A DNA stretch of 46,202 nt from Pseudomonadota bacterium (GTDB taxonomy: Bacteria; Pseudomonadota; Gammaproteobacteria; Burkholderiales; Burkholderiaceae_C): contig JAUNHQ010000015.1 of the NCBI GenBank assembly GCA_030535425.1, forward strand, positions 1 to 46,202, given 5' to 3'. Below, piece by piece: positions 1 to 46,202 of the stretch (the stretch's first letter is position 1; each line of letters starts with the position of its first letter). Under the pieces are notes generated by a model, which did not search any database, was not told the DNA's origin, and saw only the letters and a program-made list of their open reading frames with translations. The translations under genes and the position numbers were made by a program.

Positions 1-89
1 GCGAAAACCACAAGATGGCGCTCAAGCACTACCAGCAAACCAAGTGCCTGCTGGTCAGCTACAACCCCAACGCGCTGGGCTTTTTCTGA
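1..89 (+). CDS. 3' end of an unidentified gene
   Basis: An open frame enters from the left edge (first complete codon at 3) and stops with TGA at 87-89. Only 28 residues are visible, ending LLVSYNPNALGFF. High-GC codon use matches the neighbours, so it is probably the end of a real gene. I do not recognise the family from this tail, and no function is proposed. Confidence 0.5.
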   Translation, partial: ENHKMALKHYQQTKCLLVSYNPNALGFF

Positions 90-183
90 CGGCTGCGCCC
101 CAAGCCCCCAGGGCCTGGCCTCGTGCGTGGGGCCGGCCCTGCCCTTGGGGGCTTCGGGATATTCACCCAACAAAGGCACGCCC

Positions 184-723
184 ATGCCCCCAGACCCCGC
201 CTGCGGGCAAGACCCCGGCTTTGGCGTATTTCATGCGGGCGAGCTGCAAGCGCAGCAACGCTACGGCGCAGGCCGCCTGACACGCGGGCTGGCCGCCACC
301 GTGCGCGACCGGCTCAACCCCGCGCTGATCCGTTTTTTGCTGGCCCAGCCCTTTTGCTTCATCGCCACAGCCAGCGACCAGGGTGCCTGCGATTGCAGCT
401 TCCGCGGCCGCCAGCACCACCCGCCCAACGACCCCGAACCCCTGCTGGCCATACCGGATGAGCACACCCTCATCCTGCCCGACTACCCCGGCAACCAGTT
501 TTTCAACAGCATCGGCAACCTGCTGACCAACCCGCACATCGGCCTGCTGTTCATCGACTTTGCCAGCGCCACGCGCGTGCGCATCAACGGCACGGCCCGC
601 GTGCACGACGACACGGGCGATCACTGGCAGACCTGGCCCGCCGCCGAACGGCTGATTGAAGTGAGCGTGCAGCAGGCCTACCCCAACTGCCGCGCGCGCA
701 TTCCGCGCCTGGTGCCGGGCTGA
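184..723 (+). CDS. Pyridoxamine 5'-phosphate oxidase-like flavoprotein
   Basis: A 179-residue cytoplasmic protein with the split-barrel fold typical of FMN-binding PNPOx-like proteins. The run LLAQPFCFIATAS, the segment LILPDYPGNQFFNSIGNLL and the following GLLFIDF...RVRINGTARV match the family of FMN-dependent PPOX-type oxidoreductases; the last part forms the second half of the barrel. The physiological substrate is unknown for most members. I chose ATG 184 because AAAGG lies just upstream and the longer frame from 127 adds an unconserved Gly/Pro-rich stretch. It stands alone and converges with the MaoC-like gene. Family confidence is good; substrate is not inferable. Confidence 0.75.
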   Translation: MPPDPACGQDPGFGVFHAGELQAQQRYGAGRLTRGLAATVRDRLNPALIRFLLAQPFCFIATASDQGACDCSFRGRQHHPPNDPEPLLAIPDEHTLILPDYPGNQFFNSIGNLLTNPHIGLLFIDFASATRVRINGTARVHDDTGDHWQTWPAAERLIEVSVQQAYPNCRARIPRLVPG

Positions 724-777
724 GGAGGCACGTGCGCGCAGGCCCGTCCCCGCCAAGCAGCAGCCTCACAGGCTTGA

Positions 778-834
778 GGCTATATTTTATATAGCAATAT
801 TTCTTTGCCAGACGCGCGCAAATGGCTTTTTTAT
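778..834 (+). repeat. Dispersed AT-rich element, copy A
   Basis: An AT-rich stretch (CTATATTTTATATAGC) is followed by GCGCGCAAATGGC and a T run. It lies between two convergent genes and includes the TAA stop of the MaoC-like gene. The second half closely matches copies at 35735-35785 and 42820-42895. Confidence 0.6.
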
Positions 835-1349
835 GCTGAATTCTTGCGGCCTTGCGGCGGCTGGGCTGCGGCCTGCGGGCCGGGTGTGCGGCGGCGGAAC
901 ATGGCGTAGCAATCCACCAGCAGCACCTGCTGGCCATGTTGGTTGAAGGCTTCCCACAGGGTGCGCACCAGCCCCACGTCGGGGCGAGACTTCATGGGGC
1001 GCGACTCGGTGATGGTCTGCCGCAGCGTCAGCGTGTCGCCGGGATACACGGGCTTGAGCCATTGCAGCTTTTCCAGCCCGGGCGAACCCAGGCTGGCTGC
1101 GCGGTTGAGAAAGTTGCGCGCCATCAGCCCCATGGCCATGGCGCAGGTGTGCCAGCCGCTGGCCGAGAGCTTGCCAAACATGGAGCGGGCCGCGGCCTCG
1201 TCGTCCAGGTGAAAAGGCTGCGGGTCGTAGCGGCTGGCGAAAGCGATCACCTCGTCGCGGTCTACCGTCAGGCTGCCCACCTCCATGGTGGTGCCCACGC
1301 TCAGGTCTTCCCAGAAATACTGGATGGGCGCTTGCGAATCAGATGGCAT
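831..1349 (-). CDS. MaoC-like (hot-dog fold) dehydratase
   Basis: A 172-residue single hot-dog-domain protein. MaoC-like enzymes add or remove water on enoyl-CoA or related acyl thioesters. The segment RYDPQPFHLDDEAA carries the Asp and His expected for the hydratase active site, followed by the family helix GWHTCAMAMGLMARNF; YPGDTLTL and RTLWEAFNQHGQQVLL fit the later strands. Start ATG 1349 has AAAGAA about ten bases upstream; the only longer option uses TTG at 1373. The C-terminal tail is Pro/Gln-rich and probably disordered. No CoA-pathway genes are adjacent, so the substrate is unknown. Confidence 0.82.
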   Translation of the reverse strand: MPSDSQAPIQYFWEDLSVGTTMEVGSLTVDRDEVIAFASRYDPQPFHLDDEAAARSMFGKLSASGWHTCAMAMGLMARNFLNRAASLGSPGLEKLQWLKPVYPGDTLTLRQTITESRPMKSRPDVGLVRTLWEAFNQHGQQVLLVDCYAMFRRRTPGPQAAAQPPQGRKNSA

Positions 1350-1589
1350 GTGAGGGGTTCTTTCAATCAACAAGATTCAGTCAACAAGATAACCGCCCGA
1401 CAAGACGCTGCCAGGGCGTCGGCGCGCATGGTAACCGGCCAGCCCCATGGCCAGCCAAGACGTGCGAAATGGCATCGTTCAGCGCGCAGAAGTTCCGATC
1501 TGAGGGCAAATATCCGTCTTCTTCCACCCATGCGTGGCTTTGCGTCCGTATGTCGAACTAGAATGCCGCCGCCTTTTAGGGAGAGAAAA

Positions 1590-2741
1590 ATGATGTCAAG
1601 AAAAGACATGCTACGCGCTGCGGCCGCATGCGCGCTGGCGGCATGGGCAGGCTGGTCCCACGCGGCGGCCGACGGAGTCACGGCCCAGCAGGTGCTGGTG
1701 GGCCAGAGCATCACGCTGCAAGGCGGCAAAAATGCCTACGGCAGCGCCGTCATGGATGGCGTGCGCACTTACCTGGACAAGATCAACGCGCAAGGCGGCG
1801 TGCATGGCCGCCAGGTGGTGCTGCGCACGCTGGACGACGAGAACCAGGCCGCCAAGGCCGAGGCCAACGCGCGCCAGCTGGTGGAAAAAGACCGCGTGTT
1901 CGTGCTGTTCGGCTCCATCGAAGGTGGCCCCTCCACGGCGGTGATGCGTGTGGCCGTGTCGCACAAGGTGCCCTTCATCGGGCCCATGGCCGGCTCGCCT
2001 ACCCTGCGCGAGCCGCACCAGCCCATGGTGTTTCCGGTGCGGGCTGAGCACAAGGAAGAGTTCCGCGCGCTGCTGGAATACGCCAAGCTGACCGGCATCC
2101 AGCGCGTGGGCTTCATGCGTGCCGACTCTGAAACCGGCCAGCAGCACCTGAAAAACGTGCAGGCGCTTTGCCAGCAGCTGGGCTTGCAGCTGACGGCGGA
2201 TTTGCCTTTCAAGTCCGACGTGAGTGACGAGCAGATCGCCGCCCTGGCCAAGCGCATTGGCAGCACGCAAACGCAGCTGGTGTTCAACCACGGCGGCATT
2301 GGCGTGTATGAAAAGCTGATTCGCCAGGCGCGCCAGCAAGGCGTGCCGGTGCAGTTCACTGCGGTCAATTCGGGCGCCACGCAACTGGCTGCCAGCCTGG
2401 GCGCGCTGGCGCACGGCATGGTGGTGGCGCAGGTGATGCCCAGCCCGTGGGAGCGCAAAACCAGCATTGCACGCGAGTACCAAGACGCCTTCAAGCGCCA
2501 ACACCCCGGCAAGCCTTTCTCCTATGGCAGCCTGGAGGGCTATCTCACGGCCAAGGCGCTGGTGGAAGCGCTGCGACTGGCTGGGCCGCAGCCCACGCGG
2601 GAAAGCCTGGTGGCGGGCATTGAAAAAGCAGGCAGCCTGGATCTGTCGGGCCTGGGCAATGTCTACCGCCCCGGTCAGCACCAGGGCATGCAAATGATTG
2701 ATTTGTCCATCGTCTCGCGCGAAGGGCGCTTCATGCACTGA
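1590..2741 (+). CDS. Branched-chain-amino-acid-type ABC transporter substrate-binding protein
   Basis: A 383-residue periplasmic binding protein of the LivJ/LivK type (Peripla_BP_6). A Sec signal peptide covers about residues 1-26 (charged start, hydrophobic core, WSHA cleavage region). The mature part begins with VLVGQSITLQGG and has the two-lobe pattern of this family, including INAQGGVHGRQVVL and FVLFGSIEGG. ATG 1590 follows AGGGAGAG; ATG 1593 is an equally possible start. No permease or ATPase genes flank it, so it is an orphan that must share a transporter encoded elsewhere. Such orphans are common in Burkholderiales, and the ligand may be an aromatic acid or other small molecule rather than an amino acid. 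Confidence 0.85.
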   Translation: MMSRKDMLRAAAACALAAWAGWSHAAADGVTAQQVLVGQSITLQGGKNAYGSAVMDGVRTYLDKINAQGGVHGRQVVLRTLDDENQAAKAEANARQLVEKDRVFVLFGSIEGGPSTAVMRVAVSHKVPFIGPMAGSPTLREPHQPMVFPVRAEHKEEFRALLEYAKLTGIQRVGFMRADSETGQQHLKNVQALCQQLGLQLTADLPFKSDVSDEQIAALAKRIGSTQTQLVFNHGGIGVYEKLIRQARQQGVPVQFTAVNSGATQLAASLGALAHGMVVAQVMPSPWERKTSIAREYQDAFKRQHPGKPFSYGSLEGYLTAKALVEALRLAGPQPTRESLVAGIEKAGSLDLSGLGNVYRPGQHQGMQMIDLSIVSREGRFMH

Positions 2742-2797
2742 GCCGATGGAGGTCGGGGGCCAGCGCGGCTGAGCCAGGCACACCTCGCACGGCGCTT

Positions 2798-3547
2798 TCA
2801 GCGCGGCGACTTGTCTTCCACGGGGATCCCACGCGCTTGCAGCCAGGCGCGTACCTTGGCACGGGCGGCCTTGGCTTCGCTGCCCAACATGTTTTCCGAC
2901 GTTCTGAAAAACGAGGGCTGGAAGGTGACTCCCCGCACGTCGGTCAGGCGCGGATTCACGCCCAGCTCAAGCAAGACCGGTACTTGTTCAAAGCTGTTGA
3001 TGCGTGCGGCCACATGTAGCAAGGTGCTGCCCTCACTGTCGCGCGCGTGGATGTTGGCACCGGCTTTCAGCAGCAAATCAAAATTGGCCTGGGTGTTACG
3101 ACCCAGGGCGGGGAACAGCGGGGTACGGCCCATGGCGTCCTGCACCTCGGTGAGCGTGCCACGTCGCAAGAACTCCTTGAGCCAGCGGCTGTCTTCGAGC
3201 ATGGCCGCCAGGTGCATGGAAGTGGTGCGGTAGCTGCCGCGATAAGCCGGATCGGCGCCCAGGTCCAGCAAGGTGATGAAGGCTGTCCAGTTGTCTGTGA
3301 GCATGGCCATGTCCAGCACGTTTTTCTCTTTGGCGTTGATGGCCGTAAGACTGGCACCCTGGGCCAGCTGCTGGCGGGCGGCGGCCTTGTCGCCACGTGC
3401 GGCGGCTTCAAACAAGGCGGCTTCCTTGGGGGATGCGAAGGCTTCAGGGTTCATGTGGGGGCTGGATGGCTGACCACAGGCAGGCAACGCCAGCGCGGCC
3501 AGCAGGGCCAGTGCCCAACGTCGCCTGCAAGCATGGATCGTCCGCAT
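2798..3547 (-). CDS. Ankyrin-repeat lipoprotein (copy 2), putative immunity protein
   Basis: A 249-residue exported ankyrin protein. ATG 3547 opens a short signal peptide ending in ALPACGQ, a lipobox with Cys as the lipidated residue. Ankyrin-like units follow: AALFEAAARGDKAAARQQLA, a unit around VLDMAMLTDNWTAFITLLDLGADP, one around TSMHLAAMLEDSRWLKEFL, then LLLKAGANIHARD and a last unit before the Lys/Arg-rich tail. It is the downstream member of a tandem pair; the core is nearly identical to the upstream copy while the last third has diverged. It lies 15 bases after that gene, downstream of a lipase on the same strand. An immunity role is inference. Confidence 0.8.
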   Translation of the reverse strand: MRTIHACRRRWALALLAALALPACGQPSSPHMNPEAFASPKEAALFEAAARGDKAAARQQLAQGASLTAINAKEKNVLDMAMLTDNWTAFITLLDLGADPAYRGSYRTTSMHLAAMLEDSRWLKEFLRRGTLTEVQDAMGRTPLFPALGRNTQANFDLLLKAGANIHARDSEGSTLLHVAARINSFEQVPVLLELGVNPRLTDVRGVTFQPSFFRTSENMLGSEAKAARAKVRAWLQARGIPVEDKSPR

Positions 3548-3562
3548 GACTTGCAAGCCGCC

Positions 3563-4324
3563 TCAGCGCTGCGGCTCCTCCACGGGAATGCCGCGCGCTT
3601 GCAGCCAGGCGCGTATCTTGGCGCGGGCTGCCCTGGCTTCGATGCCCAGCATGTCTTCCGGGGTCATGAAAACACCGGACTGAAAGGTTTTTCCGCGCTG
3701 ATCAGTCAGACGTGGATCTATACCCATTTCCAGCAAGGTCACTACCTGCTCCAGGCTGTTGATGGCGGCTGCTTCGTGCAGCAAGGTGCTGCCCTCACTG
3801 TCACGCGCGTGAATGTTGGCGCCGGCTTTGAGCAGCAAATCAAAATTGGCCTGGGTGTTGCGACCCAGGGCGGGAAACAACGGGGTTTGGCCCATGGAAT
3901 CCTGCACCTCGGTGGATGCGCCACGCTGCAAAAACTCCTTGAGCCAGCGGCTGTCTTCGAGCATGGCCGCCAAGTGCATGGAAGTGGTGCGGTAGCTGCC
4001 CCGGTAGGCCGGATCGGCCCCCAGGTCCAGCAAGGTGATGAAGGCTGTCCAGTTGCCCGCGAGCATGGCAACGTCCAGCACGTTACTTTCCTTGGCGTTG
4101 ATGGCCGTGAGGCTGGCGCCCTGGGCCAGTTGCTGGCGGGCGGCGGCCATGTCGCCCCGTACGGCGGCTTCAAACAGGGCAGCTTCCTTGGGAGATGCGA
4201 AGGCTTCGGGGTTCATGCGGGGGCTGGATGACTGGCCGCAGGCCGGCTGCACCAGCGCGGCCAGCAAGGCCAGTGCCAGCGCGCGGCGGGAGGCCAGCGG
4301 GGGTGAAAAAGCTTTCTTAACCAT
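3563..4324 (-). CDS. Ankyrin-repeat lipoprotein (copy 1), putative immunity protein
   Basis: A 253-residue ankyrin protein, the first of two tandem paralogues. I chose ATG 4324 because it gives a compact lipoprotein signal (KK positive start, ALALALLAALVQPACGQ with lipobox Cys); longer starts up to 4408 add sequence without features. About four ankyrin units follow, the best being TSMHLAAMLEDSRWLKEFLQ and ANFDLLLKAGANIHARD. The first lies 94 bases after the lipase stop on the same strand, so the three genes may form one transcript. Ankyrin proteins bind other proteins; location at the outer or inner membrane facing the periplasm suits a protector against a periplasm-acting lipase. That role is inferred from context only. 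Confidence 0.8.
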   Translation of the reverse strand: MVKKAFSPPLASRRALALALLAALVQPACGQSSSPRMNPEAFASPKEAALFEAAVRGDMAAARQQLAQGASLTAINAKESNVLDVAMLAGNWTAFITLLDLGADPAYRGSYRTTSMHLAAMLEDSRWLKEFLQRGASTEVQDSMGQTPLFPALGRNTQANFDLLLKAGANIHARDSEGSTLLHEAAAINSLEQVVTLLEMGIDPRLTDQRGKTFQSGVFMTPEDMLGIEARAARAKIRAWLQARGIPVEEPQR

Positions 4325-4418
4325 GTGGCGAATCAAGGGCCGCGGCGCAGCGCCAGGCGACATCCGCACGGGTGCGCCGTGGGGCCGGCACGCGCGAACA
4401 GCCGCCAAGCAAGAAAGA

Positions 4419-5942
4419 TTATCGGCTGAAGGGGTTGAGTCGGCTGTTCAGCCAGTTGCCCAGTTCAGCCAGCCGGTCTGTTGCCCATTGCACACCATCA
4501 GCCGCCCGGTCGCTTGTCCACTGCGCGCCATCGCCGAGCTTGTCCATACCCGTGGCCACCCAGGCGCCTGCGCCATCGACAAGCTGGTTGGTGTAATAGC
4601 CCAAGGTTTCCACCCCCGTGGCCAGGGTTTGGGCGGGGCTTCCCAGCACGGAACCGCGCGTTTCATTGCGCAGGGCGTTGCCCGCCAGCGTGGTGCCTTC
4701 CATGAGCAGGTCGCCCACGGCATCGGTGCCTTCCTTGACGATGCTGGCCCCGGCGTCGAGCACGCCGTCGGCGGCGCTGCCCGTCAGCTTGACACTTGCC
4801 TGGATAGGTTTGCCCTGTGCCAGCTCGGTGCGTGCGATGGCGCCAGCTTCGTCCCAGGTCTGGCCAAGGGCACCACTGACCCCCTGGTAAGCCTGATACC
4901 CGTTGACGCCGATGGAAATCGCGCCTTTCAGGCCTGATTCGATCGTGTCTTCTATATGGTTGAGCGTGGGCGGAGGGCTTGGCGGGCGCTGGATGGGCAT
5001 GCCCAGGCGCAGGCTTTCCACATAGGCTTGATGGCTGCCACCGCCGCCGTGCAGGGCGCCCAGCCCGGTCACGCCCGGCGGGGCGGCCACGCGCAGTTCA
5101 TGGCCCAGGGCTTCGGGCAGCGCGCCAACACCAGGCAGCTGCTGGGCGGCCGTGAGCGGCTCGCCCGCCACGTTGTAGCGGCGGATCTGGCCGCTGTGGG
5201 CCAGGGTGTCGCGCGCCTGGTTGGGGCTGGCAAAGCCCAGCTCGCGCAAGGTGTTGTCGCTCAGGCCTGCAGCGTTGAAGGTGACGCCGGGCACGCCTGT
5301 TTTAAGCATGGCAGCCGAGGCCAGGCCACCACCCAGCGAGTGGCCAGTGAAGGCCACGTTACCTGGGCCGAAAGTATCAACAGCAACTTTTGCCAATTTC
5401 ATAGCCTGTTGATACTGCTCCACCGACAAACCCATGCCTTGCCCCAGGTTGGCGCGCGCATCGGTGCCGGGCCCCAGGAACTGGCCGTTGTCGTCAAACC
5501 TGCGCCACTTGTCGTCGGTGCCGCGAAAGGCCACCACGTATTGACCCCGGTCGTTTTGGTAGATGGCCGCGTCGAAGCCTGTGCGTGATGGGTTGAGCAA
5601 CTCCGACTTGATCGGAATGCGATGGCCTTCGCGATCCACCAGCTGGCCGCTTTCTGGATCGGGTCGCAAACGGTGCCAGCCGGCGGCGGCCAGGTCGGCT
5701 TCGGATCGGGTGCAGGTCAGATCCGGGGCGTCGGACGCGTACACGTCGTTGGCCATCATGCTCAGGTGCAAGTCCAGCTCAGGCTGCGGCTGGGTGCCTT
5801 TGACGCGGTTGGCAAAAGTGCCATCGCCCCTGGGGTAGCCCCGGGAATGGTCGACGGACGAAGACGCGCCGCTGTGGGTGCTGGCCTGCAGTGGTGTGGC
5901 GCGCTGCGGTGCGCCAGCGTGGGCGCCGATGGGCTGGGCCAT
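4419..5942 (-). CDS. Lipase class 3-type protein, putative secreted effector
   Basis: A 507-residue protein with no classical signal peptide. Residues 1-65 are low-complexity (Ala/Ser/Gln-rich). The alpha/beta-hydrolase domain spans about 60-310: VVAFRGTDD at 136-144 provides the oxyanion region, GHSLGG at 200-205 holds the nucleophile Ser202, and YNVAGEPLT (Glu261) and SHQAYVESL (His304) are candidates for the other catalytic residues. Residues 330-507 are Gly/Ala-rich amphipathic repeats such as DGAQWTSDRAADGVQWATDR, of unknown function. Two ankyrin lipoprotein genes follow on the same strand. Lipases of this build occur among bacterial toxins delivered by secretion systems, with membrane-anchored immunity proteins next door. 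Lipase fold is confident; effector role is inference. Confidence 0.78.
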   Translation of the reverse strand: MAQPIGAHAGAPQRATPLQASTHSGASSSVDHSRGYPRGDGTFANRVKGTQPQPELDLHLSMMANDVYASDAPDLTCTRSEADLAAAGWHRLRPDPESGQLVDREGHRIPIKSELLNPSRTGFDAAIYQNDRGQYVVAFRGTDDKWRRFDDNGQFLGPGTDARANLGQGMGLSVEQYQQAMKLAKVAVDTFGPGNVAFTGHSLGGGLASAAMLKTGVPGVTFNAAGLSDNTLRELGFASPNQARDTLAHSGQIRRYNVAGEPLTAAQQLPGVGALPEALGHELRVAAPPGVTGLGALHGGGGSHQAYVESLRLGMPIQRPPSPPPTLNHIEDTIESGLKGAISIGVNGYQAYQGVSGALGQTWDEAGAIARTELAQGKPIQASVKLTGSAADGVLDAGASIVKEGTDAVGDLLMEGTTLAGNALRNETRGSVLGSPAQTLATGVETLGYYTNQLVDGAGAWVATGMDKLGDGAQWTSDRAADGVQWATDRLAELGNWLNSRLNPFSR

Positions 5943-6017
5943 GGTGTTGGATCCCCCTGTTGTGACAGTTGGACACGATGGTAAAAACCGCCCCCGGCGT
6001 TGCCTAGCTGGGATGCT

Positions 6018-6039
6018 TACCAGCTGGTAGTTCTACCAG
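6018..6039. promoter_or_regulatory. Palindromic operator-like repeat upstream of the lipase gene
   Basis: TACCAGCTGGTA at 6018-6029 is a perfect 12-base palindrome, and four bases later TACCAG recurs (6034-6039), so CTGGTA and TACCAG also form a second inverted repeat (6024-6039). A further AGCTGG/CCAGCT pair overlaps (6006-6025). It lies 76 bases before the lipase start codon, where a regulator could act. No regulator gene is adjacent; function is inferred. Confidence 0.4.
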
Positions 6040-6073
6040 TATCGGCCCCTGTCACCCACCCGGCTGCACCTGT

Positions 6074-7249
6074 TCAGCGCTCGCGCGCCCGCGCCAGCTG
6101 CGTTTGCGTCAGATCATCGCCGCCGGGTCGTCCGCCGTTTCCAGAAACACGCGCGCCTTGCGCGGGGCCACGAGCACGGTGTCGCCTTCGTTCAGGCCCA
6201 GTTGGCGGTATTCGTCGGCGGGCAGGTGCGCTTCGAGGATGTGGCTGGGCTGCTCCAGCGGCGCCAGCACCGGCCGCCAGCAGGGCCCGGGTGAGCTCGC
6301 GCAGCTCCAGCCGCGCCAGCGGGCCGATCAGCAAGGCGCGGTCCAGCCGCGCGGGCAGGCCGCCGCTGGCGCCAGCGGCGTAAGGGGCCACGGCCAGGTC
6401 GGACGGGCGCACGAAGGCCATGGCTTCGGCGTCCAGCGCGTCGGCATGTTCGGGCGCGGCAATGCGCCAGTCGCCTGCATGGCCGTTGATGTGCATTTGC
6501 CCGCCGCTGGCACGGCCGTGAAACAGGTTCACGTCGCCCAGAAAGCCGTACACAAAGGGGCTGGCCGGCTGCTCCCACACCTGCTGCGGCGTGCCCACTT
6601 GTTCAATGCGGCCTTTGTGCATGACCACCACGCGGTCGGCCACTTCCAGCGCTTCTTCCTGGTCGTGGGTGACGAAGATGCTGGTGACGTGCAGCTCGTC
6701 GTGCAGGCGGCGCAGCCAGCGGCGCAGTTCTTTGCGCACCTTGGCGTCCAGCGCGCCAAAGGGTTCGTCCAGCAGCAGCACCTTGGGCTCCACGGCCAGG
6801 GCGCGGGCCAGGGCAATGCGCTGGCGCTGGCCACCCGACAGTTGCGAGGGGTAGCGCCCGGCCAGCCAGTCCAGCTGCACGAGCTTGAGCAGCTCCATCA
6901 CCTTGGCCTGGATTTGCGCTTCGCTGGGGCGTTCGCGCCGGGGCTTGACGCGCAGGCCAAAGGCCACGTTGTCGGCCACGGTCATGTGGCGAAACAGGGC
7001 GTAGTGCTGAAAGACAAAGCCCACGCCGCGCTGGCGCACGTGCACGTCGGTGGTGTCCTGGCCTGAGAACAGAATTTGCCCCGCGTCGGCGCTTTCCAGC
7101 CCGGCAATGATGCGCAGCAGCGTGGTTTTGCCGCAGCCGGAGGGGCCCAGCAGGGCCAGAAGTTCGCCGGAGTCAATGTCCAGGCTGACATCGTCCAGCG
7201 CGCGAAAGGCGCCGAACTGTTTGGTGACGTGGCTGATTTGGATGCTCAT
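6074..7249 (-). CDS. cysA: Sulfate/thiosulfate ABC transporter ATPase, frameshifted near the 3' end
   Basis: ATPase of the CysPTWA sulfate importer, acting on the inner face of the membrane. Residues 1-240 form a complete ABC domain: Walker [10 protein letters not shown] at 35-43, signature [15 protein letters not shown], Walker [13 protein letters not shown] and switch VTHDQEEAL. The first part of the C-terminal domain is also normal ([11 protein letters not shown]). After LARLELREL the frame turns into Arg/Pro/Ala-rich sequence. The expected ending ([18 protein letters not shown] to [12 protein letters not shown]) is present in the next frame and stops at 6109. The coding length to that stop is one base over a multiple of three, so a one-base insertion around 6255-6305 is the simplest explanation. 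It could be a real mutation or a sequencing error; the ATPase core is intact. Confidence 0.88.
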
Positions 7250-7296
7250 GGCGGATAGGGTGCGGGGGGCTTGGTAGGTTCAGGGTTTCAGCGGCT

Positions 7297-7370
7297 GAAA
7301 ACTATGTTTTGATAGCTGCTCGCACGCTTTTGACGGGCGCTAGCGGCCTTTTTGATGCTTTTTCCGGGAC
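7297..7370 (+). repeat. Dispersed AT-rich element, copy B
   Basis: Lies between cysW and cysA. It contains GATAGCTGCTCGCACGCTTT then GCGCTAGCGGCCTTTTT. It is nearly the same as copy C at 9200-9262, which sits two genes upstream in the same operon, and shares the general plan of the other copies. Confidence 0.6.
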
Positions 7371-7413
7371 GTTCCCGGGGCATTCTTGGCGCGTGTGGGG
7401 CAGCGCTGGCGCG

Positions 7414-8310
7414 TCATGGCGCGGGTCGCTCCATGGGCAGATCGGCGGCGGCTTGCCGCTCGCGCGCGTGGCGCCACTCCACCAGGGTTTTGAGGGCCAG
7501 GGTCACGATGGCCAGCAGGGCCAGCAGGCTGGCCACGGCAAAGGCGGCCTGGCCCTGGTATTCGTTGTAGAGCACTTCCACGTGCAGGGGCATGGTGTTG
7601 GTTTGGCCGCGGATGTGGCCGCTGACCACGGACACGGCGCCAAATTCGCCCATGGCGCGGGCGTTGCACAAAATGACGCCGTACAGCAGCCCCCATTTGA
7701 TGTTGGGCAGGGTCACGCGCCAGAAGGTCTGAAAGCCGCTGGCGCCCAGCACCTGGGCGGCTTGCTCTTCGTCGCTGCCCTGCGCTTGCATCAGCGGGAT
7801 CAGCTCGCGCGCGATGAAGGGGAAGGTGACGAACACGGTGGCCAGCACGATGCCGGGCACGGCAAAGATGATCTTGATGTCGTGCGCGGCCAGCCAGGGG
7901 CCCAGCCAGCCTTGCGCGCCAAACACCAGCACATAAATCAGCCCCGCTACCACGGGCGAGACGGAAAAGGGCAAGTCAATCAGCGTGGTGAGAAAGGACT
8001 TGCCGCGAAACTCGAACTTGGCAATGCACCAGGCCGCGCACACGCCAAACACCAGGTTCACGGGCACGGCAATGGCGGCGGTAAGCAGGGTCAGGCCGAT
8101 GGCGGCCTGCGCGTCGGGGTCTTTCAGCGCCTCCAGGTACGCCGCCCAGCCACCGCGCAGGGCCTCGACGAACACCGCCGCCAGCGGCAGCACCAGAAAC
8201 AGGGCCATGAAGCCCAGCGCCAGGGCGATGAGCAGCGCACGCACGGCGGGCGATTCGGTGGTGCGCACGCGCTTGGGGATGCCGGCGCTGTGGGGGCTGG
8301 CGTGGCTCAT
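7414..8310 (-). CDS. cysW: Sulfate ABC transporter permease CysW
   Basis: A 298-residue inner-membrane permease, one of the two channel subunits of the sulfate/thiosulfate importer. Hydrophobic segments include ALLIALALGFMALFLVLPLA near 25-45 and several more up to residue 285. The cytoplasmic EAA loop that docks on CysA reads EEQAAQVLGASGFQTFWRV, followed by LPNIKWGLLYG and RAMGEFGAVSVVSGH, characteristic of CysW. Its ATG overlaps the stop of cysT by four bases, implying coupled translation. The gap to cysA downstream (164 bases) holds a dispersed element. Confidence 0.95.
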   Translation of the reverse strand: MSHASPHSAGIPKRVRTTESPAVRALLIALALGFMALFLVLPLAAVFVEALRGGWAAYLEALKDPDAQAAIGLTLLTAAIAVPVNLVFGVCAAWCIAKFEFRGKSFLTTLIDLPFSVSPVVAGLIYVLVFGAQGWLGPWLAAHDIKIIFAVPGIVLATVFVTFPFIARELIPLMQAQGSDEEQAAQVLGASGFQTFWRVTLPNIKWGLLYGVILCNARAMGEFGAVSVVSGHIRGQTNTMPLHVEVLYNEYQGQAAFAVASLLALLAIVTLALKTLVEWRHARERQAAADLPMERPAP

Positions 8311-9185
8311 GCCGCACCTCCGTGGCGGCGGCGCTGCCAGGCTTGCAGGCCGTTGATGACCAGCAGCATCACAAACGAGATCAGCAGCATGACCGCGGCC
8401 ACGGCGGTGGCGCCGGCGTAGTCGTACTGCTCCAGCTTGCCGATGATGATGAGCGGGGTGATTTCCGACACCATGGGCATGTTGCCGGCGATGAAGATGA
8501 CCGAGCCGTATTCGCCCACCGCGCGCGCAAAGGCCATGGCAAAGCCGGTCAGCAGGGCCGGGGCCACGGCGGGAAAGATGACGTGCCAGAAGGTCTGCCA
8601 GCGCGTGGCACCCAGGCAGGCGGCGGCTTCTTCCAGTTCTTTTTCGGTGTCTTCCAGCACGGGCTGCACGGTGCGCACCACAAAGGGCAGGCCGATGAAG
8701 ATCAGCGCCACCACGATGCCGCCGGGCTGAAACGCCAGCTGAATGCCCAGGGGTTGCAGGTACTGGCCCACCCAGCCGTTGTCGGCCAGGATGGCCGTCA
8801 GCGCAATGCCGGCCACGGCGGTGGGCAGGGCAAAGGGCAGGTCCACCAGCGCGTCCACGATCTTCTTGCCCGGAAACTCATAGCGCACCAGCACCCAGGC
8901 CACCAGCAGGCCCGCCACCACGTTCACGCTGGCGGCCAGCAGCGATGCGCCAAAGCTCAGCCGGTACGCGGCCAGCACGCGCGGGGCGGTCACGGCGTCC
9001 CAGAACTGCGCCCAGCTCATCGACAGGGTGGAGATGACCAGCGTGGACAGCGGGATGAGCACCACCAGGCACAGCGCAAACAGCGTGTAGCCCAGCGTCA
9101 GGCCAAAGCCGGGCAGCACGCGCCGTGTGCGCCGGCGCGGCGCGGCCTGCGCAGCGGGCAAGGCGGTGAGGGTGGCGGAGGTCAT
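8307..9185 (-). CDS. cysT: Sulfate ABC transporter permease CysT
   Basis: A 292-residue inner-membrane permease, partner of CysW. The first membrane segment is GYTLFALCLVVLIPLSTLVI; the EAA loop reads EEAAACLGATRWQTFWHVIF and is followed by ARAVGEYGSVIFIAGN, the CysT version of the motif seen in CysW. Order sbp-cysT-cysW-cysA on one strand is the usual sulfate importer operon. The 249-base gap before it contains element copy C and a GC-rich hairpin, so transcription from the sbp promoter would have to pass through both. Expression is normally CysB-dependent in related bacteria; no CysB site was assigned. Confidence 0.95.
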   Translation of the reverse strand: MTSATLTALPAAQAAPRRRTRRVLPGFGLTLGYTLFALCLVVLIPLSTLVISTLSMSWAQFWDAVTAPRVLAAYRLSFGASLLAASVNVVAGLLVAWVLVRYEFPGKKIVDALVDLPFALPTAVAGIALTAILADNGWVGQYLQPLGIQLAFQPGGIVVALIFIGLPFVVRTVQPVLEDTEKELEEAAACLGATRWQTFWHVIFPAVAPALLTGFAMAFARAVGEYGSVIFIAGNMPMVSEITPLIIIGKLEQYDYAGATAVAAVMLLISFVMLLVINGLQAWQRRRHGGAA

Positions 9186-9199
9186 GGGGAAAGGTTTAC

Positions 9200-9262
9200 T
9201 TCAAATTTAATAGCTGCTTGCACGCTCTGGACAAGCGCTAGCGGCATTTTTCGTTTTCAATG
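9200..9262 (+). repeat. Dispersed AT-rich element, copy C
   Basis: TTTAATAGCTGCTTGCACGC is followed by ACAAGCGCTAGCGGCATTTT. It differs from copy B at only a few positions in its centre. It lies between sbp and cysT. Confidence 0.6.
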
Positions 9263-9280
9263 AAAGATCCCCTCTTGGCC

Positions 9281-9301
9281 CCCTCCCCCTTTGGGGGAGG
9301 G
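9281..9301. repeat. GC-rich perfect hairpin (CCCTCCCCC/GGGGGAGGG)
   Basis: A perfect 9-base stem (9281-9289 with 9293-9301) around a TTT loop, between sbp and cysT. It lacks a T run on either strand, so it is not a standard terminator. Similar C/G-rich palindromes are scattered in other Burkholderiales as I recall them; it may be a mobile or transcript-stabilising repeat. Confidence 0.5.
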
Positions 9302-9434
9302 TTGGGGTGGGGGCCAGCGGCGCGGGCCAGACCTCTGCGATGAAGGCGGGCACGCCATGCGAGGCTTTCCATTCACCCGCCATCGGTTATTCGCCATCGT
9401 CAGGTGGCGGCCTGCACCGCACCGGCCGCGCGCC

Positions 9435-10436
9435 TTACTTGCCCGGCGTGTACAGCTTGTCAAACAGACCGCCGTCGTTGAAGTGCACTTTCTGCGCCTC
9501 GCCCAGCGAGCCGAAGTACTGCTGCACCGTGAAGAGCTGGATGGGCTTGAACACGCTGGCGTGCTTTTTCAGCACGGCCTCGTCGCGCGGGCGCAGGCCG
9601 TGGCGGGCGGCAATCTCTTGCGCCTCGGACGTGTACAGGTAGTCCAGATACGCCTTGGCCTGCGCCGCCGTGCCTTTTTTGTCCACCGTGCGCTGCACCA
9701 CGGCCACGGGGTTTTCGGCCACGATGGAGGCGCTGGGGTGCACGGCCTGCACCTTGCCCTTGCCAAATTCGCGCTCGACCGACACCACTTCGGATTCAAA
9801 GGTAATCAGCACGTCGCCCAGGTTGCGTTGCAGGAACATGCCGGTGGCGTCGCGCCCGCCGCGCGCCAGGGCGGGGACGTTTTTGTAGAGCTTGGTCACG
9901 AAGTCTTGCGCCTGCGCGTCGGTGCCGCCCTTGGCGCGCACCTGGCCCCAGGCGGCCAGATAGGCCATGCGGCCGTTGCCGCCGGTCTTGGGGTTGACCA
10001 CGATCACCTTCACGTCGGGGCGGGTCAGGTCGTCCCAGTCCTTGATGTTCTTGGGGTTGCCCTGGCGCACCAGAAACAGCATGGTGGAGGTGGTGGGCGC
10101 CGCGTCATGGGCGAACTTGCTGCGCCAGTCCTTGGCCACCACACCCTTGTCGGCCAGAAAGTCCACGTCGGTGGTGGTGTTCATCGTCACCACGTCGGCG
10201 GCCAGGCCGTCGGCCACAGCGCGCGCCTGCGCGCTGGAGCCGCCGTGCGACTGGTCCACCTTGATGTCCTGGCCGGTGGTCTTTTTGTAGTGCGCGGCAA
10301 AGGCCGTGTTGTAGTCCTTGTAAAACTCGCGCGCCACGTCGTACGAAGCGTTGAGCAGCGTGGTCTGCGCGGTGGCTGTGGCGGCGGCCGTGAAAGCCAG
10401 GGCCAAGGCCAGCGTGCGCAAAGCGGTTTTCTTCAT
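9435..10436 (-). CDS. sbp: Periplasmic sulfate-binding protein
   Basis: A 333-residue periplasmic protein that delivers sulfate to CysTWA. Signal peptide: MKKTALRTLALALAF to about residue 23 (ATATAQ). The mature protein begins TTLLNASYDVAREFY, the family hallmark, and contains DQSHGGSSAQARAV, which supplies backbone and Ser contacts to the anion, and VVNPKTGGNGRMAYLAAW. ATG 10436 gives the correct signal length; the frame extends upstream without conservation. It is the first gene of the sulfate operon and is divergent from dsbA; the 289-base space between them should hold both promoters. Whether it prefers sulfate or thiosulfate cannot be told from sequence. Confidence 0.95.
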   Translation of the reverse strand: MKKTALRTLALALAFTAAATATAQTTLLNASYDVAREFYKDYNTAFAAHYKKTTGQDIKVDQSHGGSSAQARAVADGLAADVVTMNTTTDVDFLADKGVVAKDWRSKFAHDAAPTTSTMLFLVRQGNPKNIKDWDDLTRPDVKVIVVNPKTGGNGRMAYLAAWGQVRAKGGTDAQAQDFVTKLYKNVPALARGGRDATGMFLQRNLGDVLITFESEVVSVEREFGKGKVQAVHPSASIVAENPVAVVQRTVDKKGTAAQAKAYLDYLYTSEAQEIAARHGLRPRDEAVLKKHASVFKPIQLFTVQQYFGSLGEAQKVHFNDGGLFDKLYTPGK

Positions 10437-10725
10437 GATGAGCAGTCCAAAACAATGCCGGCAGATGGCCGGCGCATAGGGCGCGAGTGTGCGGCGCGCG
10501 CAGGCAAACCCCAACGACTTTTTTCTTCTTTCCTTATGCCAAGCAGCCATCCATGGACAATGCGCGCACCGCTCGCGCCCGCCCAGCAGCAAAAGCGTGA
10601 AACCTTTCACTGCCTGGCCTTACACCCGCTGCGCCACGCATGGAACTTGCGCCCCGCGCCACAGCTCTGACCGCGCACGCAAGGCCTTTGCACAACATCT
10701 CTAGCCACAAGGAGCCATCTCTTTT

Positions 10726-11364
10726 ATGAAACGACGCCAATTCGCCCTGGGCGCTGCCGCAGCCCTGCCTGCTCTGTCTTCACTGCTGTCGCTGCCTGCA
10801 CATGCGCAGTCGGGGCCGGGCTACACCACGCTCAAAGAGCCCGCCCCGGTGGACACCAAGCCGCCTCAAATCGAAGTGGTGGAGTTTTTCTCCTACGGCT
10901 GCTCGCACTGCAAGAATTTCGAGCCCATCTTTCATGCCTGGAAAAAAGCCGCGCCGCAAGACGTGGTGGTGCGCATGGTGCATGTGGGCTTCAACAAGAG
11001 CTTCGAGCCGCTGCAACGCATTTACTACGCACTGGAAAGCATGGGCGAGGTCGACAAGCTGCATGCCAAGGTGTTCGACGCCCTGCAAACCCAGCGCAAG
11101 CGCCTGAACCAGCCTGACGTGCTGTTTGCCTGGGTTGCCGAGCAAGGCGTAGACCGCGCCAAGTTCGAGGCCGCCTACAAGTCCTTTGGCGTGGCCAGCA
11201 AGGTGCAGCGCGCCCTGCAGCTGCAAGAGGCCTACCGCGTCGAAGGCACGCCCGCGCTGGGCATTGGCGGGCGCTACTACACCGACGGCTCCATGGCAGG
11301 CGGTTTCGAGCGCATGATCCAGCTCACCAACAACCTCATCGCGCAGGAGCGCAAGCGCGGCTGA
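10726..11364 (+). CDS. dsbA: Thiol:disulfide interchange protein DsbA
   Basis: A 212-residue periplasmic oxidase that introduces disulfide bonds into exported proteins and is re-oxidised by DsbB. Signal peptide about 1-28 with a twin-Arg-like but probably Sec start (MKRRQFALGAAAALPAL...AHA). Active site FFSYGCSHCKNFEP has the CxxC as CSHC; the cis-Pro loop is VEGTPALGIGGRYY. The helical insertion lies between. Length is normal for betaproteobacterial DsbA. CACAAGGAG precedes the ATG by about a dozen bases. A clear terminator follows, separating it from lptA. Confidence 0.95.
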   Translation: MKRRQFALGAAAALPALSSLLSLPAHAQSGPGYTTLKEPAPVDTKPPQIEVVEFFSYGCSHCKNFEPIFHAWKKAAPQDVVVRMVHVGFNKSFEPLQRIYYALESMGEVDKLHAKVFDALQTQRKRLNQPDVLFAWVAEQGVDRAKFEAAYKSFGVASKVQRALQLQEAYRVEGTPALGIGGRYYTDGSMAGGFERMIQLTNNLIAQERKRG

Positions 11365-11385
11365 AAACGCCCGCCCTGCCCTTTT

Positions 11386-11408
11386 AAGCCCGCGCCAGCG
11401 GGCTTTTT
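11386..11408 (+). terminator. Rho-independent terminator after dsbA
   Basis: Stem AAGCCCGC (11386-11393) with GCGGGCTT (11398-11405), loop GCCA, followed by T residues. It ends the dsbA transcript, so the lpt-rpoN operon needs its own promoter in the 30 bases that remain or within the terminator region. Confidence 0.85.
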
Positions 11409-11439
11409 CATGTCCGTCAAGGACACCTAGGGGCGTACA

Positions 11440-12123
11440 ATGCCCATGACCCAACAAGCAAAAAACGTGCCCTTGACACCCCCCCTCTTCCCCCGCCTGG
11501 CTTGCCGGCTGCTGCCGGTGGCGCTGGCCGCGCTGGCGGCCACCCCTGTCTGGGCCGAGCGCGCCGATCGCAACCAGCCCATGCGCATCGAAGCCGATGC
11601 GCTGCGCTACGAAGACCAGAAGCAGCACTCCACCTTCACCGGCAATGTGGTCGTCACCAAGGGCTCCATCGTGATGCGCGGCGCACGCCTTGATGTGTGG
11701 CAAGACGCGTCAGGCAACCAGTTCGGCACGATGACGGGCGCCTCCGGGCAGCGCGCCTTTTTCCGGCAAAAGCGCGAGGGTCTGAACGAATTCATCGAGG
11801 GCGAAGGCGACACCATTGAATACGACGGCAAGGCCGACACCGTGCGCTTCGTGCGCCGCGCCGAAATGCGCCGCCTGGAAGGCGCACGCCTGATGGACGA
11901 AGTCAAAGGCAGCGTCATCGTCTACAACAACACCACCGAGGTCTACACCGTCGATGGCAGCGCCAAGGCGCCGGGCACGCCCTCGGCATCGTCCAGCGGG
12001 CGCGTGAGCGCCATACTGGCCCCGCGCGGCAGCCGCAACGCGCAAGCGCCTGCCGCGCCCGCTTCTGCGGCATCCGTGCCGCTGCGCCCGGCCACCACGC
12101 TGCCGCAGGGGACGGCGCAGTGA
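11440..12123 (+). CDS. lptA: Lipopolysaccharide transport periplasmic protein LptA
   Basis: A 227-residue protein forming the periplasmic bridge that carries LPS from LptBFGC to LptDE. Signal peptide to about residue 39 (TPVWA). The OstA-type jelly-roll domain starts at NQPMRIEADALRYEDQKQHSTFTGNVVVTKGSIVMRGARL and continues to GSVIVYNNTTEVYTVDG; the last 50 residues are a Pro/Ala/Ser-rich tail. Start ATG 11440 or 11446. Its stop overlaps the GTG start of lptB (GTGA). lptC, often directly upstream in related genomes, is absent from this position; dsbA is there instead. Confidence 0.92.
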   Translation: MPMTQQAKNVPLTPPLFPRLACRLLPVALAALAATPVWAERADRNQPMRIEADALRYEDQKQHSTFTGNVVVTKGSIVMRGARLDVWQDASGNQFGTMTGASGQRAFFRQKREGLNEFIEGEGDTIEYDGKADTVRFVRRAEMRRLEGARLMDEVKGSVIVYNNTTEVYTVDGSAKAPGTPSASSSGRVSAILAPRGSRNAQAPAAPASAASVPLRPATTLPQGTAQ

Positions 12124-12887
12124 CGCAGGCCCCCGCCAGCGCGGCGTCCAGCCGCTTGCAGGTGCGCGGGCTGCGCAAGAACTACGGCGCGCGCCGCGTG
12201 GTGCATGACGTCTCGCTGGATGTGCAAAGTGGCGAGGTTGTGGGCCTGCTAGGGCCCAACGGCGCAGGCAAAACCACGTCGTTCTACATGATCGTGGGTC
12301 TGGTGCGGGCCGATGCTGGCCGCATTGCCATCGACGGGCAGGAAGTGCAGCACATGCCCATCCACCGCCGCTCGCGTCTGGGTCTGTCGTATCTGCCGCA
12401 GGAAGCGTCCATCTTCCGTAAGCTCACCGTGGCCGAGAACGTGCGCGCCGTGTTGGAGCTGCAAACCGGCCCCGACGGCAAGCCGCTGCCACGCGCAGAG
12501 ATCGAACGCCGCCTGACCGAGCTGCTGGAGCAGCTGCACGTGCAGGACCTGCGCGACTCGCCCGCGCCCGCCCTCTCGGGCGGCGAGCGCCGCCGTGTGG
12601 AAATCGCCCGCGCGCTGGCCACGCAGCCGCGCTTCATCCTGCTGGACGAGCCATTTGCGGGCATTGACCCCATTGCCGTCATCGAGATCCAGCGCATCAT
12701 CGCCTTTCTCAAAGAACGCGGCATTGGCGTGCTCATCACCGACCACAACGTGCGTGAAACCCTGGGCATTTGCGACCATGCGGTCATCATCAGCGACGGG
12801 CGCGTGCTGGCCACTGGCACGCCGGCGCAGATCGTGGACAACCCCGAAGTGCGCCGCGTCTATCTTGGGGAAAACTTCAGGCTGTGA
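12120..12887 (+). CDS. lptB: LPS export ABC transporter ATPase LptB
   Basis: A 255-residue cytoplasmic ATPase powering LPS extraction by LptFG. Walker A GPNGAGKTTSF, Q-loop region LGLSYLPQEASIFRKLTV, signature LSGGERRRVEIARAL, Walker B FILLDEPFAGIDP and switch LITDHNVRETL are all intact and typical of LptB rather than of amino-acid importers. A short extra N-terminus (TQAPASAASSRL) precedes the domain. It starts with GTG overlapping the lptA stop, and its own stop overlaps the GTG of rpoN, so the three genes are translationally coupled. Confidence 0.95.
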   Translation: MTQAPASAASSRLQVRGLRKNYGARRVVHDVSLDVQSGEVVGLLGPNGAGKTTSFYMIVGLVRADAGRIAIDGQEVQHMPIHRRSRLGLSYLPQEASIFRKLTVAENVRAVLELQTGPDGKPLPRAEIERRLTELLEQLHVQDLRDSPAPALSGGERRRVEIARALATQPRFILLDEPFAGIDPIAVIEIQRIIAFLKERGIGVLITDHNVRETLGICDHAVIISDGRVLATGTPAQIVDNPEVRRVYLGENFRL

Positions 12888-14476
12888 AGCCCGGACTGTC
12901 GCTGCGCGTATCGCAGCATCTGGCCCTGACGCCGCAATTGCAGCAGTCCATCCGGCTGTTGCAGTTGTCCACGCTGGAGCTGGCCAGTGAAGTCGAGCAA
13001 ATGCTCGACGACAACCCTTTCTTGGAGCGCGACGACGACACCGCGCCGCGCGAGGAGTTTGGCCTGTCGCGCGCCGACACGCGCGTGAGCGAGGGCGACC
13101 GCATTCAGGAAGCCGCAACGGATGTTTCTTCGGATGGCGCAGGCGAGTCCAGCGCCGAAGCCACTTTGGAATCCGAAGCCCTGCTGCCCGACAACTGGGA
13201 CGGCGACGGCAGCGTGGACATGGCCCCGGACGATGGCGAGTGGGGCGGCGACGCCCCCGCGCGCACCGCAGGCGGCGAGAGTGACGACGAGCTGGACCCC
13301 GGCGAGCGGCCCGGCGCGCAGGAATCGCTGGCCGAGCACCTGCACCGCCAGGCCCTGGCCTTGCGCCTTTCGCCCGAGGACACGGCTGCGCTGCGCTTTC
13401 TCATCGAATCGCTCAATGACGACGGCTACCTGGAAGACAGCCTGGCCCAGCTGGCCGCCACGCTGACCGAAGACGACGACAGCATGGAGCAGCTCGAAGA
13501 GCTGGTGCACCGCTTCAGCCTGGCGCTGAAGCTGCTGCAATCGCTCGAACCTGCCGGTGTGGGCGCGCGCAACCTGGCCGAATGCCTGACGCTGCAACTC
13601 AAAAACCAGCAGACCGAGCGCGGCCTGACTGACGACCAGCAAGCCTGCATTGCCGTGGCCCTGAAGATCTGCGCCCAGCATGGGGCCATGGACTTGCTGG
13701 CCAAGCGCGACGTCAAAAAGCTCATGCAGCTCACCGGCGAGCCCGAAGACACGGTGCGCGCGGCCATGCAGCGCATCGGCCAGCTCGAACCCAAGCCCGG
13801 CCGCGCCTTTGCCGACGTGGAGCGCAACGCGATCGTGCCCGACGTCATCGTCACCAGCACTGGCAGCGGCGCCAACCAGCGCTTTCGCGTGCAACTCAAC
13901 CCCGACGTCATGCCGCGCCTGCGCGTGCACGAGATCTATGCCAACGCCCTGCGCGGCGGCAAGGGCGGCGAAAACCACCAGGCCCTCAGCCAGCGCCTGC
14001 AAGAAGCGCGCTGGTTCATCAAGAACATCCAGCAGCGCTTTGACACCATCTTGCGCGTGTCCCAGGCCATCGTGGAGCGCCAGCGCAATTTTTTCATCCA
14101 CGGCGAGCTGGCCATGCGCCCCATGGTGCAGCGCGAGCTGGCCGACGAGCTGGGCGTGCATGAATCCACCATCAGCCGCGTGACCACCGCCAAGTACATG
14201 GCCACGCCGCAAGGCACCTTCGAGCTCAAATACTTCTTCGGCTCGGCCCTGGGCACCGAAGCCGGCGGCAACGCCAGCAGCACCGCCGTGCGCGCGCTCA
14301 TCAAGCAGCTCATCGGCGCCGAAGACCCGGCCAAGCCCCTGTCCGACGGGCAGATTGCCGACATGCTCAAAGAGCAGGGCATCGACTGCGCGCGCCGCAC
14401 CGTGGCCAAGTACCGCGAAGGGCTGCGCATTCCCGTGGCCAGCCTGCGCAAGCACGCACTCAAGGCCGCGCCTTAA
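12884..14476 (+). CDS. rpoN: RNA polymerase sigma-54 factor
   Basis: A 530-residue sigma factor that directs polymerase to -24/-12 promoters with AAA+ activators. Residues 1-50 form the Gln/Leu-rich activator-interacting region (SLRVSQHLALTPQLQQSIRL); an acidic linker runs to about 150; the core-binding domain follows; the DNA-binding part contains the helix-turn-helix around ELADELGVHESTISRVTTAK and the RpoN box ARRTVAKYRE at about 503-512. The GTG start overlaps the lptB stop by four bases and gives the conserved N-terminus directly. The acidic linker is long. A hibernation factor gene often follows rpoN, but here a convergent gene does. Confidence 0.96.
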   Translation: MKPGLSLRVSQHLALTPQLQQSIRLLQLSTLELASEVEQMLDDNPFLERDDDTAPREEFGLSRADTRVSEGDRIQEAATDVSSDGAGESSAEATLESEALLPDNWDGDGSVDMAPDDGEWGGDAPARTAGGESDDELDPGERPGAQESLAEHLHRQALALRLSPEDTAALRFLIESLNDDGYLEDSLAQLAATLTEDDDSMEQLEELVHRFSLALKLLQSLEPAGVGARNLAECLTLQLKNQQTERGLTDDQQACIAVALKICAQHGAMDLLAKRDVKKLMQLTGEPEDTVRAAMQRIGQLEPKPGRAFADVERNAIVPDVIVTSTGSGANQRFRVQLNPDVMPRLRVHEIYANALRGGKGGENHQALSQRLQEARWFIKNIQQRFDTILRVSQAIVERQRNFFIHGELAMRPMVQRELADELGVHESTISRVTTAKYMATPQGTFELKYFFGSALGTEAGGNASSTAVRALIKQLIGAEDPAKPLSDGQIADMLKEQGIDCARRTVAKYREGLRIPVASLRKHALKAAP

Positions 14477-14501
14477 GTGGCGCGGCACCAAGCCGGGGCC
14501 A

Positions 14502-15377
14502 TTACAGCGCAGGCTTATCGCTGCGGTTGCTCAGGTTGGCTTTCAGCTCCGCGCTCATGGGCACGTTCAGCGGCAGGTTGCGGGGCGGGATGGGCTGCAC
14601 GAACCACTTGTCGTACAGCTTTTCAAACTGGCCGGATGCCATCATGCCGCCAATCACGTCATTTACCAGCTTCTTGAACGCCGGGTCATCCTTGCGCAGC
14701 ATGCAGGCGTAGGGCTCTACCTGCAAGGCATCGCCCACCACGTCGTACAGGTCAGGCTGCTTGGCGTTGGCTTTCAGGCCGTACAGCAGAATGTCGTCCA
14801 TGCCAAAGGCGGCGGCGCGGTCGCCCTCCACCATCAAAAAGGCGTCGGCATGGTCGCGCGCCAGGGTGATCTTCATGCCGATGTTCTTGTCAGCGTCATA
14901 TTTGCGCAGCACCTGCGCGTTGGTCGTGCCGGTGGTGCTGGCCACGGTTTTGTCTTTCAAGTCGGCGTAGTTCTGAATGCCGCTGGCTTTTTTCACCAGC
15001 AGGCGTGTGCCGGTGTAGTAGTGGTTGATGGCAAAGTCCACATCCTTGCCGCGCGTGGTGTTGTTGGTGGTGGAGCCGCATTCCAGATCCACCGTGCCGT
15101 TTTGCACCAGCGGAATGCGGTTGCCTGATGTCACGGCCATCCATTCCACGCGAATGGGCTTGCCCACTTGCTTGGACACGGCGTCGGCCACGGCCTTGGC
15201 GATATCTACCGCAAAGCCAATGGGCTTGCCCGGCGCCTCCAAATAACTGAAGGGCACGGACGATTCGCGGTACGACAGGGTGATCTTGCCGCTTTCGGCC
15301 ACTTTTTCCAGGGTGCCCGCGTGGGCCGCAAGGCTGGTGGCGGCCAGTGCGGCTGCGGCCAGTGTGCGTTTCATCAT
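14502..15377 (-). CDS. gltI: Glutamate/aspartate-type ABC transporter substrate-binding protein
   Basis: A 291-residue periplasmic binding protein (SBP_bac_3). Signal peptide MMKRTLAAAALAATSLAAHA; mature start GTLEKVAESGKITLSYRESS. The ligand-pocket segments SSVPFSYLEAPGKPIGF, AVTSGNRIPLVQNGTVDLECGSTTNNTTR and STTGTTNAQVL are typical of the GltI glutamate/aspartate group. ATG 15377 (or 15374) lies about ten bases after GAAAGG; the longer frame to 15413 is unlikely. No gltJKL genes adjoin, so the permease and ATPase are elsewhere. The symbol is assigned by similarity pattern only; ligand specificity is inferred. Confidence 0.85.
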   Translation of the reverse strand: MMKRTLAAAALAATSLAAHAGTLEKVAESGKITLSYRESSVPFSYLEAPGKPIGFAVDIAKAVADAVSKQVGKPIRVEWMAVTSGNRIPLVQNGTVDLECGSTTNNTTRGKDVDFAINHYYTGTRLLVKKASGIQNYADLKDKTVASTTGTTNAQVLRKYDADKNIGMKITLARDHADAFLMVEGDRAAAFGMDDILLYGLKANAKQPDLYDVVGDALQVEPYACMLRKDDPAFKKLVNDVIGGMMASGQFEKLYDKWFVQPIPPRNLPLNVPMSAELKANLSNRSDKPAL

Positions 15378-15498
15378 GGCAAACAACCTTTCTGCCGCCC
15401 CTGGCGGCACCATGTTTCACAGAAAAACGGGCATTGTGCCCAGACCCACCCGATACCCACCACAGGGTATGCACCAAGTTGCCATCACCTGCATGCAC

Positions 15499-15540
15499 AT
15501 GCGCCGCCAGGCCCTGACCCTGTTTCTGCCCTGCGCCGCA
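15499..15540 (+). repeat. Copy of the 5' end of the rlmL-like gene
   Basis: The run GCCCTGACCCTGTTTCTGCC and the six bases after it (26 identical bases in all, 37 with two mismatches) recur on the opposite strand at about 37072-37108, inside the start of the RlmL-like gene. Both read RQALTLFLPCAA. It lies in the gap upstream of rlpA and is probably a small duplicated fragment. Confidence 0.5.
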
Positions 15541-15606
15541 TGGCCGTCACCGCTGTTGCGGGCGCTTACCGCAGCCCATGCAAGCCCATCGCTAAAATCG
15601 CGCCCC

Positions 15607-16275
15607 ATGTCACCGAACACCTCTGCCGGTGCGCGCCACTGCTGCGCGCTGCCTGGGGCCAGCGTGACCCGTCTGCCAGCGGGCCTTGTAGGGTTTGTCC
15701 GCGCCGCTTGCGCGGCGCTGTTACTGGCGTCGGGACTTGCCCAGGCTCAGGAGGCGACCGACCTGCCCGCCCCTGCCCCTTCGCTCACCCAGCCATGCAC
15801 ATCCGCCAAGGCCGTGCATGACATGCGCTGCCCCAACTACACCGGCTTCAAAGCCCGCGTAGGCGCGCCTGCGCCCGTGCTCTCCCCTGACAACGCGCCC
15901 GCGCGGCTGGATACCCCATCCGTCGCCCCCACCGCACGCGCCGGACGGGTGCTGGGCAAAGGCGTGGCCTCCTGGTACGGTCCGGGCTTTCATGGCCGGC
16001 GCACAGCCAACGGCGAACGCTTCGATGAAAACGCGCTCACGGCTGCCCACAAAACCCTGCCTTTTGGCACACGCGTGCTGGTGCATAACCCGCGCAATGG
16101 CAAGCAAGTCGTGGTGCGTATCAACGATCGCGGTCCTTTTGTGCGTGGTCGCGTCATAGACGTCAGCCGCGCCGCCGCACGCGCACTGGGCATGAAGCAC
16201 GCAGGCCATGTGCCGGTAGAACTGCATGAAGCCCTGCCGCCAGGCCAATTCGAGCGTATCGCCAGCGCCAACTGA
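15607..16275 (+). CDS. rlpA: RlpA-like septal ring lytic transglycosylase
   Basis: A 222-residue exported protein with a double-psi beta-barrel domain, which in characterised relatives cleaves peptide-free (denuded) glycan at the septum. Signal peptide roughly 1-48 (AGLVGFVRAACAALLLASGLAQAQ). The domain runs from GKGVASWYGPGFHGRRTANG through ALTAAHKTLPFGTRVLVHNP to RINDRGPFVRGRVIDVSRAAA; the conserved Glu/Asp/His environment (GERFDE, INDRGPF) is present. There is no C-terminal SPOR domain, unlike E. coli RlpA. I chose ATG 15607 because it sits directly before the signal; the frame is open further up but contains the duplicated rlmL-like fragment. It converges with rlmJ. Confidence 0.82.
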   Translation: MSPNTSAGARHCCALPGASVTRLPAGLVGFVRAACAALLLASGLAQAQEATDLPAPAPSLTQPCTSAKAVHDMRCPNYTGFKARVGAPAPVLSPDNAPARLDTPSVAPTARAGRVLGKGVASWYGPGFHGRRTANGERFDENALTAAHKTLPFGTRVLVHNPRNGKQVVVRINDRGPFVRGRVIDVSRAAARALGMKHAGHVPVELHEALPPGQFERIASAN

Positions 16276-16299
16276 CTTGAAAGCGCCCCCACGCGCCTT

Positions 16300-17220
16300 T
16301 CAACCGCCTACCTCAACCTCCCAGGCTTGCCCTCGCCCGCGCCCTTGCCCCAGGGTGTGCAGCACCTGCGGCAAGGCCGCGTCCAAAGCTTGCTTGAGCG
16401 TGTGTGGCGGGTTGATGACGAACATGCCGCTGGCCGTCAGTCCTCCACCGCTTTCTGGCGAAGCCGTCCCAATGTGCAGCGTGGCCTGCAACCAGGCGCG
16501 GCCGGCCTGATTGGCCAGGGTTTTCAGCCGGCGCGGCAGCTCGTGCGCCTCAGGGCGGGCAATGATGGGATACCAGATGAGGTATACCCCCGTGGCAAAG
16601 CGCCTGAGCGCGTCTTGCACGCTGGCGGCCACCTTGGCGTAATCGCTTTTGATTTCGTAGCTTGGGTCCATCAGCACCAGCGCCCGGCGAGAGCCGCTGC
16701 CGCTGACAGGCGGCGGCAGCAAGGCTTTCAGCCCCACGAACCCATCTTCGCGCACCACCTGCACGCGCCGGCCCGCCTGCAACTGCGCCACGTGTGCGCC
16801 CAGCGCCTGCACGTCGGCCGGGTGCAGCTCAAACAGCCGCAGCCGGTCATGCACGGCCTCGCGCGCCGACTCGCTCATCAAGGCGTGCATCAGCAAGGGC
16901 GAGCCGGGGTACACGCGCCAAGCGCACGGCTCGCTGACACCCGCATTAAAGCCTTGCAACAGCACCAGGTAGTCGGCCAAGGCAGGCGCCATGCCCGGCA
17001 GCGCCGTCACCGCCGGCAGGCGCGCCACCCCTGACAGCGCCTCGCCCGACGTCTGCGCCGCCTCGCCATCCAGGCGGTACAAGCCCGCGCCCGCGTGCGT
17101 GTCCACCAGCAAAAGGGGCGAATCCTTGCGCATCAAATGGCGCAAGCTGGCAATCAGCACGATGTGCTTGAGCACATCGGCGTGGTTGCCCGCATGAAAA
17201 GCGTGGCGATAACTGAACAT
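16300..17220 (-). CDS. rlmJ: 23S rRNA (adenine-2030-N6)-methyltransferase RlmJ
   Basis: A 306-residue SAM-dependent methyltransferase that modifies A2030 of 23S rRNA. The N-terminus MFSYRHAFHAGNHADVLKHI is diagnostic of the family and includes residues lining the active site; the SAM motif region is LLLVDTHAGAGLY, and the catalytic loop is MDPSYEIKSDY, a DPxY-type variant. The long helical insertion and C-terminal part are normal length. ATG 17220 sets the conserved start; the frame upstream is only an antisense reading of rplM-rpsI. It is divergent from rplM with 183 bases between them. Confidence 0.93.
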   Translation of the reverse strand: MFSYRHAFHAGNHADVLKHIVLIASLRHLMRKDSPLLLVDTHAGAGLYRLDGEAAQTSGEALSGVARLPAVTALPGMAPALADYLVLLQGFNAGVSEPCAWRVYPGSPLLMHALMSESAREAVHDRLRLFELHPADVQALGAHVAQLQAGRRVQVVREDGFVGLKALLPPPVSGSGSRRALVLMDPSYEIKSDYAKVAASVQDALRRFATGVYLIWYPIIARPEAHELPRRLKTLANQAGRAWLQATLHIGTASPESGGGLTASGMFVINPPHTLKQALDAALPQVLHTLGQGRGRGQAWEVEVGG

Positions 17221-17403
17221 AGGCAGCGCATGGTACATCCGCCGCTGCACTAAGCGCGCTACAATGGCGGGCTTTGCAGCGATTTTGTGGCCCCGCGGCA
17301 AAAGCAGTTTTTCACCACCTAAGAGGCTCCCGCCACCCAAGAGGAGCGCCGACCGTGGAAAAGGGCCCGCCAAACCCTCATCTTCATCCTTGAAGGAAAG
17401 CAC

Positions 17404-17832
17404 ATGAAAACGTTCAGCGCCAAACCCGCTGACGTGACGCATGAGTGGTTTGTGATTGACGCCACCGACAAGGTGCTCGGACGGGTCGCCAGCGAAGTGG
17501 CCCTCCGTCTGCGCGGCAAACACAAAGCCATTTACACGCCTCACGTCGATACCGGCGACTACATCATCGTGGTCAACGCCGCCAAGCTCCGCGTCACCGG
17601 CGCCAAGGAGCTCGACAAGAAGTACTACCGCCACACCGGCTACCCCGGCGGCATCCGCGAAACCAATTTCCGCGACATGCAGGCCAAGCACCCCGGCCGC
17701 GCGCTGGAAAAAGCCGTCAAGGGCATGCTGCCCAAGGGCCCGCTGGGCTACGCCATGATCAAGAAGCTGAAGGTCTACGGCGGCGCCGAGCACCCGCACA
17801 GCGCCCAGCAGCCCAAGGCGCTGGAAGTTTAA
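17404..17832 (+). CDS. rplM: 50S ribosomal protein L13
   Basis: A 142-residue L13, an early-assembling large-subunit protein. Recognisable throughout: [40 protein letters not shown] and [27 protein letters not shown] precedes the ATG. It forms the usual two-gene operon with rpsI 12 bases downstream. A TACAAT -10-like hexamer at 17260-17265 would give a leader of about 130 bases, but I see no matching -35 box, so the promoter is not called separately. Confidence 0.98.
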
Positions 17833-17844
17833 GGAGCCGCGCAA

Positions 17845-18237
17845 ATGATTGGTGATTGGAACAATGGCACCGGCCGTCGCAAATCCAGCGTCGCCCGCGT
17901 GTTTCTGAAAAAAGGCTCCGGCAAGATCACGGTCAATGGCAAGCCCATTGAGCAGTTCTTTGGCCGCCAGACCTCCATCATGATCTGCAAGCAGCCGCTG
18001 GTGCTGACCGAAAACCTCGAAACCTTCGATGTGATGGTCAACGTGCACGGCGGCGGCGAATCCGGCCAGGCCGGTGCCGTGCGCCACGGCATCACCCGCG
18101 CACTGATCGACTACGACGCCAACCTCAAGCCCGCCCTGAGCGCCGCTGGCTACGTCACGCGCGATGCGCGCGAGGTCGAGCGCAAGAAAGTCGGTCTGCA
18201 CTCTGCACGCCGCCGCAAGCAGTTCAGCAAGCGTTAA
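17845..18237 (+). CDS. rpsI: 30S ribosomal protein S9
   Basis: A 130-residue S9, whose C-terminal tail reaches into the decoding centre near the P-site tRNA anticodon. Hallmarks: [19 protein letters not shown] near the start, [20 protein letters not shown] in the middle and the terminal RRRKQFSKR, ending with the invariant Lys-Arg. Second gene of the rplM-rpsI operon, with GGAG before the start; a strong terminator follows. Confidence 0.98.
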
Positions 18238-18269
18238 CCGGCTTGCCCTGCCAGGGCTTGCCGTACAAG

Positions 18270-18308
18270 AAAAAACCGTGTCAGCTCATGCGGCTGGCAC
18301 GGTTTTTT
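18270..18308 (+). terminator. Terminator after rpsI
   Basis: Left arm 18270-18285 (AAAAAACCGTGTCAGC) pairs with 18293-18308 with one G-T wobble, loop of seven bases, and a T run ends the right arm. The A run on the left makes it potentially bidirectional. Confidence 0.9.
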
Positions 18309-18370
18309 TCATGGCGCGTGGTAAAAGCGCGGGCTATCGACATCATCGACGAGCAAGGAGAACACAAGCC

Positions 18371-18862
18371 ATGTTGGGCCTCAAAAAACAGCCATCGGTC
18401 GGCAGCATCATTGGTGCGGGCATGCGCGTGGATGGGCCTTGCACTTTTCGGGGCGGCTTGCAGATCGACGGCACCGTGCTGGGCGATGTCACGGCCGAGG
18501 GCGAGGCCACCGTGCTCATCATTGGCGAAACCGGCCAGGTGCAAGGCGCCATCAGCGCCGACCATGTGGTCATCGGCGGCACCGTGCTGGGCCCGGTGGC
18601 CGCGCGCGAGCGGCTGGAGCTGCAAGCCAAGGCACGCGTGCAAGGCGATGTGCAATACACCTCGCTGGAGATGCAGCCTGGCGCCGTCATCGCCGGGCAA
18701 CTGCAACCTCGGCTGACCCCGCCGCCCGCTGCCCAGCCAGTGATGACCGCGCCCAGCGCGGCAGAGCCGACAGGCGACAGCCCGCACGAACCGGTGGAAC
18801 CCACGCTGGACATCATGGACACGGACATCACCCCTGCCCCGGACAAAAACCGACTGTTTTGA
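18371..18862 (+). CDS. Bactofilin (polymer-forming cytoskeletal protein)
   Basis: A 163-residue protein of the bactofilin family (DUF583), which forms nucleotide-free filaments used for cell shape or localising cell-wall enzymes. Repeating beta-helix turns are visible: [40 protein letters not shown] and [21 protein letters not shown] short N-terminal tail ([15 protein letters not shown]) is typical and often membrane-associating. The last 50 residues are Pro/Glu/Asp-rich and probably disordered. GCAAGGAG precedes the start. erpA follows by 40 bases; no peptidase (M23) partner gene is adjacent. Confidence 0.9.
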
Positions 18863-18902
18863 TAGACTATTGGGCATTCACACCCCCATGCAGGAGTCCC
18901 CC

Positions 18903-19289
18903 ATGAGTGCCGAGCCACAAGCCGTTGTCGCCGCGCAAGCGCCAGCGGCCATGCCTGATCCCATCGTCTTTACCGACAGCGCCGCCGCCAAGGTGGCTGA
19001 TTTGATTGCCGAAGAAGGCAACCCCGACCTGAAGCTGCGCGTGTTCGTTCAAGGCGGCGGCTGCTCGGGCTTTCAATACGGCTTTACCTTTGATGAGGTC
19101 AGCAACGAAGACGACACCACGATGACCAAGAACGGCGTGTCGCTGCTGATCGACCCCATGAGCTACCAGTACCTGGTGGGCGCGGAAATCGACTACAAAG
19201 AAGATTTGCAAGGCGCGCAGTTCGTCATCAAAAACCCCAACGCACAAACCACTTGCGGCTGCGGCTCCTCTTTTTCCGTCGCCGAATAA
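18903..19289 (+). CDS. erpA: Iron-sulfur cluster insertion protein ErpA
   Basis: A 128-residue A-type carrier that delivers [4Fe-4S] or [2Fe-2S] clusters to apoproteins, including isoprenoid-pathway enzymes in characterised bacteria. The fold is clear: [19 protein letters not shown] supplies the first Cys, and [14 protein letters not shown] the final CxC pair. ATG 18903 follows CAGGAG with six bases spacing; upstream ATGs at 18870 and 18888 lack this. An Ala-rich N-terminal extension of about 25 residues precedes the domain. It could be named after other A-type carriers, but this length and the C-terminus fit ErpA best. Confidence 0.93.
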
Positions 19290-19333
19290 GCACACGCTCC
19301 GTGGCAGCACACAGCCGCTGCCCTTGCCTCTTC

Positions 19334-19357
19334 AAGCGCCTTCCCAGGCGCTTTTTT
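19334..19357 (+). terminator. Terminator after erpA
   Basis: Stem AAGCGCCT (19334-19341) with AGGCGCTT (19346-19353), loop TCCC, followed by a T run. It ends the erpA transcript just before element copy D. Confidence 0.85.
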
Positions 19358-19376
19358 CTTGCCCGGCCCGACCAGG

Positions 19377-19440
19377 CAATAGCTATACTTTATATAGCTA
19401 AAACTCTTTGCAGAAAGCGCGCAAACGCCCGTTTTCTTAA
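19377..19440 (+). repeat. Dispersed AT-rich element, copy D
   Basis: ATAGCTATACTTTATATAGC followed by TAAAACTCTTTGCAG and GCGCGCAAACGCC. It lies between convergent erpA and azlD and is a good match to copy H in both halves. Confidence 0.6.
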
Positions 19441-19474
19441 TGCACGTTGAGCGGTGCGCTGGCTGGCCTTCGCT

Positions 19475-19831
19475 TCACCACCCCCAACCCAGCCGCAGCG
19501 GCAGGTACACCGCCATGCCCACGGCGATGGACAGCGGCAGCGGGTACGCGCCGTGCTGGCGCCAGAAGTAAAAGCCCGCGCCCGCCAGCGCGCCCCACAC
19601 CCGTGCGTCGCGCCACAGGCTGCCCACGGCGCTGGGGACGCCGCCGCTCATCAGAATGTCGGGCGCGATCACCGCCGCCAGCGCGGCAATGGGCGCGTAT
19701 TGCAGCCCGCGCTGCGCCCAGGCGGGCAGGCGCCAGGGGCGCTGGCTGATGAAGAAAAAGCCCCGCGTGATGACGGTGATGGCGGCCATGCCGACGATGG
19801 CCAGCAGCGTCCAGGCGTCGGTTTCAGGCAC
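19475..19831 (-). CDS. azlD: AzlD-type branched-chain amino acid exporter subunit
   Basis: A 118-residue inner-membrane protein with about four hydrophobic segments (WTLLAIVGMAAITVITRGFF, LQYAPIAALAAVIAPDIL and two later ones). AzlD is the small partner of AzlC in the LIV-E exporter family, which exports branched-chain amino acids and analogues. I chose GTG 19831, which overlaps the azlC stop by eight bases and gives a start directly before the first membrane segment; the longer frame to 19906 reads azlC out of frame. Substrate is inferred from family. Confidence 0.85.
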   Translation of the reverse strand: MPETDAWTLLAIVGMAAITVITRGFFFISQRPWRLPAWAQRGLQYAPIAALAAVIAPDILMSGGVPSAVGSLWRDARVWGALAGAGFYFWRQHGAYPLPLSIAVGMAVYLPLRLGWGW

Positions 19832-20645
19832 GGCGCGGCTCCTGCGGGGCTGCGGGCGGGCGCAGGCGCGGCTCGATGAACAGGCACAGCGCCACGGCCA
19901 CGGCAATGGCGGCCACGATGTTCAGGCGATAAGGCAGCCCGTACAGCGCCACGGCAGCGGCCGCGGCCACGAAGGCCGAGAGCGCGCGCAGCCGCGTGCT
20001 GGCCAGCGAGCAGGCCACGGCCAGCAGCGCCAGGGTGCCGGCAAATTCCAGCCCCCAGCGGGTGGGCAGGGCCGCGCCCAGAAAGATGCCGGCAAAGCTG
20101 AACACCTGCCAGAACAGCCAGTTGCACACGTTGCCGCCCCACAGGTAGGCCATTTGCGCGCGGCGCTGGCGTTCGGTTTCTGCCGGCTTGGGAAAGCGCC
20201 GGGTGTAGAGCACGTAGGTCACGTCGCCCGTGAAGTAGCCCAGCCACAGCCGCTGCGCGCGCGGCAGGAACATGAAGTAGTCGCGCAGGTGCACGCTGAA
20301 GACGACAAAGCGCAGGTTGACGCAAAAGGCCGTGGCCCAGATGACCCACAGGGGCGCGCCCGCGGCGATGAGCGGTATGGCCGCCAGCTGCGCGCTGCCC
20401 GCAAACACCAGCAGCGACATGGCCACCGCTTCGGTGATGCTCATGCCGCTTTTGACCATGGCCACGCCGGTCATGAAGGCCCAGGCGGTCAGGCCGACGG
20501 AGATGCCCGACATTTCGCGCGCGCCCACCCAGAACAGCGGGTGGCGGGCGGTGCGCGCAAAGCCGTCCACCCGCCGCATCAGCCAGGCGCTCAGGCGCCC
20601 GCGCGGGGCCAGGTCGGCCGGCGGGCGGGGCAGGGGCATGTTCAT
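19824..20645 (-). CDS. azlC: AzlC-type branched-chain amino acid exporter subunit
   Basis: A 273-residue inner-membrane protein, large subunit of an AzlCD-type exporter. The core motif [11 protein letters not shown] appears as [37 protein letters not shown] and [15 protein letters not shown] are also typical. A hydrophilic N-terminus of about 40 residues precedes the first membrane segment. Its ATG overlaps the fmt stop by four bases and azlD overlaps its own end, so fmt, azlC and azlD appear coupled, an unusual association of an exporter with translation-initiation genes. Confidence 0.9.
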
Positions 20646-21646
20646 GGCGTGCGGCCTGTTTCAGGCGGGGGGGCGAAGCACTGGCCCGGCTGCACGGCAA
20701 AGCCGCGCAGAAAGTCGCGCACGGGCAGGCGCTTGCCGCCGGGGCGTTGCAGCTCGGTCAGGCGCAGCACGCCGCCGCCCGCGCCCAGGCCGCAGGCCAC
20801 GCGAATGCCCTCGTCGTCTACATGCAGAATCTGGCCTTCGCGCACGTCTGGCGCGTGGCGGCAGCTATCTATTTCAGAGCGCCAGATTTTCAGCGCCGTG
20901 CCTTGCAGCACGCTGCTGGCGCCGGGGAAGGGGTCAAAGGCGCGCACGCGGCGTTCAATCACGGGGGCGGGCTGGGCCCAGTCGATGGCGGCTTCGTGTT
21001 TTTCAATCTTGTGGGCGTAGCTCACGCCTTCGGCGGGCTGGGCGGTGGCGCTCAAGGGGCCGCAGGCGGCCAGCTCCAGCGCCTCCACGATCAGGCGCCC
21101 GCCTAGCGCGGCCAGCGCGTCGTGCAGTGTGGCGGTGGTGTCGCGCGGGCCGATGGGCAGGCGTTCGGTCAGCAGCATGGCGCCGGTGTCCAGCCCTTCG
21201 TCCATTTGCATGATGGTGATGCCGGTTTCGGCATCGCCCGCTTCAATGGCGCGGTGAATGGGGGCGGCGCCGCGCCAGCGCGGCAGGATCGAGGCATGGA
21301 TGTTGAGGCAGCCCAGGCGCGGCCCGGCCAGCACCCACTGCGGCAGGATCAGGCCGTAGGCGGCCACCACCATGACGTCGGGCGCGGCCGCTTGCAGGGC
21401 GGCGCGGGCAGCGGCGGCGTCTTCGGGGTATTTGCCGTCCAGCCGCAGGCTGCGCGGCTGGGCCAACGGCAGGCCGTGCGCCTGCGCAAACTGTTTGACG
21501 GGCGAGGCTTGCAGCTTCATGCCCCGGCCTGCGGGGCGGTCGGGCTGGGTCAGCACCAGGGGCACGTCAAAACCTGCGGCGTGCAGCCGCTCAAGCGCCA
21601 CGCGGGCAAATTCAGGGGTGCCGGCGAAGGCGACTTTCATGCTCAT
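20642..21646 (-). CDS. fmt: Methionyl-tRNA formyltransferase
   Basis: A 334-residue cytoplasmic enzyme that formylates Met-tRNA-fMet from 10-formyl-tetrahydrofolate. N-terminal Rossmann domain: [16 protein letters not shown]; active-site region [20 protein letters not shown] with the catalytic Asn-x-His, followed by [22 protein letters not shown]. The C-terminal OB-fold that binds tRNA spans about 210-320 and is full length ([13 protein letters not shown]). It is encoded with def, the deformylase that later removes the formyl group. Element E lies in the 66-base gap upstream. Confidence 0.96.
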
Positions 21647-21702
21647 TTTTAAATAGCTGTTTGCGCTGGATAGGCGTGCGCAAAAGGCACTTTTGGCTTC
21701 AA
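21646..21702 (+). repeat. Dispersed AT-rich element, copy E
   Basis: AAATAGCTGTTTGCGCTGGA followed by GTGCGCAAAAGGCACTTTTG. It lies directly upstream of the fmt start codon. It is one of the more divergent copies. Confidence 0.5.
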
Positions 21703-21712
21703 ACCTCTGGCC

Positions 21713-22252
21713 TTAGCGCTCGCGCGGCTCGGGCGGGTATTCGTCGCCGCTGGAGTAGCCGCGCACCACGCCGGCGGGGTCGATGTCGATGTACAGCAGG
21801 CGCGGGAAAGGGCCGTTGTCGTAACGCCAGACCCAGATCACGCCATCAAAGTTGTGCACGCCCATGACCTGCGCGGGCGGGCCGTATTCGCGCAGCACGT
21901 CGGCGCGCGTCCAGGTGCCGGGCCGGATGCGCTGGCCAAACAGGCCTTCTTGCAGCGCCTGCTCGACGCGCGTGACGCGGCCTTGCGCGTCCACGTCCAG
22001 GTTGTACACGCGCTTGCCCGCCGGCTGCCAGGAGTATTGCAGCCGCTCGCCCGCGCCCTCTCCCTGGCCCGCCGGGTAGCGGGCCGTGGGCGCGCCCAGC
22101 TGCTGCACGGCCTGCGCCACGGGCGTGCCGGGGGCCACGCGCTCGGGCATGGCGCAGCCGGCCAGCACGGCAGCGGCCAGCGCCAGACCGGCGGTGTACA
22201 GGCGGGCGCGGTGGCGAAGGCCGCCGTGAAGGAGGCAGCCCAGCAGGGTCAC
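21713..22252 (-). CDS. Predicted outer-membrane lipoprotein, SmpA/OmlA-like
   Basis: A 179-residue predicted lipoprotein between def and fmt. From a GTG start at 22252, overlapping the def stop by four bases, the N-terminus is basic and then hydrophobic ([15 protein letters not shown]) with lipobox Cys at about residue 34. The body contains [29 protein letters not shown] and a second strand-rich part with [22 protein letters not shown]. Two repeats of the small beta-sandwich seen in SmpA/OmlA (BamE-type) proteins are suggested, but it is not BamE itself. The function is unknown. The start is the least certain part. Confidence 0.7.
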
Positions 22253-22788
22253 AGGCGTTCCCGCGCGTGGGCGGCGGCGGATTTGGCGTCTTCGCGCTCG
22301 GCCTTGAGCAGCTTGGTCTTGATGCGGCCTTGCTTGAGCGGCGAGAGGTATTGCACGAACACCTTGCCCATGAGGTGATCCATCTCGTGCTGGATGCACA
22401 CGGCCAGCAGACCGTCGGCGGCGATTTCGCGCGACTGGCCGTTTTCGTCCAGCGCGCGCACGCGCACCTGGGCGGCGCGCTCCACGCCGTCGTAAATGCC
22501 GGGCACCGACAGGCAGCCCTCGTCGCCACGCACGCGCTCGTCGCTGGCCCACAGCAGCTCGGGGTTGATGAGCACCAGGCGTTCGTTGCGCTCTTCCGAC
22601 ACGTCGATCACGATCACGCGCTCATGCACGTCCACCTGCGTGGCCGCCAGGCCAATGCCCTTGGCCTCGTACATGGTGTCGAACATGTCGCCAATCAGGC
22701 TTTTCAGGCGGGCGTCCACGGCCTGCACGGGCTTGGCCACTTTGAACAGGCGCGGGTCGGGATAGCGGAGGATGGGAAGCAAAGCCAT
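22249..22788 (-). CDS. def: Peptide deformylase
   Basis: A 179-residue metalloenzyme that removes the N-formyl group from new proteins. All three motifs are intact: GIGLAATQ at about 44-51, EGCLSVPG carrying the Cys metal ligand at about 90, and QHEMDHL with the two His ligands and catalytic Glu at about 133. Length and ending are normal with a basic tail. It heads a minus-strand group def-lipoprotein-fmt-azlC-azlD and is divergent from the lysM-dprA pair, a conserved arrangement in proteobacteria. Confidence 0.97.
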
Positions 22789-22862
22789 GGGGGAATTTCC
22801 ATCAAGATGTGGCTATTTTCGCGACTTTTCACCTTTCCCGCCCGCTCGGCACGCCAATTTCG

Positions 22863-22891
22863 TTGCCGGATCAAAAGCTTGAATGCAGAAT
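22863..22891 (+). promoter_or_regulatory. Candidate sigma-70 promoter for lysM-dprA
   Basis: TTGCCG (22863-22868) and CAGAAT (22886-22891) are separated by 17 bases. The position would place the transcript start just before the ATG at 22934 and excludes the alternative ATG 22883 as translation start. A moderate match only. Confidence 0.35.
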
Positions 22892-22933
22892 CCCCCGTGC
22901 TTTGTCAAGTTGGCAACCGCTCACAGCAAAACA

Positions 22934-24271
22934 ATGAAACATACTTTTCCCGAAGCCACCGCGCCGCGAGCCAAAACCGCAACTCTGACCGCCTCTATGG
23001 CACTGCTGGCCACCGCGCTCACCGCCGCCCTGCCCGCCCATGCACAACAAGGCAGCCAACGCCCCGTGACCCCGGCGCAACGCGCCACGGCCCAGCAAGT
23101 GGCCAGCGCGGGCGTTCCCCTGTCTGCCCTGGCTCCCAACGCGCCCGAGGAATACACCGTGCGCCGTGGCGACACGCTGTGGCGCATCTCTGGCCTGTTT
23201 CTCAAGTCTCCCTGGCGCTGGCCCGAACTGTGGGGCATGAACCTGCAGGACATCCGCAACCCGCACCTGATCTATCCTGGTCAGCAGCTCTATCTGGAGC
23301 GCGTGGGTGATCGCGCCATGCTGCGCGCACGCCGCGCTGGCGACGGCCAAGTCAGCGCCACCATCCGCGTGTCACCCCGCAACCGCGTCGAAATGCTCGA
23401 TGCCAACCCGCTGCCCACGCTGCAACCGCACCTGATTGAGCCTTTCCTGGCCGAGCCGCTGGTCGTTGATGACGACACCTTCAAGCGCGCCCCGCGCATC
23501 GTGGCTTTGGCCAACCAGGATCGCGTGCTGGTGGCCAAAGGCGACCGCGCCTATGTCCGCGGCCCGACAGATGCACCCCTGCTGTCGGCGCCCGGCCTGC
23601 CCACCAACTTCCGTGTCTTCCGCACCGCCACACCACTGAAGGATCCGATCACCGGTGAAATCCTCGGTTATGAAGGCCAGTACGTCGGCCAGGCAGAGCT
23701 GGTGCGTGGCGAAAGCGAAACCGAAGAAACCCCGCCAGAGCTGCTGGCTTCCCAGGCACACAAGAAAACCTCTGTCACCATGCCCACCGCTGGCGACAGT
23801 GATGCCACCCCCATCGAAGAGCCCACCACGCCCGAAGAGCCGCGCATGCTGCCCGTGCCAGCCACTGTGGACGTGCTCACCAGCAAGGAAGAAATGCGTG
23901 CGGGTGACCGCCTGTTGCCTGAGCCCGAGCGCGAATACCGCAACTACGTGCCACATGCCCCCGACATCCCAGTGGATGCGCGCGTGGTATCCGTGCATGG
24001 CAACTCGGTGCGTTATGCGGGCCAGAACCAGATCGTGGTCATCAACAAGGGGCTGCGTGACGGCATTGAAAACGGCCACGTACTGGCCTTGCTGTCTTCT
24101 GGCGCCCGTATTGCCGACAAAACCGAGAAAGCACGCACCACCATCCAGTTGCCCGACGAGCGCAATGGTGTCGCCATGGTGTTCCGCCCCTTTGAGCGGG
24201 TTTCCTACGCCCTGGTCATGGAAATCACCAGTCCTGTGCAGGTGGGCGACAAGCTGGTCAACCCCAAGTAA
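22934..24271 (+). CDS. LysM peptidoglycan-binding domain protein
   Basis: A 445-residue exported protein. Signal peptide about 1-38 (ALLATALTAALPAHAQ). A single LysM domain follows: EEYTVRRGDTLWRISGLFL through NPHLIYPGQQLYLE at roughly 72-123, with one extra stretch between. The rest (about 300 residues) matches the uncharacterised extension found in the LysM protein that precedes dprA in many proteobacteria; it contains strand-rich segments such as GYEGQYVGQAELVRG and NQIVVINKGLRDGIENGHVL. Likely periplasmic and wall-associated. Start 22934 is preferred over 22883 on signal-peptide grounds. Confidence 0.9.
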   Translation: MKHTFPEATAPRAKTATLTASMALLATALTAALPAHAQQGSQRPVTPAQRATAQQVASAGVPLSALAPNAPEEYTVRRGDTLWRISGLFLKSPWRWPELWGMNLQDIRNPHLIYPGQQLYLERVGDRAMLRARRAGDGQVSATIRVSPRNRVEMLDANPLPTLQPHLIEPFLAEPLVVDDDTFKRAPRIVALANQDRVLVAKGDRAYVRGPTDAPLLSAPGLPTNFRVFRTATPLKDPITGEILGYEGQYVGQAELVRGESETEETPPELLASQAHKKTSVTMPTAGDSDATPIEEPTTPEEPRMLPVPATVDVLTSKEEMRAGDRLLPEPEREYRNYVPHAPDIPVDARVVSVHGNSVRYAGQNQIVVINKGLRDGIENGHVLALLSSGARIADKTEKARTTIQLPDERNGVAMVFRPFERVSYALVMEITSPVQVGDKLVNPK

Positions 24272-24279
24272 AGCCCTCC

Positions 24280-24313
24280 GCACGGCGCGCAGCAGTTGAG
24301 CAGCGCGCCGTGC
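24280..24313 (+). other. Strong hairpin between lysM and dprA
   Basis: GCACGGCGCGC (24280-24290) pairs perfectly with GCGCGCCGTGC (24303-24313) around a 12-base loop. No T run follows, so it is not a standard terminator; it may tune read-through or protect the mRNA end of the lysM gene. Confidence 0.55.
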
Positions 24314-24353
24314 ACCGGCATCCTCTCACCCTCGCCTCGGCAGCACTTCAGCC

Positions 24354-25565
24354 ATGGAGCGTGAAGAACTGGCTGCTTGGCTGCGCCTGGTGCTCACCCC
24401 CGGCGTCGGCAGCGACACCGCACGCCGCCTTCTGGCTGCCTTTGGCCTGCCCCAAGCCATTTTCGATGCCAGCAGCGCTGCTCTACAGCAGTTGGCATCG
24501 CCCGCCCAGGTCAAGGCTTTGCATCGAACGCCGGAGTCGCTACCCAGCCTGCTGGAAACCACTTGGCAATGGCTTGGACAGCATGATCCCCAGGTGGAAC
24601 ACCGCCTGGTCACCCTGGCCGATGCCACCTACCCCGCCAGCCTGCTGGAGATTGAAGACCCGCCCCTGATGCTTTACCTACTGGGGCGCACCTCACTGCT
24701 CGACACCCCCTTTGCCGCTGAAGCCGGCATGGCGCAACCCTCCAGCCACTGGCCCAGCCAAGCCCTTGCCATGGTCGGCAGCCGCAACCCCACACCCCAA
24801 GGCCAGCAGAACGCACAGCAATTCGCCAAGGCCTTCAGCGCATCCGGGCTCTGTGTGGTATCTGGTATGGCATTGGGCATTGATGGCGCCGCCCACTTGG
24901 GCGCACTGTCCGCAGTGGATGAAGCAGCCCCTGCCAAGCGCTTGTGCACCATAGCAGTCATCGGCACGGGTATTGACCGCGTGTACCCACGCCAACACCG
25001 GGAATTGGCCCATCGCATTGCGCGCCATGGCCTAATCGTGAGCGAATATCCGCTGGGCACACCGCCGCTGGCGTCCAACTTCCCCAAGCGCAACCGGCTC
25101 ATCGCAGGATTAAGCCAAGGCACGCTGGTGGTAGAAGCCGCGCTGGCGTCAGGCTCACTCATCACTGCGCGCCTGGCCGCCGAACAAGGCAAGGAAGTCT
25201 TCGCCATCCCTGGTTCCATCCACAACCCACAGTCACGGGGCTGCCACGCCCTCATCCGTCAAGGCGCCAAGCTGGTAGAAACCGCACAGGATGTACAGGA
25301 AGAGCTGCGCTGGCCCTCTTCACCCATAACGGATGCCAATCCGGCTCGGAAAACGCACACCCAGAGCGGCCCGCATGCCACAAGCGATAGCTCCAATGAC
25401 ACGCTGCTTCACGCCCTGGGCACCGACCCTGTGGGATTGGATGCACTGCTGGCACGCACGGGCCTGGATACCGCAACGCTGCAAGCACGTTTGCTAGAGC
25501 TGGAGTTGAACGGGCAAGTTGGCCGCCTGCCTGGCGGACTGTTTCAACGCCTCTGGCAAGGGTAG
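24354..25565 (+). CDS. dprA: DNA processing protein DprA
   Basis: A 403-residue protein that binds incoming single-stranded DNA and loads RecA during natural transformation. An N-terminal helical (SAM-like) domain (LRLVLTPGVGSDTARRLLAA) is followed by the Rossmann-like core: MVGSRNPTPQG, SGMALGIDGAAH, AVIGTGIDRVYPRQHREL, SEYPLGTPPLASNFPKRNR, and SLITARLAAEQGKEVFAIPG. The C-terminal winged-helix (DLLARTGLDTATLQARLLEL-like) ends at GGLFQRLWQG. The protein appears complete, although a transposase remnant begins three bases after the stop. Confidence 0.96.
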   Translation: MEREELAAWLRLVLTPGVGSDTARRLLAAFGLPQAIFDASSAALQQLASPAQVKALHRTPESLPSLLETTWQWLGQHDPQVEHRLVTLADATYPASLLEIEDPPLMLYLLGRTSLLDTPFAAEAGMAQPSSHWPSQALAMVGSRNPTPQGQQNAQQFAKAFSASGLCVVSGMALGIDGAAHLGALSAVDEAAPAKRLCTIAVIGTGIDRVYPRQHRELAHRIARHGLIVSEYPLGTPPLASNFPKRNRLIAGLSQGTLVVEAALASGSLITARLAAEQGKEVFAIPGSIHNPQSRGCHALIRQGAKLVETAQDVQEELRWPSSPITDANPARKTHTQSGPHATSDSSNDTLLHALGTDPVGLDALLARTGLDTATLQARLLELELNGQVGRLPGGLFQRLWQG

Positions 25566-25568
25566 CGC

Positions 25569-25754
25569 ATGGCAAAAGCCAGGGGCGAGCAGGTCTTCGG
25601 CACGATGAAGCGCAGATTCCATCTGAACAGAGCGCGGTACTTCGGAGCGGCCAAGGTGCAGGCGCAAAGGGACAAGGCGGCGTTGGGTATGAATTTGCTG
25701 AAGGCCCATCGCACGCTCAAAAACATGGAAATGGCGGGGGTCGGTTCGCCCTGA
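25569..25754 (+). pseudogene. Remnant of an IS transposase (C-terminal part)
   Basis: A 61-residue frame reading ARGEQVFGTMKRRFHLNRAR then YFGAAKVQAQ and MNLLKAHRTLK. The pattern E-x-F-x-x-x-K-x-x-F ... R-Y-x-G matches the end of IS5-type DDE transposases around the catalytic Glu (here Glu7). Only the tail survives; no upstream part or inverted repeats were found, because the frame runs back directly into the dprA stop. It is almost certainly non-functional. Confidence 0.6.
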
Positions 25755-26047
25755 ACGGGGCAAACGGGCTGCGAAAGCGGCCTCGAAGCATAAAGACCGG
25801 GTGAGCGGCACCGAAAAACGTCGCCCAGCTACGACTTCGCGTGCTCATCGGCGGGTTGTGCAACGGTCTTATTACCCAGGCAAACGTGCGTTGCGCACGT
25901 TGGAGCGCACGTATATTTTGCCACCCAACAACTCTTTCACTCCTCTTTTGAGAGCAAAGAACGCTTTTGTATCAAGCGCAAATGCTTTTCAAAGCACTCA
26001 GCGGTTCATCACACCGCCGGTCAGTACCTGTGTTTTTGGTCAAAAAC
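25755..26047. other. Non-coding gap after the transposase remnant
   Basis: No convincing gene. It holds a perfect hairpin AACGTGCG/CGCACGTT (25883-25901) and, at about 25951-25995, a shortened copy of the dispersed element (CTTTTGTATCAAGCGCAAAT). The open frame running through it on the plus strand ends inside the tRNA gene and is a shadow. Confidence 0.5.
25951..25995 (+). repeat. Dispersed AT-rich element, partial copy J
   Basis: CGCTTTTGTATCAAGCGCAA then ATGCTTTTC. It resembles the second half of copies F and H, with a two-base deletion in the GCGC block. Confidence 0.4.
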
Positions 26048-26075
26048 AAAAAGCCCGCTCAAAAGCGGGCTTTTT
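26048..26075 (-). terminator. Terminator of the ribosomal operon and tRNA-fMet
   Basis: AAAAAGCCCGCT (26048-26059) pairs perfectly with AGCGGGCTTTTT (26064-26075) around CAAA. The A run and T run make it work in both directions. On the minus strand it comes seven bases after the tRNA 3' end. Confidence 0.9.
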
Positions 26076-26082
26076 CAGCATT

Positions 26083-26159
<77 letters not shown>

Positions 26160-26181
26160 GTAAGCTGTGAAGTATAGCAGA

Positions 26182-26571
26182 TTATTCTGCTGCTTGCGCA
26201 TCGTCGTTCACTTCGGGACGATCCACCAGCTCAATGAAAGCCATGGGTGCATTGTCACCCACGCGGAAGCCCATCTTCAAGATGCGGGTATATCCTCCCG
26301 GACGAGCGTTGTAGCGCGGTCCCAGTTCCGTGAACAGCTTGGTCACACTGGCATCGTCGCGCAGGCGCGCAAAAGCCAGGCGACGGTTAGCCACGCTGTC
26401 TTTCTTGGCCAGAGTGATCATCGGCTCCACCACGCGGCGCAGTTCCTTGGCCTTGGGCACAGTGGTCTTGATCGCCTCGTGCTCGATCAGCGAGTTCATC
26501 ATGTTGCGCAGCATCGCCTGGCGATGTGCGCTGGTGCGGTTGAGTTTGCGAAGGCCGTTGCCGTGACGCAT
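26182..26571 (-). CDS. rplQ: 50S ribosomal protein L17
   Basis: A 129-residue L17. [20 protein letters not shown] and the next segment [20 protein letters not shown] are nearly invariant across bacteria; the body ends at [13 protein letters not shown] with a short acidic tail. It is the last protein gene of the operon, following rpoA by 84 bases, and the initiator tRNA follows directly. Confidence 0.98.
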
Positions 26572-26655
26572 GGTGCTTTTCCTTTCTTTATTAACAGAGC
26601 CGCCGTATCAGGTACGGCCCTTGCACGGATGGTGAATGGGTAATGGGAGGGCAGC

Positions 26656-27651
26656 TCAGCGCTTGTCCAAGCCAGTGGGCGGCCAGTTTTCCAGCTTCAT
26701 GCCCAGGGTCAGGCCGCGCGAAGCCAGCACTTCCTTGATCTCGTTGAGCGACTTTCGGCCCAGGTTGGGGGTCTTGAGCAGCTCGTTCTCGGTGCGCTGG
26801 ATCAGATCGCCGATGTAGTAGATGTTTTCGGCTTTCAGGCAGTTGGCCGAACGCACTGTCAGCTCCAGCTCATCCACCGGGCGCAGCAGGATCGGATCAA
26901 ACGTCGCCGCACCGCCGCGCTGCGAAGTCGGAGCAAACACTTCGTCAATGGCGCTGCCTTCGAGTTGTGCGAACACCGCCAGCTGCTCTACCAAGATCTT
27001 GGCGGAAGCACGAACAGCGTCTTCAGCGGAGATGGCACCATTGGTTTCGATCTCCATCACCAGCTTGTCCAGATCGGTGCGTTGCTCGACGCGGGCATTT
27101 TCCACCGCGTAGCTCACCCGCTTGACGGGCGAAAAAGAAGCATCCAGAACAATACGGCCAATGGACTTGGTGGGCTCATCCGCATAGCGGCGCAGCGTAC
27201 CCGGCACATAGCCACGCCCCTTTTCCACCTTGACCTGCATATCAAGACGGCCGCCTTGGGAAAGGTTGGCGATGACATGCTCAGGATTGATGATTTCCAC
27301 ATCGTGAGGCGCCTGGATGTCAGCTGCCGTCACAACACCTTCGCCCTCCTTGCGCAGGCTCAGGGTTACCTCATCGCGGTTATGGAGCTTGAATACCACA
27401 CCCTTGAGATTGAGCAGGATGTTGACCACATCCTCCTGCACGCCGTCGATGCTCGAATACTCGTGCAGCACGCCAGCAATGGTGACCTCAGTCGGCGCAT
27501 AGCCCACCATGGACGACAGCAACACGCGGCGCAGCGCATTGCCAAGCGTGTGTCCGTATCCACGCTCAAAGGGTTCAAGCGTGACTTTGGCTTTGTGATC
27601 GGCCAACGGTTCAACATTGATCGCTTTGGGTTTCAGCAATTGGGTTTGCAT
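26656..27651 (-). CDS. rpoA: RNA polymerase alpha subunit
   Basis: A 331-residue alpha subunit. The N-terminal dimerisation domain includes [20 protein letters not shown], which contacts the beta subunits; the C-terminal domain from about 250 carries [20 protein letters not shown] and [20 protein letters not shown], which bind UP elements and activators. The linker is normal. Part of the alpha-operon end rpsM-rpsK-rpsD-rpoA-rplQ. The 111-base space from rpsD contains an 8-base-stem hairpin (27712-27732). Confidence 0.98.
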
Positions 27652-27711
27652 TCTCTAGACTTCCTCTCAATACCCCCGGCTCGTTACACCGGTAAGGCTG
27701 GTGAAGCACCA

Positions 27712-27732
27712 AACCCGCCATGATGGCGGGTT
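27712..27732 (-). other. Hairpin between rpsD and rpoA
   Basis: AACCCGCC (27712-27719) pairs with GGCGGGTT (27725-27732) around a five-base loop. No T run follows on the minus strand, so it may be a processing or attenuation site inside the operon. Confidence 0.4.
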
Positions 27733-27762
27733 CGGAACGAAGGTGGCGCTATACCCCAAGGA

Positions 27763-28386
27763 TCAGCGCGAATACAGTTCGACGATCAGCGATTCGTTGA
27801 TGTCCGCGCCAAACTCGTCACGATCAGGCGTCTTCTTGAAAGTGCCTTCGGCCTTGTCGGCGTTGACCTCGACCCAAGCCGGGAAACCCACCTGAGCTGC
27901 CAATTGCAACGCCTCTTGCACACGGGTCTGGGCACGAGATTTTTCACGCACGGCTACCACATCGCCCGCCTTGACCAGATAAGAAGGAATGTTGACCTGT
28001 TGGCCATTGACCGTGATCGCCTTGTGCGACACAAGTTGACGCGCTTCGGCACGGGTAGAGCCAAAACCCATGCGATAAACCACGTTGTCCAGACGCGACT
28101 CCAGCAAGAACAGCAGGTTGGCACCGGTATTGCCGCGACGGCGATCCGCTTCCTCGAAATAGCGGCGGAACTGCTTTTCGAGCACACCATACATGCGCTT
28201 GACTTTTTGCTTTTCGCGCAGTTGCAAGCCATAGTCAGACGTACGCTGACCAGAGGTGCGGCCATGTTGACCTGGTTTACTGTCGAACTTGGCCTTGTCA
28301 CTGATAGAGCGGCGCGCACTCTTCAGGAACAAGTCAGTGCCTTCACGGCGGGAAAGTTTGGCCTTGGGGCCGAGGTAACGTGCCAC
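27763..28386 (-). CDS. rpsD: 30S ribosomal protein S4
   Basis: A 207-residue S4, a primary 16S rRNA binder and, in enterobacteria, repressor of the alpha operon. [20 protein letters not shown] opens the protein; the S4 RNA-binding domain contains [20 protein letters not shown] and [20 protein letters not shown]. It lacks the four-Cys zinc motif. The 143-base space before it, large for this operon, contains a hairpin. Confidence 0.98.
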
Positions 28387-28485
28387 GGTAGCTTCCTTGA
28401 ATCAAACTGCTCCGACACTTCAAGTGGCGGAGGAGCCGTTAGATGATGCGCCACCCAACGGCGGTGGGCTTATAAGAAAATATTA

Positions 28486-28505
28486 AGCGCGCGGCTCAGC
28501 GCGCG
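28486..28505 (-). other. GC hairpin followed by T-rich run between rpsK and rpsD
   Basis: AGCGCGC (28486-28492) pairs with GCGCGCT (28499-28505). On the minus strand the stem is followed by TAATATTTTC, so it resembles a weak terminator or attenuator inside the ribosomal operon. Confidence 0.45.
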
Positions 28506-28529
28506 CTGGTTATAGATGCTGCAGTGCGC

Positions 28530-28934
28530 TTAAATGCGGCGACGCTTTTGCGGCCGGCAACCATTGTGCGGAATCGGCGTCACATCGGAAATTGAGGTGA
28601 TTCGAATACCCAAAGCAGCCAGAGCGCGCACGGAAGACTCACGGCCAGGGCCGGGGCCTTTGATTTCTACATCAAGATTCTTGATGCCCTGATCCATGGC
28701 TGCACGGCCAGCTTGCTCAGAAGCCACCTGTGCCGCAAACGGCGTGGACTTACGTGAACCCTTGAAGCCCTGCCCCCCCGAAGAGGCCCAAGACAAGGCA
28801 TTACCCTGGCGATCAGTAATGGTGATGATGGTGTTATTAAACGACGCATGCACGTGCGCGATGCCATCCGAAATATTTTTACGGACTTTCTTGCGGACAC
28901 GCTGGGCGGCGTTGCTGGCAGGAGACTTGGCCAT
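28530..28934 (-). CDS. rpsK: 30S ribosomal protein S11
   Basis: A 134-residue S11 of the small-subunit platform. Characteristic segments: [57 protein letters not shown] and the ending [20 protein letters not shown] plus RRI. The N-terminal [20 protein letters not shown] is typical of betaproteobacteria. It lies 18 bases after rpsM. Confidence 0.98.
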
Positions 28935-28952
28935 GGTGTGTGCGTTCCTTGA

Positions 28953-29318
28953 TTATTTTTTCAGCGCCTGCGCTGCCTTGCGCGGGCCCTTGCGGGTACG
29001 TGCGTTGGTACGTGTGCGCTGGCCACGCATAGGCAGACCGCGGCGGTGACGGAAACCCCGATAGCAACCGATATCCATCAGGCGCTTGATATTCATCGTG
29101 GTTTCCCGACGCAGATCACCTTCGATCAGATACTGAGCAATGGCGTCGCGGAGCTTTTCTTGATCAGCATCCGTCAGATCTTTCACTTTTTTGGCATAAG
29201 GAATACCACAGGCCTCGCAAATTTTGCGGGCGCGCGAGCGACCAATGCCATAAATGGCCGTCAAGCCGATTTCAGCGTGCTTGTGCGGCGGAATATTGAT
29301 ACCAGCAATACGTGCCAT
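28953..29318 (-). CDS. rpsM: 30S ribosomal protein S13
   Basis: A 121-residue S13 of the small-subunit head, contacting P-site tRNA through its basic tail. [20 protein letters not shown] begins the protein; [17 protein letters not shown] forms the helix-hairpin region; [20 protein letters not shown] is the tail. Start ATG 29318 is conserved. It follows rpmJ in the usual order. Confidence 0.98.
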
Positions 29319-29360
29319 GTGTACTTATCCTATGAACGTGCATGTAGGCAGGCGCCCGGC

Positions 29361-29474
29361 TCAGCCCTGGCGCTGCTTATGGCGCGGATCGGTGCAAATC
29401 ACACGTACCACACCCTTGCGGCGGATGATTTTGCAGTTGCGGCAAATTTTCTTTACCGAAGCTGAAACTCTCAT
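29361..29474 (-). CDS. rpmJ: 50S ribosomal protein L36
   Basis: A 37-residue zinc-ribbon ribosomal protein: [20 protein letters not shown] then [17 protein letters not shown]. The zinc ligands are Cys11, Cys14, Cys27 and His32, so this is the zinc-binding form. ATG at 29472-29474 follows TAGGAGAG. It sits between secY and rpsM, where infA also lies in many relatives; infA is absent here. Confidence 0.97.
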
Positions 29475-29549
29475 TTCACTCTCCTAAAACCTTCTTGCTC
29501 TTGGGCTTCTTGACTTCTGCCCAGCCCCTGAAGACAAACCCTGCTTGGC

Positions 29550-30869
29550 TCAACCCGGCAGCACCGTTTTGAAGCTCGCTTTTTTCAATAGCGACTCATA
29601 CTGCTGGCTCATCATGTAGTTCTGCACTTGAGCCATGAAGTCCATTGTGACCACCACCAGAATCAGCAGTGATGTGCCACCAAAATAAAACGGTACGTTG
29701 TAGCGCAGAATCAGAAACTCCGGCAATAAGCACACGGCCGTGATATAGATGGCACCTGCAAATGTCAAGCGCATCAAAATTTTGTCGATGTACTTAGCTG
29801 TTTGCTCCCCTGGGCGAATACCCGGGATGAACGCTCCACTTTTTTTCAGATTGTCTGCTGTCTCACGACTATTGAACACCAAAGCCGTATAGAAAAAGCA
29901 GAAAAAGATGATCGCGGCTGCATAGAGCATGACGTACACCGGCTGACCAGGAGCCAGCGCAGCAGCCATATCCTTGAGCCAGCGCATGGATTCCCCAGTA
30001 CTGAACCAACCCACAATCGTCGCTGGCAACAGAATGATCGATGAAGCAAAGATGGGCGGAATCACACCGGCCATGTTCAGTTTAAGGGGCAAATGCGACG
30101 ACTGGCCACCATAAACCTTATTACCCACCTGGCGCCGTGCGTAGTTCACCAGAATCCGCCGCTGGCCACGCTCGATAAACACCACAAAGTACGTCACCAC
30201 GCAGACCAGCAGCACAATGAACAATGACACGATGATGCTCATGGCCCCTGTGCGCACCAGCTCCAGCAAACCACCTATGGCGCTCGGCAAACCTGCCGCA
30301 ATGCCAGCAAAGATGAGTATCGAGATGCCGTTACCCAAGCCACGCTCAGTGATTTGCTCACCCAGCCACATCAAAAACATGGTTCCGGCTGTCAAGCTGA
30401 CCACTGCCGTCACCCGAAATCCCCAACCAGGATTGATAACCAATCCCTGCGACGCTTCCAATGCCACGGCAATGCCAAAGGACTGAAACAACGCCAAAGC
30501 TAGCGTGCCATAGCGGGTGTACTGGGTAATCTTGCGCCGCCCAGCCTCGCCTTCCTTCTTCATTTGCTCGAAGGTCGGCACGACATAGGTCATCAACTGC
30601 ATGATGATCGACGCCGAGATATACGGCATGATGCCCAAGGCAAACACGGTAAATCGCGAGAGTGCACCACCCGAGAACATGTTAAACAGGTTCAGGATGC
30701 CGCCCTGCTGCCCTTCAAACAGCTGACGAAGCTGATCCGGGTTGATACCGGGCACGGGAATATGCGCGCCGATGCGATACACCACCAGCGCGAGCAGCAA
30801 AAAGACCAAACGACGACGCAGGTCGCCGTATTTGCCGGTCTTTGCGATTTGCGGTCCGCTGGTAGCCAC
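29550..30869 (-). CDS. secY: Protein translocase subunit SecY
   Basis: A 439-residue inner-membrane channel protein with about ten membrane segments. [20 protein letters not shown] is the first; [40 protein letters not shown] and [20 protein letters not shown] are signature regions (the plug/gate and cytoplasmic loops); [15 protein letters not shown] lies near the SecA-contacting loop. It follows rplO by 35 bases as in most spc operons, and rpmJ follows. Confidence 0.98.
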
Positions 30870-30904
30870 TACTCGATCACCTCAGGTGAAGTTGCGTTCG
30901 GCAT

Positions 30905-31336
30905 TCAGGCCAGAGAGCCGCCAGCCGCCTCGATGGCTGCTTTGGCACCAGCGGTTGCGCCCACGCCCGTCAGCTTGACGGCACGGGTCAGCTCACCCGA
31001 CTTGATAACCTTGACCACTTTGGCCAACTCGCGCACCAGACCGGCTTTTTTCAGCGCGAGCAAATCCACTTCAGCAGCGCCCAGGCGCTCCAGATCCGAC
31101 AGCGTGATTTCCGCGTTGTACTTCAGCGAAGCCGACTTGAAGCCGCGCTTGGGCAGGCGGCGCTGCAAAGGCATTTGACCGCCTTCGAAGCCCACCTTGT
31201 GATAGCCGCCGGCACGCGATTTCTGGCCTTTGTGGCCACGACCTGCCGTCTTGCCCAGGCCGGAGCCGATGCCACGGCCCACGCGACGGCGCGCACGCTT
31301 GGCGCCTTCGGCGGGTTTGAGGGTATTGAGTTCCAT
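30905..31336 (-). CDS. rplO: 50S ribosomal protein L15
   Basis: A 143-residue L15. The basic glycine-rich N-terminus [40 protein letters not shown] and [15 protein letters not shown] are the standard family features; the C-terminal half is a small globular domain. It lies between rpmD and secY. Confidence 0.98.
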
Positions 31337-31349
31337 GATCCGATGTTCC

Positions 31350-31535
31350 TCAGACGATCCTGACCAGATAGTCGACCTTGTTGATCATGCCGCGCACCGC
31401 AGGCGTGTCCTGCAGCTCACGGATGCTGTTCAGCTTGCGCAGACCCAGGCCGCGCACGGTGTCGCGGTGCGACTGCTTGCAGCCGATGGGGCTGCGAACC
31501 AGCTGCACCTTGACGGTTTTCTGCTCGTTTGCCAT
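31350..31535 (-). CDS. rpmD: 50S ribosomal protein L30
   Basis: A 61-residue L30: [20 protein letters not shown] and [20 protein letters not shown] are the diagnostic segments, ending KVDYLVRIV. Start is ATG 31535; the open frame extends upstream only as a shadow of rpsE. It lies 13 bases after rpsE. Confidence 0.97.
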
Positions 31536-31548
31536 GTTTGACTCCAGA

Positions 31549-32070
31549 TCAGGCAGCAAAGATGTCTTCGACCGACTTGCCACGCTTGGCCGCCACCTCG
31601 GCGGGCGTGGTGCAGTTGCGCAGCGCATCCAGCGTGGCGCGCACCATGTTGTAGGGGTTGGACGTGCCATGGCTCTTGGCCACGATGTCGGTGATGCCCA
31701 GCACCTCGAACACGGCACGCATGGGGCCGCCCGCAATGATGCCGGTACCGCGCGGGGCGGGAGCCATCATCACGGTGGCAGCGCCATGGTGGCCGGTCAC
31801 GTTGTGGTGAATGGTGCCGTCCTTGAGAGAAACCTTCAGCATGTTGCGACGGGCTTCTTCCATGGCCTTTTGCACGGCCGCAGGCACTTCCTTGGATTTG
31901 CCCTTGCCCATGCCCACGCGGCCATCGCCATCACCCACGACCGTCAAGGCGGCGAAGCCGAGAATGCGGCCGCCCTTGACCACCTTGGTCACGCGGTTGA
32001 CCGCGATCATTTTTTCACGCAGGCCGTCCTCGGGACCGTCACCTTGCGTCTTAGCCTGAAACTTTGCCAT
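31549..32070 (-). CDS. rpsE: 30S ribosomal protein S5
   Basis: A 173-residue S5, involved in decoding accuracy. [20 protein letters not shown] starts the double-stranded RNA-binding domain; [20 protein letters not shown] and [19 protein letters not shown] are invariant regions. ATG 32070, in the usual order rplR-rpsE-rpmD. Confidence 0.98.
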
Positions 32071-32088
32071 TTGTTTAGTCCTGCCGTC

Positions 32089-32454
32089 TTAGAACTGCAG
32101 ACCCGCTTCACGGGCCGCGTCGGCCAACGCCTTGACGCGGCCGTGGTAGGCGAAACCCGCACGGTCGAAAGCCACTTTTTCCACGCCAGCGGCCTTGGCG
32201 CGCTCAGCAATGCGCTTGCCGATTTGCTGTGCGGCAGCCACGTTGCCACCCTTGCCCGCAGCACCCAGTGCCTTGCGCATTTCGGCTTCGGCCGTGGAAG
32301 CACTGGCGATCACGCGCGCGCCGTCTTCCGACACCACGGTGGCGTAGATATGCAGATTGGTACGGTTGACCGACAGGCGCGCCACACCTTGGTTGGCGAT
32401 ACGAATGCGCGTCTGGCGGGCACGGCGAAGACGCTGCTCTTTCTTGTTCAGCAT
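32089..32454 (-). CDS. rplR: 50S ribosomal protein L18
   Basis: A 121-residue L18, which binds 5S rRNA with L5. [20 protein letters not shown] is the basic leader; [20 protein letters not shown] and [26 protein letters not shown] are typical family regions. It lies 11 bases after rplF. Confidence 0.98.
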
Positions 32455-32465
32455 GGTGCAGGTCC

Positions 32466-32999
32466 TTACTTCTTCTTGGTTTCCTTGATGACGACGCGCT
32501 CGTCGGCATAGCGGATACCTTTGCCCTTGTAGGGCTCGGGCGGGCGCACGGCGCGGATTTCCGCCGCAATCTGCCCCACGCGCTGACGGTCAGCGCCCTT
32601 GAGGACGATTTCGGTCGGCGCAGGCGTGGCCACGGTGATGCCCGCAGGCATCTCGATGTTGACGGGATGGGAAAAACCCACCGACAGGTTCAGCTTGGCG
32701 CCCTGGGCTTGTGCGCGGAAACCCACGCCCACCAGGGTCAGCTTCTTCTCAAAGCCCTGGCTCACACCCACCACCATGTTGTTCACCATCTGACGCATGG
32801 TGCCGCTCATGGCATTGGCTTCGCGCGACTCATCCACCGGCTCAAAGCTGAGGCGGCCGTTGTCGGCGGTGATTTTCACCAAAGCATTGGGAGCCAGCTT
32901 GAGCTCGCCGCCACTGCCCTTGACCGTGATCTGGTCTTCCTTGATCTGCACGTCCACACCAGCGGGGACGGTCACACCCATTTTTGCGATACGCGACAT
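32466..32999 (-). CDS. rplF: 50S ribosomal protein L6
   Basis: A 177-residue L6 near the factor-binding centre. [20 protein letters not shown] and later the signature [14 protein letters not shown] confirm it, with the two related alpha/beta domains in between ([20 protein letters not shown] at the join). Position between rpsH and rplR is standard. Confidence 0.98.
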
Positions 33000-33013
33000 G
33001 GTTGACTTTCTCC

Positions 33014-33409
33014 TTAGGCGACGTAGCAGAGCACTTCACCGCCCACACCGGCGGCGCGCGCCTTGCGATCGGTCATCACACCCTTGGGGGTGGTGACGAT
33101 GGCCACACCCAGGCCGTTCATGACCTGAGGAATGGCATCACGACCTTTATAGACACGCAGACCAGGGCGGCTGACGCGCTCGATGCGCTCAATCACGGGA
33201 CGGCCAGCGTAGTACTTCAGTGCAATTTGCAACTCGGACTTGCCAGCTTCGGTCTTGACTTCAAAACCGTCGATATAGCCTTCATCCTTCAGCACCTGGG
33301 CAATGGCCACCTTGACCTTGGACGACGGCACCGACACGGTCTGCTTGGCCACCATCTGCGCGTTGCGGATGCGGGTCAACAGATCGGCGATGGGATCACT
33401 CATGCTCAT
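33014..33409 (-). CDS. rpsH: 30S ribosomal protein S8
   Basis: A 131-residue S8, a central 16S rRNA binder and, in E. coli, the repressor of the spc operon through rplE m[19 protein letters not shown] opens the family; [20 protein letters not shown] and the ending GGEVLCYVA are diagnostic. GGAGAG is well spaced before ATG 33409; a second in-frame ATG follows two codons later. Confidence 0.98.
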
Positions 33410-33427
33410 CTTGTTCTCTCCTGCCGA

Positions 33428-33733
33428 TTACCAGCTGGCTTTGGTCACGCCAGGGATCTGACCCTCAAAGGCCATTTCGCGAATCTTGGCGCGACCAAGA
33501 CCAAACTGGCGGAAGGTGCCACGCGGACGGCCCGTGATTTCGCAGCGGTTGCGCTGGCGCGTGGGATTGGCATTGCGCGGGAGCTTTTGCAGCGCCAGGC
33601 GGGCTTGCGCGCGCTCATCGTCGCTGCGCTTGGCATCCTGGGCAATGCTTTTGAGTTCGGCGTATTTCTGGGCGTACTTGGCGACGAGTTTTTCGCGCTT
33701 GAGCTCGCGTTCGATCAAAGCTTTCTTGGCCAT
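33428..33733 (-). CDS. rpsN: 30S ribosomal protein S14 (zinc-free form)
   Basis: A 101-residue S14. The long form without the CxxC zinc motifs: [20 protein letters not shown] then [20 protein letters not shown] and PGVTKASW. It lies nine bases after rplE and before rpsH, the normal order. Confidence 0.98.
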
Positions 33734-33742
33734 GTCGTCACC

Positions 33743-34282
33743 TCAGTTCTTGAACGGGAAGCGGAAAGCCGACAGCAGCGCCTTGGCTTCTTCGTCGGTC
33801 TTGGCCGTGGTGGTGATGCTGATGTTCAGACCACGCAGGGCATCCACCTTGTCGTACTCGATCTCCGGAAAGATGATCTGCTCTTTGACGCCCACGTTGT
33901 AGTTGCCGCGACCGTCAAAAGAGCGCCCGGAAATCCCGCGGAAGTCACGCACACGCGGCAGCGCCACGGTGACGAAACGATCCAGGAATTCGTACATGCG
34001 CACGCCACGCAGCGTGACCATGGTGCCAATGGCCTGGCCTTCACGGATCTTGAAACCGGCAATGGCCTTCTTGGCCTTGGTCACCACGGGTTTTTGACCT
34101 GCGATCTTGGTCAAGTCCGCCACGGCGTTGTCCATCACTTTCTTATCCGCCACCGCCTCGCTCACGCCCATGTTCAGCGTGATCTTGGTGATGCGCGGCA
34201 CTTGCATGGGCGACTTGTAGCCGAACTTCTTCATCAGCTCGGGCGCCACTTTCTCGCGGTAGTGTTGTTGCAGTCGTGCCAT
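33743..34282 (-). CDS. rplE: 50S ribosomal protein L5
   Basis: A 179-residue L5, which anchors 5S rRNA and touches P-site t[43 protein letters not shown] and [20 protein letters not shown] are the hallmark segments. In E. coli the start region of this mRNA is the S8 target; I did not model that site here. Confidence 0.98.
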
Positions 34283-34290
34283 GATGATCC

Positions 34291-34608
34291 TCAGGCCTTG
34301 ATCTCTTCGCCGCTGGACTTGAACACACGCACGCGCGTGCCGTCCTGCAGGGTTTTGATGCCAACGCGATCGGCTTTGCCGGTAGCCTTGTTATAGATGG
34401 CCACGTTGGACTGGTGAATGGGCATGGCTTTTTCCACGATACCACCCGTGATGCCACGCATGGGGTTGGGCTTGGCGTGTTTTTTGACCATGTTGATGCC
34501 GTCCACCACGATGCGCTCGTCGCACACACGCAGACTGACGGTGCCGCGCTTGCCTTTGTCGCGGCCGGCAATCACGATGACCTCATCGCCTTTGCGAATC
34601 TTGTTCAT
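34291..34608 (-). CDS. rplX: 50S ribosomal protein L24
   Basis: A 105-residue L24, an assembly initiator. The KOW motif is [20 protein letters not shown] then [24 protein letters not shown] is also typical. It lies between rplN and rplE with eight bases to the latter. Confidence 0.98.
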
Positions 34609-34620
34609 GACGCGCCTTTC

Positions 34621-34989
34621 TTAGAGGACTTCAGGAGCCAGCGACACGATCTTCATGAAACGCTCGGAACGCAGCTCGCGCGTGACCGGGCCGAAGATGC
34701 GGGTGCCGATAGGCTCCAGCTTGTTGTTGAGCAACACGGCGGCATTGCCGTCAAACTTGACGAGCGAGCCATCGGCGCGGCGGATACCCTTGGCGGTGCG
34801 CACCACCACGGCGCTGTACACCTCGCCCTTTTTGACGCGGCCACGCGGCGCAGCTTCTTTCACGCTCACCTTGATGATGTCGCCAACACTGGCATAGCGC
34901 CGCTTGGAGCCGCCCAGCACCTTGATGCACAGGACGGACTTGGCGCCGGTGTTGTCGGCCACCTCGAGTCGAGATTCAGTCTGGATCAT
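34621..34989 (-). CDS. rplN: 50S ribosomal protein L14
   Basis: A 122-residue L14 at the subunit interface. [40 protein letters not shown] and [20 protein letters not shown] are diagnostic. ATG 34989; the upstream extension of the frame is not conserved. It is the first gene of the operon: rpsQ-rpmC-rplP, which precede it in E. coli, are not here, and a strong promoter lies about 160 bases upstream. Confidence 0.98.
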
Positions 34990-35023
34990 TTCAAATGTTT
35001 CCCAACTTGCATCCATCAGCCAA

Positions 35024-35037
35024 AGGCTTGCAAGCCT
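35024..35037. other. Palindrome in the rplN leader
   Basis: AGGCTTGCAAGCCT is a perfect 14-base palindrome about 35 bases before the rplN start, within the predicted 5' leader. It could form a small hairpin in the mRNA or bind a dimeric protein; no function assigned. Confidence 0.35.
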
Positions 35038-35151
35038 GCGGCACCGGATCAGTCTTGGGCCCGCCGTCCCGGCAAGCAAACCGTGCAAGCCAGGACGATT
35101 GGGGGGCAGAAATCAGAAAAATTCTTCAGCCCAATTTGGGCGAAGCTCGCC

Positions 35152-35180
35152 ATTGTGGCAAGCTGAAACATGCTTGTCAA
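35152..35180 (-). promoter_or_regulatory. Sigma-70 promoter of the rplN operon
   Basis: On the minus strand TTGACA (35175-35180) is followed, after 17 bases, by CACAAT (35152-35157). The -35 is consensus. Transcription would start near 35145 and leave a leader of about 155 bases before rplN. No other good promoter is visible between here and the PIN gene. Confidence 0.7.
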
Positions 35181-35264
35181 GCACCTCTTTGGGATTTTTT
35201 GCCTCTGCGGCCAGGCACATGCGGCAAATGTGCCACCGGTGCCAGAGTGGGCCAGGGCGCTGCC

Positions 35265-35735
35265 TCAGGGCCAGTGTCTTTGCACTCGCACGCCCAGCGG
35301 TACCAGGCGGCGGGCCAAACCGGTCACGCGGGCGTCTTTGCTGAGCAGCCAGGTGCGGTGCTGCACGGCCAGGTCGATGAAACACTGGTCGTCCGGGTCG
35401 CGACAGCGCACGGGCGCGCGTGGTGCGGTTTCTTGCAGCGCGGCCCAGCGGTCAAAGGCAGCAAGCACGTCATGGGCGGTAGTCGGGCCGTGCGGAGCCA
35501 GCCTGGCAGCGATTTGCGGATAGTCCAGCACGCGCGCCAGTTCAGCCCGCATGGCGGACGTGGCGAACCAGCGCACCTGCCCGGCCATCAGGGCAGCGCG
35601 CAACGCCGTGGCCGCCGGGTCTTGAAACACCCACAGGTCCAGCACGCAGTTGGTGTCAATGACCACGGCCATGACAGCCTGGCCAGCCGCCTCCGCTTGG
35701 CGGGCAGGTGGAGGATTCACTGAATTGCTACTCAT
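35265..35735 (-). CDS. PIN-domain protein (putative toxin family)
   Basis: A 156-residue protein with a PIN ribonuclease-like fold (COG1569-type, often labelled toxin component). Acidic residues of the metal site are visible: VVIDTNCVLD at about 24-33, a Glu in RAELARVL, and RDPDDQCFIDLA near 110-121 followed by WLLSKDARV. ATG 35735 is the longest start; ATG 35672, just before VVIDTN, is an alternative and may be the real one, since neither has a good ribosome site. No antitoxin gene is adjacent. Cleavage activity is inferred from fold. Confidence 0.75.
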   Translation of the reverse strand: MSSNSVNPPPARQAEAAGQAVMAVVIDTNCVLDLWVFQDPAATALRAALMAGQVRWFATSAMRAELARVLDYPQIAARLAPHGPTTAHDVLAAFDRWAALQETAPRAPVRCRDPDDQCFIDLAVQHRTWLLSKDARVTGLARRLVPLGVRVQRHWP

Positions 35736-35785
35736 TAAATAGCAAACTTTTGTTTAATGATGCGCGCAAATGCCTTTTTCATTCA
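35735..35785 (+). repeat. Dispersed AT-rich element, copy F
   Basis: TTAAATAGCAAACTTTTGTT then TGCGCGCAAATGCCTTTTTC. It fills the entire gap between the rlmL-like stop and the PIN gene start codon. Confidence 0.6.
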
Positions 35786-37131
35786 AGCTCCGTCCGTCGC
35801 GCCGTGAGGTCGAAGCGGAACAGGCGGCATTCAATGGGGCCGTTCCATAGCGGCACGCGGCGGCTTTCTTTCAGGCGCAGGCGGCCCGGCAGCTTCAGAT
35901 CGGGGGTGAGCAGCCAGGCCGTCCAGCCGGCGTAGTGGCGCTTCCAGTGGCTGGCCAGGCGGGCGAAGAACTCGTCACCGGCGTTGATTTCGGCTGCGGC
36001 TGCCTCGCCCTTGTCACCACTGCTGCGCTGGCGTGCCAGCGGGCCGCTCTGAAAGGCTTCGCGGCCACGGCCTGCCACACCGGCGGCGGCCATGCGCTCG
36101 CCATAGGGCGGGTTCATGAGCAACACGCCAGGCGGCGGACAGGGCGGCAGGCGCTGCAAGGCGTCGCCGCCGCGCAGTTGCAGGGCATGGGCCACACCGG
36201 CGCGCTGGGCGTTGCGCTGGGCAAAGTCCACCATGCGGTGGGCCACGTCGCTGCCGAAGATACGGATGGCGGACTCAGCAGACCCAGCGGATGAAGACCC
36301 TAAGTCTTTTAGGCCATTCGCGCTTGAATGCAAAGGGTTTTCAGCTTCTTTTTTAATAGCAATCCACTGCGCTGCCTGATAAGGCAATAGGCGCTCGAAA
36401 GCAAAGCGCCGCAGCCCGCCCGCAGGCAGGCCCAGCACCAGCTGCGCGGCTTCGATGGCGATGGTGCCGCTGCCGCAGCAGGGGTCGTACAGCGGCAGGG
36501 GCGACACGCGCCGCTGGGCGGGTTGCCACCAGCCGCTGGCGGCCAGCATGGCGGCGGCCAGGGTTTCTTTCAGCGGCGCGTCGCCTTTGTCTTGCCGCCA
36601 GCCGCGTTTGAACAGGGGCTCGCCACTGGTGTCGATGTACAGCGTGGCGTGGGTGGCGCTCAAGTGGGCTTGCACGCGCACGTCGGGGCGCTGGGTGTCG
36701 ATGCTGGGGCGCACGCCGCCAGCCTGGGCGCGGAAGCGGTCGGCCACGGCGTCTTTGATGCGCAAGGTGGCGAAGTTCAGGCTTTTGAGCGGGCTGGCCT
36801 GCGCCGTCAGGCCCACGCGGAAGGTGTGGCGCGCGCTGAACCAGTCTTCCCACGCCACGTGGCTGGCCAGGTGGTACAGGTCGTGCTCGCTCTGGTAAGG
36901 GGCATGGGCCAGCTCGATCAGCACGCGCTGGGCCAGGCGGCTCATCAGGTTCAGCCGCAGCATGGCGGCCCAATCGGCGCGCACGCGCACGCCGCCGCGC
37001 AGGGCGATCAGGTCTTGCCCCATCAGGCCCGTGAGGCCATGCACCTCATCGGCCAGAAAGTCTTCAACGCCTGCCGCGCAGGGCAGAAACAGGGTCAGGG
37101 CTTGGCGGGACGGGTGCATGGCGCGGGTCAT
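35779..37131 (-). CDS. rlmL: RlmL-like THUMP-domain class I rRNA methyltransferase
   Basis: A 450-residue SAM-dependent RNA methyltransferase of the type that methylates 23S rRNA guanines (N2 of G2445 in E. coli). The THUMP region spans about 5-165 (FLPCAAGVEDFLADEVHGL, FRVGLTAQASPLKSLNFATL). The methyltransferase part has PLYDPCCGSGTIAIEAAQL, IRIFGSDVAHRMVDFAQRNA and the catalytic LLMNPPYGERM. It lacks the second methyltransferase half found in the E. coli fusion. The ATG at 37131 overlaps the metF stop by four bases; MHPSRQ at 37119 is a second option. Within it, residues near 255-280 (IAIKKEAENPLHSSANGLKD) derive from an AT-rich dispersed element and have codon use unlike the rest. Confidence 0.85.
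   Translation of the reverse strand: MTRAMHPSRQALTLFLPCAAGVEDFLADEVHGLTGLMGQDLIALRGGVRVRADWAAMLRLNLMSRLAQRVLIELAHAPYQSEHDLYHLASHVAWEDWFSARHTFRVGLTAQASPLKSLNFATLRIKDAVADRFRAQAGGVRPSIDTQRPDVRVQAHLSATHATLYIDTSGEPLFKRGWRQDKGDAPLKETLAAAMLAASGWWQPAQRRVSPLPLYDPCCGSGTIAIEAAQLVLGLPAGGLRRFAFERLLPYQAAQWIAIKKEAENPLHSSANGLKDLGSSSAGSAESAIRIFGSDVAHRMVDFAQRNAQRAGVAHALQLRGGDALQRLPPCPPPGVLLMNPPYGERMAAAGVAGRGREAFQSGPLARQRSSGDKGEAAAAEINAGDEFFARLASHWKRHYAGWTAWLLTPDLKLPGRLRLKESRRVPLWNGPIECRLFRFDLTARRTELE
36296..36364 (-). repeat. Dispersed AT-rich element, copy G, inside the rlmL-like gene
   Basis: On the minus strand ATTGCTATTAAAAAAGAAGC, later CATTCAAGCGCGAATGGCCT then AAAAGACTT. It matches the layout of copies B and C and is read in frame within the methyltransferase gene. 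Its AT content stands out from the surrounding coding sequence. Confidence 0.55.
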
Positions 37132-37964
37132 CCGTTCCGCAGTCCCAGCCGCTGGTCCAGCGCCAGCGCGGGGGCGGCTTGGTTCATGGTGTAAAGGTGC
37201 AGGCCGGGCGCGCCGCCGGCCAGCAGGCGCTGGCACAGGGCGCTGACCACATCCAGCCCAAAGGCGCGGATGGAGGCCACGTCGTCGCCAAAGCTTTGCA
37301 GGCGGGTGCGGATCCAGCGCGGCACTTCGGCGCCGCAGGTGTCGGAAAAGCGCAGCAGCTGCGTGGCGTTGAGGATGGGCATGATGCCCGGCACCACGGG
37401 CACGCGCACGCCGCGCGCGTGCAGCTCGTCCATGAAGCGAAAGTAAGCGTCGGCGTTGAAAAAATATTGCGTGATGCCGGCGTTGGCCCCGGCGTCCACC
37501 TTGGCCTTGAAGGCGTCTATGTCGGCGGCGGGCGACTTGGCCTGGGGGTGGGTTTCGGGGTAGGCGGCCACTTCCAGCGTGAAGTGATCGCCCGTTTCGG
37601 CGCGGATGAAGGCCACCAGGTCGCTGGCGTAGCGGAACTCGCCGCCCATGCCATAGCCGCTGGGCAAATCGCCGCGCAGCGCCACGATGCGGGTGACACC
37701 GGCTGCGCGGTATTCGGCCAGGCGCTGGCGGATGCTGCCCTGCGTCTGCCCAATGCAAGACAGATGCGGCGCGGCGGGCACGCCTTCGGCCAGGATCTCG
37801 CGCACGGCGCTCAAGGTGCCGTCTTGCGTGGAGCCGCCCGCGCCAAAGGTGACGGAGCAGAACGCGGGCTTGAGCGCATACAGCTGCTGGCGCGCAGCGC
37901 GCAGTTTTTCGGCGCCTTCGGGCGTTTTGGGCGGAAAGAATTCCAGGCTGAGAGGGGTCGTCAT
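37128..37964 (-). CDS. metF: Methylenetetrahydrofolate reductase
   Basis: A 278-residue flavoenzyme reducing 5,10-methylene-THF to 5-methyl-THF, the methyl donor for methionine synthesis. MTTPLSLEFFPPKTPEGAEK carries the conserved Glu; SVTFGAGGSTQDGTL, LSCIGQT and IVALRGDLPSG are hallmark regions; ITQYFFNADAYFRFMDELHA and VPGIMPI continue the barrel. Together with ahcY upstream in the same minus-strand stretch it belongs to the SAM/methionine cycle. Confidence 0.96.
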   Translation of the reverse strand: MTTPLSLEFFPPKTPEGAEKLRAARQQLYALKPAFCSVTFGAGGSTQDGTLSAVREILAEGVPAAPHLSCIGQTQGSIRQRLAEYRAAGVTRIVALRGDLPSGYGMGGEFRYASDLVAFIRAETGDHFTLEVAAYPETHPQAKSPAADIDAFKAKVDAGANAGITQYFFNADAYFRFMDELHARGVRVPVVPGIMPILNATQLLRFSDTCGAEVPRWIRTRLQSFGDDVASIRAFGLDVVSALCQRLLAGGAPGLHLYTMNQAAPALALDQRLGLRNG

Positions 37965-37986
37965 AGGTCAAAAAAAGCCAAGCGTT

Positions 37987-39003
37987 TCAGTCCGCTGCGG
38001 CGGCAGGCACGCGGCGGGCGTGGATGAAAAATTCGCGGTTGCCATCGCCCCCATCAATGGGGCTGGGCAGCCAGGCCAGCACGGCCAGACCGGCGCTGGC
38101 ACAAGCGGCGCGCAGGCGCTGCTCCACCTGCGTGTACAGCGCCGCATCGCGCACGATGCCGCCTTTGCCCACCTGGCCGGGTTGCAGCTCGAACTGGGGT
38201 TTGACCAGCAGCAGCACGTCACCGCCCAAAGCCAGCAGCGGCACCAGGGCGGGCAGCACCAGGGTGAGCGAGATGAAGGACAAGTCGCCCACGATCACGT
38301 CAAAGCGCGTGGGCACGGCCACCTGCTCGCGCCCGGCGCGGCGCTGGCGGCGCATGGGCAGCGCGCCTGCGGCTCGGGCCTTGGCTTTGGCGGCGCGCTC
38401 GGCCTTGAAGGCTTCGATGTCGTGCTCTTTGGCGTCGTCGCTGTCGTCGTAATCGTCGTCCACCACGCCGCCGTTGCGCATCCAGGCGTAGGGAGCGGTG
38501 GGCTGGGTGTCGTTGTCGTCCGGCTCGGCTTCGACCTGCTCGCTCAGCGCGTCTTCGCAGGCTTGTTGCAGCGCCTGGAGGGTAAGGTGCCGGGCGTTGC
38601 AGCCTTCCACGGCGATCACGCGCGCGTCGGCGCGCAGGCGCTCGTGCAGCTGGCCCTGGCCCACGTCCACGCCCACCACTTGCGCGGCGCCGTGTTGCAG
38701 CAGGCAGTCGGTAAAGCCGCCGGTGCTCTGCCCCACGTCCAGACAGTGACGGCCCTGCACGGGCACACCGGTGGCGGCCAGCGCGCCTTCAAGCTTCAGC
38801 CCGCCGCGCGAGAGGTACTTGGCCTCGGCCGCATCCAGCAGTTGCACTTGCGCACCGGCGGGAATCTCGTCGCCGTTTTTGGCCACTTTTTGCCAGGGCA
38901 TGGCGGGCGACAAGCGCCATTGCACGCCCGCAGCAATCAGGCGCTGGGCCTGGCTGCGGGTGGCGGCCAGGCCGCAATTGGTTAAGAACTGGTCGGCCCG
39001 CAT
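37987..39003 (-). CDS. tlyA: TlyA-type 2'-O rRNA methyltransferase with a long insertion
   Basis: A 338-residue protein of the TlyA/hemolysin A family, an S4 domain joined to an FtsJ-type methyltransferase that modifies rRNA riboses in characterised members. The S4 domain covers about 1-60 (MRADQFLTNCGLAATRSQAQ); the SAM site is CLDVGQSTGGFTDCLL at 88-103; GDLSFISL at 239-246 and LLVKPQFELQPGQVGKGGIV follow. Between about residues 145 and 231 there is an extra stretch with an acidic block (VVDDDYDDSDD) and a Lys/Arg/Ala-rich helix, absent from typical members of about 250 residues. The methyltransferase motifs are intact. Confidence 0.88.
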   Translation of the reverse strand: MRADQFLTNCGLAATRSQAQRLIAAGVQWRLSPAMPWQKVAKNGDEIPAGAQVQLLDAAEAKYLSRGGLKLEGALAATGVPVQGRHCLDVGQSTGGFTDCLLQHGAAQVVGVDVGQGQLHERLRADARVIAVEGCNARHLTLQALQQACEDALSEQVEAEPDDNDTQPTAPYAWMRNGGVVDDDYDDSDDAKEHDIEAFKAERAAKAKARAAGALPMRRQRRAGREQVAVPTRFDVIVGDLSFISLTLVLPALVPLLALGGDVLLLVKPQFELQPGQVGKGGIVRDAALYTQVEQRLRAACASAGLAVLAWLPSPIDGGDGNREFFIHARRVPAAAAD

Positions 39004-39039
39004 TCAATAAAAAAGTCTAGGCAAAGGCTCAAAGCAGCA

Positions 39040-39456
39040 TTACAAGCAAAAGACCTGATGCACCCAAGGGTCACCTGCCTCATAAGGCCCGTGAATGGAG
39101 GCAGTACATCCGCCCAGTGGCACATGACGCTCTTGCTCACGCAAGTCAAGCACCCAGTCCACGTAAACACGCCATTCGTCCAAGTCCACATCTTTGACCG
39201 TACCAACGGCCAAAATAGCCATATTCTTTGCGCCTTGGCCTAGCATTTTTTTGACGGCCACACGATCACCGCGTCGAATTTCTCTGAAGCGCCCTTGCTG
39301 AACAGAAATAGAGTTACCCCGACCACCGTCCTCGGCAGCAACCTCATTCAAATCCCAGCAATACCAATACCCGCGCATCAGAAATACAGGTAACGCATCA
39401 TCTCTACCACCCCATGTGGCCCCCACCAACCAGTAACCAGGTTGCTTCTTTTCCAT
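39040..39456 (-). CDS. Standalone McrB N-terminal/EVE-like (PUA-fold) protein
   Basis: A 138-residue protein of a type I associate with the N-terminal modified-base-reading domain of some McrB-like restriction proteins. YWLVGATWGGRDDALPVFL opens the domain; RRGDRVAVKK at 61-70, AILAVGTVKDV at 80-90 and RVYVDWV at 96-102 follow the order GD-x-(I/V)-A-(I/V)-K, then a GTV strand, then a W-containing strand. No AAA+ GTPase part is attached or adjacent, so it is either a single-domain protein or the surviving piece of a defence gene. GAGGAG precedes the ATG. The low-GC surroundings suggest horizontal origin. Confidence 0.6.
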   Translation of the reverse strand: MEKKQPGYWLVGATWGGRDDALPVFLMRGYWYCWDLNEVAAEDGGRGNSISVQQGRFREIRRGDRVAVKKMLGQGAKNMAILAVGTVKDVDLDEWRVYVDWVLDLREQERHVPLGGCTASIHGPYEAGDPWVHQVFCL

Positions 39457-39836
39457 GTCTTGGCTCCTCTCGTCTCAATTAATTCGTATAGCAACCAATT
39501 TAATTTCACAGAAATTCATTCAAAACCGATAACTTTTATCAAGCTCATAAGTTGTCATGGCCGGACTGGAGCGCAAGCATCACAACCCAGACATTCGCAC
39601 AAATCCATAAGCCTCAATTCGACTACCATATTTATTCAGAAATCGATTATCCACTCATGATTTCCATTTGAATTGAAGACCAACCATCAGGCATTTTCCT
39701 CAAGCAACACCAAACCGCGCACCCAGCGATTTGAGCGATCTAGTTTTGAATGCTTGGCAAGTTCTCGTGTCAGCCCAATAGCGCGTCTTATGTGCTCATT
39801 GGGCTGGCTGCATCTACTGGGACATGCAGCTTGCAC
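39457..39836. other. Low-GC island between the EVE-like gene and ahcY
   Basis: This 380-base stretch is visibly AT-richer than its neighbours. It includes the short minus-strand frame described separately, two inverted repeats close after the ahcY stop (39771-39779 with 39798-39806; 39807-39813 with 39824-39830), and the leader of the EVE-like gene. No known gene family was recognised apart from these. Confidence 0.5.
39687..39836 (-). CDS. Short frame of unknown nature directly after ahcY
   Basis: A 49-codon frame begins (GTG 39836) immediately after the ahcY stop, in the same frame, and reads RRAIGLTRELAKHSKLDRSN then RWVRGLVLLEENA. The last 35 residues look protein-like in composition, but no start with ribosome site exists other than the GTG. 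It may be the surviving C-terminus of a gene truncated when ahcY's 3' region was rearranged, or chance. No family recognised. Confidence 0.25.
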   Translation of the reverse strand: MQAACPSRCSQPNEHIRRAIGLTRELAKHSKLDRSNRWVRGLVLLEENA

Positions 39837-41294
39837 TCAATACCGATAGCTATCGGGCTTGTACGGCCCTTCGCGCTTGACGCCGATGTACTTGGCCTGC
39901 GCGGGGGTCAGCTCGGTCAGCTGGGCGTTGAGCTTGGCCAGTTGCAGGCGGGCCACTTTTTCGTCCAGGTGCTTGGGCAGCACGTAGACCTGGCCGGCTT
40001 CGTAAGCCTGGGGGCGGGTGAACAGCTCGATCTGCGCAATGGTCTGGTTGGCAAAGCTGGAGCTCATCACGTAGCTGGGGTGGCCGGTGGCGCAGCCCAG
40101 GTTCACCAGGCGGCCCTTGGCCAGCAAGATGATGCGCTTGCCGCCTTTGAAGATGACGTGATCGACCTGGGGCTTGATCTCTTCCCACTGGCACTTGGCT
40201 TCCAGGCTGGCCACGTCGATCTCGTTGTCAAAGTGGCCGATGTTGCAGACGATGGCCTGGTCTTTCATGGCGGCCATGTGCTTGTAGGTGATGACGTCTT
40301 TGTTGCCGGTGGCGGTGACGAAGATGTCTGCCAGCGGCGCGGCCTCGTCCATGGTGACCACGCGGTAGCCTTCCATGGCCGCTTGCAGGGCGCAGATGGG
40401 GTCGATCTCGGTCACCCACACCTGGGCGGACAAGGCGCGCAGGGCCTGGGCGCTGCCCTTGCCCACGTCGCCATAGCCGCACACCACGGCGATCTTGCCG
40501 GCCACCATCACGTCGGTGGCGCGCTTGATGCCGTCCACCAGGCTTTCGCGGCAGCCGTACAGGTTGTCAAATTTGGACTTGGTGACGCTGTCGTTGACGT
40601 TGATGGCGCGGAACTTGAGCGTGCCTTTGGCCGACATTTCCTTGAGGCGATGCACGCCGGTGGTGGTTTCCTCCGTCACGCCCATGATGTGCACGTTCTT
40701 GCGGCTGTACCAGTGCGGGTCTTGCTTGAGCTTGGCGGCAATGGCGGCAAACAGCACTTTTTCTTCTTCGCTCTTGGGGTTGGCCAGCACCTTGGGGTTG
40801 GTTTCGGCCTGCTCGCCCAGGTGCATCAGCAGCGTGGCGTCGCCGCCGTCGTCCAGGATCATGTTGGGGCCTTCGTCGGCCGCGCCTTTTTTGCCGAATT
40901 CAAAGATGCGGTGGGTGTAGTCCCAATAGTCCTTGAGCGATTCGCCCTTGATGGCAAACACCGGCGTGCCCGCAGCGGCAATGGCGGCGGCGGCGTGGTC
41001 TTGCGTGCTGAAGATGTTGCACGAGGCCCAGCGCACCTCGGCGCCCAGCGCTTGCAGGGTTTCGATCAGCACGGCGGTCTGGATCGTCATGTGCAAGCTG
41101 CCCGCAATGCGCGCGCCCTTTAAGGGCTTTTGCTTGGCAAATTCTTCGCGGATCGCCATCAAGCCGGGCATTTCCGTTTCGGCAATGGCGATTTCCTTGC
41201 GACCCCAGGCGGCCAGCTTGATGTCGGCAATGGCCGCGTCGGCGGCGGCTTTGGCGGGGGCGGTTTTTTTCTTCTTGGCAGAAGCTGCGTTCAT
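39837..41294 (-). CDS. ahcY: Adenosylhomocysteinase
   Basis: A 485-residue NAD-dependent enzyme that splits S-adenosylhomocysteine to adenosine and homocysteine, relieving product inhibition of methyltransferases. Substrate and NAD regions are intact: [60 protein letters not shown] (Rossmann loop) and the terminal [14 protein letters not shown] Lys/Ala-rich N-terminal leader ([20 protein letters not shown]) precedes the domain. ATG 41294 follows GGAGC; the longer frame to 41348 runs into the riboswitch region. Expression is very likely controlled by the SAH riboswitch just upstream. Confidence 0.97.
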
Positions 41295-41369
41295 GGTTTG
41301 CTCCGAAAGCGTTGCGAGAAAACCAGTGAGGGGCGAGAGACGGCACACACGCTCACCACACCGGAGGTC

Positions 41370-41485
41370 AGTGGATGAGCGTCGTTGCCAGATGGATTTA
41401 CAGCCAGGGGTTTTCGAGCCTCGCGCCCGCCTGCCGCGTCAGCAGGCCAAAAAAGGGGGCGCTGCAACGCTCCTCGAAAGCCAAG
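41370..41485 (-). promoter_or_regulatory. SAH riboswitch
   Basis: On the minus strand TTTCGAG (41473-41479) pairs with CTCGAAA (41412-41418) as helix P1; GAGCGTTGC next to it can form the pseudoknot with AACGACGCTC (41377-41386). The core GAGGAGCGTTGCAGC and GCGAGGCTCG match the known SAH aptamer class. It lies about 80 bases before the ahcY start and should turn expression on when SAH builds up. Confidence 0.85.
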
Positions 41486-41492
41486 GCGGGCG

Positions 41493-41498
41493 ATTCTA
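41493..41498 (-). promoter_or_regulatory. Probable -10 box for the riboswitch-ahcY transcript
   Basis: TAGAAT on the minus strand, about 14 bases before the first aptamer base, which would start transcription just ahead of P1. No good -35 box is visible at 17 bases, so support is positional. Confidence 0.4.
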
Positions 41499-41591
41499 GC
41501 GCAAGGGGCCGCGCTGGCTGCGGCCAAGTTTGATACAAAAAAAGGAGCTTTCTGCGCGCTCTGCGCCTGCGTTTGGGGCGTTTTCCCCTCA

Positions 41592-42068
41592 TCAATCCAA
41601 CCGCGCCAACAGCCCTTGTAGCGCGTGGGCCACGGTGGCGGCGCGCACGGCGGCGCGGTTGCCGGCAAAGTGCTGGCGCTCGGCGCTGACCACGCCTTGC
41701 ACGCACCAGCTCAGCCACACCGTGCCCACGGGCTTGTCTGCACTGCCGCCGCCGGGGCCGGCCACGCCGGTGACGGCCAGGGCGCAGGCCACGCGCGCAC
41801 GGGTGGCGGCGCCTTCGGCCATGGCGCGGGCTACGGGCTCGCTGACGGCGCCGTGGCGCGCAATCAGCTCGGCGGGCACGCCCAGCAGCTCGCTTTTGGC
41901 CGTGTTGCTGTAGGTGACAAAGCCGCGCTCAAACCATTCGCTGCTGCCCGCCACGTCGGTGCAGGCAGCGGCAATCAGCCCGCCGGTGCAGCTTTCGGCG
42001 GTGGCCAGCATCCAGCCGCGCGCGCGCAGCGCGTCGGCCAGGGCATTCACGGTGGGCAGATGGGGCAT
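41592..42068 (-). CDS. pncC: Nicotinamide-nucleotide amidase (CinA C-terminal family)
   Basis: A 158-residue cytoplasmic enzyme of the CinA family, which deamidates nicotinamide mononucleotide to nicotinate mononucleotide in NAD recycling. LATAESCTGGLIAAACTDVA, GFVTYSNTAKSELLGV and ALAVTGVAGPGGGSADKPVG are the family signatures. It lacks the N-terminal domain of the longer CinA proteins. It follows pgpA on the same strand after 75 bases. Confidence 0.94.
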   Translation of the reverse strand: MPHLPTVNALADALRARGWMLATAESCTGGLIAAACTDVAGSSEWFERGFVTYSNTAKSELLGVPAELIARHGAVSEPVARAMAEGAATRARVACALAVTGVAGPGGGSADKPVGTVWLSWCVQGVVSAERQHFAGNRAAVRAATVAHALQGLLARLD

Positions 42069-42143
42069 GTCAAAAAAACCTTGGCAAAAACGGCAGGCGC
42101 GCCGGTGCGTCAGGCACCGGGGGCGATGAAAAACCCCGTTTTT

Positions 42144-42734
42144 TTACCAGCGCACCCACAGCGCCAGCAGCAGCAGCGTGCAAAAGGCGGCCACCAGATC
42201 GTCCAGCACAATGCCCAGCCCGGCGCGCCAGCCGGTGGTGCCGTGCAGCAGGCGGTCGGCCCAGCGCACGGGGCCGGGCTTGGCGGCGTCAAAAAAACGA
42301 AACAGGGCAAAGGCGGCCAGTTGCGCCATGAAGCCCGCCGGGGTCCACAGCCACAGCACCAGCCAGAAGGCCACCACTTCGTCGATGACGATGGCGCCGG
42401 GGTCGGCCACACGCAGGTGCCGCGCGGTGACGGTGCTGGCCCATACCGACAGCACCAGCGCGGCGGCAATGACCCCGCCTTGCACCGCCACCGGCGCGTG
42501 CGCCAGCAGCAGCGCCCACACCAGCCAGGCCCACAGCGTGCCCACGGTGCCTGCGGCCAGGGGCGACAGGCCTGCGCCAAAGGCCAGCGCCAGCAGGTGC
42601 GCCGGGTGCGCCCGCATGAAAGCCAGGCTGGGGCGCTGCGGGGCAGGCACGGCACGAGACGCAGGCGGGCGGGCAGAGACAGCGCGGGCCCGCACGTCGG
42701 TCACGTCATCACGAGGGGCAGTCGAAAGCGGCAT
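42144..42734 (-). CDS. pgpA: Phosphatidylglycerophosphatase A
   Basis: A 196-residue inner-membrane phosphatase converting phosphatidylglycerophosphate to phosphatidylglycerol. Hydrophobic segments lie at about 44-60, 63-80, 85-102 and 175-196; the motifs GAGLSPLAAGTVGTLWA, DPGAIVIDEVVAFWLVLWLW and LLHGTTGWRAGLGIVLDDLV contain the conserved acidic active-site residues. A hydrophilic Arg/Pro-rich N-terminus of about 38 residues precedes the domain; the true start could be the Met at residue 40. It is a normal neighbour of pncC in this group. Confidence 0.93.
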   Translation of the reverse strand: MPLSTAPRDDVTDVRARAVSARPPASRAVPAPQRPSLAFMRAHPAHLLALAFGAGLSPLAAGTVGTLWAWLVWALLLAHAPVAVQGGVIAAALVLSVWASTVTARHLRVADPGAIVIDEVVAFWLVLWLWTPAGFMAQLAAFALFRFFDAAKPGPVRWADRLLHGTTGWRAGLGIVLDDLVAAFCTLLLLALWVRW

Positions 42735-42819
42735 GGGACTGGGGCAGCGCAGGGGCCATGTGCCACGCCGTCATGGAGCCTTGGGGTGACCTGGCGCCAG
42801 GAACAGGACATGAAAAGCA

Positions 42820-42895
42820 CTTGGCAAAAACGGCATTTGCGCGCGTTATACAATAGTTTTTAGCTATAAAATAAATAGCTTATTGGGTTTGACAC
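42820..42895 (-). repeat. Dispersed AT-rich element, copy H
   Basis: On the minus strand AATAAGCTATTTATTTTATA then GCTAAAAACTATTGTATAAC and GCGCGCAAATGCCGTTTTT. It lies between the DUF4139 gene and pgpA and is one of the best-preserved copies. Confidence 0.65.
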
Positions 42896-42903
42896 CAGCC
42901 GGC

Positions 42904-44532
42904 TCACGGCTGGCTGCTGCGCAGTTGCTCGTCTTTGGGCCAGGCGATCACGTGCTCGGCCGCAAAGCGCTGGCTGGCGCCGGCGGCCAGGCTGTGCTGC
43001 CACAGCACGGTGCCGCGCTGCTCGTTCCAGCTCTGGGTCTGCGGCTCGGGCTGGTAGCTGGAGCTCACGCGCACGTCCTTGTGTTCAGATACGGGGGCTG
43101 CGTCCAGCACCTGCAAGCTGATGGGCTGGCGGTGGCGGTTTTCCACGGTGTACACGCGGCTGATGCGGCGCTCGTTGCGCCCGCCGATGAGGCCGCCCGC
43201 GCCGTCGGTGCGGCTGGGCTGCTCCACGCGCACGTTGACTTGCTCGTCACGGCCAAAGGACAGGCCGGTGCGCGCCAGCGTGGACGTGTCCAGCCGGCCA
43301 TTGCCCACGAAGGCGCCGTCGCGGTACAGGCCCAGGGGGCCGGCGGGCCACACGCCGGGGGGCGCGTCCAGCTCGGCCACCAGGTAGGCGCTGGCGTCTT
43401 GCGCGGGCACGGTGCGCGTGAGCAGGCGCGCGCTGGCGCGGTGCTCGCCCAGCGCCAGGGTCACGCGCTGGCCGTTGGAAGGCACGCTGATGCGCTGGGG
43501 CACGGCAAATTCGGTGGCAAAGCGCCCGTCCGTCACGCTGACTTCAAAGCTGGGCATGTCCTCGGCGGCGGCGTCGCCGTCGTCGGCGGCTTTGCGCAGG
43601 CGGCTGGCGGCCAGGGGGGCGGGCGCCGGCGGCGCAGCAGCAGCGGCCACGGCCCTTTCTGCCGCCACGGGGGGCGCAATGCCCACGCGCCAGGGGCGCG
43701 GCTGGGGCCCTTGTGTGGCCGCGCCGGGCTGGCCGGTGGAGAGGGTGAGCTGCACGTCACCCCAGTCTTCGCCGGTGTTTTGCGCCACCAGGGCCATGCG
43801 CTCCAGCCGCACCTGGCCGCTGGCCGCGTGCAGCGTGGCGCGGTAGCTGGGCTGCCAGCTGGGGCCGCGCACCTGGTAGCTCAGGCGCAGCTGCCCGCCT
43901 TGCGGCGCGGCCAGGTTGACCTGCACCACGCTGACTTGCGCGCGGGCGCCGCCAGCGCGGTCGCGCTCGGCCAGCAGGGGTTTGAGCTCGCGCTGCAAGG
44001 CTTCTTGCTGGCGCTTGAGCTGGTGCTGGCGCGTGAGCACGGTTTGCGCGTTCTGCCGCAGCGCGGTCACGGTGGCGCCAATCTGCGCCGCGCTGCTGCT
44101 GCCGCCGCGCGTGTCTTGCGGGGCGTTTTCAAAGCTTTTCAGATAGCCCGCCGCGTAGTCGATGCCTTCGCTTTCGGCGGCCAGCGCGGCCAGCTCGTCC
44201 TCCAGCTTCTGGATGCGCGCTTCCAGCGGGCTGCGGCAGGCCTGGCCCAGCAGCTCGCGCGGCTGCTGGCGCACGGCGATTTCGCCCACGCGCACGCTCG
44301 CGTCGGTCTGCACTTGCAAGCTGGCGGCGTCCAGCCCGGCGGGCAAGCAGACAAAGCGCGCCTGGCGCGCGCCTGCGGGCAGGCGCAGGGTGCGCTCCAC
44401 CGTGGCGCTGCCGGGGTACACCTTCACGGCGGTCACGCGCGAAGCATCGTCGCTGTCGGCCCGCGCTGCCAGCGGCACCAGGTTTGCCAGCACGGCCAGG
44501 CAGGCCAAAGCCAGTGGAGAAAACGGGCGCAT
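42904..44532 (-). CDS. DUF4139/DUF4140 domain protein (MuiA-like), exported
   Basis: A 542-residue exported protein. Signal peptide about 1-25 (LALACLAVLANLVPLAARA). A DUF4140-type N-terminal domain (VTAVKVYPGSATVERTLRLP) is followed by a coiled coil around 105-190 (EARIQKLEDELAALAAESEG), then the DUF4139 domain from about 210: LRLSYQVRGPSWQPSYRATL, NTGEDWGDVQLTLSTGQP and LQVLDAAPVSEHKDVRVS. Family members include a mucoidy-related protein; biochemical role is unknown. The position next to, and divergent from, the DUF2170-PspA operon may reflect a shared envelope-stress role, which is inference. Confidence 0.87.
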   Translation of the reverse strand: MRPFSPLALACLAVLANLVPLAARADSDDASRVTAVKVYPGSATVERTLRLPAGARQARFVCLPAGLDAASLQVQTDASVRVGEIAVRQQPRELLGQACRSPLEARIQKLEDELAALAAESEGIDYAAGYLKSFENAPQDTRGGSSSAAQIGATVTALRQNAQTVLTRQHQLKRQQEALQRELKPLLAERDRAGGARAQVSVVQVNLAAPQGGQLRLSYQVRGPSWQPSYRATLHAASGQVRLERMALVAQNTGEDWGDVQLTLSTGQPGAATQGPQPRPWRVGIAPPVAAERAVAAAAAPPAPAPLAASRLRKAADDGDAAAEDMPSFEVSVTDGRFATEFAVPQRISVPSNGQRVTLALGEHRASARLLTRTVPAQDASAYLVAELDAPPGVWPAGPLGLYRDGAFVGNGRLDTSTLARTGLSFGRDEQVNVRVEQPSRTDGAGGLIGGRNERRISRVYTVENRHRQPISLQVLDAAPVSEHKDVRVSSSYQPEPQTQSWNEQRGTVLWQHSLAAGASQRFAAEHVIAWPKDEQLRSSQP

Positions 44533-44599
44533 ACGCTATGCCTTTCACGTTGCCAGAAAAAACATGCGCGCATTGTGCCCAAGGGCGTTGGAAAAACGT

Positions 44600-44628
44600 T
44601 TGACATATCATGTCGATGGACATAATAT
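44600..44628 (+). promoter_or_regulatory. Strong sigma-70 promoter of the DUF2170-PspA operon
   Basis: TTGACA (44600-44605), exactly 17 bases, then TAATAT (44623-44628). Both boxes are at or next to consensus, unusual for this high-GC sequence, and it is the best promoter in the window. It overlaps an inverted repeat. It is 64 bases before the DUF2170 start. Confidence 0.75.
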
Positions 44629-44629
44629 G
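44604..44629. promoter_or_regulatory. Inverted repeat overlapping the promoter: operator candidate
   Basis: CATATCATGTC (44604-44614) and GACATAATATG (44619-44629) are an 11-base inverted repeat with one mismatch around GATG. It covers the -35 end, the spacer and the -10 box, so a bound dimer would block polymerase. The regulator is not known. Confidence 0.5.
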
Positions 44630-44691
44630 CCCGCACCGCAGCCCCACGCGGCCCCGCTTTCAGTCACACGCAAGAAGAGGAGCAAACGCCC

Positions 44692-45123
44692 ATGCCCGCC
44701 AGCCTGTTTCAGCAATTGCGCCAGTTGGACACGCTCACCTCCGCGCTCATGGGCGGGGTGGACGTGCAGTTGCAGCCCATTACCGGCGACGTGCCCGTGT
44801 TGCAAGTGAACATCGAAGGGCGCGAGGAGCTGCCCATCTTCATCACCTGCACCGACGCGCAGATCATCTGCCTGTGCTACCTGTGGACCGACGCGGACGT
44901 GCGCCCGGAGCGCCGCGCCGAGCTGATGGAGGCGCTGCTGGACTTGAACCCCTCGGTGCCGCTGTCCTCGTTTGGCCGCATTGGCGGGCGCTACGTGCTG
45001 TGCGGCGCGCTCACGCGCGGCACCCGGCCAGACGACGTGGCCCACGAAGTGGCGCATGAAGTGGCCGTACTCAGCGACAACGCGCTGGATGCGCTGGATG
45101 CGCTGGCCGAGTTCTTGCGCTGA
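44692..45123 (+). CDS. DUF2170 family protein (YjfI-like)
   Basis: A 143-residue cytoplasmic protein of the DUF2170 family, as in the E. coli yjfI gene that precedes the PspA-like yjfJ. GGVDVQLQPITGDVPVLQVN, ELPIFITCTDAQIICLCYLW, LMEALLDLNPSVPLSSFGRI and ALDALAEFL fit the family. Function is unknown. First gene of an operon whose second member is PspA-like. AGAAGAGGAG lies before the start. Confidence 0.85.
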   Translation: MPASLFQQLRQLDTLTSALMGGVDVQLQPITGDVPVLQVNIEGREELPIFITCTDAQIICLCYLWTDADVRPERRAELMEALLDLNPSVPLSSFGRIGGRYVLCGALTRGTRPDDVAHEVAHEVAVLSDNALDALDALAEFLR

Positions 45124-45193
45124 ACGCGCACCGCCCACCTACCTCTTTCAACCCCCGTTGCCCCATTTCCCCCCGCGAAAGGAGAAAGCCGCC

Positions 45194-45952
45194 ATGTCCG
45201 TCATCAAAAAACTCGTCACCCTGCTGCGCGGCAGCACGCGCGAGCTGGGCCAAAGCCTGGTGGACGCCAACGCCACCCGCATTTATGAGCAGGAAATCAT
45301 CGATGCCAAGGCCAGCGTGAACGAAGCCAAGAGCGAGCTCACCGGCGTGATGGCCAAGGAAAAGCAAAGCGCGCGCGAGATCGAGCGCCTGCAAGCCGAC
45401 ATCCGCCGCCACGAAGACATGGCCGTGCAGGCGCTGGACAAGGCCAACGAGCCGCTGGCGCTGGAAGTGGCCGAGCGCGTGGCCGCGCTGGAAGCCGAGC
45501 TGGCCGAGCAGACCCAGGCCCACGCCGCCTACGCCGTGCAGGTCAGCCGCCTGAAAGACCTGATCCGCGCTGCCGAAGAGCGCGTGCGCGAACACGAGCG
45601 CGAAATCGGCATCGCCAAGACCACCGAAAGCGTGTACCGCGCCACGCAGAAAATTTCTGACAGCATGGGCGCCAGCGGCTCCAAGCTGGTGAGCGCGCGC
45701 GAATCGCTGGAGCGCATCAAAAAGCGCCACGACGAGCTGGCCGACCGCATGGCCGCCGCCGAAGAGCTGGACGCCGAGTTTGGCCACCGCGCGCTGGAGC
45801 GCAAGCTGGCCGAAGCCGGCATTGGCGACAACCCCAAGGCCCGCGCGGCCGACGTGATGGCGCGCATCCGCGCCCGCCAGGCCGCGCCCGGCGCCGCCCC
45901 GGCCGCAGGTGCGGGTGCGGCCAGCACGCCACCGGCGGCGGGCAGCGCATGA
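45194..45952 (+). CDS. PspA/IM30 family protein (YjfJ-like)
   Basis: A 252-residue protein of the PspA/Vipp1 (ESCRT-III-like) family, peripheral on the inner membrane and involved in membrane stabilisation. MSVIKKLVTLLRGSTRELGQ begins the membrane-binding helix; a long coiled coil follows (about 25-225) with ASVNEAKSELTGVMAKEKQS and LKDLIRAAEERVREHEREIG. The last 30 residues are Ala/Pro/Gly-rich. ATG 45194 follows AGGAGA. No pspF or pspBC genes are present, so this is the yjfJ type rather than the classic psp operon. Confidence 0.92.
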   Translation: MSVIKKLVTLLRGSTRELGQSLVDANATRIYEQEIIDAKASVNEAKSELTGVMAKEKQSAREIERLQADIRRHEDMAVQALDKANEPLALEVAERVAALEAELAEQTQAHAAYAVQVSRLKDLIRAAEERVREHEREIGIAKTTESVYRATQKISDSMGASGSKLVSARESLERIKKRHDELADRMAAAEELDAEFGHRALERKLAEAGIGDNPKARAADVMARIRARQAAPGAAPAAGAGAASTPPAAGSA

Positions 45953-46202
45953 GCGCCACGCGCGCCAAGCCCCCGCGCTGGCAAGGCGCCGACCAGGCGC
46001 TGCGCGCCGTGCAGGTGGCGTTTGACGTGGAAGAGGCGGTGCTGGAGGCCATTCGCGTGGCGGCCTTTCACGCCAACGTCTCCACCTCCACGCAAATCCG
46101 CCACGTGCTGGGCCTGCCCGTGGCCGAGCGGCCCAAGCGCCCGCGCCTGACCGTGACGCTGAGCGCCGACGACTACGCCCTGCTGGCCGATCGCTACGGC
46201 CT
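45949..46202 (+). CDS. Unknown third gene of the PspA operon (5' part)
   Basis: A frame starting with ATG 45949, overlapping the PspA-like stop by four bases, open to the window edge (84 residues visible). It reads FDVEEAVLEAIRVAAFHANV then STSTQIRHVLGLPV, resembling a small helical DNA-binding or ribbon-helix-helix-type domain, then a second segment LTVTLSADDYALLADRYGL. I do not recognise the family; RHH-like is a guess. Coupling to PspA suggests a shared role. Confidence 0.55.
   Translation, partial: MSATRAKPPRWQGADQALRAVQVAFDVEEAVLEAIRVAAFHANVSTSTQIRHVLGLPVAERPKRPRLTVTLSADDYALLADRYG

What the first reader, a model, noticed from the sequence alone, without database searches (positions are those of the whole stretch)
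2798..5942. Lipase followed by two ankyrin lipoproteins: a putative antibacterial effector-immunity module
Seen: an alpha/beta-hydrolase with GHSLGG, no signal peptide and a Gly/Ala-rich repeat C-terminus, then two co-directional lipoproteins with ankyrin repeats. Known: phospholipase effectors of contact-dependent secretion systems are commonly encoded next to periplasmic or membrane-anchored immunity proteins, some with repeat folds. Inference: the lipase is delivered into rival cells' periplasm and the lipoproteins protect the producer. The pairing of this lipase build with duplicated ankyrin lipoproteins is not one I can name from existing families.
Basis: partly seen in the sequence, partly recalled or inferred. 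Interest (0 to 1): 0.75.

Follow-up and report, generated by a model that had tools for sequence, protein, structure and literature searches.

The report
Phospholipase toxin with duplicated ankyrin antidotes
This is a bacterial phospholipase toxin gene followed by two ankyrin-repeat antidote genes, a relative of a known contact-toxin pair, but here in a bacterium in which the two usual injection machines were not found, and with signs across the family that the antidote is made in two forms, one outside and one inside the inner membrane.

Summary
In detail: on the minus strand lie a lipase without visible signal peptide (5942..4419) and two tandem ankyrin proteins with export signals (P0003 canonical lipobox, P0002 atypical). 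The effector-immunity reading is well supported; 'no nameable family' is not. The only convincing solved-structure match of the lipase is E. cloacae Tle6, whose immunity protein Tli is an ankyrin lipoprotein (PMC11470151). Fetched relatives with the same C-terminal build have an ankyrin gene downstream in 57 of 57 cases; those with the T4SS signal XVIPCD have it upstream in 16 of 17 loci. T6SS/T4SS delivery is not supported here: TssC and VirB4 were not found in this genome (draft, 88.6% complete) or in two single-contig, 99-100% complete genus-mates with the lipase. The lipase C-terminus is an 11-residue amphipathic repeat. A start codon follows the lipobox in 91 of 92 ankyrin lipoproteins, with a Shine-Dalgarno-like site in 62, predicting a second, cytosolic antidote as shown for Tli; the window's two copies have the ATG but no such site. 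Verdict: new variant of a known kind; delivery unknown.

The parts
4419..5942 (-). Lipase (P0001, 507 aa): short N-terminus, Tle6-like lipase core (about residues 36-315), C-terminal 11-mer repeat domain
5337..5339 (-). Codon of the predicted nucleophile Ser202 in GHSLGG (Ser in 53 of 53 aligned relatives); predicted acid Glu261 (Asp or Glu in 53 of 53); the His is not settled (best column, His298, 32 of 53)
4422..4958 (-). C-terminal amphipathic domain with 11-residue periodicity
3563..4324 (-). Ankyrin protein 1 (P0002 from its likely ATG), export signal with atypical lipobox VQPA^C
4214..4216 (-). In-frame ATG 8 codons after the lipobox Cys of ankyrin 1: candidate internal start, no Shine-Dalgarno-like site in front
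2798..3547 (-). Ankyrin protein 2 (P0003 from its likely ATG), lipoprotein signal LALPA^C
3452..3454 (-). In-frame ATG 8 codons after the lipobox Cys of ankyrin 2: candidate internal start, no Shine-Dalgarno-like site in front

Best explanation
A Tle6-related phospholipase toxin with two tandem ankyrin antidotes. Supported by homology and synteny: the lipase core, its catalytic Ser and acid, and the constant ankyrin partner. Inferred: the lipase folds in the cytosol held by an ankyrin isoform translated from the internal ATG (as shown for E. cloacae Tli), reaches a periplasm by a route that is neither a T6SS nor a VirB-type T4SS in this genus (lysis, leakage or an unsearched exporter), docks on membranes through its 11-mer amphipathic C-terminus and hydrolyses phospholipids, while the lipid-anchored ankyrin form protects the producer and its kin.
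For: Only convincing PDB match of the lipase is 7ubz_B/9cys, 'T6SS lipase effector' (E 4.1e-11; 1.2e-22 with a profile of ten sequences). Ankyrin gene downstream on the same strand, within about 0.7 kb, in 57 of 57 same-build lipases (56 fetched plus the window) and in 12 of 13 short-form relatives; ankyrin gene upstream in 16 of 17 loci of the XVIPCD group; a second such pair in the same genome (C144); ankyrin beside 11 of 11 lipases fetched from the genus. TssK 0 of 1, TssC 0 of 6; among 7 genus-mates with a lipase TssC 0 of 7 and VirB4 1 of 7. Internal start codon in 91 of 92 ankyrin lipoproteins and in 30 of 31 clusters at 70% identity, Shine-Dalgarno-like site in 62 of 92; rare codons in that linker, GGA 57% against 3%, CAA 64% against 12%. 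11-residue periodicity and hydrophobic-moment z 4.8 for P0001, median 6.4 of 53.
Against: No expression, activity, binding or localisation data. The window's two ankyrins have the internal ATG but no Shine-Dalgarno-like site. The ankyrin lipoproteins are related (only 2 clusters at 50% identity), so their start codons are not independent events. This genome is a draft, 88.6% complete. Of 43 genomes with this build 34 do have TssC or VirB4, so those systems could still be the ancestral carriers. No export route is shown. A probable relative in L. enzymogenes, Le1637, was not needed for killing in T4SS co-cultures but was needed for defence (PMC10989847), which plain predation does not explain.
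Confidence: 0.62

Rival explanations
1. An ordinary T6SS or X-T4SS effector-immunity pair; the machine is missing from the draft or was lost recently.
For: Homology to a T6SS effector; 34 of 43 genomes with this build have TssC or VirB4.
Against: 0 of 53 scanned members carry XVIPCD. Single-contig genus-mates G704 (99%) and G710 (100%) have the lipase and neither TssC nor VirB4. 9 of 43 genomes have neither. The lipase is N-terminal, unlike Tle6.
Confidence: 0.18
2. A house-kept toxin-antidote device for defence: the lipase stays in the cell and acts when a rival breaches the envelope, in the manner proposed for Lysobacter Le1637/Le1636.
For: Le1637, a phospholipase A1 without XVIPCD beside a gamma-glutamyltranspeptidase gene, needed its catalytic residues for defence against E. 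cloacae and was not needed for T4SS killing (PMC10989847). The gene order gamma-glutamyltranspeptidase, short-form lipase (Ser-acid spacing 57, Glu), ankyrin occurs in L075 and L078. No T6SS or T4SS needed.
Against: That Le1637 is a member is inferred from neighbours and residue spacing; its sequence was not compared, and with the starts I chose the nucleophile of L075 is not residue 186. The short form lacks the C-terminal repeat domain. The envelope-breach step is mine, not the paper's.
Confidence: 0.15
3. A lipid-metabolism enzyme with an ankyrin regulator, not a toxin.
For: No toxicity shown for this protein; no secretion genes among the window genes looked at (first 12 kb by eye; ten ORFs by Pfam).
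Against: Closest characterised relative is an antibacterial effector. Patchy presence in the genus (own genome and 7 of 24 genus-mates searched), tandem duplication and XVIPCD-fused relatives suit conflict genes.
Confidence: 0.05

Closest known systems
Tle6/Tli (Tle and Tli of Enterobacter cloacae; PDB 7ubz, 9cys; PMC11470151, PMC10294624)
   Same: Homologous lipase core, adjacent ankyrin antidote with an export signal, and a start codon just after the signal, as needed for a dual-localised Tli
   Different: Lipase is N-terminal with a C-terminal 11-mer domain instead of C-terminal after a 171-residue N-terminal part; no T6SS found in this genome; no strongly conserved Lys that could serve the Arg-Lys glycation crosslink
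XVIPCD lipase effectors of the bacteria-killing X-T4SS (Lysobacteraceae; perhaps TfcA of Stenotrophomonas, PMC8262851, sequence not compared)
   Same: Homologous lipase core and homologous ankyrin partner (16 of 17 loci)
   Different: XVIPCD C-terminus and ankyrin gene upstream; the window lipase has neither
Le1637/Le1636 of Lysobacter enzymogenes OH11 (PMC10989847)
   Same: Phospholipase A1 toxin without XVIPCD, bound and neutralised by the neighbouring gene product; probably the short form seen in L075 and L078
   Different: Membership inferred, sequence not compared; the short form lacks the 11-mer domain

Membership tests
Tle6/Tli | Lipase domain homologous to E. cloacae Tle6 | tested here: met
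Tle6/Tli | Adjacent ankyrin-repeat immunity gene | tested here: met
   immunity function itself not tested
Tle6/Tli | Immunity protein is a lipoprotein | tested here: inconclusive
   By pattern: P0003 canonical lipobox; P0002 has Gln at -3, unique among 81
Tle6/Tli | Cytosolic antidote from an internal start | tested here: inconclusive
   ATG present in both window copies, no Shine-Dalgarno-like site there; site present in 62 of 92 family members and in the second copy of this genome
Tle6/Tli | T6SS in the genome | tested here: not met
   TssK and TssC not found; draft, 88.6% complete; genus-mates with a lipase 0 of 7 for TssC
Tle6/Tli | N-terminal part followed by C-terminal lipase domain | tested here: not met
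   Core at residues about 36-315, then a C-terminal domain
Tle6/Tli | Arg-Lys methylglyoxal crosslink residues | tested here: inconclusive
   Best Lys column 19 of 53; the alignment is not structure-based
X-T4SS effector (X-Tfe) | C-terminal XVIPCD (PF20410) | tested here: not met
   Not among the matches of P0001; 0 of 53 members, against 19 of 20 in the other group
X-T4SS effector (X-Tfe) | VirB/D4 T4SS in the genome | tested here: not met
   VirB4 not found in G000 or G001; G000 is a draft; VirD4 not searched
Le1637/Le1636 | Sequence homology to Le1637 | not tested
   Sequence not held; only neighbour order and Ser-acid spacing compared

The most novel reading that the evidence does not exclude
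A superfamily of phospholipase-ankyrin weapons, found with T6SS, with X-T4SS and in genomes where neither was found, shares a built-in dual-start antidote gene: one mRNA gives a membrane-anchored protector and a cytosolic chaperone-activator. In the window lineage the antidote gene was duplicated and one copy's lipobox has drifted, so the two roles may be splitting between paralogs, and the toxin uses an amphipathic 11-mer C-terminus and an unknown, T6SS/T4SS-independent exit.
Probability: 0.45. Interest if true: 0.75.

Novelty: new variant of a known kind. Interest (0 to 1): 0.58.

Why it matters
It links three separately described toxin sets (one of them by inference) through one lipase core and one antidote fold, predicts from sequence alone that the antidote is made in two places across the family, and points to genomes where an effector of this kind exists without the injectors it is known to ride on. 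Each point is testable with simple constructs in laboratory E. coli.

Tried and rejected
Rejected: XVIPCD effector (PF20410 absent from the matches of 53 of 53 members at E <= 0.1). Rejected: the C-terminal repeat as a general delivery domain. In 149 Lysobacteraceae genomes the 21 matches with E below 1e-30 all overlap lipase genes already known; many of them are rows of the model itself, so the point is that no strong match lies elsewhere. Nine weaker matches (E 1e-11 to 5e-5) lie elsewhere and were not examined, and at most 23 candidates per genome were scored. Rejected as chance: Met near the lipobox (66 of 75 against 202 of 1277 control windows in the same proteins). An outside control of lipoprotein-like ORFs was small and noisy: ATG in 5 of 19, any start codon in 10 of 19, against 63 and 68 of 69 ankyrin ones by the same pattern; so the ATG is the telling part, and the nine GTG or TTG cases are weak by themselves. 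Led nowhere: plasmid search (11 records, none with 80% coverage, one annotated XVIPCD); PADLOC (ankyrin-part matches only); literature searches, mostly unrelated hits.

Limits of the searches: searches scored at most 3 and 4 candidates per genome, so copies can be missed; of the matches I fetched 40 regions beside the tool's own loci. Builds A and B were first set apart by which regions I fetched for each and then checked by Pfam. A2 holds 53 of the 57 build-A sequences (near-copies left out). Lipase fragments under 140 bits cut by locus ends (in L050, L051, L070) were left out of the build C count; all three have an ankyrin.

Rows dropped in the start-codon counts: re-fetched duplicate loci (L042-L049, L051, L056, L012), ankyrin matches under 180 bits, identical N-termini (81 to 75), and ten ankyrins without a lipobox (L092 twice, L094-L099, L102, L103). 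Eight of these ten appear to start at the equivalent Met with no signal; two have other signals. One lipoprotein (L090) was added by hand after the pattern missed it. In one search L156 (same genome as L001) and L157 (cut by a contig end) were left out, and the one exception (L158) was kept. The distant ankyrins of the order (L013-L015, L031, L033, L035) are not in the 92; in four of these loci an ATG follows the signal, with a Shine-Dalgarno-like site in L013 and L035 and not in L014 and L015.
Full report
What is there. On the minus strand the window encodes a 507-residue lipase (5942..4419) followed by two ankyrin proteins. From their likely ATG starts these span 4324..3563 and 3547..2798. 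The lipase carries GHSLGG and a Lipase_3 match just under the cut-off; both neighbours match ankyrin repeats above cut-off. Signal peptides and lipoboxes were judged by pattern and by eye. Of ten other window ORFs scanned, five matched Pfam: RpoA, RpsD, SecY, DprA and bactofilin. Nearer the module I recognise, from memory of their sequences, transporter genes and nothing of a secretion system. The own genome (3.31 Mb, 144 contigs, 88.6% complete) holds a second lipase with its own ankyrin lipoprotein on contig C144.

What it is related to. In the solved structures the lipase has one convincing match, the E. cloacae 'T6SS lipase effector' 7ubz_B/9cys (E 4.1e-11; 1.2e-22 with a profile of ten sequences). 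I read part 1 of 9 and passages of PMC11470151: that lipase, for which the name Tle6 is proposed, is bound by an ankyrin immunity protein with six repeats; Tle6 effectors are said to be invariably encoded with ankyrin immunity proteins; and Tli is made both as a periplasmic lipoprotein and, from alternative starts after the signal, as a cytosolic form required for secretion of active toxin. Passages of PMC10294624 say the same of Tli.

The family. A pattern scan of one genome for each of 84,980 species gave 5 relatives, each with an ankyrin gene next door, the four Luteimonas ones with two pairs each. Searches of 399 genomes of the order (18 with a match at E <= 1e-10) and 297 of the Lysobacteraceae (99 at E <= 1e-20) were followed by fetching 40 regions. 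Three builds appear. Build A, the window's, has a long C-terminus: the ankyrin gene lies downstream on the same strand in all 56 fetched cases and in the window. Build C is short: 12 of 13 have it downstream (not L111). Build B has XVIPCD in 19 of 20 members, and an ankyrin gene lies upstream in 16 of 17 loci (in L108 no ankyrin match reached 180 bits). None of 53 build-A members scanned matched XVIPCD. In the order search 15 more distant lipase loci, about 3 kb each, had no ankyrin neighbour, and six others did. A tree of 96 cores puts the window lipase with the Comamonadaceae relative L001 (support 100/100), inside a group of 16 (96/95) that otherwise holds the second copy of this genome and Lysobacteraceae build-A sequences. 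This suggests transfer between families; the root is not placed, build A needs three label changes, and several long branches are unsure.

Delivery. TssK was not found in the own genome, TssC in 0 of 6 genomes (G000 to G005), VirB4 in 4 of 6, all Luteimonas. Of the 46 genomes hold build A: 15 have TssC, 25 have VirB4, 6 have both and 9 have neither, the window's among the nine. The completeness of most of these is not told. In the relatives search 9 of 41 genomes matched: the own genome, 7 of 24 others marked same genus, and one of another family. The 7 genus-mates gave TssC 0 of 7 and VirB4 1 of 7, a partial match in G713 (E 1.7e-11). G704 and G710, single contigs at 99% and 100% completeness, have neither. 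G720 is, by its contig length, the genome of L001. G707 holds a distant short lipase with three tandem ankyrins. So in this genus the module persists without the two injectors tested; other exporters were not searched.

The C-terminal domain. Over 53 build-A members residues repeat at a spacing of 11 (2.31 times shuffles) and 22 (1.80 times), and the hydrophobic moment at 11/3 geometry is high (z 4.8 for the window, median 6.4, minimum 4.0). This is the pattern of synuclein- and apolipoprotein-like surface helices (recalled); three of 53 members match Pfam Synuclein (best E 5.5e-5). In 149 genomes its 21 strong matches all fall in lipase genes. I therefore read it as a membrane-binding part of the toxin rather than a general secretion signal. 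This is inference.

The antidote's second start. In the ankyrin lipoproteins the linker after the lipobox Cys is variable except for a start codon 5 to 13 codons on: 75 of 75 distinct proteins (66 ATG, 7 GTG, 2 TTG). With 11 more from the genus, and near-copies counted, it is 91 of 92, and 30 of 31 clusters at 70% identity (the exception is L158). A Shine-Dalgarno-like motif stands in front of 53 of 75 against 21 of 225 other Met codons of the same genes (Fisher p 3e-24, relatedness ignored), 62 of 92 in the larger set and the majority in 20 of 31 clusters. Codon choice in the linker departs sharply from the gene body: GGA 57% against 3%, CAA 64% against 12%, Arg AGA/AGG/CGA 21 of 41 against 43 of 1164. 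Eight ankyrins of build B lack the signal and appear to begin at the equivalent Met. An outside control is small: ATG in 5 of 19 and any start codon in 10 of 19 lipoprotein-like ORFs. Together this predicts an internally started cytosolic form across the family, the arrangement shown by experiment for E. cloacae Tli. Against it for the window: both window ankyrins, and L001, keep the ATG but have no such motif; the C144 copy has it. I found no paper stating this for the family in searches, which cover open-licence papers only and were judged by their listings.

The duplication. The two window ankyrins are 84% identical over 240 residues. Nucleotide identity is 81 to 94% over most of the mature part but 64% in one 90-base stretch towards the C-terminus. 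P0002 alone among 81 has Gln at -3 of the lipobox. One genus-mate has three tandem ankyrins. A split of roles or of specificities is possible; neither is shown.

A functional precedent with a twist. I read parts 1 to 4 of 6 of PMC10989847. Le1637, a phospholipase A1 lacking XVIPCD, is toxic in E. coli, is bound and neutralised by its neighbour Le1636, and lies beside a gamma-glutamyltranspeptidase gene. It was not needed for killing three prey strains, but it and its catalytic residues S186 and E243 were needed for defence against E. cloacae AA4. In L075 and L078 the order gamma-glutamyltranspeptidase, build-C lipase, ankyrin recurs with a Ser-acid spacing of 57 (Glu) as in Le1637. I infer that Le1637 is build C, but did not compare its sequence, and the start positions do not match exactly. 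Passages of PMC8262851 describe TfcA, a T4SS lipase effector whose immunity protein has a lipoprotein signal; passages of PMC10933484 report that a cytosolic form of another X-T4SS immunity protein protects. A listing shows PMC4686830, on ankyrin-mediated self-protection in Bdellovibrio, which I did not open.

Verdict. A toxin-antidote module is likely, its kind is known, its build and setting are a new variant, and how the toxin leaves the cell is open.

Noticed in passing
G000 contig C144, about 62774-65192 (locus L036): Second lipase-ankyrin pair in the same genome, with a Shine-Dalgarno-like site before the internal ATG of its ankyrin.
   Followed up: yes
L160:499-4401: A distant short lipase followed by three tandem ankyrin lipoproteins (one cluster at 70% identity) in a genus-mate.
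   Followed up: partly
L073, L074, L077, L081: Tandem arrays of three lipase-ankyrin pairs (one short form plus two long forms) in Lysobacteraceae genomes.
   Followed up: partly
window 2798-4408: Both ankyrins match PADLOC model PDC-M72A, a phage-defence candidate, over the ankyrin part only.
   Followed up: no
L092, L094-L099: Ankyrin partners of the XVIPCD-group lipases that appear to lack any signal peptide and would be cytosolic only.
   Followed up: partly
window 26656-30869: The lower-GC stretch holds RpoA, RpsD and SecY genes, so it looks like a housekeeping operon, not an island. A second dip at 39-40 kb was not looked at.
   Followed up: partly
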